NCBI RefSeq assembly: GCF_000484535.1 | Contig: NC_022600.1 | Location: 3,782,001 to 3,846,000 of the forward strand | Reading direction: 5' to 3' | DNA length: 64,000 bases | DNA from: Gloeobacter kilaueensis JS1 | Lineage (GTDB): Bacteria > Cyanobacteriota > Cyanobacteriia > Gloeobacterales > Gloeobacteraceae | Shown here: positions 1 to 64,000 of the stretch, one piece after another | Position numbering within the stretch: position 1 is the first letter of the stretch | How the letters are laid out: every line of letters starts with the position of its first letter | Made by a program: the position numbers and the translations under genes | Notes under the pieces: model-generated | What the model saw: only the letters and a program-made list of their open reading frames with translations | What the model was told of the DNA's origin: nothing | Database searches by the model: none

Positions 1-1
1 C

Positions 2-46
2 AAATTTGGCATCTACCGCTCCGAGTTGCCCGCCGCCTGCCAGTAG
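2..46 (+). CDS. C-terminal end of a gene entering from the left (partial)
   Basis: The first bases read as an open frame ending in TAG at 44-46, giving the tail KFGIYRSELPAACQ. It would converge on the minus-strand gene whose stop lies at position 50. Another frame is also open, to a TAA at 51-53. Too little is present to name a product, and the choice of frame is a guess from amino-acid composition. Confidence 0.3.
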   Translation, partial: KFGIYRSELPAACQ

Positions 47-49
47 CCG

Positions 50-1213
50 CTAAAGACCCGTCTTCGCCCGCCAGAGCGAGAACTGGTTGTTCTTCTCGAT
101 GTGGTTGAAGAAGACGTAAGCGCCCTTGGGTGTGGCGATCCACTCCGGTTCGCTGCGCACCACGTTTGGCTGGGCCGGGTCGCTTATCTGGCGCACCAGG
201 GGAGCAGCCGGATCGACCGCTGCGATCCAGATCTCCGAAGGGTCGTACTTGGCGGTGGAAAGCTGCAGTGAGATGTAGGATCTGCCCTTGTAGACGAAGG
301 GTTCGGGGGAAAAAATCTTGGGCTTGGCTGAAAACGTGGACGGGTCGATCGCGTTGATCGCCGTCCAGAGGCCACCGATCCGACGGTAAATCCGGATCGT
401 TTTTTCATCGACGACCGCAAAGAAGATGCTCTCGCCGTTAAATTCCGGTGCCTGCCACATCCAGACTTCGTCCTTGTCGCCTGCGTCGGCGGTCAGAAAT
501 TCGGTTCGTCCACTGTCGATCCAGTAGCGCACAGCCTGGACGATGCCGCCCGCGTCACTCAAGGCAGTGGTGATCGCCCGCTGGCCCGAGACCCAGCGCG
601 GTGCTCCGCCGGTGCTCTGGGTGATGCTGGCGGGGAAGGCCGCTTCGCTCGTCGCCTGCGTCGATTCGCGCCAGGCCAGATCGTACCCGCCTTCTTCCAG
701 TAATCGGGCATACAAGATTCGCGGTTGGGTATCGTTCACATCGACACTCGCGAGGGGCAGCGCCCGGTTCTGGCCCATCGCGAGCAACTGGTGCTTCCAG
801 CTGCCGTCAAAAAAGGCACGCGCCAGCCAGTTCTGCTCGTCAGGCCCAACGGAGGTATAAAAGATCTCCAATCCGCGCTCGCTTCTGGCCCACTCTGGCC
901 CATTTTTGAGTGGAAAGCCCTCTAGAGAGAGCACTGCCTCGGGAGCGACAACTGGCCCTTTGCAGGAGGGCGGGGCGATCGTGCCGTTGGCGGTCACAGT
1001 CGCTACCCGGATCAGGTTCTGGGTCTGATCGAAGTAGGTCATCTGCGAACTGGTACTGTCAAATTCGGGATCGACGACGCCGGAAGAAGCCGGACAGACG
1101 TTGATTTCCTCAGGCACGAAGCTTTGGGCAAGCGCAGCCTGGCTTATCCAGAAACTGCAAAACATTGGCAGACTCAGCCTCCAGGCTGCTGCTCGAATCG
1201 TACAAAAAAACAT
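50..1213 (-). CDS. Secreted beta-propeller-like protein of unknown function
   Basis: The 387-residue product starts with a signal peptide: Arg residues at 7 and 12, a hydrophobic stretch at about 13-28, and a likely cleavage after ALA/AQ near residue 30. The mature part has recurring strand-rich blocks with W-x and IRIYRR-type turns, and phrases such as EPEWIATPKGAYVFFN near the C-terminus. That pattern resembles TolB/WD40-like propeller proteins. No catalytic motif was recognised, so export and a propeller fold are inference from composition. It is transcribed away from the acidic repeat gene at 1615. An inner ATG at residue 17 is possible but would leave a poor signal peptide. Confidence 0.7.
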   Translation of the reverse strand: MFFCTIRAAAWRLSLPMFCSFWISQAALAQSFVPEEINVCPASSGVVDPEFDSTSSQMTYFDQTQNLIRVATVTANGTIAPPSCKGPVVAPEAVLSLEGFPLKNGPEWARSERGLEIFYTSVGPDEQNWLARAFFDGSWKHQLLAMGQNRALPLASVDVNDTQPRILYARLLEEGGYDLAWRESTQATSEAAFPASITQSTGGAPRWVSGQRAITTALSDAGGIVQAVRYWIDSGRTEFLTADAGDKDEVWMWQAPEFNGESIFFAVVDEKTIRIYRRIGGLWTAINAIDPSTFSAKPKIFSPEPFVYKGRSYISLQLSTAKYDPSEIWIAAVDPAAPLVRQISDPAQPNVVRSEPEWIATPKGAYVFFNHIEKNNQFSLWRAKTGL

Positions 1214-1614
1214 AGCTATAAATACTGAGAGTGAATAGAGAGGGCGCAGAGCAATTCCTGCTGCACTCTACCATAGGACGGCCCTGGATGGTTTATACCG
1301 ATCCAGTCTCGATGGCCTACACGGCGCGACTTTCCAGCCTGCTTTCGGATCAGCGGGGCAAAAATTTCCGTAGGCAGCCACCACGTCCACTTAAACCAAA
1401 AGAGGGCCGTCCATAGTAACCGTCGCGAGAGCAAGAAAGCTAAAAAAACCGGCTTTGACTTTTGCTCCGCTCGGTTCCCGGTTTTTCCAGTTGGCCTCTG
1501 TTTCTCACGCTTCTTGAAAAATTGCTTTTCAAGAAATGGCTGCCGCTGTCTGGAAGTCCCGATTCGCCTTTGTCTTGATCGATTTCGATTCTTAATGCCA
1601 GGAGAAATCAGAAA
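1214..1614. other. 401-bp divergent intergenic region
   Basis: This stretch separates the minus-strand secreted protein from the plus-strand acidic repeat protein, so it should hold both promoters. Short open frames exist on both strands, but their composition is unconvincing and one overlaps the well-supported gene at 1615. Two inverted repeats are visible: AAAAACCGG at 1444-1452 against CCGGTTTTT at 1478-1486, and a tighter one at 1511-1535 listed separately. I could not choose a promoter with confidence. Confidence 0.6.
1511..1535. promoter_or_regulatory. Perfect 10-bp inverted repeat, possible operator
   Basis: TTCTTGAAAA (1511-1520) and TTTTCAAGAA (1526-1535) are exact reverse complements around a 5-base spacer. 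The repeat lies about 80 bases upstream of the acidic repeat gene. No T-run follows on either side, so an operator fits better than a terminator. Its function is inferred from position only. Confidence 0.45.
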
Positions 1615-2907
1615 ATGCCAGAAGAAAACGACCAGCAGATCAAAGCTCCCGAGCAGTTTATCGCCGACGCCGGGGAACTGGGTGGTCAAGCAGTCTCCGA
1701 TTTTTTTGCAGCGAACAATCCGCTTTCGCTGGGCGAAGAAGGCGGTGCCCTCGGTCAGTTCGCCCAAAATATCTTCGATGGTCCTCTGCCGGATCTGGCC
1801 GGGGCTGCCATCGACCCACTGGGAGCGATCGCCGATGGTGCCGAGGCGGTGGGCAACTTCCTGCCGGATCTGTTCGGCGGCGAGCAGTCAGAGGAGGGCG
1901 ACTTGACTGGAACGGGTGCCGGGATCGGCGATGTCTTCGGCGGTATCGGCGAGGAAGCAGCGCAATTCATCGGCGGTGCGGACGAGGATCAGGGCGACGG
2001 TGACGGCTCGGCCTTCGGTTCCCTGGGTGATCTGGTCGGTCAGGCAGCAGGATTTGCCGGCGATCTGGCAGATGGGATCGCAGGTCTCGGTGAGGACGGC
2101 GGTGCCTCCCTCGCCGACCTGGCGGGCGAAGGCGCAGGCGGTGTCCTGGACGCCCTTGGAGGCGAGAAGGACAGTGAACCGGAAAACTACACCGAGATGC
2201 GCGCCTCAGGCGAGATGTCGGACAAAGAATGGGCCGATGCCATGCTCAATGACGCCCGTGCGGACATGGGCATGGACCCGATTCCTGGGAGTGCCGACGA
2301 CGAGAAGTCCGATTCGGACGGTCTGAATGGCCTCTTAGGCGGTGCCGAAGGAGCCCTCGATGGTTTTCAAGAAGGTGGCGTCGAAGGCGGCCTCGACGGT
2401 TTCGGCGAGGGCGAAGGCATCCTGGGCGGTGGTCTTGAAGGAGCCCTCGATGGTTTCGGAGAGGATGGTCTTGAGGGTGCCCTCGATGGTTTTCAAGAAG
2501 GTGGTTTTGCGGGAATCCTCGGAGGGTCCGAAGAAGGCGATCCAGACGGCGACGATCAGAGCTTTGGCCTGGGTGAAGGGGTTCTGGGCGGCGAAGACGG
2601 CGGCTACCTCGATCCGGGTTTCCTGGCTGATGGCGAAGAAGGTGGCTTCGATGGAAACTCCGAAGGCGACAGCGATGCCGGTGGCGGTTACCTCGATCCG
2701 GGCTTTCTCGCCGACGGTGGAGAAGGTGGCTTCGACGGCGACGATCCGGGCGACGGCGGCTGGCAGAACTTTCTCGGTGGGGACGAGGAGGCAACCGACG
2801 ATGGCGGAGTCTGGAGCGAAGAAGGAGCCGACAGCAACTACGAAGTAGCAGAAGAACCCGACTACTCGGGGGATATCGATGCTGGGGGCGACTACCCCGT
2901 CGAATAA
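1615..2907 (+). CDS. Extremely acidic glycine-rich repeat protein
   Basis: The 430-residue product is dominated by Gly, Asp and Glu and has only about half a dozen Lys/Arg residues. The N-terminal half (about 1-185) has amphipathic Gly/Ala segments such as GNFLPDLFGG. The centre carries GALDGF or GGLDGF units at about 246, 258, 276 and 288. The C-terminal part carries two near-identical 19-residue units beginning GGYLDPGFLADG at about 329 and 357. There is no signal peptide or membrane helix, and no Cys. The start is supported by an AGGAGAAA ribosome site just upstream of the ATG. It stands alone, with an inverted repeat upstream and a terminator downstream. I do not recognise the family. Calcium binding or a surface role is imaginable from the acidity but not shown. 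Confidence 0.8.
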   Translation: MPEENDQQIKAPEQFIADAGELGGQAVSDFFAANNPLSLGEEGGALGQFAQNIFDGPLPDLAGAAIDPLGAIADGAEAVGNFLPDLFGGEQSEEGDLTGTGAGIGDVFGGIGEEAAQFIGGADEDQGDGDGSAFGSLGDLVGQAAGFAGDLADGIAGLGEDGGASLADLAGEGAGGVLDALGGEKDSEPENYTEMRASGEMSDKEWADAMLNDARADMGMDPIPGSADDEKSDSDGLNGLLGGAEGALDGFQEGGVEGGLDGFGEGEGILGGGLEGALDGFGEDGLEGALDGFQEGGFAGILGGSEEGDPDGDDQSFGLGEGVLGGEDGGYLDPGFLADGEEGGFDGNSEGDSDAGGGYLDPGFLADGGEGGFDGDDPGDGGWQNFLGGDEEATDDGGVWSEEGADSNYEVAEEPDYSGDIDAGGDYPVE

Positions 2908-2943
2908 GTACTATTCCCGAAGCAACACCTCAAGTTTGTGTGG

Positions 2944-2984
2944 AGCTGGCTGGCCCGGAAGTACCTCCAGGCCAGCTTTCTTTT
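2944..2984 (+). terminator. Rho-independent terminator of the acidic repeat gene
   Basis: The strand beginning AGCTGGCTGG pairs with CCAGGCCAGCT with a single bulge, and TTTCTTTT follows at once. It lies 36 bases after the stop of the acidic repeat gene and just before the end of the convergent GH13 gene. Confidence 0.7.
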
Positions 2985-2988
2985 CGGC

Positions 2989-4437
2989 TCAAAGCGGTTC
3001 AGCGAGGATGGTTCCACTGCGGGGCGGCAGTTCCAGCTGGAGTTGCGGCCCATCGCAGCTCGCTGTCCCTGGCCCAAAGACGACGGAAGCAGGAGTACCT
3101 GGCGGAGCATCGAGGACGGCGCGGGCAGGTTCGGTACCGGCGTTGACGGCCACCAGCACCGTCTCGTCGTCCAGGCGGCGCTCGAAGACGTAGCTCTGGC
3201 CTGAGGCATGGAGGCTTTTGTAGCTGCCGGTGCGCAGCGCCCGGTAGCGGTGCCGCAGGGCAATCAGCTCGCGGTGGTAGGCGAGCAATTTGCGGTCCCA
3301 CTGCGTCTCCAGCGGAAAGCCCTGGCGCGAGTCGGGGTCGATGCCGCCGGGCAGGCCCACCTCGTCGCCGTAGTAGATGCTCGGTGCGCCCGGAAAGGTC
3401 AGTAAGAGCAAGGTGGCGATCTCGACGCTTTCGCGGTCCCCTCCGGCGATCGTCATCAGGCGGGCGGTGTCGTGGCTGGCGAGCAAGTTTAGCTGGGTGA
3501 GCTGAAGCTGCCAGTCATAAAGTGATAGCAATCTCTCGATCGTGGCAGCATATTCGACGGCAAAAAGGGCCGGATAGGGCTTGTAAGAGCGGTCCTGAAC
3601 GTACTCCATCTGAACGCGATCACCGGCGGCAAAGGCAATTGTCGGTGCGGCAAATAGATAGTTCATCACTCCGTCAAACTGCGTGCCGTCGAGCCACTGG
3701 CTGGCATCGGTCCAGATCTCGCCTACGATGTAAGCTTCGGGATTGATCGCCTTGACCCGCTCGCGAAATTCCTGCCAGAAACCCTCGGCGGTGACGCACT
3801 CGGGCACATCCAGCCGCCAGCCGTCGATACCGGCCCGGATCCAGTACTCGGCCACCTCCATGATGTACTCGCGCACCACCGGATTGTCGTGGTTGAACTG
3901 GGGCAGGGCGCGGTTGTTGTCCCAGCAGGCGTAGTTGGCCGGCTGCTCGACGTTGTAGGGCGACAGCGGCCAGGCGTCAATCTTGAACCAGTCGAGCCAG
4001 GGGGAGAGGCGGCCATTTTCAAGAATGTCGTGAAAGAAGAAAAAGCCCCGGCTCGCGTGATTGAAGACACCGTCTAAGACGACTTTGATATGGCGGCTAT
4101 GGGCAGCTTCTAAGAGGGCAGCAAAAGCTTCGTTGCCCCCTAAGAGCGGATCGACTTTGTAGTAGTCGTGGGTGTGATAGCGGTGGTTGCTCGCCGACTG
4201 AAAGATCGGGGTAAAGTAGATGGCCGTGATCCCCAGTTCCGTCAGATAATCGAGTCTTTCGATCACCCCCCATAGATCCCCTCCCTTGTAACCATAGAGC
4301 GTCGGCGTCGAAGCCCAGTCCTCGAAGGCGACCGCCGAGAGGAGCTTCTGCTTGAGCTGCTGGCTGCGGGAGAAGCGGTCGGGGAAGATCTGGTAGAAGA
4401 CAGCGTGCTTTACCCAGTCGGGTGTGTGAATCTGCAT
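2989..4437 (-). CDS. GH13 alpha-amylase family glycosidase (neopullulanase/cyclomaltodextrinase type)
   Basis: This 482-residue TIM-barrel enzyme should hydrolyse alpha-1,4 (and perhaps alpha-1,6) glucan bonds in the cytosol. The GH13 regions are all readable: DGVFNH near 122-127, GWRLDVPE with nucleophile Asp210, VGEIW with acid/base Glu240, and ASHDTAR with the transition-state Asp323. The product starts directly in the catalytic domain (WVKHAVFYQIFPDRF), so it lacks the N-terminal CBM34-like domain usual in neopullulanases of about 580 residues. No signal peptide is seen. AAGGGAA lies upstream of the ATG. It may work with the debranching-type enzyme at 31 kb in glycogen turnover; exact substrate preference cannot be read from sequence. 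Confidence 0.93.
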   Translation of the reverse strand: MQIHTPDWVKHAVFYQIFPDRFSRSQQLKQKLLSAVAFEDWASTPTLYGYKGGDLWGVIERLDYLTELGITAIYFTPIFQSASNHRYHTHDYYKVDPLLGGNEAFAALLEAAHSRHIKVVLDGVFNHASRGFFFFHDILENGRLSPWLDWFKIDAWPLSPYNVEQPANYACWDNNRALPQFNHDNPVVREYIMEVAEYWIRAGIDGWRLDVPECVTAEGFWQEFRERVKAINPEAYIVGEIWTDASQWLDGTQFDGVMNYLFAAPTIAFAAGDRVQMEYVQDRSYKPYPALFAVEYAATIERLLSLYDWQLQLTQLNLLASHDTARLMTIAGGDRESVEIATLLLLTFPGAPSIYYGDEVGLPGGIDPDSRQGFPLETQWDRKLLAYHRELIALRHRYRALRTGSYKSLHASGQSYVFERRLDDETVLVAVNAGTEPARAVLDAPPGTPASVVFGPGTASCDGPQLQLELPPRSGTILAEPL

Positions 4438-4542
4438 CGATGGTTCCCTTTAGAACTTCGTCATCTCAAAAAAGGCTGGCCGGTCTTTCGGGATGCTAGA
4501 ACCGTGTGTTATGAATCGATAGATAACGTCGAATGTGTGTAC

Positions 4543-5274
4543 ATGGCTTATTCGCGACGGTATTTTCAGTTTTACTCCCACGTCCTGCAGCGGGATCTCG
4601 ATGTACTGCATTTCGGAAATTGGGGCTACCCGATGCTCGTCTTTCCTACCAGTCGCGGACGCTTTTTTGACGCCGAGGACCGGGGTTTGATTGCCAGTTT
4701 GCACCGGCACATCGATCAAGGATATCTCCAGGTATTCTGTGTCGAAACTCTCGATTGGGAGTTGCTGCTGGCTTGCGGGGTGAGCTTCGCCGAGCGCCGC
4801 GAGCGCTGGCTTGCCCTCGAGCGCCACTGGACGGACGAATTCATTCCTTACGTTCGCCACAAGGCCCAAAACGACTTTCTGGTGGCGGCGGGCTGTTCGC
4901 TAGGAGCGACCCACGCGATCAACCTCACCCTGCGCCATCCCGATCTGGTGCGGCGCGTACTGGCAATGGGCGGTCCCTACGACCTCGACAACATCGCTTC
5001 GCTCTTTGGCAAGGGCGGGCCAGAACTGAGCAGGCAGCTGTACTTTATCAACCCGATGGCCTACATGGCCAACATGAGTTACCAGTACTGGCTGCAAATG
5101 GGCGGCGGCCACACCCAGATTAATCTGTTGAGCGCCCACCACGATTTTTGCTTAGACGATCATCTCCGTCTGGCCGGTCTGTTGGGTCGCAACGGCATCG
5201 ATCACCACCTCGAAGTCTGGGACGGTGGCCACGACTGGCCGGTGTGGTGCGCTCAAATTGCCGCTTTCGCGTAA
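4543..5274 (+). CDS. Esterase-like alpha/beta hydrolase paired with an ATP-grasp enzyme
   Basis: The 243-residue product has an esterase-D-like fold. The nucleophile elbow is GCSLGA, with Ser at about 125, followed by a strand/helix typical of alpha/beta hydrolases. A C-terminal GGHDWPVW motif supplies the probable catalytic His. The start at ATG 4543 gives MAYSRRYFQFYS; the frame is open further upstream, but that part runs into the divergent GH13 start and looks non-coding. It ends 15 bases before the ATP-grasp gene, so the two are probably one transcript. The reaction and substrate are unknown. The tight pairing suggests both act on one metabolite or peptide. Confidence 0.85.
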   Translation: MAYSRRYFQFYSHVLQRDLDVLHFGNWGYPMLVFPTSRGRFFDAEDRGLIASLHRHIDQGYLQVFCVETLDWELLLACGVSFAERRERWLALERHWTDEFIPYVRHKAQNDFLVAAGCSLGATHAINLTLRHPDLVRRVLAMGGPYDLDNIASLFGKGGPELSRQLYFINPMAYMANMSYQYWLQMGGGHTQINLLSAHHDFCLDDHLRLAGLLGRNGIDHHLEVWDGGHDWPVWCAQIAAFA

Positions 5275-5289
5275 GGAAAAAAGACAACC

Positions 5290-6369
5290 GTGACCATCCA
5301 CGATTTTTGGGTCGGTAGCCTGCATTTCAGCGAAGCGTTTGGCGACGATACAGTTGCCCGCCTCAACGCCCTGGCACCGATTACCGCCTGCGACGGCAGG
5401 CAGTACAAGATCCGCGCCGAGCACATGGCGATCCACGAGGTGCCGCTCTCCTTTCAGACCAAATATGGTCTCATCATCGATCGCTACAGCTACCTCTATC
5501 CCCAAGCAATCGGCGTATTCATGGGCTACGCCTTTCGCGGCATCTACTTGATCAACAACCCCTTCGGCTTTTACTACTACCTCAACAACAAGGACGCCGC
5601 CTACATCGTGGCGCGCGAACTGGGGATTTCGATTCCCAGAACTTATATCCTGCCGCCTAAAGAAGCGCCCGCCCTCAATCAAAATGACTTTCGCTACCAC
5701 CGCCACTTCGATTGGCAGGGGATGACCGAGGAGTTGGGCTGGCCCCTGGTGATCAAGCCCGCTGACGGCAAGGAGGCGATCGGCTTTAATATTGCCCACA
5801 GCATGGACGAATTGCTCTACTACTACAACCAGTCCGGCTCGAAGGTGATGCTGTTGCAGCAGAAGGTGCGCACGCCCTTTGCCTGGCAGATCCGCTGTCT
5901 TTGTATCGGGCGCAGGGTCATTCCGATCAAATACATCTTCCGCAAGCAGGACGCGAGCGAATATCTCTACGACCCGCAATTTTTGGGGCCAGAGCTGGGC
6001 CAGCGCGTCATCGACACCTGCAAGATCATCAATCGCCTGCTGGGCTACGAGATGAACTCTGTCGAATTTTTTATCGACGAAGACGGCACCCTGCAGGCGA
6101 TCGACTTCAACAACCCGGTCCCGGACGGACGGCTGAGCGCCCTGGGGACGATCTTCTACGAGGACTATCAAAAGGCTCTGGTCGAACTGGTGAGCGAGGT
6201 CGTCGCCCACCAGCGCTCGATGGACTTTATCCCCGCCGAGATCAACACCTTTGCTCAGATTGCCCGGCGCAAGGATCTCACCACCGAGCAAAAGTTTCAA
6301 GAAGCCCTCAAGCTCGCCAACCGCTACTACGAACCCGCCGAAAAGCTCCTCCAGCCCTCCAGTGTCTGA
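5290..6369 (+). CDS. ATP-grasp ligase-like protein (RimK/carboxylate-amine ligase fold)
   Basis: The 359-residue product has ATP-grasp features: GWPLVIKPADGKEAIGF (phosphate-binding Lys and Gly-rich loop) near 155, and EFFIDEDGTLQAIDFNNPVPDG near 256, where acidic and Asn residues would bind magnesium. Family members use ATP to join a carboxylate to an amine or thiol through an acyl phosphate. The start is GTG with an AAGGAAAAAA ribosome site. The N-terminal 90 residues (many Tyr, NNPFGFYYYLNNKDAAY) look like a substrate-recognition part. It lies directly after the esterase gene. No specific family name is recognised, so substrate and product are unknown. Confidence 0.85.
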   Translation: MTIHDFWVGSLHFSEAFGDDTVARLNALAPITACDGRQYKIRAEHMAIHEVPLSFQTKYGLIIDRYSYLYPQAIGVFMGYAFRGIYLINNPFGFYYYLNNKDAAYIVARELGISIPRTYILPPKEAPALNQNDFRYHRHFDWQGMTEELGWPLVIKPADGKEAIGFNIAHSMDELLYYYNQSGSKVMLLQQKVRTPFAWQIRCLCIGRRVIPIKYIFRKQDASEYLYDPQFLGPELGQRVIDTCKIINRLLGYEMNSVEFFIDEDGTLQAIDFNNPVPDGRLSALGTIFYEDYQKALVELVSEVVAHQRSMDFIPAEINTFAQIARRKDLTTEQKFQEALKLANRYYEPAEKLLQPSSV

Positions 6370-6532
6370 CTCGACACTCAACCCAGCCGCGTCGTCTGGG
6401 CCGCCGTCCGCTGCGTAGATCGGCTGATTTTTGCCCGTTGCCGAACAGGTAAGCTGATGGAGCAGGCGCGTTGATGTGCTGGCACACGCCATTACAGACA
6501 AAACGCATTACACCCACTGATCAGACTTTCAA

Positions 6533-6964
6533 ATGAGCGACAAAGGTTTAACCCACGTGGCGCTGGCGGTGAGCAATCTCGATGCCAGCATCGCCTTTTA
6601 TGGACGCTACGCCCAGATGCAGGTGGTGCATCGCCGCAAAGATCCGGTAAATGGCACTCCAGTGGCCTGGATTACCGATCAGACCCGGCCTTTTGTGATC
6701 GTGCTGATCGAACAGCCACCGGTCAAACATCCGCTGTTGCCCCCTTCACACCTGGGGGTGGCCTGCGGTAGCCGCGAGGAAGTCAGACACCTCTGCGATC
6801 AGGCCCGCGAGGAAGGCTGTCTGAAGGCCGGGCCCGACGATTATGGACCACCGGTGGGCTACTGGGCCTTTCTAAGCGACCCGGACGGGCACATCCTCGA
6901 ACTCAGCCACGGCCAGGAGGTGGCTTACACCGTCGAGCAGTCCCAGACGGCCAGCCACTCGTAA
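6533..6964 (+). CDS. VOC (glyoxalase/bleomycin-resistance fold) protein
   Basis: The 143-residue, single-domain protein contains two beta-alpha-beta-beta-beta modules. Module one starts THVALAVSNLDASIAFY, and module two centres on SHLGVACGS and DPDGHILELSHG. His8, the His in SHLGVA and the Glu in ILEL are the expected metal ligands. Members catalyse isomerisation, ring opening or drug binding at a divalent metal; the substrate here cannot be told. It converges on uppS, with stops a few bases apart. Confidence 0.85.
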   Translation: MSDKGLTHVALAVSNLDASIAFYGRYAQMQVVHRRKDPVNGTPVAWITDQTRPFVIVLIEQPPVKHPLLPPSHLGVACGSREEVRHLCDQAREEGCLKAGPDDYGPPVGYWAFLSDPDGHILELSHGQEVAYTVEQSQTASHS

Positions 6965-6968
6965 AAAA

Positions 6969-7718
6969 TTAGACTTTGCCGAAGCGGCGCTGGCGGCCCT
7001 GGTAGGACTTGAGGGCAGCGTGAAAGGCGGGTCGATCGAAGTCGGGCCACATCAAGTCGGCGACGTAGATCTCGGTGTAGGCCATCTGCCAGAGCAAAAA
7101 GTTGCTCAGGCGCGACTCGCCGCTGGTCCGGATGAGCAGGTCCGGGTCGGGCAGCTCGTGGGTGTAGAGGTGCTGGGCGATGAGCTTTTCGTCTACTTCT
7201 TCGGGCTGCAACTGGCCGAGGCGGGCCTGCTCGACGAGCCTACGGCACGCCTGGACGATCTCCTCGCGCGCTCCGTAGTTGGTGCCGACGGTAAACTGGA
7301 CGCCCGTGTTGGTCGCTGTCACTGCCATCGCTTCGCGGATGATCTGCTGCAGCGCTTCGGGTAGCAGGTAGAGGGCCCCGACAAAGCGAATGCGCACCCC
7401 CTCCTCGACCAGCTCGGACAGTTCGCGGTGCAGCACCTTCTCGAACAGGGTCATCAAAAATTCGACCTCGTAGCGGGGACGGCCCCAGTTTTCGGTCGAG
7501 AAAGCAAATACCGTGAGGGCTCCGATCCCCCAGTCCTTGCAGCAGCGCAGCAATTCTTTGAGGGCATCGACCCCCGCCTGGTGGCCTTTGACTCTGGGCA
7601 GGTGGCGCTGGGCTGCCCAACGGCCATTGCCGTCCATGATCGCAGCGACGTGGTGCGGAAGGCGGTTGGGGTCAAGATCGGCGGGCAGGCTGCGCAGGAG
7701 CGTATGCGGCGTGGTCAT
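6969..7718 (-). CDS. uppS: Isoprenyl transferase (undecaprenyl diphosphate synthase)
   Basis: This cis-prenyltransferase extends farnesyl diphosphate with isopentenyl diphosphate to make the C55 lipid carrier for peptidoglycan and glycans. The signature [11 protein letters not shown], with catalytic Asp29, opens the protein. [11 protein letters not shown] and the C-terminal pair DLLIRTSGE / [10 protein letters not shown] are also present. The ATG at 7718 gives 249 residues, the usual size. The frame is open further upstream, but that would run far into cdaA. The start lies 4 bases after the cdaA stop, so it is the last gene of lysA-cdaA-uppS. Confidence 0.95.
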
Positions 7719-7722
7719 CGAT

Positions 7723-8604
7723 TTATTCGCTGTTGCCCGATTGGCTGGAGGAGGCAGGAAAGAACTTGCGAGTCCAGTCGCCGAGCGCTGGAATCTGGAA
7801 CACAGAGGTCGTCTCCGCACGGCGGTAGCGGCGATGGAGAGTCTCGGCCAGTTGCTCGACGGAGAGGGGGCGCTGCAACTTGCCGCGCTCGGCCAGCGAG
7901 ATCGAACCGGTCTCTTCGGAGACGACGACGCACAGCGCGTCGGTCTGCTCGGTGATCCCCATGGCGGCGCGGTGGCGGGTGCCCAACTGCCGCGCCGGGA
8001 TCTGGGTAGACATCGGCAAAATTACGCTCGCCGCCTCGACGCGCCAGTTGCGGATGAGTACCGCCCCGTCGTGCAGGCGCGTCTTAGGATAAAAGATTGT
8101 CAAGAGCAGACTCTTGGAGAGCACCGCGTCCATCGTATCGCCCGGATCCTGCAGCAGGCGCTCATCGATCGGACTTTTCTCAAGCACGATCAAAGCGCCG
8201 ATGCGCTCTTCGGAGAGGTCGCGCACCGCCTCAAGGAGCTGATCGAGGGCGGTCTGCTCAAAATCGGGGGAGCGATCGGGCCTGAGCAGCGAAAAGATTT
8301 CCCCCCGGCCCAACTGTTCAAGAAAGCGCCTCAGCTCGGGCTGAAAGATCACCGGAATCGCCACCGCCACCCCGATCAAGATCTTGTCGAGGATGAAGTT
8401 GAGGGTGGTCAGACCCAGGAGGTTGCTCAAGAAAAAAGCGCCCGAGAGGATCAAAAACCCCCGGATGAGCCAGACGGTGCGCGTCTGGCGGACCAGCTGA
8501 AAGGCAAGATACAGCAGCAGGCCAACTGCGGCCCAATCGAGAATCGAGATGATGAGTGGCCGCAGCGCCAGTTCGCCTGTCAGTTGTTCCAGAGGGCTGT
8601 TCAT
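7723..8604 (-). CDS. cdaA: Membrane diadenylate cyclase (CdaA type)
   Basis: The enzyme makes cyclic di-AMP from two ATP. The N-terminal 90 residues hold three hydrophobic helices (about 15-38, 45-65, 70-88). The DAC domain follows, with the LHDGAV motif (DGA at 179-181) and GTRHRAAMG (RHR at 210-212), both needed for catalysis. The length of 293 residues fits CdaA. The start codon overlaps the lysA stop (ATGA), which points to translational coupling. The usual partners cdaR and glmM are not next to it; lysA and uppS are. A coiled-coil or regulatory tail follows the DAC domain. Confidence 0.95.
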
Positions 8605-9953
8605 GTTCTCAGTCGTAGCGGTAGACAGTCGCAGCGCAACAGGTCGTCAAGGTCTTCGCGCCTGAGGATCAAGCTGGAATCGCCCCCGCCTACCACCACC
8701 GCCGCCGGACGGCCAAGGCGATTGTAGTTCGAGGCCATACTACAGTTGTAAGCACCGGTGCCGAAGATCACCAGGCAATCTCCCTTTTCGGGTGGAGGCA
8801 GATCCACATCCCGCAGGAGCACATCGCCGGACTCGCAGTGCTTGCCAGCTACGGTCACCGTCGCGCTGCGCTCGTCGTTCATGCGGTTGGCCAGCGCAGC
8901 GGAGTAGCGGGCTCCGTAGGTAATGGGCCGGGGATTGTCGGACATGCCGCCGTCGATGGCAATGTAGGTGCGCACCCCCGGCACGGTCTTGGTCGAGCCG
9001 ACGGTGTAGGCGGTGATGCAGGCGGGGCCCACGAGGGAACGGCCCGGCTCGCACAACAATTTGGGTAAAGGCAACCGCTGCGCCTCACACGCCTGTACGA
9101 CCGCCTCACAGATGGTCTGCACCCACTGCTCGATGGACGGCGGGTCGTCAGCTTCGATGTAGCGAATCCCCAGGCCACCCCCGACGTTCAGCTCGTTAAA
9201 GTCGGCCAGTCCCAGGGCAGCGGCCTTGGCAAACCACTCCAAGAGCAGCTTTGCCACATCGGCGTGGGGAGCCAGCTCGAAGCTCTGAGAACCGATGTGG
9301 GCGTGCAGGCCGACCGCAACCAGTTGCGGGGTGGCCGCTAAAAAGGCGAGGACGTCGCCTAGATCTTCGAGGTTAAAGCCAAACTTGCTATCGACGTGGC
9401 CGGTACGAATGTAATCGTGCGTATGAATGTCGATGCCGGGGGTGACGCGCACCATCACCCGCACCGGTTCATCGGAGGCAGCCGCCTGGAGGGTCTGGAG
9501 GTCGAGCCAGTTGTCGGCCACGACGGTTGCGCGCACCGTAGCTGCCCGGCGAATTTCGGCTTCGGACTTGTTGTTGCCGTGCAGGTAGATCTGCTGGCCA
9601 GGCACACCGGCCAGCAGCGCCGTCTGCAATTCTCCTTCGGAGACCGCATCGATGCCCAGGCCGCACAGATGCACCAGCGCGCAGATGGCGAGGTTGCTCC
9701 AGGCTTTGCTGGCGTAGAGCACCTGGGAGGGGCCCGGATAGTAGCGCTCCAGCGCCTCGACGTACTGGCGGCAGCCCTCCCGCAGCGTCAGCTCATCGAC
9801 GATATAAAGCGGTGTGCCGAAGCGCCGGGCAAGTTCGACGACGTCGCAGCCGCCTACCACCAGGTGGCCCTGCCCATCGATCAGGGCACTCAGCGGTGTA
9901 AGAGATTGATTCGGAGAACGAGCGGCAACCATATTCCGGTAACAGTCGGGCAT
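8601..9953 (-). CDS. lysA: Diaminopimelate decarboxylase
   Basis: This PLP enzyme catalyses the last step of lysine synthesis, converting meso-diaminopimelate to L-lysine. VLYASKAW carries the PLP-binding Lys (about residue 83 from ATG 9953). HAHIGSQ, LNVGGGLGI, CEPGRSLVGPA and the C-terminal GAYNCSMASNYN follow in the order expected for fold-III decarboxylases. I chose ATG 9953 (450 residues); ATG 9932 is equally possible, and neither has a strong ribosome site. It is first in an operon with cdaA and uppS, linking lysine/cell-wall precursor supply to c-di-AMP and the lipid carrier. Confidence 0.95.
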   Translation of the reverse strand: MPDCYRNMVAARSPNQSLTPLSALIDGQGHLVVGGCDVVELARRFGTPLYIVDELTLREGCRQYVEALERYYPGPSQVLYASKAWSNLAICALVHLCGLGIDAVSEGELQTALLAGVPGQQIYLHGNNKSEAEIRRAATVRATVVADNWLDLQTLQAAASDEPVRVMVRVTPGIDIHTHDYIRTGHVDSKFGFNLEDLGDVLAFLAATPQLVAVGLHAHIGSQSFELAPHADVAKLLLEWFAKAAALGLADFNELNVGGGLGIRYIEADDPPSIEQWVQTICEAVVQACEAQRLPLPKLLCEPGRSLVGPACITAYTVGSTKTVPGVRTYIAIDGGMSDNPRPITYGARYSAALANRMNDERSATVTVAGKHCESGDVLLRDVDLPPPEKGDCLVIFGTGAYNCSMASNYNRLGRPAAVVVGGGDSSLILRREDLDDLLRCDCLPLRLRT

Positions 9954-10047
9954 TTCTAACAGTTTACCTGGAAGCACCCTCCGGCAGGACTGGCGTTTTG
10001 GCCTACTTTTGGCTGGTCCAAAAAGTGAGAAAGACTGGACGATCGGA

Positions 10048-10076
10048 TTGACAGCGGCAGAGCCCCTCCCTACGAT
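10048..10076 (+). promoter_or_regulatory. Sigma70-type promoter of the padR operon
   Basis: TTGACA at 10048-10053 is a perfect -35 box. A 17-base spacer leads to TACGAT at 10071-10076 as the -10 box. Transcription should start near 10083, a few bases before the palindrome at 10089. Confidence 0.7.
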
Positions 10077-10088
10077 TGCGAATGTCAG

Positions 10089-10107
10089 CATGTCGAAGCT
10101 CGACATG
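10089..10107. promoter_or_regulatory. Palindromic operator, probable PadR autoregulatory site
   Basis: CATGTCGA, a 3-base centre AGC, then TCGACATG form a perfect 19-bp palindrome. It contains the ATGT...ACAT layout known for PadR operators. It sits between the predicted transcription start and the AAGGAG ribosome site of the PadR gene, where bound repressor would block transcription. The link to this PadR is inferred from position and motif. Confidence 0.65.
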
Positions 10108-10122
10108 TAAGGAGAGCCGACG

Positions 10123-10515
10123 ATGGCCGACGCGCTTCCGGATCCCAGCAGTTATTTGCCGCTCACCGCTGCGATGTTTCACATTTTGCTTGCCCTGAGC
10201 GAAGGGGAGCGCCACGGCTACGCGATCATGCGCTCGGTCGAGCAGCGCAGCGCCGGTAAGATCCGTCTGGGTTCCGGTACGCTCTATCCTTCGATCAAGC
10301 GGATGCTCGCCGACGGCTGGATCGAGGAGGTCGGTTCGCGCTACGACCCGGACCTGGGAGGCGAGCAGCGCCGCTACTACCGGCTCACGTCCCTGGGGCG
10401 GCAGGTGGCACGGGCGGAGGCGGAGCGGCTTATGGATTTAGTCGATGCGGCCCGCGAGCGCCAGATCTTGCCTGCAGAGGGGACAGATAGCCTTGGCTCC
10501 TTGTTTGGCAACTGA
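10123..10515 (+). CDS. PadR family transcriptional repressor
   Basis: The 130-residue winged-helix protein has the typical PadR opening LTAAMFHILLALSEGERHGYAIMRSVEQRS, here cut by no insertion. The wing follows as LGSGTLYPSIKRMLADGWIEE, then GGEQRRYYRLTSLGRQVA. The C-terminal dimerisation helix is short, as in subfamily-2 members. An AAGGAG ribosome site precedes the ATG. The acyltransferase gene starts 5 bases downstream, so the regulator probably controls itself and that membrane enzyme through the palindrome at 10089. Confidence 0.92.
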   Translation: MADALPDPSSYLPLTAAMFHILLALSEGERHGYAIMRSVEQRSAGKIRLGSGTLYPSIKRMLADGWIEEVGSRYDPDLGGEQRRYYRLTSLGRQVARAEAERLMDLVDAARERQILPAEGTDSLGSLFGN

Positions 10516-10520
10516 AGGCA

Positions 10521-12194
10521 ATGGCAGGTGCTGTCCGCCGCTACGAACTCGACTGGCTGAAGGTCATCGTTACCCTGCTGGTGCTCTGCTTTCACACCGC
10601 CCGCGTCTTCGACAGCGAAGATTGGAACATCAAAAACGACCCGCTCTTAGAGCGCCGCGCTCCTATCGAGGCGCTGATAAAGGCGGGCAAGCACCAGGAG
10701 CCGCCTTTGATTGCCCCCGAGCGGGTGCGAGCCTTCCTCGCCTCCCGGCCCTTCGAGCGGACGGACCAGGAGGCTTTTGCGCGGATCACCACCAGCACCG
10801 ATCAGATTGTCCGCCTCGCAGGCGAACTGCAGACGGGCGTCGTCTACCAGTACTCGGCCCTTGCCGTGCTGCGCGCCGTGCGCGATCTGGCCGGTCCTGC
10901 CGGTGGACGGCTTTTGGCACTGGTACCGTCGGGCCGTCACTGGGCGCAGCAGATGGAGCGGGGTACGGGGATCGCTGCTATGGATCTCGAAAGCTTCCTG
11001 GCGCTGCCCCAGACCCGCCTGCCGCGCCACGTCTTTTTGATCGTCGATTATGCGGCGTTCGCGGGCGGCGAACAGCTCGAAGCATTGTTAGAGCGCGTTC
11101 GAGCTACCGACAGTCGGGCGCTGCTGGTCGGGCAGCCGGTGTTTCTGGGGGCGGATCTGCTGGTTTCTTTTCTCAACCAGTGGTTCATGCCGCTGTTTTT
11201 TTTGATCGCCGGGAGCGGTAGCTGGTTTGCGCTGGGGCGGCGCTCGGGCAGGCAGTACATCGTCGAGCGCACTGGGCGGCTCTTTGTGCCTTTTTTATTC
11301 GGGACTCTCGTCATCGTTCCACCCCAGGCGTACTGCCAGTGGCTCACTGCTGCCACCGAGCCGGTAGCTTACCTGCAGTTTTATCCCCGGTTTTTAGGGC
11401 TGACGTTTTTTAGGGGAGCGCCGGAGTGGGGGCATCTCTGGTTTGTGATCTATCTATTTGTCTTCTCGCTGGTGGCGCTGCCGCTGTTTCTCTGGCTGCG
11501 CCGCCCGGCGGGGCAAAGGCTGCTGGAGCGGCTGGGTAGCTGGTGCGAAAAACCAGCGGTGATTTTGCTGGCAGGGGTGCCGGTGGCCGTAGTGGAAGCA
11601 GCACTGCGGGGCCGCTGGGGCTTTGGCCACTACAACTTGATCGATGACTGGTCGGATGTCTGCTACTACCTGCTCTTTTTTGTCTACGGCTACTTGCTGG
11701 CGGCGGACGAGCGCTTTGGCCGGGCGATCGACAGACTCTGGCCACTCGCGCTTGGGCTGGCCGGTATTCTCATGGTCGGGATGTTCAGCCTGAGCTATCT
11801 GGATCTGGCTCCCGATCGCGGCTATTCCCCGGCCTACCTGACAGTGATCTCGCTGCACGGCCTGCGCGCCTGGCTGTGGTTGGTGGGCATCCTCGGCCTG
11901 GCGCGGCGCGCCCTCAACTTCGAGAATCCCTTTTTGCGCTACGCCGGCGAAGCGGCCTACCCGTTCTACATCCTGCACCAGACCGTGATCATCGTCGTCG
12001 GCTTTTTTGTCGTGCGCTGGAGCCTCACAGCACCGCTCAAATTTGGAGCGATTGCCCTGGCCTCGCTGATCCTCACCCTCGCCCTCTACGAACTGGGGGT
12101 GCGCCGCCTGGCCCTCACCCGCCTGCTTTTTGGCCTCAAGAGACACCGCCCCAGGCTGTCCCAGGCACAAACCGCTTCTGCCACCCTCAAATAG
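10521..12194 (+). CDS. Membrane acyltransferase (acyltransferase-3 family) with a large soluble insertion
   Basis: Family members move acyl groups onto sugars or lipids at the cytoplasmic membrane. Helix 1 holds the expected ELDWLKVIVTLLVLCFHTARVF, where His25 is the likely catalytic base. The remaining membrane helices start at about residue 213 (FLNQWFMPLFFLIAG) and continue to about 530 (roughly ten segments). Between them, about residues 41-212 form a charged, non-membrane block; relatives I know of pass almost directly from helix 1 to the FLNQW helix. The insertion has alternating helix/strand character (ALAVLRAVRDLAG, HVFLIVDYAAF) but no motif I recognise. The gene shares the PadR operon. 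Confidence 0.85.
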   Translation: MAGAVRRYELDWLKVIVTLLVLCFHTARVFDSEDWNIKNDPLLERRAPIEALIKAGKHQEPPLIAPERVRAFLASRPFERTDQEAFARITTSTDQIVRLAGELQTGVVYQYSALAVLRAVRDLAGPAGGRLLALVPSGRHWAQQMERGTGIAAMDLESFLALPQTRLPRHVFLIVDYAAFAGGEQLEALLERVRATDSRALLVGQPVFLGADLLVSFLNQWFMPLFFLIAGSGSWFALGRRSGRQYIVERTGRLFVPFLFGTLVIVPPQAYCQWLTAATEPVAYLQFYPRFLGLTFFRGAPEWGHLWFVIYLFVFSLVALPLFLWLRRPAGQRLLERLGSWCEKPAVILLAGVPVAVVEAALRGRWGFGHYNLIDDWSDVCYYLLFFVYGYLLAADERFGRAIDRLWPLALGLAGILMVGMFSLSYLDLAPDRGYSPAYLTVISLHGLRAWLWLVGILGLARRALNFENPFLRYAGEAAYPFYILHQTVIIVVGFFVVRWSLTAPLKFGAIALASLILTLALYELGVRRLALTRLLFGLKRHRPRLSQAQTASATLK

Positions 12195-12271
12195 GACCGC
12201 CCTGTCTGGGAAATTGCACAGCTCCGTCTAACTAAAATGGACTTAAATAGCTTGGGTAGTCCAGTTTGAAT

Positions 12272-12339
12272 GTATCTGACATCCGACACAGATACTGTAA
12301 GCTGTACAGCAGTATCCCGCACCAGCACCTCGGTGCTGG
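12272..12339 (+). promoter_or_regulatory. Leader with mutually exclusive inverted repeats upstream of the hydrolase-EAD gene
   Basis: GTATCTG (12272-12278) pairs with CAGATAC (12289-12295), while the overlapping GATACTG (12291-12297) pairs with CAGTATC (12310-12316). Only one stem can form at a time. A palindrome GCTGTACAGC lies at 12301-12310. A 7-bp hairpin, CCAGCAC (12322-12328) with GTGCTGG (12333-12339), ends 22 bases before the ATG. This could be an attenuator-like RNA or a set of protein sites on DNA. Confidence 0.4.
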
Positions 12340-12360
12340 CTTCCTTCCTTGAGGCTTTTC

Positions 12361-13548
12361 ATGAGCGAACTCATTCCTATCCTCGGTACTCGCGCTCCCG
12401 ACCGTCGCGGCGATGTCGTCTTCATCCATGGGCTGAACGGTGATCCCCGCGCTACCTGGCAGCCAGAGGAGCAACCCGACCGCTTCTGGCCCAACTGGCT
12501 CGGTGAGGACATCGCCAGTATCGGAGTCTGGTCTTTGGGCTACTCGGTAAGTTCCTTCGGTTGGAAGGGAAGCACCATGCCTCTGGCCGATCGCGCTGTC
12601 AATGCTCTGGTGCTGCTGGAGACAAATAGCATAGGCACTGAGAAGCCGGTAGTCTTCATTGCCCACTCACTGGGCGGACTGCTAGTCAAAGAGATGCTTA
12701 GAAAAGCTACCTATGGTAGTGTCCCGGAGGGTGAAGCCTTAGCAGAGCACACGCGGGGAGTGGTCTTTCTATCTACGCCCCATTCAGGCTCTAACCTGGC
12801 GAATTTTGTGAGCTACCTGAAATTTCTACTGCCGACGGTGAGTATCAGTGAATTGAATACGCAGGAACCGCGCTTGCGGGAACTCAACAGCTGGTACCGC
12901 AATAACGTCCAGAAGCTAAGCATCAAGACACAGGTGTACTGCGAACGCAAACCTACTCCAGCCGGGAGAAACTGGCTTGGCCAACTTGTGAGCACGATAG
13001 TAGTAGATGCGAGTAGTGCCGATCCCGGCTTGGCAGGAGTGACGGCGGTGCCGATGGATGACGACCACATCACCATCAGCCGTCCAGAACGCGGTGGGAT
13101 GCTCTATAAGCGCATCCGGGGCTTTGTCGAGGAGCAATTCGACCAGCCATTACCTTCCACCCAGAATGCCGCAGCTTCCAGAAGAGACGAGCCTCCTACT
13201 AGCAGCGAGGGGGACGTGGCGATTGGAGGCAACGTGGTAGGCGGGGTAATCGTTACTGGCGATGGCAATGTAATTCATATGGGAGAAGCACCGCCGGATC
13301 AGCAGGGACATCCAGGAAGGGATGTCCTACCGGACCTGCAGACACTGGTCAACACACTCAACCGCCTGCTGCCTGTGCAGCTTAGCCAGTTGTTCCTGAT
13401 CCTGCAGGTGCCTCCTGAAATAATGCCTGGCACCGGTGCTCTCCACGGCGAGCGCGTCATTGCCCTGATCCAGTGGTCGCAGAGTTCGACAGGAGCTGGA
13501 TTGGCTCGAATTCAAGAAGAGCTAGATAAGATTCTCCGTTCCCAATAA
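12361..13548 (+). CDS. Alpha/beta hydrolase (lipase-like) with a C-terminal EAD1-like domain
   Basis: The 395-residue product has a SERAC1/PGAP1-like hydrolase at about 18-260. GDVVFIHGLNG gives the oxyanion region, AHSLGGLL the nucleophile Ser103, STPHSGS a typical lipase strand, and MDDDHITIS the probable catalytic His236. A linker (about 262-325) contains a short glycine beta segment, GGNVVGGVIVTGDGNVI. Residues about 326-392 form a helical domain, TLNRLLPVQLSQL through GERVIALIQWS, also present in the STAND NTPase at 16983. Such effector-associated domains are proposed to recruit effectors to STAND NTPases carrying the same domain. The start at ATG 12361 follows TGAGG. A membrane-lipid target is speculation. 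Confidence 0.82.
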   Translation: MSELIPILGTRAPDRRGDVVFIHGLNGDPRATWQPEEQPDRFWPNWLGEDIASIGVWSLGYSVSSFGWKGSTMPLADRAVNALVLLETNSIGTEKPVVFIAHSLGGLLVKEMLRKATYGSVPEGEALAEHTRGVVFLSTPHSGSNLANFVSYLKFLLPTVSISELNTQEPRLRELNSWYRNNVQKLSIKTQVYCERKPTPAGRNWLGQLVSTIVVDASSADPGLAGVTAVPMDDDHITISRPERGGMLYKRIRGFVEEQFDQPLPSTQNAAASRRDEPPTSSEGDVAIGGNVVGGVIVTGDGNVIHMGEAPPDQQGHPGRDVLPDLQTLVNTLNRLLPVQLSQLFLILQVPPEIMPGTGALHGERVIALIQWSQSSTGAGLARIQEELDKILRSQ

Positions 13549-13597
13549 CTCTTCCACTATCACTGGGTCCGTTGCGGAGCGTGCCTCACACGGAAGA

Positions 13598-13806
13598 TCA
13601 GAGCTGCTCCAGAACCCACACAATAGCTTCTAGTCCGCAACCGCCCGTGCCTTCGGCCCAACTCACCAGTGCATAAGTCCTGTCTCCGTGGGGCGCACCT
13701 GATCCAGGAAGCACTCCAGGCGGCACTTTCAGCGCGAATATCAGCAAGTTCAACTGTGGAGGTGCCAGTTTGTTGAGCCGCTGAATGAATAGCAATCGTT
13801 CTTCTA
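13598..13806 (-). pseudogene. EAD1-like domain fragment
   Basis: The frame reads VEERLLFIQRLNKL, then PPQLNLLIFALKVPP, then PHGDRTYALVSWAEGTGG, ending LEAIVWVLEQL and a stop. It matches the helical domain of the neighbouring hydrolase and STAND proteins position for position, including the LP, HGDR and W residues. It lacks its own credible start and follows the linker frame after an apparent -1 shift near 13806. Confidence 0.6.
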
Positions 13807-14050
13807 CGGTGTGGAGTCGGGAATTGGGGATCCCGGTGTGCCTGGAGGCTGGTTCGGTGTTCGTGTGGGATCGGAGAAGTCTCCGGCAGCCTGTACTCGG
13901 ACGTGGCTTGCGATGATTTCTGTTGCCTCGCCTGGGGTGATGATTCCTTGCTCTAACAAGGTGCGGGTCAGTTCAACCTGGCACTTGAGTCGAGAGATAA
14001 GATTTTCCGGGTCGGGAGGACTCATAAAGAAAGCGCGACCTTGGAAAACT

Positions 14051-14812
14051 TCAGGTGTCAGTGCTGCCGGGCGTATTTGCTTCTGGCCTCGGCGCTCGAG
14101 CTCGATCTGCACCCGTGTCTTTGCTTTGGATCACATCCTGTTGAATATGGGCAAGGTTGTCCAGGACACGCTTCACCTCGGGATGCTCAGGCCCAAGAGC
14201 ATATTCGAGGATGCTTACTGCGCGTTCCAATAGCGAGAGTGCTTCGCCTCTATTACCCTTGAGTTGCCAAATCTGGGCGAGGTTGTTCAATACGATGCCC
14301 ACGCGCGGATGTTCAGGGCCGAGCTGGCGAACAGTAATATCGAGAGCCCGCATAAGCAGATTTTCAGAAGTGTTCAGTTCACCCTGCTGCAAATACGCCT
14401 CGCCCAGGTTATTGACCAAAAGGGCAACATCTGGGTGATCTGGCCCCAAAAGGCGTTCTTTGGCTCTCAATACCGCTTCAAAGTTCTGAATAGCAGCAGA
14501 AGTCTCCCCAGCCTCTAGCTGCAAAGTGATCAGATTACTGAGTGTGGCAAGGGTACTGGGATGTTCTGGGCCCAATATTGTTTGCTGGTATTCAAGAGCA
14601 TCTGTGAGGTGCTTTCCTGCTGCGTCGAAGTTCTCTTGCCGCTGGCGGAGCACAGCGAGTTCTCCAAGTGCCATTGCGTATTCGATATTTGATCCTGGAG
14701 AAGTAGTTGAAGCCTCACCGAGATAGGCTGCACGCTGCAGAAAATCCTCCGATTCGGCATACCTGCCTTGTTCGGATAACAACCCGGCAAATGATCTGCT
14801 ATACCCTTGCAC
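14051..14812 (-). pseudogene. TPR-rich fragment, middle part of the broken gene
   Basis: Kinesin-light-chain-style TPRs of 42 residues are clear: LGPEHPSTLATLSNL, LGPDHPDVALLVNNLGEAYL and LGPEHPRVGIVLNNLAQIW, each followed by an amphipathic helix. The apparent GTG start overlaps the end of the previous fragment by 14 bases in another frame. The tail (SKDTGADRARAPRPEA...) loses TPR character, and coding sense passes to a third frame near 14110. Confidence 0.6.
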
Positions 14813-15341
14813 CTAAGGCAGGCATTGCGTCAGAGTTATCCTCTAAGATCTCGAGAATTTCGCTGTACAGGCTTTCGGCTTCCCCATAGAGGCCCTGAGC
14901 CTGGCGAGTGTGGGCCAGTTCTAGCAACACCTGTGCCAGAAGCGGAGCAGGCCATTCTCTGGGTCTGGGAACGAGCAACTGGACAAGCAGGGCTGCAGCC
15001 CTCTCATACTGCCCTCTCAGGTTGTGGAGCGCCGCCAGGTTGGCGTAAAGCCGGGGGGCAACTGGATCCGAGGAGGGCAGAGTTTCCAGTAACTGCTGGA
15101 GTAAGACCTCCGCTTTTTCGTACAGCCCCTGAGTGGTATAAAAAGTCGCGAGATATTCGCGGCAATCCAGGTTCTGGGTACGCAAAATCGACCCGATACT
15201 TTCGATCAGATCACGATCGAGGGCGAGTTCCCGGACAAGTTGATTGGCAGCGGCGCGCTCTTTGAGATCTACAAAATTGTGCCCTGAAGCTTTAATCAAG
15301 ATTTCAAAGGCATCATCTAGATCCGCTCTCCTGTGCCCCAC
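14799..15341 (-). pseudogene. TPR-rich fragment, N-terminal part of the broken gene
   Basis: This 180-codon open segment contains at least three TPR-like helical pairs, for example FYTTQGLYEKAEVLLQQLL, LHNLRGQYERAAALLVQLL and TRQAQGLYGEAESLYSEIL. It has no start with a good ribosome site; frame is open upstream as SYGFYEAAVGHRRADLDDAF to the IS edge. It ends at a TAG inside a TPR unit whose second half lies in the next frame. Confidence 0.55.
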
Positions 15342-15372
15342 AGCTGCTTCATAAAAGCCATAGCTAGAAGTC

Positions 15373-15421
15373 TGGAGTGAACCCCTCAGATGAGACAGTC
15401 TTCTGGCCTTCTTAAGTGGGT
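15373..15421. repeat. Left terminal inverted repeat of the decayed IS
   Basis: TGGAGTGAACCCCTCAGATG and the following TGAGACAG/GCCTTCTT blocks match the reverse complement of the right end with a handful of mismatches and one gap. Confidence 0.8.
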
Positions 15422-16320
15422 TGGCTTGTCAGACTTGTCTCACGAGCAATGCTTGCCTCGAACTCTACAGGCGGCAAGTACCCAAGCGATGAGTGCAATC
15501 GCTTCTGATTATAAACCTCCTCGATAAATCGAGCAATATTCTCTTTGACCTCCCGATAGCTTGTGTACTCGTTCAGTAGCACCTCCTCATACTTCAACGT
15601 CTTCATGAATGACTCGACGAAGGCATTATCATAGGGATTCGCTCGACGGCTCATACTGATGGTAATTCTACTTGCCTGAAGCAATTCCACATACGCTTTG
15701 GCTGCATACTGGACCCCCCGGTCAGAATGATGCACCAACCCTTCCGCTACACTTCGCTTCTCAAGGGCCATCCGTAAAGCAGAGAGCGTCAGCTCCCCAT
15801 CAATATTTCGACTCAAGGCCCAACCAATCACGCGCCGACTATAGCGGTCAAGAATTACCGCCAAGTACACAAACTCCTCCAAAAGACGAATGTACGTTAT
15901 GTCGGATATCCACAACTGATTCAAACCCGTCAACACCATGTCCTTAGCCAAATTCGGATACACTGGAAGCCCGTGTTCTGAATCTGTTGTACGAACAAAA
16001 GCCTTGCGACGCACACATAGCAGGTTATCTGACCGCATCAATCGCAAGACACGCTTGTGGCCTGCCCCCCGAATGGGGGGTTAACACACCAACCTTTCCG
16101 CTGTAAGGCCGTTGTGACTCTCCTATAGCCATAGCCTGGAAATTCCAGACAAATCAGCTGCATCTGATGCCGCAGTTCGATGTCGTCAGCATCTTCAGTT
16201 GCCTCGAATCGCTCTCCTTGTCGATAAAAGCTACTGCGAGGAACACCGGCCCACTTACACATCGTAGCAACCGATTGTTCTGCTGAACACTCTGCAATCA
16301 CTCGGTAGATGATGGTGGTG
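15412..16320 (-). pseudogene. IS3-family orfB transposase, disrupted by a 20-bp insertion
   Basis: The integrase core carries the DDE residues in NQLWISDITYIRL, VHHSDRGVQYAA and NPYDNAFVESFMKTLKYEE. The N-terminal segment (TTIIYRVIAECSAEQSV through KGWCVN) and the rest (HKRVLRLMRSDN onward) are separated by 20 extra bases at 16060-16079, which shift the frame. Without them GWCVN-HKRVLRLM is the continuous sequence normal for the family. Confidence 0.85.
16060..16079. repeat. 20-bp GC hairpin inserted in the transposase gene
   Basis: The inserted bases contain six C and six G residues around GAAT, a near-perfect hairpin. The insertion breaks orfB between codons for Asn and His that should be adjacent. 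No target duplication is obvious. Confidence 0.6.
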
Positions 16321-16622
16321 ACCTCCGTTCTTTGGTCAGCTTCTCTAAGCGCTCCAAGACTTTTTTAAAACTGATTTTCCATGGTAAGCTTACCGACCAT
16401 TTGTTCCAGTTCGGCGATGCGCTGCTGCTCCCGTTTTTGGGTCGTACTGTTTCGCAGGAATGCCTATTGGGGATTGTTGCGGTATTGCGTGCACCAATGG
16501 GTAACAAGATTGGGATGGAGAGCGTGGAATCTGGCGACCTGGGCGACAGTGCTACCAGCCTCTACTTCTCGAACAATCTGTAGTTTGAACTCAGGATTGA
16601 AAGAACGACGGGTTTTGGACAT
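16298..16622 (-). pseudogene. IS3-family orfA, with in-frame stop
   Basis: From ATG 16622 the frame reads MSKTRRSFNPEFKLQIVREV, a helix-turn-helix orfA start, and meets TAG at 16464-16466 (codon 53). Beyond it the leucine-zipper part AELEQMVGKLTMEN is still recognisable. A shifted frame then gives KKVLERLEKLTKERR near an A6G-type run at 16361-16366. Confidence 0.75.
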
Positions 16623-16643
16623 GTGTTACTTCTCCGTGGTTTG

Positions 16644-16693
16644 ACCCACTGAAGAAGGCTGAGAAAACTGTCTCACTATAAGGGTTCAGTCCA
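16644..16693. repeat. Right terminal inverted repeat of the decayed IS
   Basis: Read on the minus strand it begins TGGACTGAACCCTTATAG and then TGAGACAG, the counterpart of the left end. Confidence 0.8.
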
Positions 16694-16982
16694 GTCACTA
16701 GAATTACTCCCGCGCCCGGTGGCACTGCTGTTCAACGTTGCCAGCAGCCCCGTCTCTTGAGTGCTTTTCCCAAGCAAGGACTTGCTGCGTGTCACCCAAG
16801 TATAACTTCGCGTTTAGATCCTGCACCCGGCAGCAAGTGTGAGTGGAACTACTCCTGGTGAGCCGCCTTCAGCCTGGATCGCAACTTATCTTTCAACCTT
16901 TGGCTGGAACGGGAACGGTTATCAGCGGGGAAAAGTGCATGAGAAGATGATTTCGAGCGTAGGATAACAGCGAAAGCCTGAT
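16694..16982 (+). other. 289-bp region between the IS and the STAND gene
   Basis: After the GTC duplication this holds the upstream region of the STAND gene. On the minus strand a short open frame (...PPGAGVILVTSSYGFYEAA once the IS is removed) may be the original 5' part of the broken TPR gene. No promoter box stands out. Confidence 0.4.
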
Positions 16983-19025
16983 TTGCTGACGCCCTTGGAC
17001 GCTGAACTCCTCAACCGGCTCAACCGCTTGCTCCCTCAACAACTCGACCAGTTGCTCCTGCGATTGGAAATCCCTAACCACGTAATGCCACGAAATACTG
17101 CTACGCATGGTGACCGGGTCACTGCATTGGTGGAATGGGCCAGAAGTTCAGGAGGGTGTGACCTGGAGCAGGTAGCGAAAAAACTTGACACGCTCGAGAG
17201 CAGCTTCGAGGATGCGGTTACTCCTCAAGCCGGAAGTGTGAAGGCCAATGGAGACGTTACAAATTCGGTCATCATCACGGGCAACGACAAAATCGTGAAC
17301 TTGCTGGTACGCGGCATCGACCGGCTGCCCACCGACTACTCGACGCCCATCGGTAATTTCTTGAAAGCTTACCTGGGCACACCACAGGAACCTGTTCCCT
17401 TCGGAGGCAGACAACACGACCTCGACTATCTCGATCACTGGCTGGCGGAAACGCAAAACACTCCTCCTTACCTGTTGCTGGCTGCCCCAGCCGGTCGAGG
17501 CAAGTCGGCACTGCTGGTCCACTGGTGTGCTCGGCTGGCGAAACGGCGGGATGTGGCGGTGGTGTTTGTGCCCGTGAGCATCCGTTACGGCACCAACCGT
17601 TCCGAGGTCTTCTTCGCCGCCGCCGCCGCCCGGCTAGCCGTTCTGCATGGAGAGGACGTGCCCACCACCAGTAACTCAGTGCCGGTGTGGAAGAGCCTGA
17701 TGGCAGACTATCTGCGCAGGCCATTGCCAGATGGACGACAACTGCTGCTGGTTCTGGATGGTTTAGACGAAGCGGCGAACCTGGAGGTGGATTGGGGCTT
17801 GTTCTCTACCTCTCCTAAAAAAGGTGTGCGGGTGATCGTATCTGCCCGGTTCATGGCGGGAGACACCAATACAAGAGGGTGGTTGACACGGCTGGGATGG
17901 ACCTCGCCCCAACTAGCACGGGGTAAAGAAGTGGAACCCCTGGACGAATCAGGAATCAAGGATGTGTTATCCAAAATGGGCTGCCCGCTCGATGTCGTGG
18001 GCAGTCGGGTGGACATCGTTCGGCAGTTGTACCGGCTGAGCGAGGGGGATCCACTGCTTGTGCGGCTGTATGTAGATGAGATATGGAAGCGGGGCGAGGC
18101 GGCATCGCACTTGCAACCAGAGGATCTGGAGCATATACCACCGGGTCTAAAAGGCTATTTCGAGCGCTGGTGGCAAGACCAGCGCAGTTTATGGGGTAAA
18201 GAGGCACCCCTTAAAGAGCTAGGGGTACGAACGTTGCTCAATCTGTTTGCCTGTGCTTTCGGTCCCCTCATGCGCAGAGATCTCTTCCGGCTCCTACCGG
18301 ATAACTGTGATCTGGACGAATGGACACTCGATGGATCACTAGAACCCCTAGCGCGCTTTGTGGTCGGTGATGGAGAGGTACAGGGATACGTCTTTAACCA
18401 CTCGAGACTAGGTTATCACTTCCGGGACAAATTGCAGAAATCAAAACGACGGGAAGGGAGCGAGAGATTTGTGGAGTGGGGGAACATAACATTAAAAGAG
18501 TTGAAGACTAGAGAGTTAGAGCCGAGGGATACTCCTGTGTACTTAGTGCAGTATTTTGGCGTGCATTTGGAAGAACAGGGAGCATCCCCGCAGGACTTTC
18601 TAAAACTTATCTGTGACGAGTGGAGAAAAGCAAGTCTGGCAGTGGAGGGCAGCTACTCGGGATTCCTTGGCGATGTGCAGCGTGCCTGGAACAAGTTTGG
18701 CCAGGTAGGAGAAACAGAGGTAGCACAAGGACTACGCATTTCGCATCTTAGTCAAGAGATACTATGTGCTTTATGTGTGTCGAGTATCAGTACGCTATCT
18801 AGTAGAATTCCAGGCGAACTAATCGCACTATTAGTTAATCATAAGTTATTAACAGTTATGCAAGGAATCGCCTACGCTCGCCAAAAAAATGAATCTAGCG
18901 ACCAAACAAATGCGCTCGTGCAGATGAGTCTGCTTAATTCAGTGTCAAAGCACGAAACATATTTGGTCACAACTGCTGCACTACAAGCTGCTCAAATGAC
19001 TTGGCCCCGAATAATGATCCGCTGA
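16983..19025 (+). CDS. STAND-type P-loop NTPase with an N-terminal EAD1-like domain, C-terminus altered by an IS
   Basis: Residues about 8-70 form the shared helical EAD1-like domain (LNRLLPQQLDQLLLRLEIP, then HGDRVTALVEWA). A short beta segment with VTNSVIITG follows at about 91-106. The NACHT/STAND ATPase has a Walker A at APAGRGKS (168-175) and a Walker B at LLLVLDGLDEA (254-264), then a helical/winged region and an alpha-helical tail. Such proteins act as NTP-driven switches that assemble on a trigger and activate effectors. The start is TTG; an in-frame TAA upstream excludes earlier starts. The last codons and the TGA stop come from the end of the IS at 19015, so the native C-terminus is lost. 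Codon use turns AT-rich after about 18.7 kb. Confidence 0.85.
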   Translation: MLTPLDAELLNRLNRLLPQQLDQLLLRLEIPNHVMPRNTATHGDRVTALVEWARSSGGCDLEQVAKKLDTLESSFEDAVTPQAGSVKANGDVTNSVIITGNDKIVNLLVRGIDRLPTDYSTPIGNFLKAYLGTPQEPVPFGGRQHDLDYLDHWLAETQNTPPYLLLAAPAGRGKSALLVHWCARLAKRRDVAVVFVPVSIRYGTNRSEVFFAAAAARLAVLHGEDVPTTSNSVPVWKSLMADYLRRPLPDGRQLLLVLDGLDEAANLEVDWGLFSTSPKKGVRVIVSARFMAGDTNTRGWLTRLGWTSPQLARGKEVEPLDESGIKDVLSKMGCPLDVVGSRVDIVRQLYRLSEGDPLLVRLYVDEIWKRGEAASHLQPEDLEHIPPGLKGYFERWWQDQRSLWGKEAPLKELGVRTLLNLFACAFGPLMRRDLFRLLPDNCDLDEWTLDGSLEPLARFVVGDGEVQGYVFNHSRLGYHFRDKLQKSKRREGSERFVEWGNITLKELKTRELEPRDTPVYLVQYFGVHLEEQGASPQDFLKLICDEWRKASLAVEGSYSGFLGDVQRAWNKFGQVGETEVAQGLRISHLSQEILCALCVSSISTLSSRIPGELIALLVNHKLLTVMQGIAYARQKNESSDQTNALVQMSLLNSVSKHETYLVTTAALQAAQMTWPRIMIR

Positions 19026-19052
19026 GAATGTGAGTTTCCAGCTTGGTTTTCC

Positions 19053-19841
19053 TTATCGTACAGGTGGATGCCGTTGCGGCGACAGCGGAGCCGCGATGGC
19101 ATTCACCTGTTGCAAAAACTCCATCGGCGTTGCTCCTGCCAGGGCACTGTGCGGACGGTAGTGATTGTAATCCAGCCGCCAAGCCTCGACGATTCGTCTG
19201 GCATCCGGCACGCTCAAGAAGTAGTGGGCATTAAGACATTCATCCCGAAATTTCCCATTAAAGCTCTCGATGTGCGGCTTGTCCGTTGGCTTGCCCGGAC
19301 GAGTGAAGGCGATGAGCACCCCACGCCGCGTTGCCCACTCCGCCAGTGCTCGACAGACGAACTCCGGCCCATTATCAACCAGCAATCGTTCCGGCAACTG
19401 CCGCTGGGCCGCCAGGGTTTCCAGCACCCGCACCACCCGCGCTGAGGGCAGGGAGGTATCGACTTCAATTTGTGGGCACTCCCGGCTGTAGACATCGATG
19501 ATCGTCAAGGTCCGCAGTTTGCGTCCGTCGGCCAGGGCATCCTCGACAAAGTCCAGGCTCCATAGCTGGTTAGGGCGTTCTAAAGCCGGTGCTTCCGGCC
19601 TCCCAGACGGTCGGAAGCGGGGTTTACGCTTTTTTGGGCGCACCAGCAATCCCTCCTTGGTGCACAGTCGGTAGATTTTCTTGGCGTTGACCAGCCTGCC
19701 TTCCCTTCTCAGCAGCAGTGTCAGCCGTCGATAGCCATAACGCGGACGTTCGGCAGCCAACTGCTTCAGCCGTGCTAGCAACACGGGATCTTCAGTGCGA
19801 TGACCGACTAACCGGGCGGTGGAGCGGTGCAACCCCAGCAA
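19053..19841 (-). CDS. IS3-family transposase orfB (integrase core)
   Basis: The DDE catalytic residues are in place: LWSLDFVEDAL, RLLVDNGPEF and KPHIESFNGKFRDECL. An HTH_21-like segment (RPRYGYRRLTLLLRREG) precedes them. The frame is open upstream of 19841 back to the A7 run at 19922-19928. The working product is therefore the orfA-orfB fusion made by -1 frameshifting, reading KILTPAAKRQAAAYLQ across the join. No damage is seen, so this transposase may be active. Confidence 0.93.
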   Translation of the reverse strand: MLGLHRSTARLVGHRTEDPVLLARLKQLAAERPRYGYRRLTLLLRREGRLVNAKKIYRLCTKEGLLVRPKKRKPRFRPSGRPEAPALERPNQLWSLDFVEDALADGRKLRTLTIIDVYSRECPQIEVDTSLPSARVVRVLETLAAQRQLPERLLVDNGPEFVCRALAEWATRRGVLIAFTRPGKPTDKPHIESFNGKFRDECLNAHYFLSVPDARRIVEAWRLDYNHYRPHSALAGATPMEFLQQVNAIAAPLSPQRHPPVR

Positions 19842-19915
19842 CCGACAGGCTCGCCTCTGGGAAACCTGCAGGTCGGCTTGCAGGTAGGCGGCAGCCTGGC
19901 GTTTGGCTGCTGGGG

Positions 19916-20182
19916 TTAGAATTTTTTTGACAGCACCGCCTTGAGGGCATGAAGGTCGAGAGCTTGGTCGGCGACGATCTGCTTGAGTTTGCGGTTTTCT
20001 GCTTCGAGATCCTTCAGGCGCTGAGCTTCAGAGATTTCCATTCCACCGTACTTGGCCTTCCAGCGATAGTAGGTCTGCTCGCTGATACCGTGTCTGCGGC
20101 ATAGCTCTGCCACGTTAGCACCGGCCTGCCCCTCACCCAGGATGGCAATGATCTGTTCAGTCGTGAAACGGCTTTTCTTCAT
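19916..20182 (-). CDS. IS3-family transposase orfA (DNA-binding)
   Basis: The 88-residue product has the helix-turn-helix MKKSRFTTEQIIAILGEG through GISEQTYYRWKAKYGGM, then a leucine-zipper-like segment with AENRKLKQIVADQALDLHAL. It ends SKKF where the sequence TCA AAA AAA TTC TAA offers an A7 slippery site (19922-19928). A -1 slip there enters the orfB frame, as is well known for IS3 elements. Confidence 0.93.
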   Translation of the reverse strand: MKKSRFTTEQIIAILGEGQAGANVAELCRRHGISEQTYYRWKAKYGGMEISEAQRLKDLEAENRKLKQIVADQALDLHALKAVLSKKF

Positions 20183-20231
20183 GGTCTTCCTCGTCAGTGG
20201 TGTCGGCTGGAAGACTCACATTCTACGCGGT

Positions 20232-20837
20232 TCACTTTAGCGGTTGCACGTCAAGTTGAGCCGCACGGTGCAGTAATTCTGGGTTATCGTGCTCACGTAC
20301 ATAGAGTTGAGTGATGTCAGCAACGGTAATGTTGTTGTCATCCCGGCTCACTGGCTCAAGGATGTCTCCAGTTCCGACTTCGCCCTCCTGCAGCACGCGG
20401 AAATAGAATCCGGTGCGACGACTGGCAAGAAAGCGTTTTACCATATCTGCTTGCCCAAACCGAATTCCCAGTTTGTAGCAGGGCAGGCGCGGCTGTGTCA
20501 CCATCAACTCTACAGTCCCGATCTGGAAACGATCGCCAATGTTCAGTTCATCTTCTTTTAGTCCAGTGGTCGTGAAATTTTCGCCAAACATGCCCAACGT
20601 CAACTCTATATCGGGCAATTCACTGCGCCAGTAATCATAATGTTCAAACGGATAAACATAAACCGCTTTGTCTAATCCTCCATGAACAGTGAGATCGGCC
20701 TGTCCATCGCCATCTAAGTTGAGCGCTCGCACCATCACTCGATTGCCGACTGGTTCTTTGAAAATTCCAGTGCTGATGATTTTTCCTTTCCACTCTACTT
20801 CACGTGGCAATCCAACGTTGACAGAGATAAGTTTCAT
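20232..20837 (-). CDS. MOSC domain protein (YiiM-like), C-terminus probably trimmed by the IS
   Basis: MOSC proteins handle sulfur or oxygen transfer with molybdenum-cofactor-type chemistry; YiiM relatives act in N-hydroxylated compound reduction or detoxification. Readable motifs are HGGLDKAVYVYPFEHYDYW, GMFGENFTTTG and RLPCYKLGIRFG with the conserved Cys. The product stops at DVQPLK. From memory, relatives go on with a short segment of the LPExWRxxF type. The TGA stop at 20232-20234 coincides with the tip of the IS, which suggests loss of about 15-20 residues. Confidence 0.85.
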   Translation of the reverse strand: MKLISVNVGLPREVEWKGKIISTGIFKEPVGNRVMVRALNLDGDGQADLTVHGGLDKAVYVYPFEHYDYWRSELPDIELTLGMFGENFTTTGLKEDELNIGDRFQIGTVELMVTQPRLPCYKLGIRFGQADMVKRFLASRRTGFYFRVLQEGEVGTGDILEPVSRDDNNITVADITQLYVREHDNPELLHRAAQLDVQPLK

Positions 20838-20890
20838 ACTCGGCCCTAAAGTTTCGAGCGCTTAAAAGACATACAAATCACCAACACTGG

Positions 20891-21328
20891 TCATGCAGAG
20901 GGTAGCGTTCCAGGAGGACCTAAAAGCTCGTCACCGATCTCAGCAGCGATGCGTCCAACCAACTCCAGATCTACTGGTCCTGTCTCATCCACCGTACCAG
21001 TTGCTGCAATCAACCGAGCAAAAGCGCTGGGTGCAGCAACGACCAATGCACGCGCTGGTTTATCGCTCAACACGCCAACAGCGTGAGGAATGCCAGGAGA
21101 GATCAGAAAGCTTTCACCAGGGGTAAGTAGCACCTTGTTCTGAGCAGCCCAGACTGTGAGCTCCCCTTCTAGCACGTATAACTGTTCGGAATAGCGCGTG
21201 TGACGATGGAGGGGTGTTAGTATGCCCGCAGGGTTGTAGCCTTCGATCAGGTCGTACTGACCGCCGGTTGTCGTGTGATCAGCAAGAATAGTGAGACGAC
21301 TGCCCAGAAACCAGAGAGTTTGCGGCAT
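20891..21328 (-). CDS. Cupin domain protein
   Basis: This 145-residue single-domain cupin has motif 1 HRHTRYSEQLYVLEGELTVW, giving two His, Glu and a Gly turn, and motif 2 PGIPHAVGVLSDKPARALVV with the last His. These residues normally bind one divalent metal. The C-terminal 40 residues are helical (FARLIAATGTVDETGP). It could be an enzyme or a small-molecule sensor; the sequence does not decide. It lies next to the MOSC gene on the same strand, 53 bases apart. Confidence 0.88.
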   Translation of the reverse strand: MPQTLWFLGSRLTILADHTTTGGQYDLIEGYNPAGILTPLHRHTRYSEQLYVLEGELTVWAAQNKVLLTPGESFLISPGIPHAVGVLSDKPARALVVAAPSAFARLIAATGTVDETGPVDLELVGRIAAEIGDELLGPPGTLPSA

Positions 21329-21886
21329 GGTATTACTCCAACTGATGAATTAGCTGTTGTGACTGAGGAAGAAGGGTTTGTCGGGTGCTGCAATTTGCCT
21401 TAATTAAATCCGCTGCCTTTTCACCAATCATGACGGTTGGTGCATCAATCTACAAACATCCAAACGACTCATGCACTCTACCATCTTTAATTCTACATGT
21501 CTAGACATATGTACTTATAGTATCCCAGACTAAAGGGCATAGACCTACAGTGGCCTTCGGCGCGGAGCAGGGGTATAAGAAGGATTTGGAACTTTGCCAG
21601 GATGAGATAAAGACGTCAACGAGATCATCGGGCTCCAAAAATCCCGGTAAGTCTCTGCAGGCGTAGCGTGAGCATCGTTTAAGCTCTCCTCGTGCTGCGG
21701 CCTAGGCTACTTCGGAGTAGTTAAACAGGTAAAATCCTTACTGTGCCTGTGTTAGAGCGAATTTAGCATTTCCTGAAATTACACATTCGGGAAATAGCAG
21801 CTGAAACAGGCTGCCAGAGCGGGTTTTGGAAACAGGGGCGATTTCTGATATCCTGAAACTGCGAAAAATAGCAAAAAGAGGAAATC
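21329..21886. other. 558-bp divergent intergenic region
   Basis: This separates the cupin and recombinase genes. It is AT-rich near 21410-21530, and no supported reading frame is seen. Close to the recombinase start are loosely related TTTCCTGAAA/ATTTCTGATATCCTGAAA tracts (about 21770-21860) that might be recombinase or repressor sites, but the matches are imperfect. Confidence 0.5.
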
Positions 21887-22492
21887 TTGAAGATCAATCG
21901 CCACGGCCAGGCCAAAGTGTTCACCGAAAAGGAGATCCAGCTGCTGCTCAAAAAAGGACTCACCGACTCCCGCTATCAGGCGATTTTTCTGACGATGCTC
22001 TACACTGGCTGCCGGGTGAGCGAAGCCTGCTCGCTGCGCACCGCCGACGTTTATGCTCTAGGCGACGATGGCCAGGTGCGCACCAGCGGCAAAAAAAGCC
22101 GGGTGCGCTACGCTGTGCAGGAGGTGATCACCTTCCGGCGGGCGAGCACCAAAGGCGGCATCTCGACGCGCTCGATTCCTGTGCATCCTGTATTGCGAGC
22201 CAGCCTCGAAAGCTTTGCCCCAGGCGGCGTCTACGTCTTTGAGAGCAGCATGCCCGGTACCGCCATGCTCCGGCGGACCGTCGATTATGCCTTCCGCAGC
22301 GCCTTTCGCACCTGCCGCATCCAGGGGGCGAGCACCCACAGTCTCCGGCGCACTGCGATTACCCGGTTGCACGCGATGGGCGTCGGCCTGCGGACAATCC
22401 AGCGCATCTCCGGCCATCGCAGCCTCGCTGCCCTGCAGCGCTACATCGAAGTGAGCGACGAGCAGGTGACGGCGGCCATCCAGCTGCTCTAG
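21887..22492 (+). CDS. Small tyrosine recombinase (catalytic domain only)
   Basis: At 201 residues it is little more than the catalytic domain. The full active-site set is visible: Arg43 (GCRVSEA), Lys89 (STKGG), His151 and Arg154 (THSLRR), His177 (ISGHRS) and nucleophile Tyr186 (LQRYIEVSD). The N-terminal core-binding domain of phage integrases is almost absent. The start is TTG with AAAGAGGAAA upstream. No excisionase or phage gene is nearby; three short direct repeats follow the stop. It may act on a local site, as a domesticated or solo recombinase. Confidence 0.9.
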   Translation: MKINRHGQAKVFTEKEIQLLLKKGLTDSRYQAIFLTMLYTGCRVSEACSLRTADVYALGDDGQVRTSGKKSRVRYAVQEVITFRRASTKGGISTRSIPVHPVLRASLESFAPGGVYVFESSMPGTAMLRRTVDYAFRSAFRTCRIQGASTHSLRRTAITRLHAMGVGLRTIQRISGHRSLAALQRYIEVSDEQVTAAIQLL

Positions 22493-22501
22493 ACTCAGAT
22501 T

Positions 22502-22606
22502 GCACATAATGAATGGGTAACGCAATTTTAGGAGATGCAGGTAGTTTGCACATAATATTTTTAATGCGCGACTACGGGTCAGGGAGCTTGTCTGTCCGCA
22601 CATAAT
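22502..22606. repeat. Three GCACATAAT direct repeats after the recombinase gene
   Basis: GCACATAAT occurs at 22502-22510, 22548-22556 and 22598-22606, 46 and 50 bases apart, beginning 9 bases after the recombinase stop. Spacing and place suggest arm-type binding sites or a remnant attachment site. Confidence 0.5.
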
Positions 22607-22615
22607 CTAAAGTCC

Positions 22616-22633
22616 GCGCAAAATTTACTGCGC
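22616..22633. repeat. Short inverted repeat resembling a recombination core
   Basis: GCGCA, eight bases, then TGCGC. Five-base inverted arms around an 8-base centre match the layout of tyrosine recombinase core sites, and it lies 10 bases after the third direct repeat. Arms this short could be chance. Confidence 0.25.
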
Positions 22634-22826
22634 CAAGGGAAGCTACCCGAACCGCTACAGGAGCCAACCTGTCCCAATTGCGGTTGCCCAATCTCCGCAA
22701 ATTACTTTTGACGGTCTTAGAAACTTTAATTTTGTCGCTCAGGCTACATGAGAATGCTCTTATAAAGTGATAAAAGATAGCCATCCTCCCCGATAGCAGA
22801 AGAATCGACGCGCTCGAGCCAGTTTG

Positions 22827-22925
22827 ATGCTCGTTCGATTGTTTGTTCTTTTCTATCTGTCTTTGATTTTTGTCAGCTTGTATCTGGCAAGTTGCCTCAG
22901 CTATCAGCTCTCCAAATCAGGTTGA
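22827..22925 (+). CDS. Possible 32-residue hydrophobic peptide
   Basis: ATG 22827 opens a 32-codon frame (MLVRLFVLFYLSLIFVSLYL and a short polar tail) that would form one membrane helix. It ends in TGA at 22923-22925. The ribosome site is weak. The 12-base sequence TCGAGCCAGTTT occurs just before it (22814) and again just after it (22944). Type I toxins look like this, but so does chance in AT-rich sequence. Confidence 0.3.
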   Translation: MLVRLFVLFYLSLIFVSLYLASCLSYQLSKSG

Positions 22926-23130
22926 GCTGGGGCCTGCAGGTCATCGAGCCAGTTTAGCAAGTCCTGAAAAATGGCTCTGCTGGCGTCAGCTCCTAGCTGA
23001 TATTCAGTTTGTGTGCTCTGACAATTGAAGTGTCCTGGTGGTGGCCAGCCTTTGCTGCAGCGACAGTGGGTTGCTGCGCAGCGAATTCAGTCTGTTGTCC
23101 CCCTGAATTTGATGTTTGGAGAAAAAAGAC

Positions 23131-24927
23131 ATGCGCAGGTTATTGACAGCAATAGTGAGTGCGATCTTGACGACCGTTGCGGTTCAGAGTGCATCGGCCC
23201 GTCCTGCTTTGAGAGCTTCTGCAAAAGTGAGCGCTGCCGCCCCAGCCGGTGCGAGTATCGGTTTTATCAATGGCCGCAGTGCTCTTGGAGCCAACGATTC
23301 GGTCGATTGGTCGATCGTTGGGCCACCGTTTACGGCTGTTCCCTACGATTTTTCGGTCGTCTCCCCTGGGGGGACGGCGCTGAGTGTGAGCATCTTCAAG
23401 GTGTCGGACACACCTCCCTACGTCTTTCAGACGGGACCGGAGCCTCTGCCTGCGACCGCCTTTGCCGACGGAGACTTTATTTTGTTTACCGGCGGCGAGA
23501 ACCCGGCTTTTCCGGGGCTCGAAAACCCGAGCCCGATCACGATCACCTTCGCACAACCCGTCTACGGCGTCGGTGCCCAGCTGCAACCCGACGACGAGTG
23601 CCCGAGCACCTGCCCCTACACGGGTACCTTCCAGGTCTTCGACAAGCGCAACCGGCTTCTGGGAACCCTGACATCGCCAGGGACAAGCTCGCGGGCTCTC
23701 GACAACTCCGCGACGTTTTTTGGCGTCCTCTCCAAAAAAGCCCAGATTGCCAAGATCGTCTTCGACATCGATCCCAAAGTCAGCGGCCTGCATCCGATTT
23801 CGATCAACGCCTTGAGCCTGACGACTACCAAACCCAGGATTGCCGGTGCGGTCTACGCCCTCACCAACGAGGCATCCGGCAACTATATCGCTGCCTATGA
23901 CCGGACGGACACGGGCGCGTTGATTCCCGCCGGCAGCTTTGCCACCGGCGGCCTGGGTATCGGCGACGGCACCGACGGCGAAGGGCTCGGTTCGCAGGGA
24001 GCGCTGCAGTTGAGCCCCGACAAAAAGTACCTCTACGCGGTCAACGCCGGCAGCAACGATATTTCTGTCCTCAAAGTCGGCAGGCGCGGTCTTTCGCTCA
24101 TCCAGCGCATCAGCTCCGGCGGCACCAGCCCGATCAGCCTCACCCTGCGTGGCAAACTGCTCTACGTGCTCAACTACCAGCGCGAGGAAGGCGGCGGGGG
24201 CGAAGGTGAGGGAGACGATTGTGGCGGGATTACCGGCTTCACGGTCTTCCCGGACGGCCACCTGTCGCCTTTGCTCAACTCCTCCCGTCCCCTCAGCGCC
24301 TGCGGGTCCAACCCCGGCCAGGTAGGATTCAATCCCAGTGGCACACTGCTCGCCGTCACCGAGAAGGCAACCAGCGTCATCACCTCCTATACCGTCGGCA
24401 GCAACGGCCTGCCCAGCGCGCCCATCGTCTCTCCGGCGATCAGCGGCACCTTTCCCTTCTCGCTGGCCTTCAACAGCAAGGGACTGCTGCTGGTCACCGA
24501 CGACTTCAACGACGCCAGCAAGGCGGGGGGTGCTTCTTCGTTCAAGGCGTCGCCCGACGGTCACTTTACCCTGGTGAGCGGCTCGATCCCGACCTTGAAC
24601 ACGGCCACCTGCTGGGTGGTAATCACTGGCGACGACCGGTACGCCTACGTCACCAACACCAACGACGGCAACATCTCAGGCTACAGCCTCAGTAGCGACG
24701 GCGTGCTCGCCCTGCTCAACCCGAGCGACGGCATCACCGCCGTTACCGGTCCCAGCACCAAGCCTCGGGATCTGGCCTTCAGCAGCGACTACCACTACCT
24801 CTATACGCTCAACTCCCTGAGCGGCACGATCTTCGGCTACGCGGTCAACGCCGACGGCAGCCTCAGCCAGATTAGCCAGGTGGGTGGCCTGCCCCTGCCC
24901 GGCCTCAATGGCCTCGCCGCCTACTAA
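23131..24927 (+). CDS. Secreted lactonase-like beta-propeller protein with an N-terminal domain
   Basis: MRRLLTAIVSAILTTVAVQSASA is a clear signal peptide. An N-terminal beta domain (about 40-240) with a Cys pair in DECPSTCPYTG precedes the propeller. From about 245 the sequence has lactonase/YncE-type blades, each with a phrase such as LSPDKKYLYAVNAGSNDISVL, FNPSGTLLAVTEKATSVITSY or FSSDYHYLYTLNSLSGTIFGY. Related propellers include 6-phosphogluconolactonase, but this one is exported, so an extracellular or periplasmic role is likely. ATG 23131 follows GGAGAAAA. The flavoprotein gene starts 43 bases downstream. Confidence 0.88.
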   Translation: MRRLLTAIVSAILTTVAVQSASARPALRASAKVSAAAPAGASIGFINGRSALGANDSVDWSIVGPPFTAVPYDFSVVSPGGTALSVSIFKVSDTPPYVFQTGPEPLPATAFADGDFILFTGGENPAFPGLENPSPITITFAQPVYGVGAQLQPDDECPSTCPYTGTFQVFDKRNRLLGTLTSPGTSSRALDNSATFFGVLSKKAQIAKIVFDIDPKVSGLHPISINALSLTTTKPRIAGAVYALTNEASGNYIAAYDRTDTGALIPAGSFATGGLGIGDGTDGEGLGSQGALQLSPDKKYLYAVNAGSNDISVLKVGRRGLSLIQRISSGGTSPISLTLRGKLLYVLNYQREEGGGGEGEGDDCGGITGFTVFPDGHLSPLLNSSRPLSACGSNPGQVGFNPSGTLLAVTEKATSVITSYTVGSNGLPSAPIVSPAISGTFPFSLAFNSKGLLLVTDDFNDASKAGGASSFKASPDGHFTLVSGSIPTLNTATCWVVITGDDRYAYVTNTNDGNISGYSLSSDGVLALLNPSDGITAVTGPSTKPRDLAFSSDYHYLYTLNSLSGTIFGYAVNADGSLSQISQVGGLPLPGLNGLAAY

Positions 24928-24970
24928 CTGCGCCCTGAAGCACACACCTGCCCGCCAGAGGAATACGACC

Positions 24971-26338
24971 GTGCAGAATATCGTCTTCGATCTCAAGCCC
25001 ACCGTCGCGGGCGAGGTGCTCAGCCTCGACGCCGACCTTGAAGCGGTCAGCCGCGACTTTGGCGGCATCGTCCACCGGCTGCCCCGCGTCCGCGTCCGCC
25101 CCCTGGATAGCGCCGACATCGCCCAGGTGGTCCGCTATGCCCGCGAGCAGCAGCTCACGATCACCTGCCGGGCTCAGGGCCACTCCCTGGGCGGCCAGTG
25201 CCTGAACCAGGATGGCATTCTGCTCGATATGAGCCAGTACAATACGCTGCAAAAGATTGAGCAAAAAAATGGACTATTCTTTACAGCTGCTGCCGGGACA
25301 ACCTGGCGGCAGGTGTTGAACGCTGCCCTTCCCCAGCAACTCTGCCCGCCGGTGGTCACCAACTACGCCGATGTCTCGGTCGGTGGCACCCACTCCACCG
25401 GCGGCATGGGAGCCTCTTCCTTCCGTTTCGGCAGCCAGGCAGACAACTGTACGGGCCTGGAGGTGGTCACCGGTGAAGGCGAGATCGTCCGCTGCTCGCA
25501 CGCCGAAAATCGCGAACTGTTCGAGCACGTCCTGGGCGGCTTTGGCCACTTCGGGATCATCAGCCAGGTGCAGCATCGCCTGAGAAAGTGCCCTCCCCAG
25601 ACGCGCACCTACACGCTGCTCTACGACGACCTCGATGCGCTGGTGGCCGACATGAAGACGCTCACCAGCGAAGAGCGCGTCGATTATCTGGTGGCCGTGC
25701 CCGCCGTCAATATCCAGGGGCTGGCGCGCTCGGGCGGCCTGCGCCCGCTGGTGGGCTGGTTTTATTCTCTGCAGATCACCGTCGAGTACGAGAACCTCGA
25801 CGCCCTCGACGATGGGCAATTGCTCGCGGGCCTGCACTTCTACCGCCGGGTCTGGACAGAAGATCTGCCCTTCGAGGAGTTCATTTTGCCCGCCATCCCC
25901 TTCGACACCTCGCCGGGTACCGCCAATCCCTGGATGGACATGTTTCTGAGTGCAAATCCTGCAACGCAGTACATCAAACTGGCTTTGGAGCAGATTACAA
26001 CTTTTTTGGACTTTACCAGAACGCCGATGGGGGCTTTCTGCCTTCAAAAAAGCCGCATCTCCCTGCCCCTGATTCGCCTTCCAGAAGAAGAATTCGTCGT
26101 CGGTTTCGGTGTCTATCCGACAATCCCGGCTGCCCATCTCGATTTTGTCTTAAAAGGGCTGAATCAAATCAGCAATGCGGGCCTTGAGCTGGGCGGCAGG
26201 CGCTACTTGATTGGCCAGCTGCAGTTTGACAGCGCCCAATGGCACCATCACTTCGGCGAATACTGGCAGACGATCAAAGCCCTCAAGCAAAAATATGATC
26301 CCTTTTCGGTGCTGCAGTCGCCCTTCTCAACTTTCTAA
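24971..26338 (+). CDS. FAD-dependent oxidase resembling cytokinin dehydrogenase
   Basis: The 455-residue product belongs to the vanillyl-alcohol-oxidase flavoprotein family. RVRVRPLDSADIAQVVRYAR and CRAQGHSLGGQCL form the FAD-binding lobe. His71 in the GHS motif is the residue that binds FAD covalently in cytokinin dehydrogenases. THSTGGMGASSFRFG and GGFGHFGIISQVQHRL complete the domain, and the substrate domain with WMDMFLS and the C-terminal KYDPFSVLQSP follow. The start is GTG with AGAGGAAT upstream. No signal peptide is seen. It probably shares a transcript with the propeller gene. The true substrate may not be a cytokinin. Confidence 0.85.
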   Translation: MQNIVFDLKPTVAGEVLSLDADLEAVSRDFGGIVHRLPRVRVRPLDSADIAQVVRYAREQQLTITCRAQGHSLGGQCLNQDGILLDMSQYNTLQKIEQKNGLFFTAAAGTTWRQVLNAALPQQLCPPVVTNYADVSVGGTHSTGGMGASSFRFGSQADNCTGLEVVTGEGEIVRCSHAENRELFEHVLGGFGHFGIISQVQHRLRKCPPQTRTYTLLYDDLDALVADMKTLTSEERVDYLVAVPAVNIQGLARSGGLRPLVGWFYSLQITVEYENLDALDDGQLLAGLHFYRRVWTEDLPFEEFILPAIPFDTSPGTANPWMDMFLSANPATQYIKLALEQITTFLDFTRTPMGAFCLQKSRISLPLIRLPEEEFVVGFGVYPTIPAAHLDFVLKGLNQISNAGLELGGRRYLIGQLQFDSAQWHHHFGEYWQTIKALKQKYDPFSVLQSPFSTF

Positions 26339-26647
26339 AGGTTTATGGGAATAGAGATGATAGAGGTTTCTTGAGAGGGCAACTTCTTCGGTTCGCTGCA
26401 CGTGCTCAAGAAAGCGCAGGTGCTCACTGTCTTTGCCGGCGATGCCCGAGAGATCGGCGATCAGTTTGCGGGCTTGCAAAACCATCACCAGTTGCACTTC
26501 GGCCACATAAGCCTGGAGGGTTCCAGCCTTGTAATCGCGGTGGTCGAGGCGAAGCTGGCCGCGCCGGTGGTTGTCGCCGATCAGTTCGATCGCGCTTGTC
26601 AGGCAACCCGCCGGCTGTGTACTGGCTGAAGACTCCTGTTCACCCAT
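26327..26647 (-). CDS. Small hypothetical protein
   Basis: This 106-residue product from ATG 26647 is helical and charged (GTLQAYVAEVQLVMVLQARKL, DSEHLRFLEHVQRTEEVAL). It overlaps the end of the flavoprotein gene by 12 bases in convergent orientation. No motif is recognised. Coding is judged from composition only, as the opposite strand is also open. Confidence 0.5.
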   Translation of the reverse strand: MGEQESSASTQPAGCLTSAIELIGDNHRRGQLRLDHRDYKAGTLQAYVAEVQLVMVLQARKLIADLSGIAGKDSEHLRFLEHVQRTEEVALSRNLYHLYSHKPLES

Positions 26648-26763
26648 CGCCTTTCCCTCGTCGATTGGCCGCAAAGGATTTTTGAACTTTTCTGATTTGT
26701 ATTGTTATCTCGCTTGCCAAAATTCCATCGGAAGATGCTGAAAATTAGTTTTGGAGAAGCTTC

Positions 26764-27393
26764 TCAAGTTTTCTTGCCCAGTCTGGCAGCAAAAACGTTG
26801 ATGCCGATCTTAATAAATTTTGGCAATATCTTGAGCAGATCCTGCAGGCGCGTGCGCTGGACCGATGGGCGGGCAACCCTCACCGCCGCCGGTCTTTCGT
26901 ATTTGAAGACGCACACGCAGTCGCCCTTCGCCTTGCTGCTTAAGATTGCCGCCTTCATCTGCGGATAAGCGCGCCGGACGGCTTCCTGTTCCATCTCGCA
27001 GAGCACCAGGCAGGGGCTGCTCAGGCCGTAATCGCGGTAGATAGAGAGAACCGGGCAGACGTGCTGAATCTCAAGAACGGCGTCCGTGTCACCCTGGGAG
27101 ACATCTAAGACGTCCATCTCAAAACCCATCAGCCGAAATACGGGTTTTGCCTCGTTGAATCCGGCGGCCATCGTTGTGTGATCGATGAACGCTCCCATGA
27201 ACGCTTTTTGCTGCTCCGGATAACCCTGCATCATCTTCTCGAAGGCAGCGTCTTCACCGATCTTGTCCGCCAGAGTCCGAAAAGCTTTGAAGCGGTTTTT
27301 GAACATGGCGAGTGCCTTAGAATCGGTCATATTCATCAGATCGGACATCTGGATGTCCCCGATGCCCACGCACTCGCTCTCTCCCATATTCAT
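26764..27393 (-). CDS. ATC-hydrolase-like (L-2-amino-thiazoline-4-carboxylate hydrolase family) protein
   Basis: The 209-residue product has the family pattern in its second half: EIQHVCPVLSIYRDYGLS, CLVLCEMEQEAVRRAYP, then KAKGDCVCVFKYER, with conserved Cys residues. Family members are often annotated by similarity to the Pseudomonas thiazoline hydrolase, but many have unknown roles. The ATG follows GGGGAG at good spacing. A basic C-terminal tail (KFIKIGINVFAARLGKKT) may touch membrane. It is transcribed away from hemF. Confidence 0.75.
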   Translation of the reverse strand: MNMGESECVGIGDIQMSDLMNMTDSKALAMFKNRFKAFRTLADKIGEDAAFEKMMQGYPEQQKAFMGAFIDHTTMAAGFNEAKPVFRLMGFEMDVLDVSQGDTDAVLEIQHVCPVLSIYRDYGLSSPCLVLCEMEQEAVRRAYPQMKAAILSSKAKGDCVCVFKYERPAAVRVARPSVQRTRLQDLLKILPKFIKIGINVFAARLGKKT

Positions 27394-27716
27394 CTCGTGT
27401 TCTCCCCTGAATCTGGTAATCGGTTCAACGGGTCTATACTCTCAAACCAACTTGCCATTCGCCTTCATCTTTTGATGTATTACTGATCGCATAAGCCGAA
27501 TTTTGAAGCGATCTTGATCGCGTTCACTGGCTAGTTAAAGAAGTAGATCAGCGATTATGATTGCTCGTCAACTTATCACAGGCTTCTTCTTTCAAGATGT
27601 ATACAGCACGACCAATATTTGTTGGACTTTCTTCTGCAGTTATGTGTACTGTATTACCATAAATTAAAAGACAAGTGCGCTAGGGTTGTCTCGATCTTTC
27701 ACGCCTGCGAGGAAAT
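27394..27716. other. 323-bp divergent intergenic region upstream of hemF
   Basis: An AT-rich stretch that should contain the promoters of hemF and of the ATC-hydrolase-like gene. No reading frame is supported. Candidate boxes near 27640-27670 (TGTATTACCATAAAT) are not convincing enough to list. Confidence 0.5.
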
Positions 27717-28727
27717 ATGGTGGTGCATGAGTTGAGAGCAAGACCGGTAGTGCAGGCCACGACGCAGCGCGGGCGCGTCGAGGAGGTGCTGCGCACGATG
27801 TTCGATCGCACCTGCGAGGCGATCGAGCGGATCGATGGCAGGCGCTTCGACGAATTTGTCTGGTCCCGCGACCATAGCGGCGGCTGGCTTGCCGGTGACG
27901 AGGGAGAGGGCGTCTACACCGACCGGACGCTTTTAGAGGGCAACGTCTTCGAAAAAGTCGGGGTCAACTACGCAGCCCTCGAAGTGGTTTTACCGCCTGG
28001 CATGACCTTCAGGGGGGCCGATGTCGTCCCCCAATCGCAGCCGTCTGCACCGGCAGCGGAGGGCGAGCAACAGCGCTTTTATGCCGTCAGCACCAGTTTT
28101 GTCATGCATCCGCGCAACCCGATGGTACCCACCGCCCACGTCAACTACCGTTACTTCGAGATGGGTGACGGGTCAGAACCTGGCTCCTGGTGGTTCGGTG
28201 GCGGCGGCGATCTGACCCCGGCCTATCTATTCGAAGAAGATGCAGTTCACTTCCACAAGGTCCACAAGGACGTCTGCGACCGCTACGATCCGAGCTATTA
28301 CCCGCGCTTCAAAAAGTGGTGCGACGAGTACTTTTATCTCCCCCATCGCGGCGAGTGCCGGGGGGTGGGAGGCATCTTCTTCGACTACCTCAAAGACCGC
28401 AGCTGGGAAGAGCTGTTTGCCTTCGTGCGCGAGTGCTCCGAAGCGTTCGTCCCTGCCTATCTGCCCATCGTCGAGCGGCGCAAGGACACGCCCTACACCG
28501 ACGAACAAAAGTACTGGCACCGCCTGCACCGGGGCCGCTACGTCGAATTTATCGTGGGCATCGATCGCGGCACCCGCTTTGGCCTGCAGACCGGACTGGT
28601 CCGCCCCCACAGCGTTCTTAACTGTATGCCCGCCGCCGCCAACTGGCAGTACGACGACGAACCCGCTCCGGGTAGCCAGGAGGCCGCCCTGCGCAGCACA
28701 CTTCGTTCTCCCCGCAACTGGGTCTGA
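27717..28727 (+). CDS. hemF: Oxygen-dependent coproporphyrinogen III oxidase
   Basis: It converts coproporphyrinogen III to protoporphyrinogen IX with O2 in heme and chlorophyll synthesis. Family signatures include GVNYAALEVVLPPG, HPRNPMVPTAHVNYRYFE, WWFGGGGDLTP, CDEYFYLPHRGECRGVGGIFFDYL and FGLQTGLVRPHSVLNCMPAAANW. The length of 336 residues is typical. ATG 27717 has GAGGAAAT upstream. The radical-SAM homologue at 42735 is HemW-like, so hemF is the clear oxidase in this window. Confidence 0.97.
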   Translation: MVVHELRARPVVQATTQRGRVEEVLRTMFDRTCEAIERIDGRRFDEFVWSRDHSGGWLAGDEGEGVYTDRTLLEGNVFEKVGVNYAALEVVLPPGMTFRGADVVPQSQPSAPAAEGEQQRFYAVSTSFVMHPRNPMVPTAHVNYRYFEMGDGSEPGSWWFGGGGDLTPAYLFEEDAVHFHKVHKDVCDRYDPSYYPRFKKWCDEYFYLPHRGECRGVGGIFFDYLKDRSWEELFAFVRECSEAFVPAYLPIVERRKDTPYTDEQKYWHRLHRGRYVEFIVGIDRGTRFGLQTGLVRPHSVLNCMPAAANWQYDDEPAPGSQEAALRSTLRSPRNWV

Positions 28728-28817
28728 CCGGTCAGGATCTGGAGGTTCTATTTCTAGCAATCTGTTCACCTCCATGGTGCGTATTTCAGTTGAATGCGCT
28801 GCAAGGGAGAAAAAAAG

Positions 28818-29363
28818 ATGCAACCACTTTCTCGTCGGAAGATTCTGGAGGGGGGGCTTTTGGGGGCAGCCGCAGGGGCGGGGCTACTGGCGCTCGCGGG
28901 CCGGGCGCTGGCGCTGGATAACGGCAAACCGCTGCCCGAATTTCAGGGTATCGAGACCTGGCTGGGCGGGGAAGCGACCACGGTGGAGGCGCAGCGCGGC
29001 AGAGTGGTCGCCGTGCATATCTGGACTTTTGCCTGCATCAACTGCCAGCGCACCCTGCCCTCGGTGATCGACCTGCACCGCAAGTACGCCGCCCAGGGCT
29101 TGACGATTATCGGTGTCCACACGCCCGAATTTGCCTACGAGCACGACATCGGCAACATTCGCGCCGCGATTGCCAGACACGGCATTCCCTACCGGGTGGC
29201 CGTCGATAACGAGTACAAGACCTGGCGGGCTTACGACAACGAGTACTGGCCGCACCTGTTCATCGCCGATCGTGGGGGCCGCCTGCGCTACGACCACATC
29301 GGCGAGGGTGCTTACGAGCGCAACGAACAGGTCGTCCGGCAACTGTTGGCCGAAAAAGCATGA
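28818..29363 (+). CDS. Exported thioredoxin-like (redoxin) protein
   Basis: MQPLSRRKILEGGLLGAAAG is a signal region with a twin Arg, compatible with Tat export. The mature part has a thioredoxin fold: VVAVHIWTFACINCQRTLP supplies a Cys-x-x-Cys (CINC) centre, then GLTIIGVHTPEF and a cis-Pro-like WPHLFIAD. It is similar to DipZ C-terminal or TlpA-type proteins that reduce periplasmic disulfides. AGGGAG precedes ATG 28818. The CcdA gene overlaps its stop by ATGA, which points to an electron donor/acceptor pair. Confidence 0.9.
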   Translation: MQPLSRRKILEGGLLGAAAGAGLLALAGRALALDNGKPLPEFQGIETWLGGEATTVEAQRGRVVAVHIWTFACINCQRTLPSVIDLHRKYAAQGLTIIGVHTPEFAYEHDIGNIRAAIARHGIPYRVAVDNEYKTWRAYDNEYWPHLFIADRGGRLRYDHIGEGAYERNEQVVRQLLAEKA

Positions 29364-30055
29364 GCCCTTCTCTGCTGGGACTGGCCTTTGTCGCCGGAAT
29401 CGCTACGGTTCTCTCGCCGTGCATCCTGCCCATCCTGCCGATTCTGGTGGGCCGCTCGCTGCGCAGCCATCGCCTCGGACCGCTGGCGCTGGTCACTGGA
29501 CTGGCGCTGGTCTTTGCCCTGACGGGCAGTCTATTGAGCCTCACAGGGCCACTGCTCGGGCCGCTCAGCAGTGGTTTGCGCCTGTTTGCCCTGCTCGCTT
29601 TGCTGCTTTTAGGGCTCGCCTCCGCCTTTCCGGCCTTTGGCCATCGGCTCTTTGGCTGGGCGAGCAGCCTGCGCCTGCCGGGCTGGTTCGAGAGGTTGAC
29701 CGAAAATGACAGCCTCAGCGCCGAATTTCTGGTGGGTTCTCAGCTGGGCCTTGTCTGGGTTCCCTGCGCTGGGCCCATCTTAGGCTCGATTCTCGCCCTT
29801 TCGATAACCGGGCAGGCTGCTTCTGCGTTTCTCGCCCTCCTCGTCTACGCCCTCGGGGCAGCTGTGCCGATGCTCGCCTTCGCCTACGGCTCGAAGGGCC
29901 TGGTGGAGCGCCTGCAACTGCTCAAAGGGCACACCGAAAAGTTGCAGCGCATCGGCGGCACCTGCATCGCCCTAGCGGCGATAGCGATCTTGCTCGGCTG
30001 GGACAACCAGTTGCAACTGTGGCTCGCCCCCCTGTTTCCCGGCTCGCCTCTGTAG
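29360..30055 (+). CDS. ccdA: CcdA/DsbD-type membrane thiol-disulfide carrier
   Basis: Six to seven hydrophobic helices carry two reactive Cys: Cys in VLSPCILPILP (helix 1) and in VWVPCAGPILG (helix 4). This is the normal layout for proteins that pass electrons from cytosolic thioredoxin across the membrane. The length of 231 residues fits CcdA. The start overlaps the redoxin stop, so this pair likely reduces periplasmic thiols, possibly for cytochrome c maturation. Confidence 0.92.
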   Translation: MSPSLLGLAFVAGIATVLSPCILPILPILVGRSLRSHRLGPLALVTGLALVFALTGSLLSLTGPLLGPLSSGLRLFALLALLLLGLASAFPAFGHRLFGWASSLRLPGWFERLTENDSLSAEFLVGSQLGLVWVPCAGPILGSILALSITGQAASAFLALLVYALGAAVPMLAFAYGSKGLVERLQLLKGHTEKLQRIGGTCIALAAIAILLGWDNQLQLWLAPLFPGSPL

Positions 30056-30057
30056 TT

Positions 30058-30984
30058 TTATTTGATAAAGACCTTGTAGGTGCGGTAAGCGGCACCGCGC
30101 CAGGCCAGACGGATCATGCTCTGCTTACCGAGGCCGGAGCGCCTGGTGGCCTGATCGACCGTAGCCCCGCGCTGCATGAGCACGACCAGATTCTGGGCCT
30201 GCTTGTAGACCGCGTCGGAGGGTTTGAGCAATTTGCGCTGGACGCTCAATTTGACCCCGAGCAGCAGATCGTCGGTGGTGGCGTCATAGCCTGCAATTTT
30301 GCCCAGCGAGTAGACGCCGGGCGGCAATTCTGTCGGTGCCTGGGTGGCCAGGAGCCTTTGCGGATCGAGCTTTTCGCCAGGGGTGGAACTGGAGGCGATC
30401 GGTGTGCCGGCTGTCGCCGGGGGGGCAGGGGAGGCAGCGGGCGGCGGGTTCGTCGTCTGGGCGGCGGGGGTCGAGGTGGCAGGCGGCGGGGTCTGGGGCG
30501 GATTGCTCGCGACGACAGGAGGCTGGTTGGGACCAATTTTCTTGCGCAGAGCCGCGACCGTCTGGCGGACCTGGGGCAGATTTGGATCGTCGATGGGTGC
30601 CAGGCTAATGTACTTTTCGTAATCCTTGAGGGCAGGTTCGTACTCCTTGAGGGAGTTCAAGATTGCCCCGCGATTGTAATAAGCGTCCGCGTAGTCGTCC
30701 TTGCGCGCGATGGCGGCGCTCAGATCATCGACCGCACCGCGCAGGTCGTTGAGAAAATAGCGGGTGAGCGCCCGGTTGACGTAGGCGGCGGCTTCGTTGG
30801 GATACTGGGCGAGCAGTTGGTCCCAGATCTGGAGCGCTTTGGGATAGTTCTTTTTATTTTGCTGTTCGTAAGCGTCCTTAAAAAGCTGCTGCAGGGGCGG
30901 CGTCTGGGCCAGAAGCAGGCCGGAGGGATAAGTGGTCAGCAACAGAGCAGCGAGGCTGATGCCGAGCGGCAGGGAACGGGTCAT
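30058..30984 (-). CDS. Exported TPR protein
   Basis: The product begins MTRSLPLGISLAALLLTTYP, a signal peptide ending near AQT. Three TPR units follow (AYEQQNKKNYPKALQIW, AYVNRALTRYFLNDLRGAV, AYYNRGAILNSLKEYEPAL), then a Pro/Thr/Ala-rich linker of about 60 residues. The C-terminal domain of about 100 residues has a helical GATVDQATRRSGLGKQSMIRL stretch that resembles a small helix-turn-helix. ATG 30984 follows GGAG. Convergent with ccdA. Function unknown; probably a periplasmic scaffold. Confidence 0.85.
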   Translation of the reverse strand: MTRSLPLGISLAALLLTTYPSGLLLAQTPPLQQLFKDAYEQQNKKNYPKALQIWDQLLAQYPNEAAAYVNRALTRYFLNDLRGAVDDLSAAIARKDDYADAYYNRGAILNSLKEYEPALKDYEKYISLAPIDDPNLPQVRQTVAALRKKIGPNQPPVVASNPPQTPPPATSTPAAQTTNPPPAASPAPPATAGTPIASSSTPGEKLDPQRLLATQAPTELPPGVYSLGKIAGYDATTDDLLLGVKLSVQRKLLKPSDAVYKQAQNLVVLMQRGATVDQATRRSGLGKQSMIRLAWRGAAYRTYKVFIK

Positions 30985-31147
30985 CTTGCGGGGTCTCCAT
31001 AAGGATAGGTAACCGGCAATCTCGCTTTCCCACCCAGGAAAAACTTGCCGGAAGGTGTCCTTCAAAAAAGGGTACCGCGAATTGTTCGCTTTGTACCGGC
31101 AGCGGAACAGGAAATTCAGGCTGCGCTACGAACACACCTATTGTGCC

Positions 31148-33331
31148 TCACGCCTCGACAATCACCCGCAAATTCCCGCGCTTGTTGGTGATCCGGCAAC
31201 TGGTCGATCCGCCGGAAACTTCAAAGCGCAGATCGAGGACGGAGGTGCCGACCCGCAGGTTCTTCAGCTCCAGTGAACTGAGCCAGGAAGGCAGTACCGG
31301 CTCGATAATTCTCAGACAGTTGCCGGGCGCATCGGGCACGAGGTTGACCATCGCCTGGAGAATCTGAAAGAGGCTGCCGGCGGCCCACGCCTGGGGGGAG
31401 CAGGCGACCGGATAGCTTGCCAGAAGCGAATCTTGAGCGTCGCGGGTAAAACCGCAAAATAGCTCCGGCAGGCGGTAGAGCGGCTGGTTCTGGGCCACCT
31501 CGAAGAGCACCGAGCCAATTTCGAGCATCTGGGAGACGGCTCCGACCGAGCGCAGGCCGAGGGCGACCAGCGAGTTGTCGTGGGGCCAGACCGAGCCCGT
31601 GTGATAGCCGATCGGATTGAAGGCGGGCGAGAGACTGTGCAGTGTCCGGATGCCCCAGCCAGAAAATAGATCCGGTGCGGTCAGCCGCTCGGCCACCGCC
31701 TGGCGGTGGTCCCGCGAGAGAATGCCCGTCAGCAGGCAGTGGCCGGGGTTGGAGGAGATGCCTTCGACGAGCCGCCCTTCGCCGTCGAGGGCGAGGGCGC
31801 AGTAGTCCTGTTCGTTCAGCCAGAAGTCGCGGTTGAAGCGCTCCTTGAGATCTTGCGCCTGCTTGTACCAGACTTCTGCCAGTTCCTCGTCGCCAAATAG
31901 CGGTGCCAACTGCGCCAGCCGCACCTTGCTCGCGTAGACGTAACCTTGCACCTCGCACAGGGCAATCGCCCCAGTAGCGCGCCGTCCATCGGCGTGAACG
32001 ATGCAGTCGTCGGAGTCCTTCCAGCCCTGGTTCGCCAGACCGCGCTCGGACTGGCGGCGGTAGGCAAGGTAGCCCCGCAAAGGTCCAGGCTGTTCGTCGC
32101 ACTGCCGGTCGATCCAGGCCATCGCCGCCAGCGCGTTCGGCCACAGCTCGCGCAACAGGCCGATATCCGCCGTCCAGGCGTAGTACTCGGCAAGCAGCAT
32201 CAGCCACAGGGGCGTCGCATCCACCGTGCCGTAGTAGGGAGTGTGGGGCACCTCCTGGCAGCGGGCCAGCTCGCCTCGACGAATCTCGTGCAGAATCTTG
32301 CCCGGCTGCTCGTCGCGCCAGGGGTTGTCCGCCTTGCCCTGAAAGTGGGCGAGCAGTTTGAGCGTCTCGCGGGCGATCGCCGGTTCGAGCAGCAGCGTCT
32401 GCGAAGCAGTAATGATTGAGTCGCGGCCAAACAGGGTGGCAAACCAGGGCACCCCCGCTGCGACGGAGTGGCCCTCCGGCAGCAGAATGCGCAGCAAGAA
32501 CAGATCCCGCGTCGAGCGTTCGAGGGCCTGGTTAAACAGGTCGTTGTTGGAATGGATCTGGGTGACGCTCTGCCGCCAGGCTTGCTGAGCACTCTGGGCG
32601 GTGGCGCGGGCCTGCTCGAAGGTGGCCGGTGCCGGTGTGTAGGAGGCCGATTCGCCCTCGCGCAACAGCAGCATCCGATACTCCACCTGCACCTGCTGGT
32701 GGGGCTTGAGCAAAAAATTCCAGCTCGCACTCGTCCCGTCGATGCGATCAGGAAGCTGGTTAAAGTGGATGCGCGTCTCCATTACCTGTTCGTCCAGCCC
32801 CCGGTAGGCGAGCACGATCGTGTCGGCGGGCAACTCGCCCCCCGGACGGAGGGACTGGCCCCGCCGGGCGCGGTGAAAGCCCCGCACCTCGAATAGATCC
32901 GCAAAGTCGGCCCCAAAGCTGAGACTGAGGGAGATATCGACCGGATGCGATGAGTAGTTGGTCAGCTCGATGTGCTCGAACACGCCGCCGCAGAGGACGA
33001 TGCTGCGGCTGATGCCGACGCTGTCGGGTTGCAGGCCGCCTTCCTCGAAGCTGTTGGTCATCCGCATCGTCGCCGCGTAACCGGCATCGGCGGTGCCCGA
33101 GAGCAAAACCGGCGGCTGGCCATTGAGGCGCAGTTCCATGCGCGAGAGATAGCGCGTATCGGCGCAAAAAAGGCCCATGCTCGTCGTCCGGCAGTTGCCC
33201 GGAATGTTGCCCAGGGCGTCGCACACTAAAAATATATCGTTTTCTTTGAGGGTGCGCAGGGGTGTGAGGGCGTCCGTGTAGTTGCAGGACCAGCCTTCCA
33301 GCGGCTGCTCGTTCAGTACGAAGCTTTCCAT
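31148..33331 (-). CDS. Amylo-alpha-1,6-glucosidase family protein (glycogen debranching type)
   Basis: The 727-residue product has an N-terminal beta-sandwich domain (LVCDALGNIPGNCRTTSMGLFCADTRYLS) as in glycogen-debranching N-terminal domains. An (alpha/alpha)6 barrel follows, with PWFATLFGRDSIITA, TPYYGTVDATPLWLML, GWKDSDDCIVHADG and TGSVWPHDNSLVALGL. The acidic residues in these segments are the likely catalytic ones, as in GH15/GH63-like enzymes. With the GT4 gene upstream on the same strand and the GH13 at 3 kb, it suggests storage-glucan or compatible-solute metabolism. Exact substrate unproved. Confidence 0.9.
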   Translation of the reverse strand: MESFVLNEQPLEGWSCNYTDALTPLRTLKENDIFLVCDALGNIPGNCRTTSMGLFCADTRYLSRMELRLNGQPPVLLSGTADAGYAATMRMTNSFEEGGLQPDSVGISRSIVLCGGVFEHIELTNYSSHPVDISLSLSFGADFADLFEVRGFHRARRGQSLRPGGELPADTIVLAYRGLDEQVMETRIHFNQLPDRIDGTSASWNFLLKPHQQVQVEYRMLLLREGESASYTPAPATFEQARATAQSAQQAWRQSVTQIHSNNDLFNQALERSTRDLFLLRILLPEGHSVAAGVPWFATLFGRDSIITASQTLLLEPAIARETLKLLAHFQGKADNPWRDEQPGKILHEIRRGELARCQEVPHTPYYGTVDATPLWLMLLAEYYAWTADIGLLRELWPNALAAMAWIDRQCDEQPGPLRGYLAYRRQSERGLANQGWKDSDDCIVHADGRRATGAIALCEVQGYVYASKVRLAQLAPLFGDEELAEVWYKQAQDLKERFNRDFWLNEQDYCALALDGEGRLVEGISSNPGHCLLTGILSRDHRQAVAERLTAPDLFSGWGIRTLHSLSPAFNPIGYHTGSVWPHDNSLVALGLRSVGAVSQMLEIGSVLFEVAQNQPLYRLPELFCGFTRDAQDSLLASYPVACSPQAWAAGSLFQILQAMVNLVPDAPGNCLRIIEPVLPSWLSSLELKNLRVGTSVLDLRFEVSGGSTSCRITNKRGNLRVIVEA

Positions 33332-33448
33332 TGAGGTGTTGAATGACTGTCGATGGTGCGGTCCTGGGTAGTTTTTGGACCATTCACCACGATAGCCAAC
33401 CCGGCAGGCGATCCGCCGGGTCGGCGGGCCAGAATCCCGAGATTTTGG

Positions 33449-34528
33449 TTATTTCTGGCCCATCAGGGCGGCCTTTGCCCTGGCGGTGAGCGAACCGTTG
33501 CGGCTGGCGAGCACCTGCAGGTAAGCCGCCTCGTAGCCGTCGGTCATCCGTTCGACCGTAAAGGTGCTCATCACGTGGTCGCGGCACGCCTGACGGCTGA
33601 TCGTCCGGATCTGGCCCAGCCGCTCGGCCATCTCATCGACGCTATTTACCAGATAGCCCGTCACCCCGTCGCGGATTACCTCCGGCGCTGCACCGAGAGC
33701 CATGCCGATGACCGGCGTTCCGCAGGCCATCGACTCGATCATCACCAGGCCAAAGGGCTCGCGCCAGGTAATCGGAAACAGCGTCGCCACCGCCCCACCC
33801 AGAAGCTCCGCCTTCTGGTGGTGGCTCACTTCTCCCAGGTACTGGATCTGAACGCCGTCGATGAGCGGCTCTACCTGCTCGCTATAAAAGCGGCGGTCCA
33901 CCGGATCGACTTTGCCGGCCATCTTGAGCGTCCAGCCGGTGCGGCGCGCCACCTCGATGGCCTGCAGCGGTCCTTTTTCAGGCGAGATCCGCCCGACAAA
34001 GGCAAGGTACGGTTCCTGCGCCGACTCAGCCCGAAACTGGTAGAGCTGCGAGTCGATGCCGTTGTAGACGGTGCTGCAGTAGTTGAGGCCGAGACCCGGT
34101 TCACGCTGGGCGTCGCTGATGCTCACAAACGGTTGCTGGGCACACTGGCGATAGATCCGGCTGTTGTCTGGGGTGAAGATGCCGTGCAGGGTATGGACTG
34201 TCGGTGTCTTGACCAGCCCCGAATAGGAAAGCGCAACACAGCCGACGTGAGAATGGATGATGTCGAACTGGTCGGCCCGCTGGTAGACGCGGCTCATCTG
34301 CATCATCTCGTAGATGCCGTGCTCGCGGACATGAGGATCGAGGCGCAAAGCCCGCTCATGGACAGCGTTGAGCCGGGCCAGCGTCTCGGAATCTCCCGAG
34401 GCGAACAGGGTCACTTCGTGTCCCCGCCGCACCAGTTCGTCGGTCAACAGTCCTACCACCAGCTCGATGCCGCCGTAACCTGGAGGGGGAACGCGCTCAT
34501 AGAGCGGAGCAACCTGGGCAATTCGCAT
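33449..34528 (-). CDS. Family 4 glycosyltransferase
   Basis: A GT-B enzyme of 359 residues. The N-terminal lobe has PPGYGGIELVVGLLTDELVRRGHEVTLFASGDS and FDIIHSHVG. The C-terminal lobe has LAFVGRISPEKGPLQAIEVA and the EPFGLVMIESMACGTPVI motif that binds the sugar nucleotide. ATG 34528 is chosen because AAGGAG lies at proper distance; a GTG six bases earlier would sit inside the ribosome site. It lies 117 bases upstream of the debranching-type gene, likely one operon. Confidence 0.92.
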   Translation of the reverse strand: MRIAQVAPLYERVPPPGYGGIELVVGLLTDELVRRGHEVTLFASGDSETLARLNAVHERALRLDPHVREHGIYEMMQMSRVYQRADQFDIIHSHVGCVALSYSGLVKTPTVHTLHGIFTPDNSRIYRQCAQQPFVSISDAQREPGLGLNYCSTVYNGIDSQLYQFRAESAQEPYLAFVGRISPEKGPLQAIEVARRTGWTLKMAGKVDPVDRRFYSEQVEPLIDGVQIQYLGEVSHHQKAELLGGAVATLFPITWREPFGLVMIESMACGTPVIGMALGAAPEVIRDGVTGYLVNSVDEMAERLGQIRTISRQACRDHVMSTFTVERMTDGYEAAYLQVLASRNGSLTARAKAALMGQK

Positions 34529-34777
34529 CGTCACTCTCCTTACTACTGCGCCTGTAGAGGCAGCACTGTCCTGATAGTTTAGATATATTTACGCATCGTT
34601 ACAGTCACTTCCACATCCACCCTGGGAATGAGCTGCTGTGTCCAGGTAGGCTGGTGGTGCTAGAAAAAGCTTTGGCTTTACTGCAGCTACTTCCCCAGCT
34701 TCGAGTGCTAGAATCGCCCGGCAGAGCCTCGATCAACCAGTACATGCCGTTCTCTATCTACCAGGAGCATTGCGAAA

Positions 34778-36106
34778 ATGATGTTCAAGCGGTTTTTCTG
34801 GATCGTTCCTGTTTTGTTTGCCCTTGCCGTCCCGATGGCCGCCCAGGCATTGCCGGTGGAACCGGCGGCTCTCGCTGAGCAACTGGTCGATCAACTGGTC
34901 AAGCAGGACTTCGTCGCCGCCAGTGCCAACTTCGACGATGCCGTCAAAAAGGCTCTCCCCCCCGACAAACTCGCCCAGGTCTGGAAACAGATTATCGATC
35001 AGGCCGGACCTTTTCAAAAGCGGCTCAAGACGACGGTTGCCAGAACCGGCGAGTACGACGGCGTCACCGTTACCTGTGCCTTCGAGAAGACCAACCTCGA
35101 CATCAAGGTTGGATACAACTCCCAAAAGCGCGTGTCAGGATTATTCTTTGCTCCGGCTGCCACTTCCAGCCTGGAGGCACCCAATCCTGCCCAACCTGCC
35201 GCCTACCGCGAAGAACCGATCGAGCTTCCCGGCAGCGGCGGTTCTTTGCCTGGCACTCTGACGCTACCGACCGGCAAGCGTCCCTTCCCGGCGGTCGTCC
35301 TCCTGCAGGGTTCCGGCCCCGCCGACCGCGACGAGACGGTAGGAGCCAACAAACCCTTCCGCGACCTCGCCCACGGCCTGGCGGCGCACCAGATCGCCGT
35401 GTTGCGCTACGACAGGCGGACCCGCGTCTTCCCGGAGCAGTTTCAAAAGAGCACGAGCGTCACCGTGCGCGAGGAAGTGCTCGACGATGCCCGCAGTGCC
35501 CTCGCCCTGCTGCGCCGCCGAACTGACATCGATAGCAGCCGATTATTTGTTCTGGGCCACAGTCTGGGGGGAACGCTCCTGCCCAGACTGGCCCTCGAAG
35601 AGAAGGCTGTCGCAGGCTGGATCATTCTGGCCGGTTCCACCCGCCCCCTCGCCGATCTGCTTATCGAGCAACTCACCTACCTGAGCAGCATTTCCGAGAG
35701 CGAAGCCGAAAAAGCGCAACTTGCCGGCCTCAAGCAAAAAGCCGAACGCCTCAAAGATCCGGCCCTTTCTCCTGCCACACCGGCGAGCGAACTGCCGCCG
35801 GGGGCTCCGGCCAGCTACTGGCTCGACCTGCGCGGCTATCAGCCTGCCGCCGTCGCCGCGACGATCGATAAGCCCTTTTTGATCCTGCAGGGCGGGCGGG
35901 ACTATCAGGTGACGACAGCCGACTTCGAGGGCTGGAAGCAGGCTCTGGCCCGTCGTCCCAACGTTCGCCTCAAGCTCTACCCCAGGCTCAATCACCTGTT
36001 CATCGCCGGTGAGGGCAAAAGCGTGCCCTCCGAATACCTCACCCCCGGTCACGTTTCAGAAGAAGTGGTTTCTGACATTGCAGGCTGGATTGCTGCTACC
36101 CGCTAA
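34778..36106 (+). CDS. Exported alpha/beta hydrolase with N-terminal DUF3887-like domain
   Basis: The 442-residue product has a signal peptide ending AAQALP. The first 120 residues (AEQLVDQLVKQDFVAASANFDDAVKKALP) match the DUF3887 style. The hydrolase follows: GTLTLPTGKRPFPAVVLLQGSGPADRDETVG (oxyanion loop), GHSLGGTLLPRLA with the nucleophile Ser, LILQGGRDYQVT with the acid, and YPRLNHLFIAG with the His. AGGAG precedes the ATG. Its end overlaps the convergent pyrD stop by 4 bases. The substrate is unknown; peptidase or esterase activity is possible. Confidence 0.88.
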   Translation: MMFKRFFWIVPVLFALAVPMAAQALPVEPAALAEQLVDQLVKQDFVAASANFDDAVKKALPPDKLAQVWKQIIDQAGPFQKRLKTTVARTGEYDGVTVTCAFEKTNLDIKVGYNSQKRVSGLFFAPAATSSLEAPNPAQPAAYREEPIELPGSGGSLPGTLTLPTGKRPFPAVVLLQGSGPADRDETVGANKPFRDLAHGLAAHQIAVLRYDRRTRVFPEQFQKSTSVTVREEVLDDARSALALLRRRTDIDSSRLFVLGHSLGGTLLPRLALEEKAVAGWIILAGSTRPLADLLIEQLTYLSSISESEAEKAQLAGLKQKAERLKDPALSPATPASELPPGAPASYWLDLRGYQPAAVAATIDKPFLILQGGRDYQVTTADFEGWKQALARRPNVRLKLYPRLNHLFIAGEGKSVPSEYLTPGHVSEEVVSDIAGWIAATR

Positions 36107-37170
36107 GTGCGCCAGGCCAGGCCGACCGCCTGCTCCAGCTGTGTAAGCCCGGCTTCTGCCAGCCTTTTACTCAACTCTTTGAGAATGCCGCGCACCAGCC
36201 AGGGTCCCTCGTAGATCCAGCCGGTGTAGATCTGCACGAGGCTTGCTCCGTGGACAATCTTCTCCCAGGCCGCCTCGCCGCTCGCGATCCCGCCCACGCC
36301 GATAACCGGCAACTGCCCGCCGCTGCGCCGCCAGATACGACCGACGACCTCGGTGGAGCGGTTGCGCAGTGGTGCGCCGCTCAGGCCGCCCGCTTCCTGC
36401 GCTGCCGTCTTGAGACCTGTTCTGCCGATCGTCGTGTTGGTGGCGATGATGCCTGCCAGACGATATTCCCCGCACAGGTCGATCACTTCGTCAATCGCTC
36501 CCCACTCCAGATCCGGAGCAATCTTGACCAGTAGCGGCTTCTGGCCCTGGTTTGCCGCCTGCAACCTGCCTAAAATCTCCCCGAGCCGGTCGGCCTGCTG
36601 CAACTGCCTGAGTCCTGGCGTGTTGGGGGAGCTGACGTTGACGACAAAGTAATCGCCCAGGCTATAAAGTCGCTCGAAGCTGTAGAGGTAGTCGTCGCTC
36701 GCCTGTTCTAGAGGCGTTATCTTCGATTTGCCCAGGTTGATACCCACGGGAATAGCAGTTTTTTGCCCGCTCAGCCTCCCGGCCAGACTGTCGGCTCCCT
36801 CGTTGTTGAAGCCCATGCGGTTGATCGCCGCCTGGTCGGCGGGCAGACGAAAGAGGCGGGGGCGGGGATTGCCCGGCTGGGCGTGGCGGGTGACCGTGCC
36901 CACCTCCGCAAAGCCAAAGCCCAGGTGTTCCCAGGCGGCGATTGCCTCGCCGTTTTTATCGAATCCAGCCGCCACCCCGATCGGATTGGCGAACGAGAGC
37001 CCCCAGAGCGACATTTCCAGAGCCGGATCGGTGTGGCTGAACCAGCGATCCAGCTGTCCCGCCCAGGGCTGCTTCGCCATCCAGCTCAAAGTGGCAAGTG
37101 CCCGGCGGTGAGCGTCTTCGGGGTCGAGGCGAAAAAGAACGGGCCTTAAAATATTGCGGTAGACATCCAC
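36103..37170 (-). CDS. pyrD: Dihydroorotate dehydrogenase, quinone type (class 2)
   Basis: It oxidises dihydroorotate to orotate in pyrimidine synthesis, passing electrons to membrane quinone. The N-terminal amphipathic segment MDVYRNILRPVLFRLDPEDAHR is the class 2 membrane tunnel. FANPIGVAAGFDKNGE, GFGFAEVGTVTRHAQPGN, NRMGFNNEG, NVSSPNTPGLR (catalytic Ser) and GVGGIASGEAAWEKI are present. The length of 355 residues is typical. The YcbX-like MOSC gene begins upstream on the same strand, 3 bases away, suggesting co-transcription. Confidence 0.96.
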   Translation of the reverse strand: MDVYRNILRPVLFRLDPEDAHRRALATLSWMAKQPWAGQLDRWFSHTDPALEMSLWGLSFANPIGVAAGFDKNGEAIAAWEHLGFGFAEVGTVTRHAQPGNPRPRLFRLPADQAAINRMGFNNEGADSLAGRLSGQKTAIPVGINLGKSKITPLEQASDDYLYSFERLYSLGDYFVVNVSSPNTPGLRQLQQADRLGEILGRLQAANQGQKPLLVKIAPDLEWGAIDEVIDLCGEYRLAGIIATNTTIGRTGLKTAAQEAGGLSGAPLRNRSTEVVGRIWRRSGGQLPVIGVGGIASGEAAWEKIVHGASLVQIYTGWIYEGPWLVRGILKELSKRLAEAGLTQLEQAVGLAWRT

Positions 37171-37173
37171 GGC

Positions 37174-37995
37174 TCAGACCCGTGCGGCGAGCGGTACGAC
37201 CGGATCGCCTACGTCAATCCGGCCAGGATCGAGGTGAACGTAGTTCTGGCCAAAGATCGGGCCACCCTCGATTCGCCGATAGCTCATCAGGGTGCGCAAG
37301 GGTTCCGGTCCCTGTTCTACAGCCGTGTGCTGCTCGATCGTCGTGATCTTGCAGCGCACACAGGGCTTCGCCGCCTGCAGGGCAACTTCACCGATGCGAA
37401 TTTGATGCCAGCTATCCTCGGCGTAGGGCGCTGTACCGCTCAAGACCAGATTGGGCCGAAAGCGCTCCATCGGCAGAGAAGCAGCCAGGCGGCTATTGAG
37501 ATCCGCAAGCGACGCCTCCGAAACAACCAGCAGCGGATAGCCGTCGGCAAAGCCCACCTGGGAACCGGCGGGCGCATACTTTGGGTTGACAGGCCGCACC
37601 CACTCGGGAGCCATGCGCACCAGTCGGCAATTTTGTGCCAGTAAGTCGCTGAAGGCTTCCGCTGCCATTTTGCCCTGGTCGATGGCCTGGCAGTACGATC
37701 CCCAGACCTCGACCGTGAGCGTCGGTCCCGGCTGCGCTTCGAGGGAAAATGCGAGCGCACTTGTGTCTGGAAACTTCAGGTGCAACTGCGCATCGCTGAG
37801 GGCCGTTTCGACCAGGGCGAGGCGGGAGTGGGTGCGCTGAGTAATGAATTTGCCCTCGTCGTCTACGACCATCCACTGGCGGTCGAAGCAAATGCCCCGT
37901 GCGTCCAGCTCCGCCGTCTGGAGGGCAATGCCCCGGCAGGATTTGACCGGATAGACGTTCAGGCCGCTGACGACGATGTTGCTCATCACTGTCAC
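37174..37995 (-). CDS. MOSC protein with N-terminal beta-barrel (YcbX-like)
   Basis: The 273-residue product begins LNVYPVKSCRGIALQTAELD, then FDRQWMVVDDEGKFITQR, the MOSC-N barrel. The MOSC core has DGYPLLVVSEASLADLNSRL, MERFRPNLVLSG and PCVRCKITTIEQ with the conserved Cys. Such proteins belong to the mARC/YcbX group that reduces N-hydroxylated bases using molybdenum cofactor. The GTG start overlaps the stop of the Uma2 gene (GTGA), implying coupling; ATG 37986 is an alternative. GGAGG lies just upstream. Confidence 0.9.
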   Translation of the reverse strand: MTVMSNIVVSGLNVYPVKSCRGIALQTAELDARGICFDRQWMVVDDEGKFITQRTHSRLALVETALSDAQLHLKFPDTSALAFSLEAQPGPTLTVEVWGSYCQAIDQGKMAAEAFSDLLAQNCRLVRMAPEWVRPVNPKYAPAGSQVGFADGYPLLVVSEASLADLNSRLAASLPMERFRPNLVLSGTAPYAEDSWHQIRIGEVALQAAKPCVRCKITTIEQHTAVEQGPEPLRTLMSYRRIEGGPIFGQNYVHLDPGRIDVGDPVVPLAARV

Positions 37996-38636
37996 CGCAC
38001 CTCCTCCGGATCGATGCCCAGAGCGCGCAACCGCTCAGCCAGAAGCTCGGCCCGCCGCTCGGCCTGCTGCGCACGCCTTGCTAGATCTTCGTAGCTCTCG
38101 AAAGCTACCCCGTCTGGCCGCCGGATCTCTAATTCTCCAGTGGGCCGCAGGCCCAGGCGAATACCGAGGCGGGGGCTCAACCAGTCCTGGACCGTATCCA
38201 GCCCTTCGAGGTTATCGCCCCGGCGGACAAAGCCATCTAATATTTGCCGATCCGGGTCGTAGAGATAATACTCTTCGACGCCGTAGCGCTCGTAGAACTG
38301 GAACTTGCGGGTCATCTCAGGCAGAGTATTACCGGGGGAAAGCACCTCGAAGACCACCTGGGGCGGGATATTGTCCTCCAGCCACTGCTTGTAGCTGCCC
38401 CGACGGCCCTTCGGGCGACCGAACGCCACTAAGACATCGGGAGCCTGACGGAGTTTGTTGGCCCCCTCGATCGGGTACCAGAGCAGATCCCCGGCAACGA
38501 AGACATCCGGAAGGTCCGCAAACAGCCATTCCAGACCTTCTTTGATGTAGACGATCCAGCGAAACTGCTCGGTATTGTCCGACATTGGTCTGCCGTCGGA
38601 GTCGGGGTAGATGATCGATTCTTTGGAGACGACCAC
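37992..38636 (-). CDS. Uma2 family (DUF820) endonuclease-like protein
   Basis: The PD-(D/E)XK-type fold is visible as VAGDLLWYPIEG, APDVLVAFG and QVVFEVLSPGN, with RKFQFYERYGVEEYYLYDPD after it; Asp, Glu and a nearby Lys/Gln are the expected metal site. This family is greatly expanded in cyanobacteria and its role is unknown. The C-terminus is a Glu/Arg-rich coiled coil (QQAERRAELLAERLRAL). GTG 38636 is chosen because GGAGGAG precedes it; a longer frame would overlap gyrA. It lies 4 bases after the gyrA stop. Confidence 0.9.
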   Translation of the reverse strand: MVVSKESIIYPDSDGRPMSDNTEQFRWIVYIKEGLEWLFADLPDVFVAGDLLWYPIEGANKLRQAPDVLVAFGRPKGRRGSYKQWLEDNIPPQVVFEVLSPGNTLPEMTRKFQFYERYGVEEYYLYDPDRQILDGFVRRGDNLEGLDTVQDWLSPRLGIRLGLRPTGELEIRRPDGVAFESYEDLARRAQQAERRAELLAERLRALGIDPEEVR

Positions 38637-38640
38637 GGGC

Positions 38641-41157
38641 TTACTCCTCCTCTGCTTCCTCCTCGGGGGCACAGGCAATCGCTGTACTTTCTTCTGATTC
38701 GGGCACGACGGCGACGCCCACGATCGTGTCGTCCTCGTCGAGCCGCTGCACCCTGACGCCGGTGGCCGCCCGCGACTGCTGCGAAATTTCGTCGCCGTGC
38801 TGGCGGATGATTACCCCGCGTGCGGTAACGATCATCAGTTCTTCTTCGCAGCCGACGACGCGCAGCGCCGCCAGCTCATCGCCCTCGTCGCGGAACTTGG
38901 TGGCGATCACTCCCATGCCACCCCGGTTCTGGGCGCGAAACTCGCTGAAGGGCACCCGCTTACCGAAGCCACCGGCGGTGACGACAAGCACCCACGGGCC
39001 GCAGTCGCCGTTGGCCTCGGCCCGCTCGCGCTGCTCGCAACTCAAGATATCCATGCTCACCAGCTCGTCGTTCTTGCGCAATTCCATCGACTTGACGCCG
39101 CGCGCGGTGCGGCCCAGGGCGCGCAACTGGTCTTCGTCGGCCCGGAAGCGAATCGCCATACCGGCGCGTGAGCCTACGAGAATGTCGTCCTGGGCACGGG
39201 CGCGGCGCACCCAGCGCAGTTCGTCGCCCTCTTCAAGGCCAATGGCGATAAGACCGTTGGCCCTGAGGTTGGCGAAGGCGGCGAGGGCGGTCTTTTTGAT
39301 GTAACCGGCGCGGGTGAGCATCACCAGGTAGTCGTCGCTCGCAAAGTCCTGTACCGGCACGATCGAGGTCACCTTTTCTTCGATCGGAATCGGCAACAAC
39401 TGCACGATGGGCGTTCCTTTGGCCGTGCGCGAGCCCGCCGGGATCTGGTAGCCCCTGAGGCCATAAACCACGCCCCGGTTGGTGAAAAAGAGCACCGTGT
39501 CGTGGTTGCAGCAGGTGATGAAGTAATCGACCACATCGTCCTCGCGCATCCGCGCACCGGATTTGCCCCGCGTCGCCCGCCGCTGGCGATCGAAGGTATC
39601 GACCGGCAGGCGCTTGATGTAGCCCTGCTGGGTCAGGAGGACGACCATCTCCTGGTTGGCGATCAAGTCGGCATCGTCGATCTCGCCGTCGGCCTTGACG
39701 ATCACGGTGCGGCGGGTGTCGCCGAAGCGCTGGCGGGCCTGGGTCAGCTCGGTGCGGATGATCTCGTTGATCCGCTCGCGGCGGTTGAGCACGTCGGTCA
39801 GATCGGCGATCTTGATGAGCAACTCCTGGTGCTCCGCCTCGATGCGACTCGCCTCCAGTCCCGTGAGCCGCCTGAGCTGCAGCTGCAAGATCGCCTCAGC
39901 CTGGGTCTCAGAGAGGGCAAAGCGCTCGACCAGCTGGAGGCGGGCCGTCGCTGTGTCATCGGCAGCCCGAATGAGAGCGATCACTTCTTCGAGGTTGGCG
40001 AGGGCAATCAGCTGGCCCTGCAGGAGGTGATCGCGCTCCTGCGCCTTGCGCAACTCGAAGCGGGTGCGCCGGGTGATCACCTCGATCCGAAAATCAAGAA
40101 ACGTCTGCAAGAACTCTTTGAGATCGAGCAGGCGCGGCTCGCCGTCCACCAGGGCGAGCATGTTGCAGCCAAAGTTGGTCTGCAGCGGTGTGAGCTTGTA
40201 GAGGTTGTTGAGCACTACCCTCGGGTAGGCGTCGCGCTTCAATTCGATCACCACCCGCAAACCGTCGCGGTCGGACTCGTCGCGGATGTCGCTGATGCCG
40301 TCGATGCGCTTGTCGTTGACCAGTTCGGCGATCTTTTCGATCAGCGCTGCCTTGCACACCTGGTAGGGCAACTCGGTGATCACGATCGCCTCGCGCTCGG
40401 GCCGCCCGCGCAACTGAATCGTCTCGATGTTGGCCACCCCGCGCATCGTGATCGAGCCCCGGCCAGTGGTGTAAGCTTCGCGGATGCCCGACTGGCCCAA
40501 AATCGTGCCGCCTGTGGGAAAGTCCGGTCCTGTGACGTAGCGCGTCAGTTCGAGCACGCTCAGATCCGGATTGGCAATCAGCGCACCCAGCCCATCGACC
40601 AGTTCGCCCAGGTTGTGGGGCGGAATGTTCGTCGCCATGCCGACGGCGATCCCGGCGCTGCCGTTTAGCAGCAGTTGCGGCAACCGCGCCGGTAGAACGA
40701 TCGGCTCCTGCTGGGAGCCGTCGAAGTTGTCGATAAAATCGACCGTCTCCGCCTCAAGGTCCGCAAGCAGCGTGTCGCGGGCGAGCGCCGTGAGCCGACA
40801 CTCGGTATAGCGCATCGCCGCCGGCGGATCGTTATCGACCGAACCAAAGTTGCCGTGGCCATCGATCAGCAGATACCGGGTCGAAAAATCTTGCGCCAGC
40901 CGCACCAGCGCGTCGTAGACTGCCGTATCGCCGTGGGGATGATACTTGCCCAGCACGTCGCCCACGACGCGGGCACACTTGCGGTAGGGCCGGTCGGGGC
41001 TCATGCCCAACTCGTGCATCCCAAATAAAATACGGCGATGAACGGGTTTGAGACCGTCGCGCACGTCGGGCAGAGCGCGCCCAACAATGACACTCATCGC
41101 GTACTCGAGGTACGAGCGCTGCATCTCGTTGCGCAGGTTGGTCGGGATGATCGTCAT
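38641..41157 (-). CDS. gyrA: DNA gyrase subunit A
   Basis: The 838-residue A subunit makes the double-strand break for negative supercoiling. [20 protein letters not shown] opens it. The quinolone region [12 protein letters not shown] has Thr at the position equal to E. coli Ser83 and keeps the Asp87 equivalent. AAMRYTE holds the catalytic Tyr117. The C-terminal pinwheel has six repeats such as [11 protein letters not shown] and [11 protein letters not shown]. The gyrase box is QRRATRGK, which separates gyrase from topoisomerase IV. The tail is very acidic (EEEAEEE). Uma2 and MOSC genes follow closely on the same strand. Confidence 0.96.
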
Positions 41158-41322
41158 AGGCCCCTTAACGTCCTTGCATGAGAATGCCGCCTGGATCTTC
41201 TGAGGGAGAACATCAGAAAATTGGGCGGCAATCGTACATCAAAATGTTCAATGGTGCTCAAGTCCTATCGGAGTCACCGGATAAGACATACCCTAGCATT
41301 TTTGGCCATCCAACTGCCGGGA

Positions 41323-41607
41323 TCAGGGCTTGAGGGCGAGGCTGACGTAGGAGCGGCTGGTGCCGTCGGCGTCTTTGAGATGGACGGCGATCAGACCGGT
41401 GGGCAGGTTCTCCTCGGTCTTTTCATCGATCGGGTTCATTACCAGCCGCCCGGCCTGCCGCTCCTGATCGAGGTGCTTGCTCAACTCGGGAAGGCCCAGA
41501 GCGAGAGCCTCGGCCACCGCCTTCAGCGAAACGAATGGGTAGCCGAACTGGCCCTCGCGGGCGGCAGCGAGCGCCTTGAGGCGCTTTTGAAATTCGCCGT
41601 GGTTCAC
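41323..41607 (-). CDS. Small conserved-looking hypothetical protein
   Basis: GTG 41607 gives 94 residues (VNHGEFQKRLKALAAAREG through SRSYVSLALKP). It begins 13 bases after the sugar nucleotidyltransferase stop, with AGAGAG upstream, so it is probably the second gene of that operon. The first 60 residues look helical; the last 35 form beta strands. No family is recognised. Confidence 0.65.
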   Translation of the reverse strand: MNHGEFQKRLKALAAAREGQFGYPFVSLKAVAEALALGLPELSKHLDQERQAGRLVMNPIDEKTEENLPTGLIAVHLKDADGTSRSYVSLALKP

Positions 41608-41620
41608 GCTTGACTCTCTA

Positions 41621-42604
41621 TTAGAGGGTGGGGACGCCGAGGGCGACCTGCTTGTTGTCGCCGCAGATCGAGCGCACCAGTTCGCAGGCCACCGTGAGGG
41701 ACAACTGTTCGGCAGCCCAGACGATGCTGTCAAAGACCGTCGCCCCAGAGCGCACGACGCAGCCGTTGCCGATGCAACTGTAGCCCAGCACGACCGCTCC
41801 TTTTTCGATGTGGCAGTTGTCGCCGATGAGGGCGTGGCTTGAGACGATTGCCCCCGGCTCGATCACCGTACCTTCGCCGATGCGCTGCTTAAGGTGGGGA
41901 TGGGTGAGCAGATCCCAGTGGGTATAAAGGTACTGACCGAGGGTGCCGACATCGGACCAGTACGCGCCGGTGCGCATCGAATAGACCGGCGCACCGGCTG
42001 CCACTAGAGCCGGGAACAGGTCTTTGCCAAAGTCATATACCTGATCTTTTGGAATCCAGTCGAAAACTTCGGGCTCGAAAATATAGATGCCGGTATTGGC
42101 CAGATTAGATTTTTCGGTGCCGGGAGCGGGCTTTTCCTGGAAAGATTGAATGCGGCCAGATTCATCGGTGACGACGATACCGAAGCGGCTCGGATCGCCT
42201 ACTTCTTTGGTCGCCATCGTCGCAATCGCTCCGCTCTGGCGATGGAATTCGACCAGGCGCGTCAGGTCAATGTCGGTGACAACGTCGCCTGAAATCACCA
42301 AAAATGTCTGGTCTGAAAGAAAGTCTGCCTGACGGCGCACACCGCCCGCCGTACCCATCAGATCTTTCTCCCAGGAGTACTGCAGCTGCACGCCGAACTG
42401 GGAACCGTCACCAAAAAGGTGACTGATTTTATCCCCTTTGTAGTGGAGGTTGGCAACAGCCTGGTCTATCCCGTGGGTGCGGCACAACTCAAGAATGCGG
42501 GCCATCACGGGCTTATTGAGTACGGGCACCAGCGGCTTGGGAATGTCATCGGTAAAGGGGCGCAGACGAGTTCCCTTGCCGGCGGCGAGCACGAAAGCCT
42601 TCAT
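41621..42604 (-). CDS. Sugar-phosphate nucleotidyltransferase (NDP-sugar pyrophosphorylase)
   Basis: The signature MKAFVLAAGKGTRLRPFTDDIPKPLVPV is the nucleotide-binding loop with catalytic Arg and Lys. GTAGGVRRQADFL, VISGDVVTDID and EKPAPG follow in order. The C-terminal third (GEGTVIEPGAIVSSHALIGDNCHIEKGAVV) is a left-handed beta-helix of hexapeptide repeats. The enzyme joins a sugar 1-phosphate to a nucleotide for cell-surface glycans; glucose or mannose are likeliest but not resolved. The length is 327 residues. Confidence 0.9.
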   Translation of the reverse strand: MKAFVLAAGKGTRLRPFTDDIPKPLVPVLNKPVMARILELCRTHGIDQAVANLHYKGDKISHLFGDGSQFGVQLQYSWEKDLMGTAGGVRRQADFLSDQTFLVISGDVVTDIDLTRLVEFHRQSGAIATMATKEVGDPSRFGIVVTDESGRIQSFQEKPAPGTEKSNLANTGIYIFEPEVFDWIPKDQVYDFGKDLFPALVAAGAPVYSMRTGAYWSDVGTLGQYLYTHWDLLTHPHLKQRIGEGTVIEPGAIVSSHALIGDNCHIEKGAVVLGYSCIGNGCVVRSGATVFDSIVWAAEQLSLTVACELVRSICGDNKQVALGVPTL

Positions 42605-42734
42605 GGATATTTCCTCACACGAAAGAACTCACAAAGGAAGCAGAACACAGGCACTTATTCATTCTAAGATAACCGGAGGGCTGACTCTGTGACCGTCATC
42701 TGCGAACATTGTAAAGGCTAGATTTTGCTAAGCT

Positions 42735-43958
42735 CTATACCAAAAGGGTGAAGACTTCGTTGGACAGCAGCAGCCCGTCGGGGACGCTCAGGCGCAATCG
42801 CCCTTCGTCGTACAACAGCCAACCGGCAGCGAAGGCCGGCTGTAGCACAGCACACAGATTTTCGACAGCCGCCGAGCCGAAGCGCTGCTGGAGCGCAGAC
42901 AGTTCTACACCGGCGAGCAGGCGCAGCCCCAGCAGCAAAGTATCTGACAATTCTTCGTCAGAACCCATCGCTTCAGCAATTGTGAACTGTCCTGCTTCTA
43001 CCCATAAGAAGTAATCATGCATCCGCCGGGGCCGCTCGACTCGCGCCCCCCAGACATAGCCGGTGGCTCCGTTGCCGATGCCGTAGTAGGGCCGGTTGTG
43101 CCAGTAGACCTGATTGTGGCGGCACTGACGGCCGGGCCGGGCAAAGTTGGATATCTCGTAGTGCTCATAGCCCGCCGCGATGAGCCGCTCGCGCGTTCTC
43201 AGGTACATCTGCACCGTCTGCTCTTCGTCCGGTAGCGGAGCCTGGCCGCTCCTGTACCGGCGGCCAAAGGGAGTCTGCTCTTCGAGGATCAGATCGTACA
43301 GGGAGATGTGCGCCGGTTGGGCGGCGAGCGCCTGGGTGAGCGAGTGCTCCCAGTCCTCGGGGCTCTGGTGCGGCAGTCCGAAGATCAGATCGAGGTTGAA
43401 GTTCGCAAAACCGGCGCGCTGGATCTGCTCGATCGCGTCGAAGACGTCTCTAAGGTCGTGGGAGCGGCCACAGAGTTTCAGCAGATGGGGCTGGAATGCC
43501 TGCACCCCCAGGCTCAGCCGATTGACACCGGCCCTTTGAAAGGCTTTGAGCTTGACCAGATCAAATGTGCCGGGGTTGGCCTCCAGCGAAATTTCTGCGT
43601 CGGGAGCAATCCCAAAGCGGGCGGCGAGCGCCCCCAGAATGCGCTCAAGCTGCTCAGCGGTGAGCAGCGACGGTGTGCCGCCCCCGAGATAGATCGTCTG
43701 CAGCGGATAATGGGCCGCCGGGGTAAAGGCGATCTCGCGCAGCAGGTAATCGACGTACTTGCCCATCAGCGCCTCTGTGCCGACGGTCACCGCAAAGTCG
43801 CAATAACTGCAGCGCGTCCGACAAAACGGAATGTGAATATACGCCGCGTCGGGCAGACGGCGGGCAACTTCGGGGCAAACTTGAGGAAGTGTTGCGCTTC
43901 GGGAAGCGGGGACGGTGGAGGCTATAATCTGTTTGATTGCCTCGTCCTGTCGTTCCAT
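42735..43958 (-). CDS. hemW: Radical SAM heme chaperone HemW
   Basis: IPFCRTRCSYCDF gives the Cys46, Cys50, Cys53 cluster that binds 4Fe-4S and S-adenosylmethionine. YLGGGTPSLL, EANPGTFDLVKL, NRLSLGVQAFQ and NFNLDLIFGLPHQSPEDW follow. True HemN has a longer N-terminus and an extra Cys motif that is absent here. With hemF present, HemW (heme delivery) is the better name than anaerobic oxidase. The 407 residues include a short extra N-terminal segment of about 38. Confidence 0.92.
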   Translation of the reverse strand: MERQDEAIKQIIASTVPASRSATLPQVCPEVARRLPDAAYIHIPFCRTRCSYCDFAVTVGTEALMGKYVDYLLREIAFTPAAHYPLQTIYLGGGTPSLLTAEQLERILGALAARFGIAPDAEISLEANPGTFDLVKLKAFQRAGVNRLSLGVQAFQPHLLKLCGRSHDLRDVFDAIEQIQRAGFANFNLDLIFGLPHQSPEDWEHSLTQALAAQPAHISLYDLILEEQTPFGRRYRSGQAPLPDEEQTVQMYLRTRERLIAAGYEHYEISNFARPGRQCRHNQVYWHNRPYYGIGNGATGYVWGARVERPRRMHDYFLWVEAGQFTIAEAMGSDEELSDTLLLGLRLLAGVELSALQQRFGSAAVENLCAVLQPAFAAGWLLYDEGRLRLSVPDGLLLSNEVFTLLV

Positions 43959-43979
43959 TACTGAGCGGAATGAGTCCGG

Positions 43980-45062
43980 ATGTTTGATGCTGCGATTATT
44001 TGCTTGTTCATCCTAGCAGGCGCGGGGATCGGTTTTCACATCGTCGCTTTCCTGCCCACTTCCTGGACAGCAAATGTCGATGTCAGCGGCCTGCGCTGGG
44101 TAACCCTCGGTTTTGGTTTCGTCTTCGGAGCAGCCCTCGGAGCGCTGGTGCGCTCGGGCTATCGCCGCCTTGAGCGCAACATCCGCGAGATGCCGAGTGA
44201 CGCGCTCCTTACCCGCTCGATTGGGCTGGTAGGCGGGTTGCTGCTCGCCAATTTTTTGCTCGGACCGATTTTTCTATTTCCGTTTCCGGATCAGCTCGCC
44301 TTTATCAAGTTTTTGGCATCGATTCTGGCGAGCCTCGTATTTGCCTATCTTGGGATGACCCTCGCCGACGTCCACGGCCAGGCTTTCCTGCGCCGCCTGA
44401 ACATTGCCACCATCAAGGGCGGCACCGAACCTGGCCAGTTCCAGAGCATGTCTCTGGCAAAGATCGTAGATACTAGCTGCATCATCGATGGCCGCCTCGA
44501 AGAGTTGTTCGCCACCGCTTTTCTCGAAGGGTTTCTCGTCGTACCCCGCTTCGTCCTCGACGAGTTGCAACTGCTCGCCGACAGCGCCGACGCCGAAAAG
44601 CGGGCCCGAGGACGGCGTGGCCTCGACATCTTGAGCCAGTTGCAGTCGCGCTTCAACGACCGGCTCATCCTACACGAACTGGACTATCCAAAGCTCACCA
44701 CCGTCGATGCCAAGCTCGTGCGCCTCGCCCAGGATCTCGAAGGGGCGCTCGTCACCAACGACTACAACCTCAACAAGGTAGCGAGCCTCCAGGGCCTCAA
44801 GGTGCTCAACATCAACGAACTGGCGAACGTTCTCAAGCCCCGCTTTTTGCCCGGCGACCTGTTGCAGGTAAAGATCCTGCGCGAAGGCAAGGAACCCCAT
44901 CAGGGCGTGGCTTACCTCGACGACGGCACGATGGTCGTCGTCGAAGAAGGCAGCGGGCATATCGGCGAACAGGCGAGCGTGTCAGTAACTTCTGCCCTGC
45001 AGACGAGTGCCGGACGGATGATCTTTGCCCGCCTGCAGAGTCGGCCCGCGCCTAAGCTCTAG
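43980..45062 (+). CDS. Membrane PIN/TRAM domain protein (YacL-like)
   Basis: The N-terminal 130 residues contain four hydrophobic helices. A PIN nuclease domain follows (IVDTSCIIDGRLEELF, PRFVLDELQLLADS, KLVRLAQDLEGALVTNDYNL) with the acidic residues for metal. A TRAM domain ends the protein (GDLLQVKILREGKEPHQGVAYLDDGTMVVVE). The role is probably RNA processing or binding at the membrane. It heads a five-gene plus-strand operon and is divergent from hemW by 21 bases. Confidence 0.92.
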   Translation: MFDAAIICLFILAGAGIGFHIVAFLPTSWTANVDVSGLRWVTLGFGFVFGAALGALVRSGYRRLERNIREMPSDALLTRSIGLVGGLLLANFLLGPIFLFPFPDQLAFIKFLASILASLVFAYLGMTLADVHGQAFLRRLNIATIKGGTEPGQFQSMSLAKIVDTSCIIDGRLEELFATAFLEGFLVVPRFVLDELQLLADSADAEKRARGRRGLDILSQLQSRFNDRLILHELDYPKLTTVDAKLVRLAQDLEGALVTNDYNLNKVASLQGLKVLNINELANVLKPRFLPGDLLQVKILREGKEPHQGVAYLDDGTMVVVEEGSGHIGEQASVSVTSALQTSAGRMIFARLQSRPAPKL

Positions 45063-45067
45063 GCCGG

Positions 45068-45907
45068 ATGCGGCGGCGGTCACTGTTGGCCCTCGTAATG
45101 GGTGAACTGTTAGTTGGCCCACCGCCTGCCCACGCTCTGCCGGTCGAGGAGCATTCTATCGGCAACCCCGCCGACGGTCTTCGCCTGGCCATCCGCGACA
45201 GTGGCCGCCCTGGTCCGCTTTATTTTGTTCCCCACGACAACGAGAACATTGCCGTCAGGGCTGTCGAGCGCCTCTGGCGGACGGAGCGACCAGTCGGGGT
45301 GCTCGTCGAAGTTCGCCAGATTGGCAATCGCTATATCTATCAACGCTTCGCCGGTCGCCGGTTCTACGCCGATCCGAACCGCCTCTACGACGGGCGCGCC
45401 GTAGTAAAAGCCCAGATTGAGGCACTGCCGCCTGTCTGGGCCTGCGGAACCGTTCTTAACCAGAGGCTGGGGGATGGGGAACTGGCCGACGCTGCTGCTC
45501 GTTTCGAGCGCATCGGAAAACAGATTCTAAGGGAGCTGTCGCACTGGCTGCGCCGGGGCTACGGGCCGCTGGTAGCAGTCCACAACAATACCGAGGGCGA
45601 ATTTGCCGTAGACAACGCTGAAGGGACGGCAGGCCGGATTCACCGGGCTGCCGGAGTGGATACGGACGATTTTTTTCTGGTCACCCACGGGCACGACTTT
45701 GAGGCGCTGGGGCGATTGGGCTACAACGTCGCTCTGCAGCCGCCGCATCCGACCGCCGATGGCTCGCTCTCCGTCTGGGCAGCGCGCCACCGCTTGCGCT
45801 ACATCAACGTCGAGGCCCAGCACCGCGACTGCCTCGATTACACTCGATCTGAGGGCCACCTGGACTACCAGTTCCAGATGCTGCGCGCCCTGTACTCGCT
45901 ACGATGA
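45068..45907 (+). CDS. Exported hypothetical protein
   Basis: The start MRRRSLLALVMGELLVGPPPAHALP is a signal peptide. The 279-residue product has conserved-looking runs: PLYFVPHDNENIAVRAVERL, FYADPNRLYDG, PLVAVHNNTEGEF and a C-terminal RYINVEAQHRDCLDY. His/Asn/Glu clusters suggest a metal-binding amidase or peptidase-like fold, but I do not recognise the family. It overlaps tsaD by ATGA. Confidence 0.75.
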   Translation: MRRRSLLALVMGELLVGPPPAHALPVEEHSIGNPADGLRLAIRDSGRPGPLYFVPHDNENIAVRAVERLWRTERPVGVLVEVRQIGNRYIYQRFAGRRFYADPNRLYDGRAVVKAQIEALPPVWACGTVLNQRLGDGELADAAARFERIGKQILRELSHWLRRGYGPLVAVHNNTEGEFAVDNAEGTAGRIHRAAGVDTDDFFLVTHGHDFEALGRLGYNVALQPPHPTADGSLSVWAARHRLRYINVEAQHRDCLDYTRSEGHLDYQFQMLRALYSLR

Positions 45908-46938
45908 CGACGATTTTTGCGATCGAAACCAGCTGCGATGAGAGTGCTGCCGCGATTGTCCGGGGCCGCGAGGTCGTAGCATCGATCATTGCCTCGCAGG
46001 TAGACGTGCATCGGCGCACGGGCGGAGTCGTCCCGGAAGTTGCCTCCCGCGAGCACCTGCAGGCTCTTGGCGGCGTGGTGGAAGCCTGCTTTGCCGATAG
46101 TGGCCTCGGCTGGCAGGACATCGACGCTATTGCCTTTACCGCCGCCCCCGGCCTGGTGGGCTCTTTGTTGATGGGTTCGATGGCAGCGAAGACCCTGGCT
46201 CTCGTTCACGCCAGACCGCTCATCGGCATTCACCACCACGAAGGCCACATCTATTCGGCCTACCTGAGCGAAGCTGCCCTCGAACCGCCCTTTCTCTGCC
46301 TGCTCGTCTCCGGTGGCCATACCAGCCTGGTGGACGTGGCTGCCCACGGCAAATATCGCATTCTGGGTCAAACTCGCGACGACGCGGTGGGTGAAGCCTA
46401 CGACAAGGTGGCCCGGCTGTTGCAGTTGGGCTATCCCGGCGGCCCGGCGATCGACAAGCTCGCCCTCACGGGCAACCCCCGCGCCTTCAACCTGCCCGCA
46501 GGCCGGGTCGAATCGCCCTACGACACCAGCTTCAGCGGCCTCAAGACCGCCGTCCTGCGCCTGGCCGAAAAGCACGCCCTCCAGAATCTGCCCCTCGATC
46601 CCGCCGATCTGGCTGCCAGCTTCCAGCGCACGATTGTCGAAGCGCTGGCGGTGCGCGTCGAGCGGGCGCTGGTGGATCTGGGGTACCGCACCGTCGTCGT
46701 CGCCGGGGGCGTCTCCGCCAACCGGGGGCTGCGCGAGCGGCTGGGCGCGCTGGCTGAGCAAAATGGCTGGCGGGCGATCTTTCCGCCGATGCGCTATTGC
46801 ACCGACAACGCCGCGATGATCGCCTGTGCCGGTGTCGCCCGCTTCGAGGGCGGCTACCGCTCTCCCCTCACTCTGGCTGTGCAATCGCGGTTGGGGCTGG
46901 AGCAGTGCGGCGCACTCTACGCAGCCGACGATCTCTAA
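45904..46938 (+). CDS. tsaD: tRNA N6-adenosine threonylcarbamoyltransferase
   Basis: It transfers the threonylcarbamoyl group to A37 of ANN-decoding tRNAs, with TsaB/TsaE. FAIETSCDESAAAIV, HHHEGHIYSAYL (metal-binding His residues), LLVSGGHTSLV, DDAVGEAYDKVARLL, TSFSGLKTAVLRL and VVVAGGVSANRGLRERL match the ASKHA-fold family. The length of 344 residues is usual. Translation is coupled to the upstream exported protein. Confidence 0.97.
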   Translation: MTTIFAIETSCDESAAAIVRGREVVASIIASQVDVHRRTGGVVPEVASREHLQALGGVVEACFADSGLGWQDIDAIAFTAAPGLVGSLLMGSMAAKTLALVHARPLIGIHHHEGHIYSAYLSEAALEPPFLCLLVSGGHTSLVDVAAHGKYRILGQTRDDAVGEAYDKVARLLQLGYPGGPAIDKLALTGNPRAFNLPAGRVESPYDTSFSGLKTAVLRLAEKHALQNLPLDPADLAASFQRTIVEALAVRVERALVDLGYRTVVVAGGVSANRGLRERLGALAEQNGWRAIFPPMRYCTDNAAMIACAGVARFEGGYRSPLTLAVQSRLGLEQCGALYAADDL

Positions 46939-46991
46939 GCGCGATATGGGACAATTGAGCGGTCCTGAGCGTCCGAGTGGGGAGAGGGCGG

Positions 46992-47954
46992 GTGTTTGCA
47001 CTGGTAGAAATTCTCGATGAACCCTGGGCGCGGGCGGCCCTTTCTGAGCAGTTCAATGTCTGGCGCGGCACTGAGGGCGAGTGGCAGTTATATTTGCCGG
47101 GACCGTGGCCAGTTCACTCCTGGCAGCAAGCGCCTACCAGCGAACTGGTGGTCGAGGGCACCGAGACGATCCGCGCTCTCATTGGCGGCGAGGACTGGCG
47201 GGCCTTCACCGCCCAGACCGCTCCCCTTTTTGCCCTGATCCAGAACTTTCCAAAGCTTGGCCACTGGGACGAAGAAGAGGAGATCGAGCCGTTTGTGCCC
47301 CTGTTACAAGCGGGCATTGAGCTATTGCACCTCACACCGGAGCACTTCGAGATCGATGCGGCGGGAACCATGCAGTTTCGGCCAGTGGGCCTGGTCGAAC
47401 TACCGGACCCGCAGGTGCAGCAGTTTCTTGAAAAGCGTCCCCGCACCTGGAAGGCGCGTCCGCCGCGCGGCAGTGGCTGGAGTGCAAGCTGGCAGGTGCT
47501 CTGGAGCTGGATCGAGGCGGCCCGCTCCTTCTGGGGCACCCATTTCGTCAACCCCGTCGCCTCCCTTGCCCAGCCCTATGCGGGGCTGCCGGTGCAGCAA
47601 CTTCCTGCACAACCGGCTGTGACCCATACGGTTACGACTGGTCCCCTGCCCCTCAAAGCCTTTCTCGATCGCTGCAGCGGGCAGCAACTGAGAGGCCAGC
47701 TCCGCCTGCACCTGGAAGCGGGCACCTGGCAGGCGCAACTGGTCGTGCAGTACCCGGCAGGACAGATCGAGCCTGCCCAGCCGATCGAGCGGGTGGTGCA
47801 GCTGGCTCGCGAGGTCGGTCTGGAGGAAGGGCACTGGCAGGGCGGCTGGACCCTGGAGCGCACGGCCACCGGCGGCGAAGGCTGGTTCTACGAGGTTCGC
47901 TCCGCCCCGCTCCCGGTACCGGCTTTGAGCCATGCGCTGCAGCTTGAACTATGA
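46992..47954 (+). CDS. Hypothetical protein, DUF1822-like in style
   Basis: This 320-residue product from a GTG start (GGGAGAGG just upstream) has no recognised catalytic motif. The C-terminal 100 residues (LDRCSGQQLRGQLRLHLEAG, VVQLAREVGLEEGHWQGGWTLERT) are beta-rich; the middle is Trp- and Pro-rich. It overlaps the HAD gene by 4 bases, so it is part of the same operon as tsaD. The family resemblance is weak and offered only as a guess. Confidence 0.65.
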   Translation: MFALVEILDEPWARAALSEQFNVWRGTEGEWQLYLPGPWPVHSWQQAPTSELVVEGTETIRALIGGEDWRAFTAQTAPLFALIQNFPKLGHWDEEEEIEPFVPLLQAGIELLHLTPEHFEIDAAGTMQFRPVGLVELPDPQVQQFLEKRPRTWKARPPRGSGWSASWQVLWSWIEAARSFWGTHFVNPVASLAQPYAGLPVQQLPAQPAVTHTVTTGPLPLKAFLDRCSGQQLRGQLRLHLEAGTWQAQLVVQYPAGQIEPAQPIERVVQLAREVGLEEGHWQGGWTLERTATGGEGWFYEVRSAPLPVPALSHALQLEL

Positions 47955-48595
47955 AGGCCGTCCTCTTCGACGCTGTGGGCACGCTGTTCGCTGTCCGGGG
48001 ATCGGTGGGAGCCATCTACAGTGAGCAGGCCCGCCCCTTCGGTATCGAAGTGGACCCCCTCACGATCGAAAAGCGCTTTCGGCAGGCTTTTGCCGCTCGG
48101 CGTGCCCCCGCTGCCGATGCCCGGCAGTGGTGGCACCAGTTGCTTGTCCAGATTTTTGCTGACACCAATTTTCCTGAGTTTGAGCGCTACTTCGAGCAGG
48201 TCTGGCATTACTTTGCCACCGCCGCTGCCTGGCAGCTTTTTCCAGAAACCGCCCATGTCTTAAAGGTGCTACGTGAGCGTCACCTGCGACTGGCGGTCGT
48301 CTCTAACTTCGACGAGCGACTCTATCCGGTGCTGCGCGCCCTCGATCTCGCTTCTTACTTTGAGGCAGTCGCCATCTCCACCGAAGTCGGCTTTGCCAAG
48401 CCCGATCCGCGCTTGTTTGTCTATGCCCTGCAGCAGTTGGGTTGCACCGCCGATGAAGCCGTACACGTCGGCGATTCGCCTGAGGATGTGATTGGCGCTG
48501 AAGCCGCCGGAATCCGGGCTTTCAAGGTTGTCCGCGACGCAGAACCAGAAGCCGATGCGATCAGCTCCCTCACCCAGTTGATGGAGAGATTCTAA
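47951..48595 (+). CDS. HAD-superfamily hydrolase
   Basis: The 214-residue product has motif I VLFDAVGTLF with nucleophile Asp8; the usual second Asp is Val10. Motif II is RLAVVSNFDERL, motif III FAKPDP, motif IV VHVGDSPEDVIGAEAAG. The cap is helical (subfamily I). Loss of the second motif-I Asp, normally the acid/base, is shared by some HDHD3-like proteins and may change or slow phosphatase activity. Substrate unknown. Last gene of the tsaD operon. Confidence 0.9.
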   Translation: MKAVLFDAVGTLFAVRGSVGAIYSEQARPFGIEVDPLTIEKRFRQAFAARRAPAADARQWWHQLLVQIFADTNFPEFERYFEQVWHYFATAAAWQLFPETAHVLKVLRERHLRLAVVSNFDERLYPVLRALDLASYFEAVAISTEVGFAKPDPRLFVYALQQLGCTADEAVHVGDSPEDVIGAEAAGIRAFKVVRDAEPEADAISSLTQLMERF

Positions 48596-48706
48596 GAATC
48601 TGATTGCCTGCTGCCGCGATGCCAAGCCGGACACTGCCGCGCGTTCTCCAGCAGCGGGAAGCAACAGCTTGCACCGAAACCACTCAGCCTCCGCCGGACC
48701 ATCCCG

Positions 48707-49233
48707 ATGCAACCCTCCCTATCCCGCCAGATAGTTAATAGTGTTAATATTTTTCTCTCAGCTATCTGCACTTTGCTGGCGCTTCTTGCTCCGGTCCCAA
48801 GTTGGGCGATCGCTGGGAGCAGCGTCGATCGGCCCCTCATCTGGATTGTTTGTTTTAGCGTTCGGCGCACACTGCTGATAGCGGGAGTAGCAGGACTGAC
48901 CATAAGCCGGGCCCAAGACGGCATCACCGTGGCCCGTCCCACCCACACCTTAGACCTGGCGCTTGCTGCCGTGCTCACCGCCCACCTTGAAAAACAGCGC
49001 TTCATCTGGGAGGACTTTATCTCGATGGTGCTCATCATTTTGCCGTGGCGGTGCTCTCGGAAACCTGCATGACAGTGCAGAACTCGCTGATGGGCCGGAT
49101 CGCCCTCGCGGAAATCTGGTTCCACCACAAGTGGGTCGCCCTCGGTTCTGCCCTGATTAGCAGCCTATAAGCACCCTTGGCCTATCTGCCCCTGAGCTGG
49201 TGGTTGCGCGATCAGCCAAGAGATCTGCCCTAA
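48707..49233 (+). pseudogene. Decayed integral membrane protein gene
   Basis: From ATG 48707 the frame reads a hydrophobic segment and then TISRAQDGITVARPTHTLDL through ISMVLII. Sense then jumps by one base to FAVAVLSETCMTVQN, LMGRIALAEIWFHHKWVALGSALI, a TAA at about 49168, and APLAYLPLSWWLRDQ before a last stop. A continuous 4-5-helix protein emerges only across a frameshift and a nonsense codon. No family is recognised. Confidence 0.5.
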
Positions 49234-49549
49234 ATTACCTCATACGGAGTTCGAGCAGGTAATAATGAGCCATTCATTAACATGTTTAAAATTGTAACGG
49301 AAAGGGCTAATTCTGCATAATACTCGTGCGCCAGCACTAACTGTAAGCACGAATAGATTCTTCAAGAAAGCAAAAAATGAATTAGCGGTTCTGATGAAGA
49401 ACTAGCTACGTCTACAGTGGGAGTTTGTTAGAAGATATAGGCTCTCTCACAAAGAGCCTATAAACATTATAAGGGCAGGCAGGCAGCCTGCTTGCTGAGA
49501 GAATTCACGCGTCTTCATTAAGGTCTTCGCGACTTATCAGGAGGATATC
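49234..49549. other. 316-bp AT-rich intergenic region with hairpins
   Basis: No reading frame is supported. A perfect 9-bp stem ATAGGCTCT/AGAGCCTAT with a 7-base loop lies at 49437-49461, and a second G/C-rich palindromic run (GGCAGGCAGCCTGC) near 49475-49495. Neither is followed by a T-run on the plus strand. They may be RNA structures in the leader of the next gene. Confidence 0.45.
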
Positions 49550-50164
49550 TTGCCAAACAATTCATGGACCCCAGCACAAATTACCGCAATTGTGTTTCTT
49601 ACTGGATTCGCTGTACAGCAAGTGCTCCAAATCTTCGATCCGCTTGTTATTTGCTTAGTAAGCAAGCTTAAAGAAAAATTTTTTCAAGGACAGTCGGATA
49701 ATGACCTCAAAAAATCAACGATGTCACTTCTGTCATTTGCATTGGGCATAGTGATTGTTTTGTTTAGCGATATTCGCTTGTTAAAGTTCATAAGCACGGA
49801 GCTAGCAGGTTGGATAGATTTGATCGTCAGCGCTTTGGTCGTCGGTGCAGGTACTGAGGCTGTAAACACGCTACAGAAGTTTTTTGGCTATGTGAAGGAC
49901 GCACAAAAGCTCACACCTGTACCAGGAGTATTACTTGTTCCAAACGCTATCAAGGTGAAACAGGGTACAACATTTCATTTTAGAGCAAATACTACAGATA
50001 TAGATGCGGAGGTAAAATAGGCTATCTTGCAGAGCGACGGCGGAACAATTGACCCAAATGGACTGTATACAGCACCTGCTACACCAGGAACCTATCAAGT
50101 ATTGGCTATTGTCGCAGCAGACAAGACGAGATCCGCGATTGCAACGGTGACAGTGACGCAATAA
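49550..50164 (+). pseudogene. Membrane protein with C-terminal Ig-like domain, interrupted by an amber codon
   Basis: TTG 49550 has a perfect AGGAGG upstream. The product has three hydrophobic helices (about 10-38, 60-82, 88-106) and then an Ig-like domain. The frame hits TAG at 50018-50020 and continues open: AILQSDGGTIDPNGLYTAPA, then TPGTYQVLAIVAADK, then TRSAIATVTVTQ, to TAA at 50162. In Ig-like repeats a Trp normally stands where the TAG is, so one G-to-A change explains it. Without readthrough the product is 156 residues. AT-rich composition suggests transfer. Confidence 0.75.
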
Positions 50165-50336
50165 ATATACTCAATCTACGGGCTACATGGCGCGCGGCTC
50201 TATGACAGGGTTAGTGGGAGTGTATCCTTTCATCCTGCCCGGCTTTGTTCAGGAAGCAGGATGAGCTGGGTGCCCGCCGAGATTTCAGGTCAAAGTAGCC
50301 TACTGGAGGCTGCCTGGCAGGCGTAGAGTAGATCTA

Positions 50337-53252
50337 TTGAGATCGCAGGTTTTGAGATCCGCTGTGCAAAGCTTTGTAGAGGATCTGCGGCGTCAGATCG
50401 AGGGTGAAGTCCGCTTTGGCGAGTTCGATCGCGTGCTCTACAGCACCGACGCCAGTTTTTATCGGATTAAACCGATCGGGGTGGTGATTCCGCGCACCGA
50501 GGCGGATGTGGTGGCGACGGTGGAGCAGACGCGCCGGGCAAAACTGCCGGTGCTTGCCAGGGGCGGCGGCACGAGTGTGTCGGGCCAGGCGGTGGGCGAG
50601 GCGGTCGTGCTCGATTTTTCCAAGTACATGCACCGGGTTCTGGAGCTGAATCTGGAGGAAGGCTGGGCCTGGGTCGAGCCGGGGCTTGTGCAGGATGCCT
50701 TCAAAAAGCAGTTGCGCCCCTATGCTCTGCAGTTTGGTCCTGAGACCGCGACCGCCAGCCGCGCCACCCTGGGTGGGATGGCTGCCAACAATTCGGCTGG
50801 AGCGCGCTCGGTGGTCTACGGCAAGGCGATCGACCACATTCTGGCCTGCCGGGCAGTGCTGGCGGACGGCTCGCTCGTCACCTTCGGCTCTGTCTCCGAA
50901 GCGGAGCGGCGGCAAAAAGCCGAAGGCAGCAGCCTCGAAGCCCAGCTCTACCGGCAGATCCCGCGCATCGTCGAGCGGCACAAAGAAGCAATTCTGGAGC
51001 GCTACCCGCGCGTACTCAGGCGGGTGAGCGGCTACAACCTCGACGCGCTGGTGAGCGAATTTGCCGACCTTTCGCCGATGGCCGACCCGGATCGCCGCTT
51101 CAACCTGGCGAAGCTGCTGGTCGGTTCGGAGGGTACGCTCGGGGTGCTCACGGCAATTAAAGTGCGGCTCATCCCGCTACCTGCCGCAACGGCCCTGGGC
51201 GTCGTCCACTTCGACAATCTCAACGCGGCGGTGGATGCGGTGAGCCCGATTCTCGAACTGGGGCCCTCGGCGGTGGAACTGGTCGATCACCAGATTCTCG
51301 GCCCGGCGATGCGCTCGCGCCAGTTCCAGGACCGGGTGGGCTTTGTCCAGGGCGATCCGGCGGCACTGCTCATTGTCGAATTTCAGGGCGAAAAGCAGCA
51401 GGAACTGGCTGGCCGGCTGGAGGCGCTGCGCCAGCGGCTGGGACGGGAACGCCTCGGCTACGCCCTGACGGATGTGTTTGGCGAGCAGGAGCAGGCGGAG
51501 GTCTGGAACCTGCGCAAGGCGGGACTGGGAATGCTGATGAGCGTGCGCGACGAGCGCAAACCGGTGGCCTTCGTCGAAGACCCGGCGGTGCCCGTCGAGC
51601 GGATGCCCGAATTTGTCCGCGCCTTTCAAAAGATCGTCGCCGAACATGGAGTGCGGGCGGGTTACTACGGCCATGCCTCGGTGGGTTGCCTGCACATCCG
51701 TCCGGCCCTCAACCTCAAGGACACCGCCGACATCGAGCGGATGAACGCTATTTTCGCGCAGGTGAGCGATCTGACGCGTGAATTGGGCGGTTCGATGAGC
51801 GGCGAGCACGGCGACGGTCTGGCCAGAAGCTGGCTCAACGAAAAGATGTTCGGCGGCGAGCTGTACGGTGCCTTTCAGCAGGTCAAGCGCGCCTTCGACT
51901 TCGAGAATCGCCTCAACCCCGGCAAAGTCGTCGATGCACCGCCGCCGGATCGCAACCTGCGCTACGGGCCGGACTACCGGACGGTGGAGCCTGCCACCAC
52001 CTTCGACTTCAGCCGCGAATTCGGCATCGCCCGCGCCGTCGAGATGTGCAACGGCAACGGCAACTGCCGCAAGCAGGACGTGGGAACGATGTGCCCCTCC
52101 TACCAGGGCACCCGCGACGAGATGCACTCCACCCGTGGCCGCGCCAACGCCCTGCGCGCCGTGCTCGCCGGTCAGGCCGGAGCAGAAACTTTCACTGGCC
52201 GTGGCCTCTACGAGGTGATGGACCTGTGCCTTTCGTGCAAGTCCTGCCAGACCGAGTGCCCCTCCAGCATCAACATGGCCAAGCTCAAGGCCGAATTTTT
52301 GAGCCACTACCACCGCGAGCACGGCACGCCCCTCAGAGATCGCGTGATCGGTAACATTGCCCTGGTCAACCGGATCGGCAGCGCCACCGCTCCCTTCTCC
52401 AACTGGCTTTTGCACAGCGGGCTCGGCACGGTCGGTAAGCGAATGCTGGGTTTTGCTCCTGCCCGAGAGTTTCCGGCCTTTGCCTCCCAGCCTTTCAGCC
52501 GCTGGTTCCGGCGTCACCGTCCCTGGAGTGGGACCAGCCGGGGCAAGGTGGTGCTCTTCCACGACACCTACATGGAGTACAACGACCCAACGATCGGAAT
52601 GGCGGCCACGGAGCTGCTCGAACGCCTCGGTTACGAGGTGATTCTGCCGGAGCGCCGCTGCTGCGGCAGGCCGATGATCTCGAAGGGTCTACTCAAAGAA
52701 GCCCAGGTAAATGCCCGCTTCAACGTCGAGCAGCTGACCCCCTATGCCCAGGCGGGAATCCCTGTTGTCGGCTGTGAGCCCAGTTGCATCCTCACCCTGC
52801 GCGACGAATACCTCGATCTGGTGCCCGGCGGAGCGGCCAAGGATGTCGCGTCCCACAGCCAGACGATCGACGAATTTCTCCACGACCGATTGCGCGCAGG
52901 AGAACTTGCCCTACCCTTCAAGAGCGACCGGCCACCGGCCCTGGTACATGGGCACTGCCACCAGAAGGCAATCACCGGCACCCGGCCCACCCTCGAAGTC
53001 TTGAAGCTGGCCTACGACGTACGCGAGATAGCTTCAGGCTGCTGTGGCATGGCCGGTTCCTTTGGCTACGAGCGAGAACATTACGACCTCTCGCTCACGA
53101 TCGGTTCCCAGCGCCTTTTCCCGGCGATCGAACAGGCCACCGCCCAGACGGTCCTGATTGCCGACGGCATCTCCTGCCGCCAGCAGATCCAGCACGGCAC
53201 CCGCCGCACCGCCCAGCATCTGGTCCAGGCGCTGGCAGCCGCCCTGCGCTAG
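50337..53252 (+). CDS. Fused FAD-linked oxidase / Fe-S oxidoreductase (glycolate or D-lactate dehydrogenase type)
   Basis: The 971-residue product joins GlcD-like and GlcF-like halves. The FAD domain has LPVLARGGGTSVSGQAVGEAV and LGGMAANNSAGARSVVYGKAI. The oxidase C-terminal part has YYGHASVGCLHIRPALN and GSMSGEHGDGLARS. Two ferredoxin-like Cys clusters follow (CNGNGNCRKQDVGTMCPS and CLSCKSCQTECPS), then two CCG-type domains (ERRCCGRPMISKG, ASGCCGMAGSFGYE). It should oxidise a 2-hydroxy acid and feed the respiratory chain. The start is uncertain: TTG 50337 or GTG 50364; no strong ribosome site is seen. Confidence 0.9.
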   Translation: MRSQVLRSAVQSFVEDLRRQIEGEVRFGEFDRVLYSTDASFYRIKPIGVVIPRTEADVVATVEQTRRAKLPVLARGGGTSVSGQAVGEAVVLDFSKYMHRVLELNLEEGWAWVEPGLVQDAFKKQLRPYALQFGPETATASRATLGGMAANNSAGARSVVYGKAIDHILACRAVLADGSLVTFGSVSEAERRQKAEGSSLEAQLYRQIPRIVERHKEAILERYPRVLRRVSGYNLDALVSEFADLSPMADPDRRFNLAKLLVGSEGTLGVLTAIKVRLIPLPAATALGVVHFDNLNAAVDAVSPILELGPSAVELVDHQILGPAMRSRQFQDRVGFVQGDPAALLIVEFQGEKQQELAGRLEALRQRLGRERLGYALTDVFGEQEQAEVWNLRKAGLGMLMSVRDERKPVAFVEDPAVPVERMPEFVRAFQKIVAEHGVRAGYYGHASVGCLHIRPALNLKDTADIERMNAIFAQVSDLTRELGGSMSGEHGDGLARSWLNEKMFGGELYGAFQQVKRAFDFENRLNPGKVVDAPPPDRNLRYGPDYRTVEPATTFDFSREFGIARAVEMCNGNGNCRKQDVGTMCPSYQGTRDEMHSTRGRANALRAVLAGQAGAETFTGRGLYEVMDLCLSCKSCQTECPSSINMAKLKAEFLSHYHREHGTPLRDRVIGNIALVNRIGSATAPFSNWLLHSGLGTVGKRMLGFAPAREFPAFASQPFSRWFRRHRPWSGTSRGKVVLFHDTYMEYNDPTIGMAATELLERLGYEVILPERRCCGRPMISKGLLKEAQVNARFNVEQLTPYAQAGIPVVGCEPSCILTLRDEYLDLVPGGAAKDVASHSQTIDEFLHDRLRAGELALPFKSDRPPALVHGHCHQKAITGTRPTLEVLKLAYDVREIASGCCGMAGSFGYEREHYDLSLTIGSQRLFPAIEQATAQTVLIADGISCRQQIQHGTRRTAQHLVQALAAALR

Positions 53253-53450
53253 AATACAACCCGCCCATGTAACTGCAACAGTCATACTGGCTCTGTCCCG
53301 CTTTGGTTGCAGGAAAGACCAGAGCAGCACCTTTTAGAGGCGGAGCGTTGACTTAACATCTTCTCTCCAGGCTATCGCGGCAATTCCCTGTCTTGAAAGG
53401 AGAACAGATCGTTCTCGCGTAATTACAACTTTCATAAAGGAGAATACACA

Positions 53451-54140
53451 ATGGCCGAACAAGAAAAAGTACCCATCGATCAGAAGCTTGAGGTCGTGGT
53501 GTTCGGTGTTTCTGACGTTGACCGGGCGAAAGCATTTTATGAAAATCTCGGCTGGCGGCTCGACATCGATGCGGTGAAGGACGACTTCCGGGTTATACAA
53601 TTCACGCCGCACAATTCGGAAACCTCGATCATCTTTGGCAAGGGAGTCACCTCGGCCAGCTCCGGTCCGGCGTACAATCTGGTTCTCGTTGTGGACGACC
53701 TCGATACTGTCCGAGCCGACCTGATCGCCCGCCGCATCGAGGTGAGTGAGATTTTCCACTATGCCGGCGGCCCCTTCAACAACACCGTTGAGAACCCACG
53801 CATCGACGGTCGCGACCCACAGGGCCGTTCCTACTCCTCATTTGCTTCGTTCAAGGATCCGGACGGCAACGAGTGGCTGCTCCAGGAGATTACCGAACGG
53901 CTTCCCGGTCGTGAGTGGACGTTGACGCAGGCACCGGCCCCAGACGTGCCAGCTCTTGCAGATTTGCTGCGTGAGACGGCAGAGCACCACGACCACTACG
54001 AGAAGACGCACGGTGAGCACCACTGGTGGGACTGGTACGCGCCCTACCTGGGTGCGCGTCAGACGGGCAGTAGCCCGGAGGTGGCAGCAACGGCAGCAGA
54101 TCGCTACCTGGAAGCAATCCTCCAGGTACGTTCCCAATGA
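53451..54140 (+). CDS. VOC family protein with His-rich tail
   Basis: The first 145 residues are a glyoxalase-like domain (KLEVVVFGVSDVDRAKAFYENLGW, then FASFKDPDGNEWLLQEI). A tail of about 80 residues contains ETAEHHDHYEKTHGEHHWWDWYAPYL, rich in His and Trp. From memory, this tail recurs in a group of VOC proteins. The ATG has AAAGGAGAA upstream. It is a stand-alone gene; the two-ATPase operon begins 87 bases downstream but with its own promoter. Confidence 0.88.
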   Translation: MAEQEKVPIDQKLEVVVFGVSDVDRAKAFYENLGWRLDIDAVKDDFRVIQFTPHNSETSIIFGKGVTSASSGPAYNLVLVVDDLDTVRADLIARRIEVSEIFHYAGGPFNNTVENPRIDGRDPQGRSYSSFASFKDPDGNEWLLQEITERLPGREWTLTQAPAPDVPALADLLRETAEHHDHYEKTHGEHHWWDWYAPYLGARQTGSSPEVAATAADRYLEAILQVRSQ

Positions 54141-54157
54141 CAATGCAAGGGCATAGA

Positions 54158-54221
54158 TTATATACGTCGCTTTTGACGTACGTTACTTTTGACGTACAAT
54201 AAAAATGACGTACGTTACTTT
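54158..54221. repeat. Four tandem 16-bp repeats at the ATPase operon promoter
   Basis: TGACGTACGTTACTTT at 54174, TGACGTACAATAAAAA at 54190 and TGACGTACGTTACTTT at 54206 follow each other without gaps. TTATATACGTCGCTTT at 54158 matches at 11 of 16 positions. The core TGACGTAC recurs every 16 bases and contains the palindrome ACGT. They lie over the promoter and end 6 bases before the ATG. Confidence 0.8.
54173..54200 (+). promoter_or_regulatory. Sigma70-type promoter embedded in the repeats
   Basis: TTGACG (54173-54178) and TACAAT (54195-54200) are 16 bases apart, a good -35/-10 pair. The -35 falls in repeat 2, the -10 in repeat 3, and the start of transcription (about 54207) in repeat 4. 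A protein binding the repeats would therefore cover the whole promoter. The leader before ATG 54228 is only about 20 bases. Confidence 0.6.
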
Positions 54222-54227
54222 TGCCTG

Positions 54228-55406
54228 ATGAGAGCCAATCCTGGTGGTCAAATTGCCCCTGCACAGGTCGTTGGTCGTGACGCACTGATCAAGAGGCTTT
54301 GGCGCGTGTTGGAGCGCCAGAGTCTAGTTCTCAGTGCTGAGCGTCGCATGGGCAAGACAACCATCATCCGCAAGATGGAAGCTGAGGTGTCGCAGAAGGG
54401 TGTGCTGGCCTTTTACAGAGATCTTGAGAACGTTCGCACTCCCATCGAATTTGTCGAAGTCATCCGTGAGGACGTTCAAAGTGCCTTGAGTTTACGGCAA
54501 CGGACGGCTCAGGGCTTTCTAAAGCTGCTTTCCACTCTGGGTGGGGGTGAGGCAGCCGGAGTCAAACTTCCCGAGATTGCCGCTCCCAGTTGGAAAAGAT
54601 TGCTGGAGGTGCTGATTACAGATCTGATGCGAGAGCCGGCTCAAACAGTAGTCTTCTTCTGGGACGAATTGCCGTTGATGATTTACAACATCCGCAACAG
54701 CAGCGGTGAGCAGACAGCTATGGAAGTCCTGGACACATTACGTGCTCTGCGGCAGATGCACGGCTCGCACCTGCGGATGGTTTTCACCGGTTCGATTGGA
54801 CTGCACAACGTCCTCACGTCCCTAAAGCGAGCCGGATACGCCAACGATCCCACCAACGACATGCTGCAGGAGGACGTGCCGCCTCTAGATCCCGGCTCGG
54901 CACAGGAACTGGCGTCGCAACTGATTGAGGGAGAACAACTGAATACCCCGGATCCGCAGCACCTCGCCCGAGCGATTGCTACAGCTGGCAACGGTATGCC
55001 CTTCTACATTCAGCATGTCGTCGATCGTCTGACAGCCATCGGCAGCGCCATCGGTGCAGGACAGGTAGAGGAGGTGGTGCAACAATTTCTGTGCGATCCG
55101 CAGGATGTTCTCCACCTGCGGTATTACCGGGAGCGCATTGCTACTTACTACACTTCTGCAGAGCAGCCACTTGCCCTGGCTGTACTCGATGTCCTTGCGG
55201 CTACCAGCCCCGCCATCGGCTTTAGTGAGATACACAGCGGCATTCAGGCAAACCCAAAGACTGCAGATTCAGAGGATGAAGCCGTGCGCGAGATACTAAC
55301 TTTATTGCAAAAAGACCACTATATTACCAGAGACAGTCAGGGTAATTATGCATTCCGCTCTTCATTCATCCAGCGCTACTGGCGATTTGCTCGGGGAGTG
55401 TTGTGA
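54228..55406 (+). CDS. P-loop ATPase, first gene of a two-ATPase operon
   Basis: The 392-residue product has Walker A SAERRMGKTT (Lys43) and Walker B VVFFWDELPLM (about 141-151). An R-S-x-F-like sensor region and a C-terminal winged-helix-like segment (YYRERIATYY, then YAFRSSFIQRYW) follow. The style is that of archaeal-type/MNS-clade STAND ATPases. ATG 54228 (MRANPGGQIAPAQVVGRDALI) has no ribosome site; a longer TTG frame would run through the repeats. The stop overlaps the start of the second ATPase (TGATG), so they are translated together. No effector domain is seen, so it may be a sensor/switch. Confidence 0.85.
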   Translation: MRANPGGQIAPAQVVGRDALIKRLWRVLERQSLVLSAERRMGKTTIIRKMEAEVSQKGVLAFYRDLENVRTPIEFVEVIREDVQSALSLRQRTAQGFLKLLSTLGGGEAAGVKLPEIAAPSWKRLLEVLITDLMREPAQTVVFFWDELPLMIYNIRNSSGEQTAMEVLDTLRALRQMHGSHLRMVFTGSIGLHNVLTSLKRAGYANDPTNDMLQEDVPPLDPGSAQELASQLIEGEQLNTPDPQHLARAIATAGNGMPFYIQHVVDRLTAIGSAIGAGQVEEVVQQFLCDPQDVLHLRYYRERIATYYTSAEQPLALAVLDVLAATSPAIGFSEIHSGIQANPKTADSEDEAVREILTLLQKDHYITRDSQGNYAFRSSFIQRYWRFARGVL

Positions 55407-57937
55407 TGCGCAGGAAATTTCTCTCACGGTTCACTCCCAGCTTGATGGCTGCCGAAGATTTGGAAGCTATCTTCGTGCAGCGCCAGAAACTGGTCGAGCG
55501 GTTTACGGACTTGATTCGCACCAGTGCCCTAACCCAGGCCAAGCATCACACACTGCTGATCGGGCCGCGTGGTATTGGCAAAACTCACTTCGTCTCACTG
55601 GTATATCACCGACTAAAAAAGCAAGAAGAACTCAAAGAAGCCCTACGCATTGCCTGGCTTCATGAGGAAGAATGGGGAGTCTCTTCATTGCTCGATCTGC
55701 TGATTCGTATTCTGCAGGCTCTAGTGAAGGAATACAACGATCAGGAGCTAGAGGAAAAAATCGAAAGCCTCTACGAGTCCTCAGCGGCTGAGGCAGAATC
55801 AAGAGCGAGAAAGATACTGAAAGACTGGCTCGGCCAGCGCACGCTTCTGTTAATTGTCGAAAACCTGGATGATGTCTTTCATGGTCTGAAAGAGCAAGGT
55901 CAGCAAAAACTGCGCTCCTATCTACAGGAGAACCCTTTCTGCACAATTCTGGCTACTTCCCAAAGTCTCTTCAACGGCATTTCGCTACAAACTTCGCCAT
56001 TTTATGGATTCTTTCGGATACAGACACTGAAAGGATTGAGCCTAGAGGAAGTTCGAGAACTGCTTATCAGGCTCGCTCAACAAGACAGCAACCGGGATCT
56101 AGAAACTTTCTTGGCAACAGAAGTAGCTTTGAACAGAATTAAAGCTATCCATCATCTGGCCGGTGGATGCCATAGGATCTATATCATTTTTTATCAATTT
56201 CTAACCAGAGAAAGCCTCGATGAGTTGTCTAGTTCCTTCCTTGAAACTCTTGATGAGCTGACACCTTACTATCAATCGAGAATGGCTTCACTTTCAATGC
56301 AACAAAGAAAAATAGTTGAATTTCTCTGTACTCAAGGTGGAGGAGTAACGGTCAAAGAAATTGCCAGGAAGTGCTTTATTACCCATCAAACAGCTTCAAG
56401 CCAACTAAAAGACCTCTCAGAGAAAGGATATGTCCAGTCGATGTTTGAGGGTCGAGAATCTTTCTATGAAATTCGAGAACCCTTGATGCGCTTATGTGTC
56501 GAAATTAAGCAGAGTCGTGGAAGGCCAATTCGTCTATTCGTTGAGTTTCTGAAGAACTGGTATTCTCGAAGGGAATTAGAGGAACTTCACTCAAAATTCC
56601 TAAACTCTGGCTCGATAGAGATAACGCACTTGCAAATGGCAATAGAAGAGCACGATTCTTCAAGGAATACACTCGATCTCTTAGGAACTCTTTCCAAGCA
56701 GATACACCATTTCCGAGAGCAATGGGAAAGTTTTGAGCAGTTGGACGAGTCGAAGCGAGCGTATTGCCACGTCATCGTCCAGTTGGCCAAGCTAATGCCT
56801 CAAACACCCACGAGCGAAGACCTTGAAAAGTTTGCTCCCCTTTTGCCATACTTGGAGGAGACGGCGACTGAATTGGTGCGCTGGATCGAAGATGATGGAT
56901 TGATCTGGGTTTTCTCAAGTGTTGCCAGATATTACGAGAGGCAGGAGGCATACCATATGGCAGAGTCTTGGTACCGACGCTGCTTGCAGGTGTGCCAGGA
57001 GCGATGGGGTCAAGAGCATCCTTCCGTAGCTACAAGTCTTAATAACCTAGCCTTACTCTACTTATACCAAAGTTCGTATAAGGAGGCCGAGCCGCTGTTT
57101 ATTCAAGCTCTCGAGATGAATAAAAAGTTGTTAGGCCAGCAGCATCCTTCCGTAGCCAGAAGTTTCAATAACTTGGGCTTGCTTTATAATCTTCAAGGCC
57201 AGTATGAAGAAGCTGAATTGATGTATGTTCGGGCTCTCGAGCTGCGACAGAAGCTTTTGGATCAGGAGTATCCTTACATAGCTCTCGTTCTCGACAACCT
57301 AGCTGGACTCTACCGTTCTCAGGGCCGGTATGAGAAGGCTGAGTTACTGTATACTCAAGCTCTCGAGCTGCGACAGAAGCTTTTGGATCAGGAGCATTTA
57401 GATATAGCTAGGAGTCTCAATAACCTGGCTATCCTATATACGATGCAGTCTCGGTGGTTAGAAGCTTTTGAGAGTTATCGGAAGAGCTTTCATATTCTTG
57501 AAAAAACTGGTAACAAGTTTAGAGAGATAGGAGTTCTTTCTCATCTGATCGATGCTTGCATCGGTGCTGAAAAATGGAAAGAGACTCTGAAATATATTCA
57601 GCTTCTCCTTCATGAACACGCCGTTCATAATTACGAGCTACCCGATGATTACTGGTCATACTCACTAGCAGGCAGGATGACCACTAGCCTACGCGCCCTT
57701 TCGGCTGTAAAAGCGGAGTTCAGAGAGCTAAAAGAGTGGTTTGAATTGTGGAAGCCATTGATTGAGCGTTATTCGGAGCTTCAAGTGCCAGGTCGCCTGC
57801 TCGCAAGCTGGGTGCAATACCAGGAGAAGCAGGGCGATCCGCGCGTATTGCTGGCCCTCCCAATTGAACAGCGGCGCATTCTGGAAGAATTGATCAATCC
57901 CCGTCCATCAACTGCAGGTTCTGAAACAGTACATTAG
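55403..57937 (+). CDS. P-loop ATPase with winged helix and TPR repeats, second gene of the pair
   Basis: The 844-residue product has Walker A LLIGPRGIGKTH (Lys60, Thr61) and Walker B TLLLIVENLDDVF (147-159). A winged-helix domain lies at about 296-365 (QRKIVEFLCTQGGGVTVKEIA, then TASSQLKDLSEKGYV). Helical repeats follow, including at least four 42-residue TPRs between about 510 and 700 (for example HPSVATSLNNLALLYLYQSSYKEAEPLF). This layout (ATPase, wHTH, TPR sensor) is that of STAND switches such as MalT-like proteins. The start is GTG 55403 or ATG 55406. AT-richer than the neighbours. Partner of the upstream ATPase; the trigger and output are unknown. Confidence 0.87.
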   Translation: MMRRKFLSRFTPSLMAAEDLEAIFVQRQKLVERFTDLIRTSALTQAKHHTLLIGPRGIGKTHFVSLVYHRLKKQEELKEALRIAWLHEEEWGVSSLLDLLIRILQALVKEYNDQELEEKIESLYESSAAEAESRARKILKDWLGQRTLLLIVENLDDVFHGLKEQGQQKLRSYLQENPFCTILATSQSLFNGISLQTSPFYGFFRIQTLKGLSLEEVRELLIRLAQQDSNRDLETFLATEVALNRIKAIHHLAGGCHRIYIIFYQFLTRESLDELSSSFLETLDELTPYYQSRMASLSMQQRKIVEFLCTQGGGVTVKEIARKCFITHQTASSQLKDLSEKGYVQSMFEGRESFYEIREPLMRLCVEIKQSRGRPIRLFVEFLKNWYSRRELEELHSKFLNSGSIEITHLQMAIEEHDSSRNTLDLLGTLSKQIHHFREQWESFEQLDESKRAYCHVIVQLAKLMPQTPTSEDLEKFAPLLPYLEETATELVRWIEDDGLIWVFSSVARYYERQEAYHMAESWYRRCLQVCQERWGQEHPSVATSLNNLALLYLYQSSYKEAEPLFIQALEMNKKLLGQQHPSVARSFNNLGLLYNLQGQYEEAELMYVRALELRQKLLDQEYPYIALVLDNLAGLYRSQGRYEKAELLYTQALELRQKLLDQEHLDIARSLNNLAILYTMQSRWLEAFESYRKSFHILEKTGNKFREIGVLSHLIDACIGAEKWKETLKYIQLLLHEHAVHNYELPDDYWSYSLAGRMTTSLRALSAVKAEFRELKEWFELWKPLIERYSELQVPGRLLASWVQYQEKQGDPRVLLALPIEQRRILEELINPRPSTAGSETVH

Positions 57938-59085
57938 CGACGCTGGATCTCGACTGTGCCATTGCTGTAGGCGGTGAGGGCGTTGGACTGCAGGTAAGCT
58001 CTTGCCCGGCTGTCGCCTTTGAGATAAGCGTCCCAGAAAGCGACCGTAGCAATCTTGATGTCGTCCCAGATGGCCGATTGGGTCCCTACTTCGTCTCGAA
58101 GCTGGTTGAACAGTTTTCCCCCGCCCCCTTCGCCGGGGCCGCCCAGAGCAGCGTGGTTCGCCCCTTCGATGATGAGGCCGTACTTGTTGCCGGGGGCGGA
58201 AAGTTTGAAGGCATCTAATTTTTGCTGGGCATCCTGGCCGGTGATCCCCCGGTCGAGGGAGCCAGTAATCACCATGAGGGGCAGTCTGATGCCACTCCAG
58301 GAATTGTCAGTAAGGCCCTGCTGGCCGCTGCCCTGGCCGGAGAGCATCAGTACCGCCTGCACGCGGTTGTCAGCAAAGCTGGTGCTGCCCCGGCCCGGAA
58401 TGTTCACCCGCGCTCCGGCGATCAGTTGGGCAGTGTAGGCTCCCAGGGAATGGCCGCCGACGCCGATGCGAGCAGGGTCGATCTTGCCCCTGAGTTCGGG
58501 AATCTGGTTTTCGAGGCTGCCCAGCGAATCGATGACAAGGGAGATGTCCTGGGCGCGGTTGATCCAGGTATTGGGATCGTCGTTGATCCGGCGGATTCTG
58601 CCCAGCATACCCATGCCGCCCCCGCCGCCGAAACCGCCACGACCAAAACCGCCACCGCCACCAAAACCACCGCGCCGGTTTTGCTGGGGGTTCTCGCCCT
58701 GCCCACCAAAAGAATCGGCGTGGGTCGGGTTGATCACGACGTAGCCGTGGGAAGCCCAGAACTGGGCAAAGGGGGCTTTGCGCTCGCCTGAGCCACCGGT
58801 GCCGTGGGAGAAGATGATGACTGGAAATGGTCCTTTTGCGTCTGGGTAGGCGATGTAGAGCGGCAACTGCTTGCCGCGCCGCTGGTCTGTGAGGCCAATT
58901 TGAGAAGCTTCTTGAACGCGGTAGGTGCCGTCTGTAGCGTAGGCATTGCTGGTGGCGTCGGCTCTGGCATCGATCTGCGGGGGCCGCTGGGCATCGGCGG
59001 GCCAGAAGGCGAAGACAGCGCCCAGAATAAACGCCAGCGCCGCACCGACGATCAGGAGCGGACTGCGCCGGTTTCGAGGGAACAT
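57934..59085 (-). CDS. Exported PAF-acetylhydrolase-like alpha/beta hydrolase with a Gly-rich insertion
   Basis: The 383-residue product has an N-terminal membrane/signal segment (LLIVGAALAFILGAVFAFW). The hydrolase core has FPVIIFSHGTGGSGERKA (oxyanion), GVGGHSLGAYTAQLIAG (nucleophile Ser), VITGSLDRGITG (acid) and IEGANHAALGG (His). Between about 131 and 158 a stretch of Phe-Gly-Gly units, FGGGGGFGRGGFGGGGGMG, interrupts the fold. Such low-complexity loops are odd in this family. AGGA precedes the ATG. Convergent with the ATPase operon, overlapping by 4 bases. Confidence 0.85.
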   Translation of the reverse strand: MFPRNRRSPLLIVGAALAFILGAVFAFWPADAQRPPQIDARADATSNAYATDGTYRVQEASQIGLTDQRRGKQLPLYIAYPDAKGPFPVIIFSHGTGGSGERKAPFAQFWASHGYVVINPTHADSFGGQGENPQQNRRGGFGGGGGFGRGGFGGGGGMGMLGRIRRINDDPNTWINRAQDISLVIDSLGSLENQIPELRGKIDPARIGVGGHSLGAYTAQLIAGARVNIPGRGSTSFADNRVQAVLMLSGQGSGQQGLTDNSWSGIRLPLMVITGSLDRGITGQDAQQKLDAFKLSAPGNKYGLIIEGANHAALGGPGEGGGGKLFNQLRDEVGTQSAIWDDIKIATVAFWDAYLKGDSRARAYLQSNALTAYSNGTVEIQRR

Positions 59086-59180
59086 CCTGTCCTCCCGCGA
59101 AAATACATCGACTTGTAAGGCAAAAGTCCGGGTGCGCCGGACCCCCCGCCAATGTAACAGACGACCAGCCGGTAGTGGCT

Positions 59181-59594
59181 TTACTTCACCGGCGCGACAT
59201 CCGAGGTGCAGAAGGCGCAGCGCTTCGCTTCGATTGGAATCTCACTCAGGCACTCGGGGCACTTGCGCGTCGTCGGATCAGCTGGAGCGGGCGAGTTGCG
59301 GGTGCGGGCGATCAAGGCGTTGACGGGCAGAACCACCAGAAAATAGATAACCGCTGCGATGATCAAAAACGAAATGATCGCGTTGATCAATTCACCGTAG
59401 AGAAATTTGCTGTTGTTGATCGTGAAATAGAGATTCGAGAAATCCGGCTGGCCGCCGATCGCAGCGATCAGAGGCGTCACCAATCCTTTTACGAATGTGT
59501 CTACTATTTTGCCAAATGCCGCACCGATGACGACGCCGACAGCCAGATCGACGACGTTGCCCCTCAACAAAAATTGCTGGAAACCTGAAAGCAT
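59181..59594 (-). CDS. mscL: Large-conductance mechanosensitive channel with zinc ribbon
   Basis: This two-helix channel releases solutes under osmotic shock. FQQFLLRGNVVDLAVGVVIGAAFGKIVDTFV is the amphipathic N-helix and pore helix; AIISFLIIAAVIYFLVVLPVNAL is helix 2. The tail has CPECLSEIPIEAKRCAFC, a four-Cys zinc ribbon found in some MscL proteins. ATG 59594 has GGAG at proper distance; an upstream GTG lies inside the ribosome site. The length is 137 residues. Confidence 0.95.
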   Translation of the reverse strand: MLSGFQQFLLRGNVVDLAVGVVIGAAFGKIVDTFVKGLVTPLIAAIGGQPDFSNLYFTINNSKFLYGELINAIISFLIIAAVIYFLVVLPVNALIARTRNSPAPADPTTRKCPECLSEIPIEAKRCAFCTSDVAPVK

Positions 59595-59718
59595 ATTGAA
59601 CACTCCTGCGACAAAAAGGGATTGAACACCGCAAGATTATCTCATCTTGAATCAGGGGATTTCAGTAGCGATTGGCAACTTGAAAACAAAGATTTCCAGA
59701 CGAAGCAGGGGCAAAGCG

Positions 59719-61287
59719 TCAGTTTCCCAGTTGCGACGGCAGCCCGCCCGAAGGATAGTGCTCCTGTCTGCGGCTGCTCTGCAGGTGCTGGCTGATTCCC
59801 AGCCCGCCTACGTAGCCGTAACCTGAGACGTACAGGAGCAAAAAAGGCAGCACCCCCCAGGCGTGAGCGGCGATAGCGAGAACCAGCGCCCAGAGCGCGT
59901 AAGCCCCCAGGCCCAGTTCCGCAAAGCTCAGCGGATCGAGGGGCAACTGGTAGCGCTTGGACTGCCAGCGGTCGCCGGGGGCGACGACGGCAAATTTGGG
60001 GGTACGGCGAAAGGAACCGCCGCGATCGACCAGACCCGCCAGCACCGCCCGGCTGTTGGCGAGGGACAGGCCCGTGCCGAGGACAGCGAGAAGCACAATG
60101 CGGGGCAGGGCGCGCCACCAGTGGCTAGGATGCAGTTCGCGCTGGGCGGCCAGATAAAGAACCGGTGGACCGAAGGTCGCCGGGACCATCAGCACTCCCC
60201 AGAGGCGGCTGAGGGGGTGATCGCCCACCCAGGGGGTAAGTAGCAGCGGCACAGAAGCCAGCACGATGAAGAGCATCAAGGGATGGACGGCGTAGCCCGT
60301 CAGATGGAGCGTCGCCTGCAGCTTCTGCGCAGCGCCGAGGGGAGCGGCCCAGACCGGCCCCAGCAATTTACGGGCGCACTGGATGCTGCCTTTGGCCCAG
60401 CGCGCCTGCTGCAGTTTGTAGGCGACCATCGTCACCGGCAGCTCGGCTGGGGCGACGATCCGGTTGTCGTAGAGCGCCCGCCAACCGGCAAGCTGGCTGC
60501 GATAGCTGAGGTCGAGATCTTCAGCCAGAGTGTCAGCCTGCCAGCCGCCGCCGCCCGTGATCGCCGCCTTGCGCCAGATCCCGGCGGTGCCGTTGAAGTT
60601 GAGCAGGTAGTGATTGCCGTAGCGCGCCTGCTGCTCGATGGCGAAGTGGCCATCGATACCCAGCGCCTGCAGGCGGGTGAGGAGCGAATAGTCGGCGTTG
60701 GTGTGAGCCCAGCGGGTCTGCACCAGCCCGACCTCTGGATCGCCAAAGTGGACGAGGGTGCGCTTGAGCCAGTCGGCGGGCGGCAAAAAATCGGCGTCAA
60801 AGATGGCGATAAATTCGCCCTGCGCCTCCGGCAGGGCGGCGGCGAGGGCACCGGCCTTAAAACCCCGCCGGTCGCGGCGCGCAAGATAGTCGATCCGATA
60901 GCCGCGCTCGCGGTACTCGGCGACGGCAGCCGCAAGGATGGATCCTGTCTCGTCGGTCGAATCGTCGAGCACCTGGATCTGCAGCGCTCCGGCAGGATAA
61001 TCGAGGGCACAGACGGCGGCGAGCAACCGGCGGCAGACGTACAGTTCGTTATAAATCGGCAACTGCACCGTGACCACCGGCCAGTCCACCGGAGGCGCAA
61101 ACGAACCGGCAGTGTTGCCGCCGCGATGCCGCCTGAAGGTGAGCCAGTAGGCGTTGATGCCATAGCAAAAAAGCCACAGGGCCGCCAGGCTGTTGAGAGC
61201 CAGCAACCCAAAAGCACAACCGTTCTGGAATTCAACCAGCGTGCTGTTCAGAAGTCCTCTGGGGCGCAACGATCCGGTTGTTGGCAT
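59719..61287 (-). CDS. Membrane family 2 glycosyltransferase (cellulose-synthase-like)
   Basis: The processive GT2 motifs are all present: [31 protein letters not shown] and QQARWAKGS (the Q/RxxRW motif). The flanking membrane helices number about two N-terminal and four or more C-terminal. The product is therefore likely to polymerise a beta-linked glycan or transfer to lipid. The start is unclear: ATG 61287 overlaps panD by 56 bases; a TTG at 61269 would also overlap, and no clear ribosome site guides the choice. It is the last gene of ppa-panD-GT2. Confidence 0.85.
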
Positions 61288-61612
61288 CGACGTGGACCAC
61301 CAGCGGCTGGTGGTGACGCAACTCGTCGCTGCTCGCCTGGCCGTAGGCAAGAATGATCACCTGATCGCCCGCGACCGCGAGCCGAGCGGCGGCTCCGTTG
61401 AGGACGACGGCTCCAGAACCCGCCGTCGCCTCGATCGCGTAGGTGACCAGTCGCGCTCCGTTGTTGAGGTTGACGACGTGGACCTGCTCGTAGGGCAAAA
61501 TACCGGCAGCATCGAGCAGGTCAGCATCGACGCTCACTGAACCGACGTACTCCAGGCAGGCACCGGTGACGGTGGCGCGGTGAATCTTACCCAGCAAAAC
61601 GGTGCGCAGCAT
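61232..61612 (-). CDS. panD: Aspartate 1-decarboxylase proenzyme
   Basis: It forms beta-alanine from aspartate for pantothenate and Co[21 protein letters not shown] followed by EYVGSVSVD places the self-cleavage site at Gly24-Ser25, where the pyruvoyl group forms. [19 protein letters not shown] and [12 protein letters not shown] match the family. The length of 126 residues is standard. ATG 61612 is 13 bases after the ppa stop. Confidence 0.97.
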
Positions 61613-61625
61613 CGCCTTTTTCTCT

Positions 61626-62138
61626 CTAGCGGTAGGCCGCGATAGACTTGTCAATTAACGCCTGGGCGACGGCCACACCCTGCCAGCCGGTGATCTCGGT
61701 CACTTTTTTTTCTAGCCGCTTGTAGGTGGCAAAAAATTCGGCGATCTCGTCGAGCCGGTGCTGCTCGAGGTCGCCAATGTCTTTGATCCCGGCGTAGCGC
61801 GGATCTTTGGCCGGCACACAGAGAATCTTCTCATCGCCGTCGCCGCCGTCGATCATCCCCAGCACCCCGATGGGCCGGGCCGCAATAAGACAACCGGGGA
61901 AGGTCGGCTCGTCCATCAGCACCAGCCCGTCGAGCGGATCGCCGTCGTCTGCCAGCGTATTGGGGACAAAGCCGTAATCGCCCGGATAGTACGTCGCTGA
62001 GTAGAGTACGCGATCGAGGGCAAAGACCCCCAGTTCCTTGTCGAACTCGAACTTGTTGTGCGAACGGCTGGGAATCTCTACCAGCACGTTGAGCAGCCCC
62101 TCTTTTGGCCGCGCCGGAATCTTGCTCAGGTCGATCAC
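61626..62138 (-). CDS. ppa: Inorganic pyrophosphatase (soluble, family I)
   Basis: It hydrolyses PPi to phosphate, driving biosynthesis. [47 protein letters not shown] (the Asp cluster of the signature) and [14 protein letters not shown] are present. The length is 170 residues. The start is GTG. First gene of the operon with panD and the GT2 gene. Confidence 0.97.
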
Positions 62139-62716
62139 AGTGTCCTCGTCTACTACCGGTCTTCGATGGCTATTTTACGGTAGCGCAACTCATCAATCGA
62201 ATTCAATGAAAGAAAAATAGCGATAATTATTCGGGTTTTCTTATTTATAAAAAAGGCTCATAAATACTAGGATTTACTGCTATTTCTACTTGAAATGGCG
62301 GGATATTTGCTCCGTGGCCAAAAATACGCTCGGTCATCAATTGCTGATATAGCAGGCTTTTAGATTAGTGCTTAAGAGTGGCAGACTTGCATGCTCCTGT
62401 CAAAATGTGGTAGCTATGCTCTTGAGAATCGCAAGCTTGCTCGTGGTCGCACATTCCTTCCTTCGTCTCAATTTAAAACCTTCGTGCGAAATGCCAGTTG
62501 TTGGATTGTTGTCGATGTGTAGAAGGCTACAGCTAGCTGACGATGGGGATGATTCGATTGTGTCGGCGAATACCTTACCACACCTGGAAGGATTTCTCGC
62601 CGCCTGCTGCTGACGAGTCTGGCTTGTTGACCTTCTGTCAGATTTCGGTCGCTATATGTGTGTAAGTCTAGCTCGTTAATGGTCTGCGCTTCCCCCATTA
62701 CTCCGTGCTGCCCTCG
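62139..62716. other. 578-bp divergent intergenic region
   Basis: AT-rich near 62210-62300, with no supported gene. Frames of about 75-80 codons exist on both strands at 62368-62698, but neither has a ribosome site or clear coding character. It should hold the ppa promoter and that of the large synthase gene. Confidence 0.5.
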
Positions 62717-64000
62717 ATGCCTACCAAGAACTCTGCCACACCAATGAACTTTACCTGCTTATCGATTAGTCCTATTCAAAATCTCTATCCAGGTATCGCA
62801 ATTGCCACTGTGCGCGGTGGCGGCATCGGCATCCTCGATAGAGAATTTTGCCCGGTAGACGAGCTACCGGTAGCCCGGACGGCGCTCGAACAGTTGTGCC
62901 AGGCCGCCCGCGCCGTAGCGGGCAGCTGCGGTCTGCGCCTGCGGGCTTCTCAGGTGGCGACCAGTTATCCATTGCTCGAACCGCTGGCGGGGCAGCCGCA
63001 CTGGCTCATCCTCTGCGGCTGGGATACCCAGACCCTCGCCCAGGCTCTCGCCAGCCTGCCGGAGGGGGCAGAGCGGCGGGTTCTCGTCGAGGTCACCGAC
63101 CTCGACCAGGCAGAACTCATTGTCCAGGCGCAGTTACCGGTAGACGGCCTGGTGGTGCGCGGCCACGAGTGCGGCGGTTGGGTCGGCGAAGATTCGGCCT
63201 TTGTGCTTGCCCAGAAGCTCTTGCGCCTGGAGGGAACGACTTCCATTTACGTTCAAGGCGGTATTGGCATCCATACCGCCGGAGCCTGCCGGGTAGCGGG
63301 GGTGGCTGGGGTGATCCTCGACGACCAGCTATGGTTGATGCCCGAATCGCCCCTGAGTGCCGAGCAGCAGAGCTACCTCAACGAATTGAACGGGCAGGAA
63401 GCAATCCCCATCGGTGAACGGCTCGACGCCCCCCTGCGGGTGCTTGCCCGGCCTGGTTTCGCTGTGATTGCCCGGTTGCAGGCACTCGCCGAGCAGATCG
63501 ACCTCATCGAGGACCGCACCGAAGCGCTTCGGCAGTGGCAGCAGCAGGCGGACGCCCTCATCGGCTGGGGAGAAGCGGGGGTAACGGCCTGGCCGATCGG
63601 CCAGGCGATGGGCCTGGCGGCAGTCTTCCGCGAGCGCTACCGCACCACTGGCCGTCTGGTGCAGGCCATCCTCAAAGAAAGTGCTCGCCACATCGAGCTG
63701 GCCCAGCAATGTCAGCCCCTCAAGCCGGGCTCAGCTCTGGCAGCTTCCCACCGCACCGAGTACCCGATCGTCCAGGGACCGATGACGCGGGTGAGCGACA
63801 CGAGCGAATTTGCCGACGCCGTCGCCGGGGGGGGTGGTCTACCGCTACTGGCCTTGGCGCTGATGCGCGGCGAGCAGGTGCGCTCACTTTTAGTCAAGAC
63901 CCAGGCACTGATGCAGGGCCGCAGCTGGGGGGTGGGCATTCTCGGTTTTGCCTCCCACGCCCTGCGCGAAGAGCAGATGAAGGCCGTGCGCGAGGTGAAG
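62717..64000 (+). CDS. Start of a large multidomain protein with two tandem nitronate-monooxygenase-like domains (runs off the window)
   Basis: One frame is open from ATG 62717 (or ATG 62744) to the end of the window, 428 codons. Domain 1 (about 20-225) has IAIATVRGGGIGILD, DGLVVRGHECGGWVGED and TTSIYVQGGIGIHTAGACRVAG, in the order of an FMN-binding NMO barrel. A helical linker follows, then a second NMO start, EYPIVQGPMTRVSDTSEFAD and VAGGGGLPLLALALM. NMO relatives serve as enoyl reductases with polyketide or polyunsaturated fatty-acid synthases, so the missing part may hold ketosynthase and acyltransferase domains. That is inference. No ribosome site is seen. Confidence 0.75.
   Translation, partial: MPTKNSATPMNFTCLSISPIQNLYPGIAIATVRGGGIGILDREFCPVDELPVARTALEQLCQAARAVAGSCGLRLRASQVATSYPLLEPLAGQPHWLILCGWDTQTLAQALASLPEGAERRVLVEVTDLDQAELIVQAQLPVDGLVVRGHECGGWVGEDSAFVLAQKLLRLEGTTSIYVQGGIGIHTAGACRVAGVAGVILDDQLWLMPESPLSAEQQSYLNELNGQEAIPIGERLDAPLRVLARPGFAVIARLQALAEQIDLIEDRTEALRQWQQQADALIGWGEAGVTAWPIGQAMGLAAVFRERYRTTGRLVQAILKESARHIELAQQCQPLKPGSALAASHRTEYPIVQGPMTRVSDTSEFADAVAGGGGLPLLALALMRGEQVRSLLVKTQALMQGRSWGVGILGFASHALREEQMKAVREVK

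Follow-up and report, generated by a model that had tools for sequence, protein, structure and literature searches.

An esterase and an ATP-grasp ligase gene in Gloeobacter kilaueensis as a candidate pared-down version of a widely distributed amide-ligase pathway

In 2009, Iyer et al. (Mol Biosyst) reportedly predicted that certain bacterial amide-ligase neighbourhoods are peptide-making systems. The open-licence literature, of which we had partial coverage, yielded no description of the esterase–ligase pair considered here and assigned no product to such a pathway; accounts elsewhere are possible. The words "esterase" and "ATP-grasp" do not occur in the main text of the G. kilaueensis genome paper (PMC3806779), and terms for esterase, hydrolase and GCS2 matched once in the CDC123 paper (PMC4431377), in its reference list only.

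The gene pair and its two products

The window, i.e., the whole stretch of 64,000 nucleotides of the G. kilaueensis JS1 genome that was analysed, contains the pair between two neighbours recognised by Pfam:

2989–4437, opposite strand (−): GH13 amylase-type gene, flanking the esterase side
4543–5274, + strand: esterase ORF, ATG start, TAA stop, 243 aa, PF00756
5275–5289, + strand: intergenic gap between esterase and ligase, 15 bp
5290–6369, + strand: ATP-grasp ligase ORF, GTG start, TGA stop, 359 aa
6533–6964, + strand: glyoxalase-type gene, flanking the ligase side

The initial annotation had described an esterase and an ATP-grasp ligase-like gene 15 bases apart, with no other biosynthetic gene adjacent. 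The ORFs, together with Pfam and fold assignments, confirmed the former, and neither the GH13 nor the glyoxalase type of neighbour is obviously biosynthetic. An AAGGA motif at 5273–5277, read directly from the sequence, overlaps the esterase stop codon and could be the ribosome-binding site for the GTG start of the ligase. No sigma-70-like promoter site was found in the 4300–6700 region. We also observed a 430-aa acidic, repetitive protein rich in Gly, Asp and Glu at 1615–2907, with no Pfam match at E 0.01, and, on the strand opposite the ligase gene, an open frame of 449 aa (5152–6501, − strand), which is probably a by-product of the G+C-rich coding sequence.

The esterase matched PF00756 (Esterase) with E = 2.9e-9 and 37.5 bits against a cut-off of 22, which places this alpha/beta hydrolase in that family. 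Its model had a pLDDT of 93.3, and the best structural matches were 4rgy, FphF, feruloyl esterases and FrmB (Z 20.1–24.1 over the 50 matches listed), with EstA, S-formylglutathione hydrolases and antigen 85 also among those listed. Two alignments, both containing the window sequence, were used to follow the catalytic residues (A4, 17 rows; A2, 12 rows). The candidate nucleophile Ser119, within GCSLG, is Ser in 17/17 rows of A4 and 11/12 of A2, the exception being Ala in the G008 row; His230 is invariant in both (17/17 and 12/12); and the candidate acid Asp201 is Asp or Glu in 15/17 and 8/12 rows, respectively.

No Pfam or NCBIfam model matched the ligase above any curated cut-off, and neither database names its subfamily. 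The best Pfam match below the cut-off was Dala_Dala_lig_C (E = 0.0076), and the NCBIfam model rimK_fam reached E = 1.2e-5 and 24.9 bits against a cut-off of 143.4, leaving the protein outside the RimK family as defined by that model. The structure predicted from the 51-row alignment A3 (the window sequence and 50 of the 82 extracted relatives) had a mean pLDDT of 92.8 and a clear ATP-grasp fold. Foldseek matched it to 556 PDB chains at E ≤ 0.001, and the 50 best listed were all ATP-grasp enzymes. Lys101, Lys156, Arg202, Glu259, Asp272 and Asn275 are identical in 51/51 rows and form the expected ATP/Mg site; the fold, the ATP lysines and the acidic and Asn Mg ligands assign the protein to the ATP-grasp superfamily. 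In a profile alignment with the D-Ala ligase 3r23, Glu259, Asp272 and Asn275 fall on its Asp, Glu and Asn, with one extra residue between Asp272 and Asn275 in our ligase. We take these three residues of 3r23 to be metal ligands. A lack of Mg-binding residues had been named beforehand as a finding that would speak against the proposal, and the metal-site residues are present in all 51 ligases.

When structural matches were ranked by VIA-align 2, RimK (5zct) was at the top (Z 23.6, rmsd 2.6, 265 aligned residues), with the RimK entries spanning Z 22.4–23.6. ArgX with LysW (3vpb) scored 22.5, LysX (3vpd) 22.1 and another LysX entry 19.7, synapsin 21.1, and D-Ala ligases and inositol-phosphate kinases about 20. 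Only RimK thus lies about 2 Z above synapsin, and ArgX/LysX (21.6–22.5) are nearly level with it. ArgX headed the Foldseek ranking, ahead of AMdnB (a graspetide ligase), LysX/ArgX and the D-Ala ligases. Because the ATP/Mg site is intact and the modelled fold is closest to that of RimK, the formation of an amide or peptide bond is the likeliest chemistry. The suggestion of an amide or peptide product made in the initial annotation is upheld to that extent. Its further phrase, "synthesis and release", is a guess and is unsupported as written, since PF00756 folds span both hydrolases and acyltransferases, antigen 85 being among the matches of our esterase.

The Foldseek matches listed for the ligase include AMdnB (7m4s, rank 4) and PsnB (7drp, rank 18), which is consistent with a graspetide-like system, in which a small ribosomally made precursor peptide would be cyclised by the ATP-grasp enzyme and processed by the hydrolase. 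Alpha/beta hydrolases do occur in some graspetide loci, according to PMC8939145. Among the 50 VIA-align 2 matches listed there is no graspetide ligase, although one may rank lower. We consider such a system highly improbable here. A total of 56 short ORFs (15–89 aa) at 3901–7600 of the window were compared with the related loci L058 and L038, and those with counterparts all overlap the two genes (4626–6369); no precursor-like short ORF outside the pair, flanking gaps included, has a counterpart in either locus.

Recurrence of the pair

The single ligase sequence, used as a query against contigs, gave 33 pattern matches, none of which was confirmed as a relative. The ligase alignment used as a query retrieved at least 571 relatives among 595 candidate stretches, of which the best 80 loci were kept; a plasmid search gave no match. 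The esterase profile matched 16 of the best 80 ligase loci (of at least 571), lying within 5 kb of the ligase in 15 of them. It was upstream of the ligase and on the same strand in 14: at 7–398 bp in 12 (L058, L072, L075, L076, L082, L090, L093, L099, L103, L104, L126 and L137), and at 916 and 2425 bp in two more. The esterase is on the opposite strand to the ligase in L084 and L095. The remaining 64 of the best 80 loci showed no esterase in the neighbourhood of the ligase; some loci are truncated by contig ends. The 12 close pairs come from Cyanobacteriota, Melainabacteria, Chloroflexota, Myxococcota, Gemmatimonadota and Acidobacteriota.

The two genes also occur together in a sample of 251 Chloroflexota genomes (the phylum of G310; matches at E ≤ 1e-20). 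The ligase was found in 61 and the esterase in 55, with 52 genomes having both, nine the ligase only, three the esterase only and 187 neither (Fisher 1.6e-40, with genome kinship ignored). In 24 of the 52 two-gene genomes the esterase is upstream, on the same strand and less than 500 bp from the ligase, and in eight more the genes are within 15 kb of each other. An unconserved pairing would have counted against the original proposal; instead, the pairing recurs in several bacterial groups, in 12 of the best 80 loci and in 24 of the 52 two-gene Chloroflexota genomes. As the same gene order recurs in other groups, the pairing is not due to chance.

It could still be argued that the genes are mere neighbours on a shared transcript, the esterase being a general carboxylesterase unrelated to the ligase. 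The esterase does occur without the ligase in the cyanobacterial genomes G008 and G213, and apart from it in Acidobacteriota. Against this stand the same order within 400 bp in six groups (the 12 loci above), the ligase in 52 of the 55 esterase-bearing Chloroflexota genomes, and the fact that the esterase also abuts another type of ATP-grasp gene (PF13535). We regard this explanation as quite improbable. The PF13535 neighbours were observed in G435, one of the esterase-only Chloroflexota, in which the ATP-grasp gene (3.3e-8; L199:7182–8396) directly abuts the esterase, and likewise in a genome of the cyanobacterial phylum (L056:7322–8482). Together they suggest that the esterase swaps ligase partners.

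Two further co-occurrence counts were not used as support. Whole-genome searches in 32 genomes of the best 80 loci, from mixed groups, found the esterase at E ≤ 1e-50 in 28, including 17 of 18 Acidobacteriota, in one of which it is split over two contigs. The count was set aside as none of 15 Acidobacteriota esterase regions (L182–L196, 4.8–13 kb) holds a ligase of the Gloeobacter-type family; inspected by eye, the genes beside the esterase there resemble those of penicillin-binding proteins or lipB. Besides the copies compared here, G320 and G331 have a second, weaker one of the esterase. In the cyanobacterial phylum sample, both genes were found in 13/292 genomes (Fisher 3.9e-16), and this figure is not relied on because several of the ligase matches are distant paralogues and the genes are adjacent in only two. 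In the other 11 they are on different contigs, many of the assemblies being fragmented.

G008, a genome without any ligase match, encodes an esterase relative (L041:9530–10261) whose nucleophile Ser is replaced by Ala (GCALG); this protein could be a relic devoid of catalysis or could serve in binding. The ligases of Cloacimonadota and Sericytochromatia that belong to the same close clade as ours have no esterase beside them among the best 80 loci. Searched in full, G300 of the Cloacimonadota and the 87%-complete G035 of the Sericytochromatia yielded no full-length esterase.

The Gloeobacter form and further ligases in relatives

In the ligase tree, which includes one very long row of unsure placement (L060_6697), the window sequence pairs with L058, from the metagenome-assembled genome of Synechococcus sp. 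M44_DOE_062 (72%), within a seven-row clade that also holds Sericytochromatia, Wallbacteria, Cloacimonadota and UBP17 rows (support 100/99). Genome G177 has the two proteins at 61% and 73% identity. Both L058 and G177, which are presumably of hot-spring origin, have the pair without a circularly permuted (cp) ATP-grasp or GCS2 gene beside it. A FemAB-like gene (PF04339) is about 230 bp downstream of the pair in G177 (L038:9677–10861), and an ORF that is near-identical to it by eye is downstream of the pair in L058 (11265–12488); no FemAB-like gene adjoins the pair in Gloeobacter.

In G. kilaueensis, too, no cp-ATP-grasp or GCS2 gene is found beside the pair, where the neighbours are of GH13 and glyoxalase types. 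The GCS2 and CP_ATPgrasp_2 genes of this genome are more than 100 kb away. CP_ATPgrasp_2 and one GCS2 have counterparts in 3/3 congeners that lack the pair and the second GCS2 in 2/3, so these genes cannot be assigned to the pair. Among the nine genomes in the order, both the ligase and an intact copy of the esterase are confined to G. kilaueensis. The congeners G294, G295 and G296 carry the same GH13 gene (81–82% identical over 1348 bp) followed by an esterase remnant, a DNA match of 124–129 bp at 76–81%, and the ligase is absent both from this stretch and from their whole genomes. This is most simply explained by an earlier presence of the pair in the genus and its loss from the three congeners.

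The neighbourhoods of relatives were clustered using ORFs of at least 90 aa in the best 80 ligase loci; contig-end cuts lower the counts, and the family names rest on one representative per cluster. A cp-ATP-grasp gene is near the ligase in 24 loci, a GCS2-type ligase in 23 and a subtilase in 13; the distance is within 5 kb in 23, 16 and 11 of these, respectively. Two families without a Pfam name are near the ligase in five loci each, and the remaining recurrent clusters resemble genes that are general neighbours in Acidobacteriota. Five of the best 80 loci (L099, L101, L102, L104 and L126) have the genes in the order esterase, ligase, cp-ATP-grasp, GCS2. The "compact two-enzyme system" envisaged initially fits Gloeobacter and its two nearest relatives; in other loci cp-ATP-grasp and GCS2 genes recur near the ligase, and given this recurrence, the two-gene arrangement looks reduced. 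On one Wallbacteria contig, a ligase of the Gloeobacter clade (46%) at 14.2–15.3 kb is accompanied by a cp-ATP-grasp gene at 12.0–13.9 kb and a GCS2 gene at 22.2 kb. A second ligase and the esterase immediately upstream of it occupy 37.7–39.5 kb, and all these genes fit within ~28 kb. This contig connects the Gloeobacter ligase clade to the larger ligase set.

One subtilase (PF00082), in a Caldilineaceae metagenome-assembled genome (L076:6939–8810), bears a CBM48-like domain (1.3e-7) at its C-terminus and is directly upstream of the pair; genes clustering with it were also observed in L082, L093, L101 and L103. Several Chloroflexota loci have subtilase genes close to the pair. This would fit a function in which the ATP-grasp enzyme, like RimK and LysX/ArgX, attaches amino acids to the tail of a protein or carrier, with the esterase taking off or editing an ester-linked form. 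The leading structural matches of the ligase act on protein tails as well, namely RimK (one entry with RpsF) and ArgX with LysW. We consider this function unlikely. No carrier or substrate protein is among the recurring neighbours, a set of ORFs of at least 90 aa from which a LysW-sized carrier would be missed. Moreover, small molecules are the usual substrates of GCS2 partners.

Proposed pathway and comparison with known systems

Our best reading sees the Gloeobacter pair as a pared-down version of an amide-ligase pathway that is widespread, with the esterase and the ligase probably forming its two-gene core. From its fold and residues, the ATP-grasp enzyme would use ATP and Mg to convert a carboxylate into an acyl-phosphate and then couple this to an amine, the type of reaction carried out by RimK, LysX and ArgX. 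The product would be a small amide- or peptide-like compound or an amino-acid tag. The role of the esterase is proposed with more reserve: presumably an active serine hydrolase, it may deacylate or trans-acylate the substrate or product of the ligase, either by unblocking an ester-protected carboxylate or by turning over an ester or thioester form. Of the set, just these two genes are found side by side in G. kilaueensis; the others would be missing or encoded at other places in its genome.

A bolder version, to which we give somewhat less than even chances, is an uncharacterised multi-phylum pathway with the esterase and the ATP-grasp enzyme as its core and cp-ATP-grasp and GCS2 enzymes performing further steps. 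G. kilaueensis and its nearest Synechococcus-type relatives would then have a minimal two-step form making a new amide metabolite or tag, with an esterase that is dedicated and not housekeeping. If right, the proposal would give a small, testable pathway core across cyanobacteria, Melainabacteria, Chloroflexota, Myxococcota and others. G. kilaueensis with its intact pair and the three congeners, in which the ligase is gone and an esterase remnant is left, provide a natural with/without comparison within a cultured, early-branching cyanobacterial genus.

The esterase shares the full-length fold and the conserved Ser and His with PF00756 enzymes (CE1 feruloyl esterases, EstA, FrmB/S-formylglutathione hydrolase and antigen 85), as well as the HDW motif (residues 230–232) with 5vol, but it is just 9–18% identical to the solved members listed. 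The ligase resembles RimK, ArgX and LysX over residues ~4–309 in the nine leading rows (Z 21.6–23.6, rmsd 2.5–2.8, 258–267 aligned), and the ATP lysines and the acidic/Asn metal site of these enzymes are kept in all 51 aligned ligases. It differs from them in being just 13–17% identical, and its residues beyond ~310 are outside most structural matches. Unlike the E-x-N of D-Ala ligase, its metal motif is D-x-x-N, one residue longer. The neighbourhoods of Iyer et al. reportedly also combine ATP-grasp, cp-ATP-grasp and GCS2-like ligases with peptidases or hydrolases, whereas the Gloeobacter pair stands without extra ligases next door.
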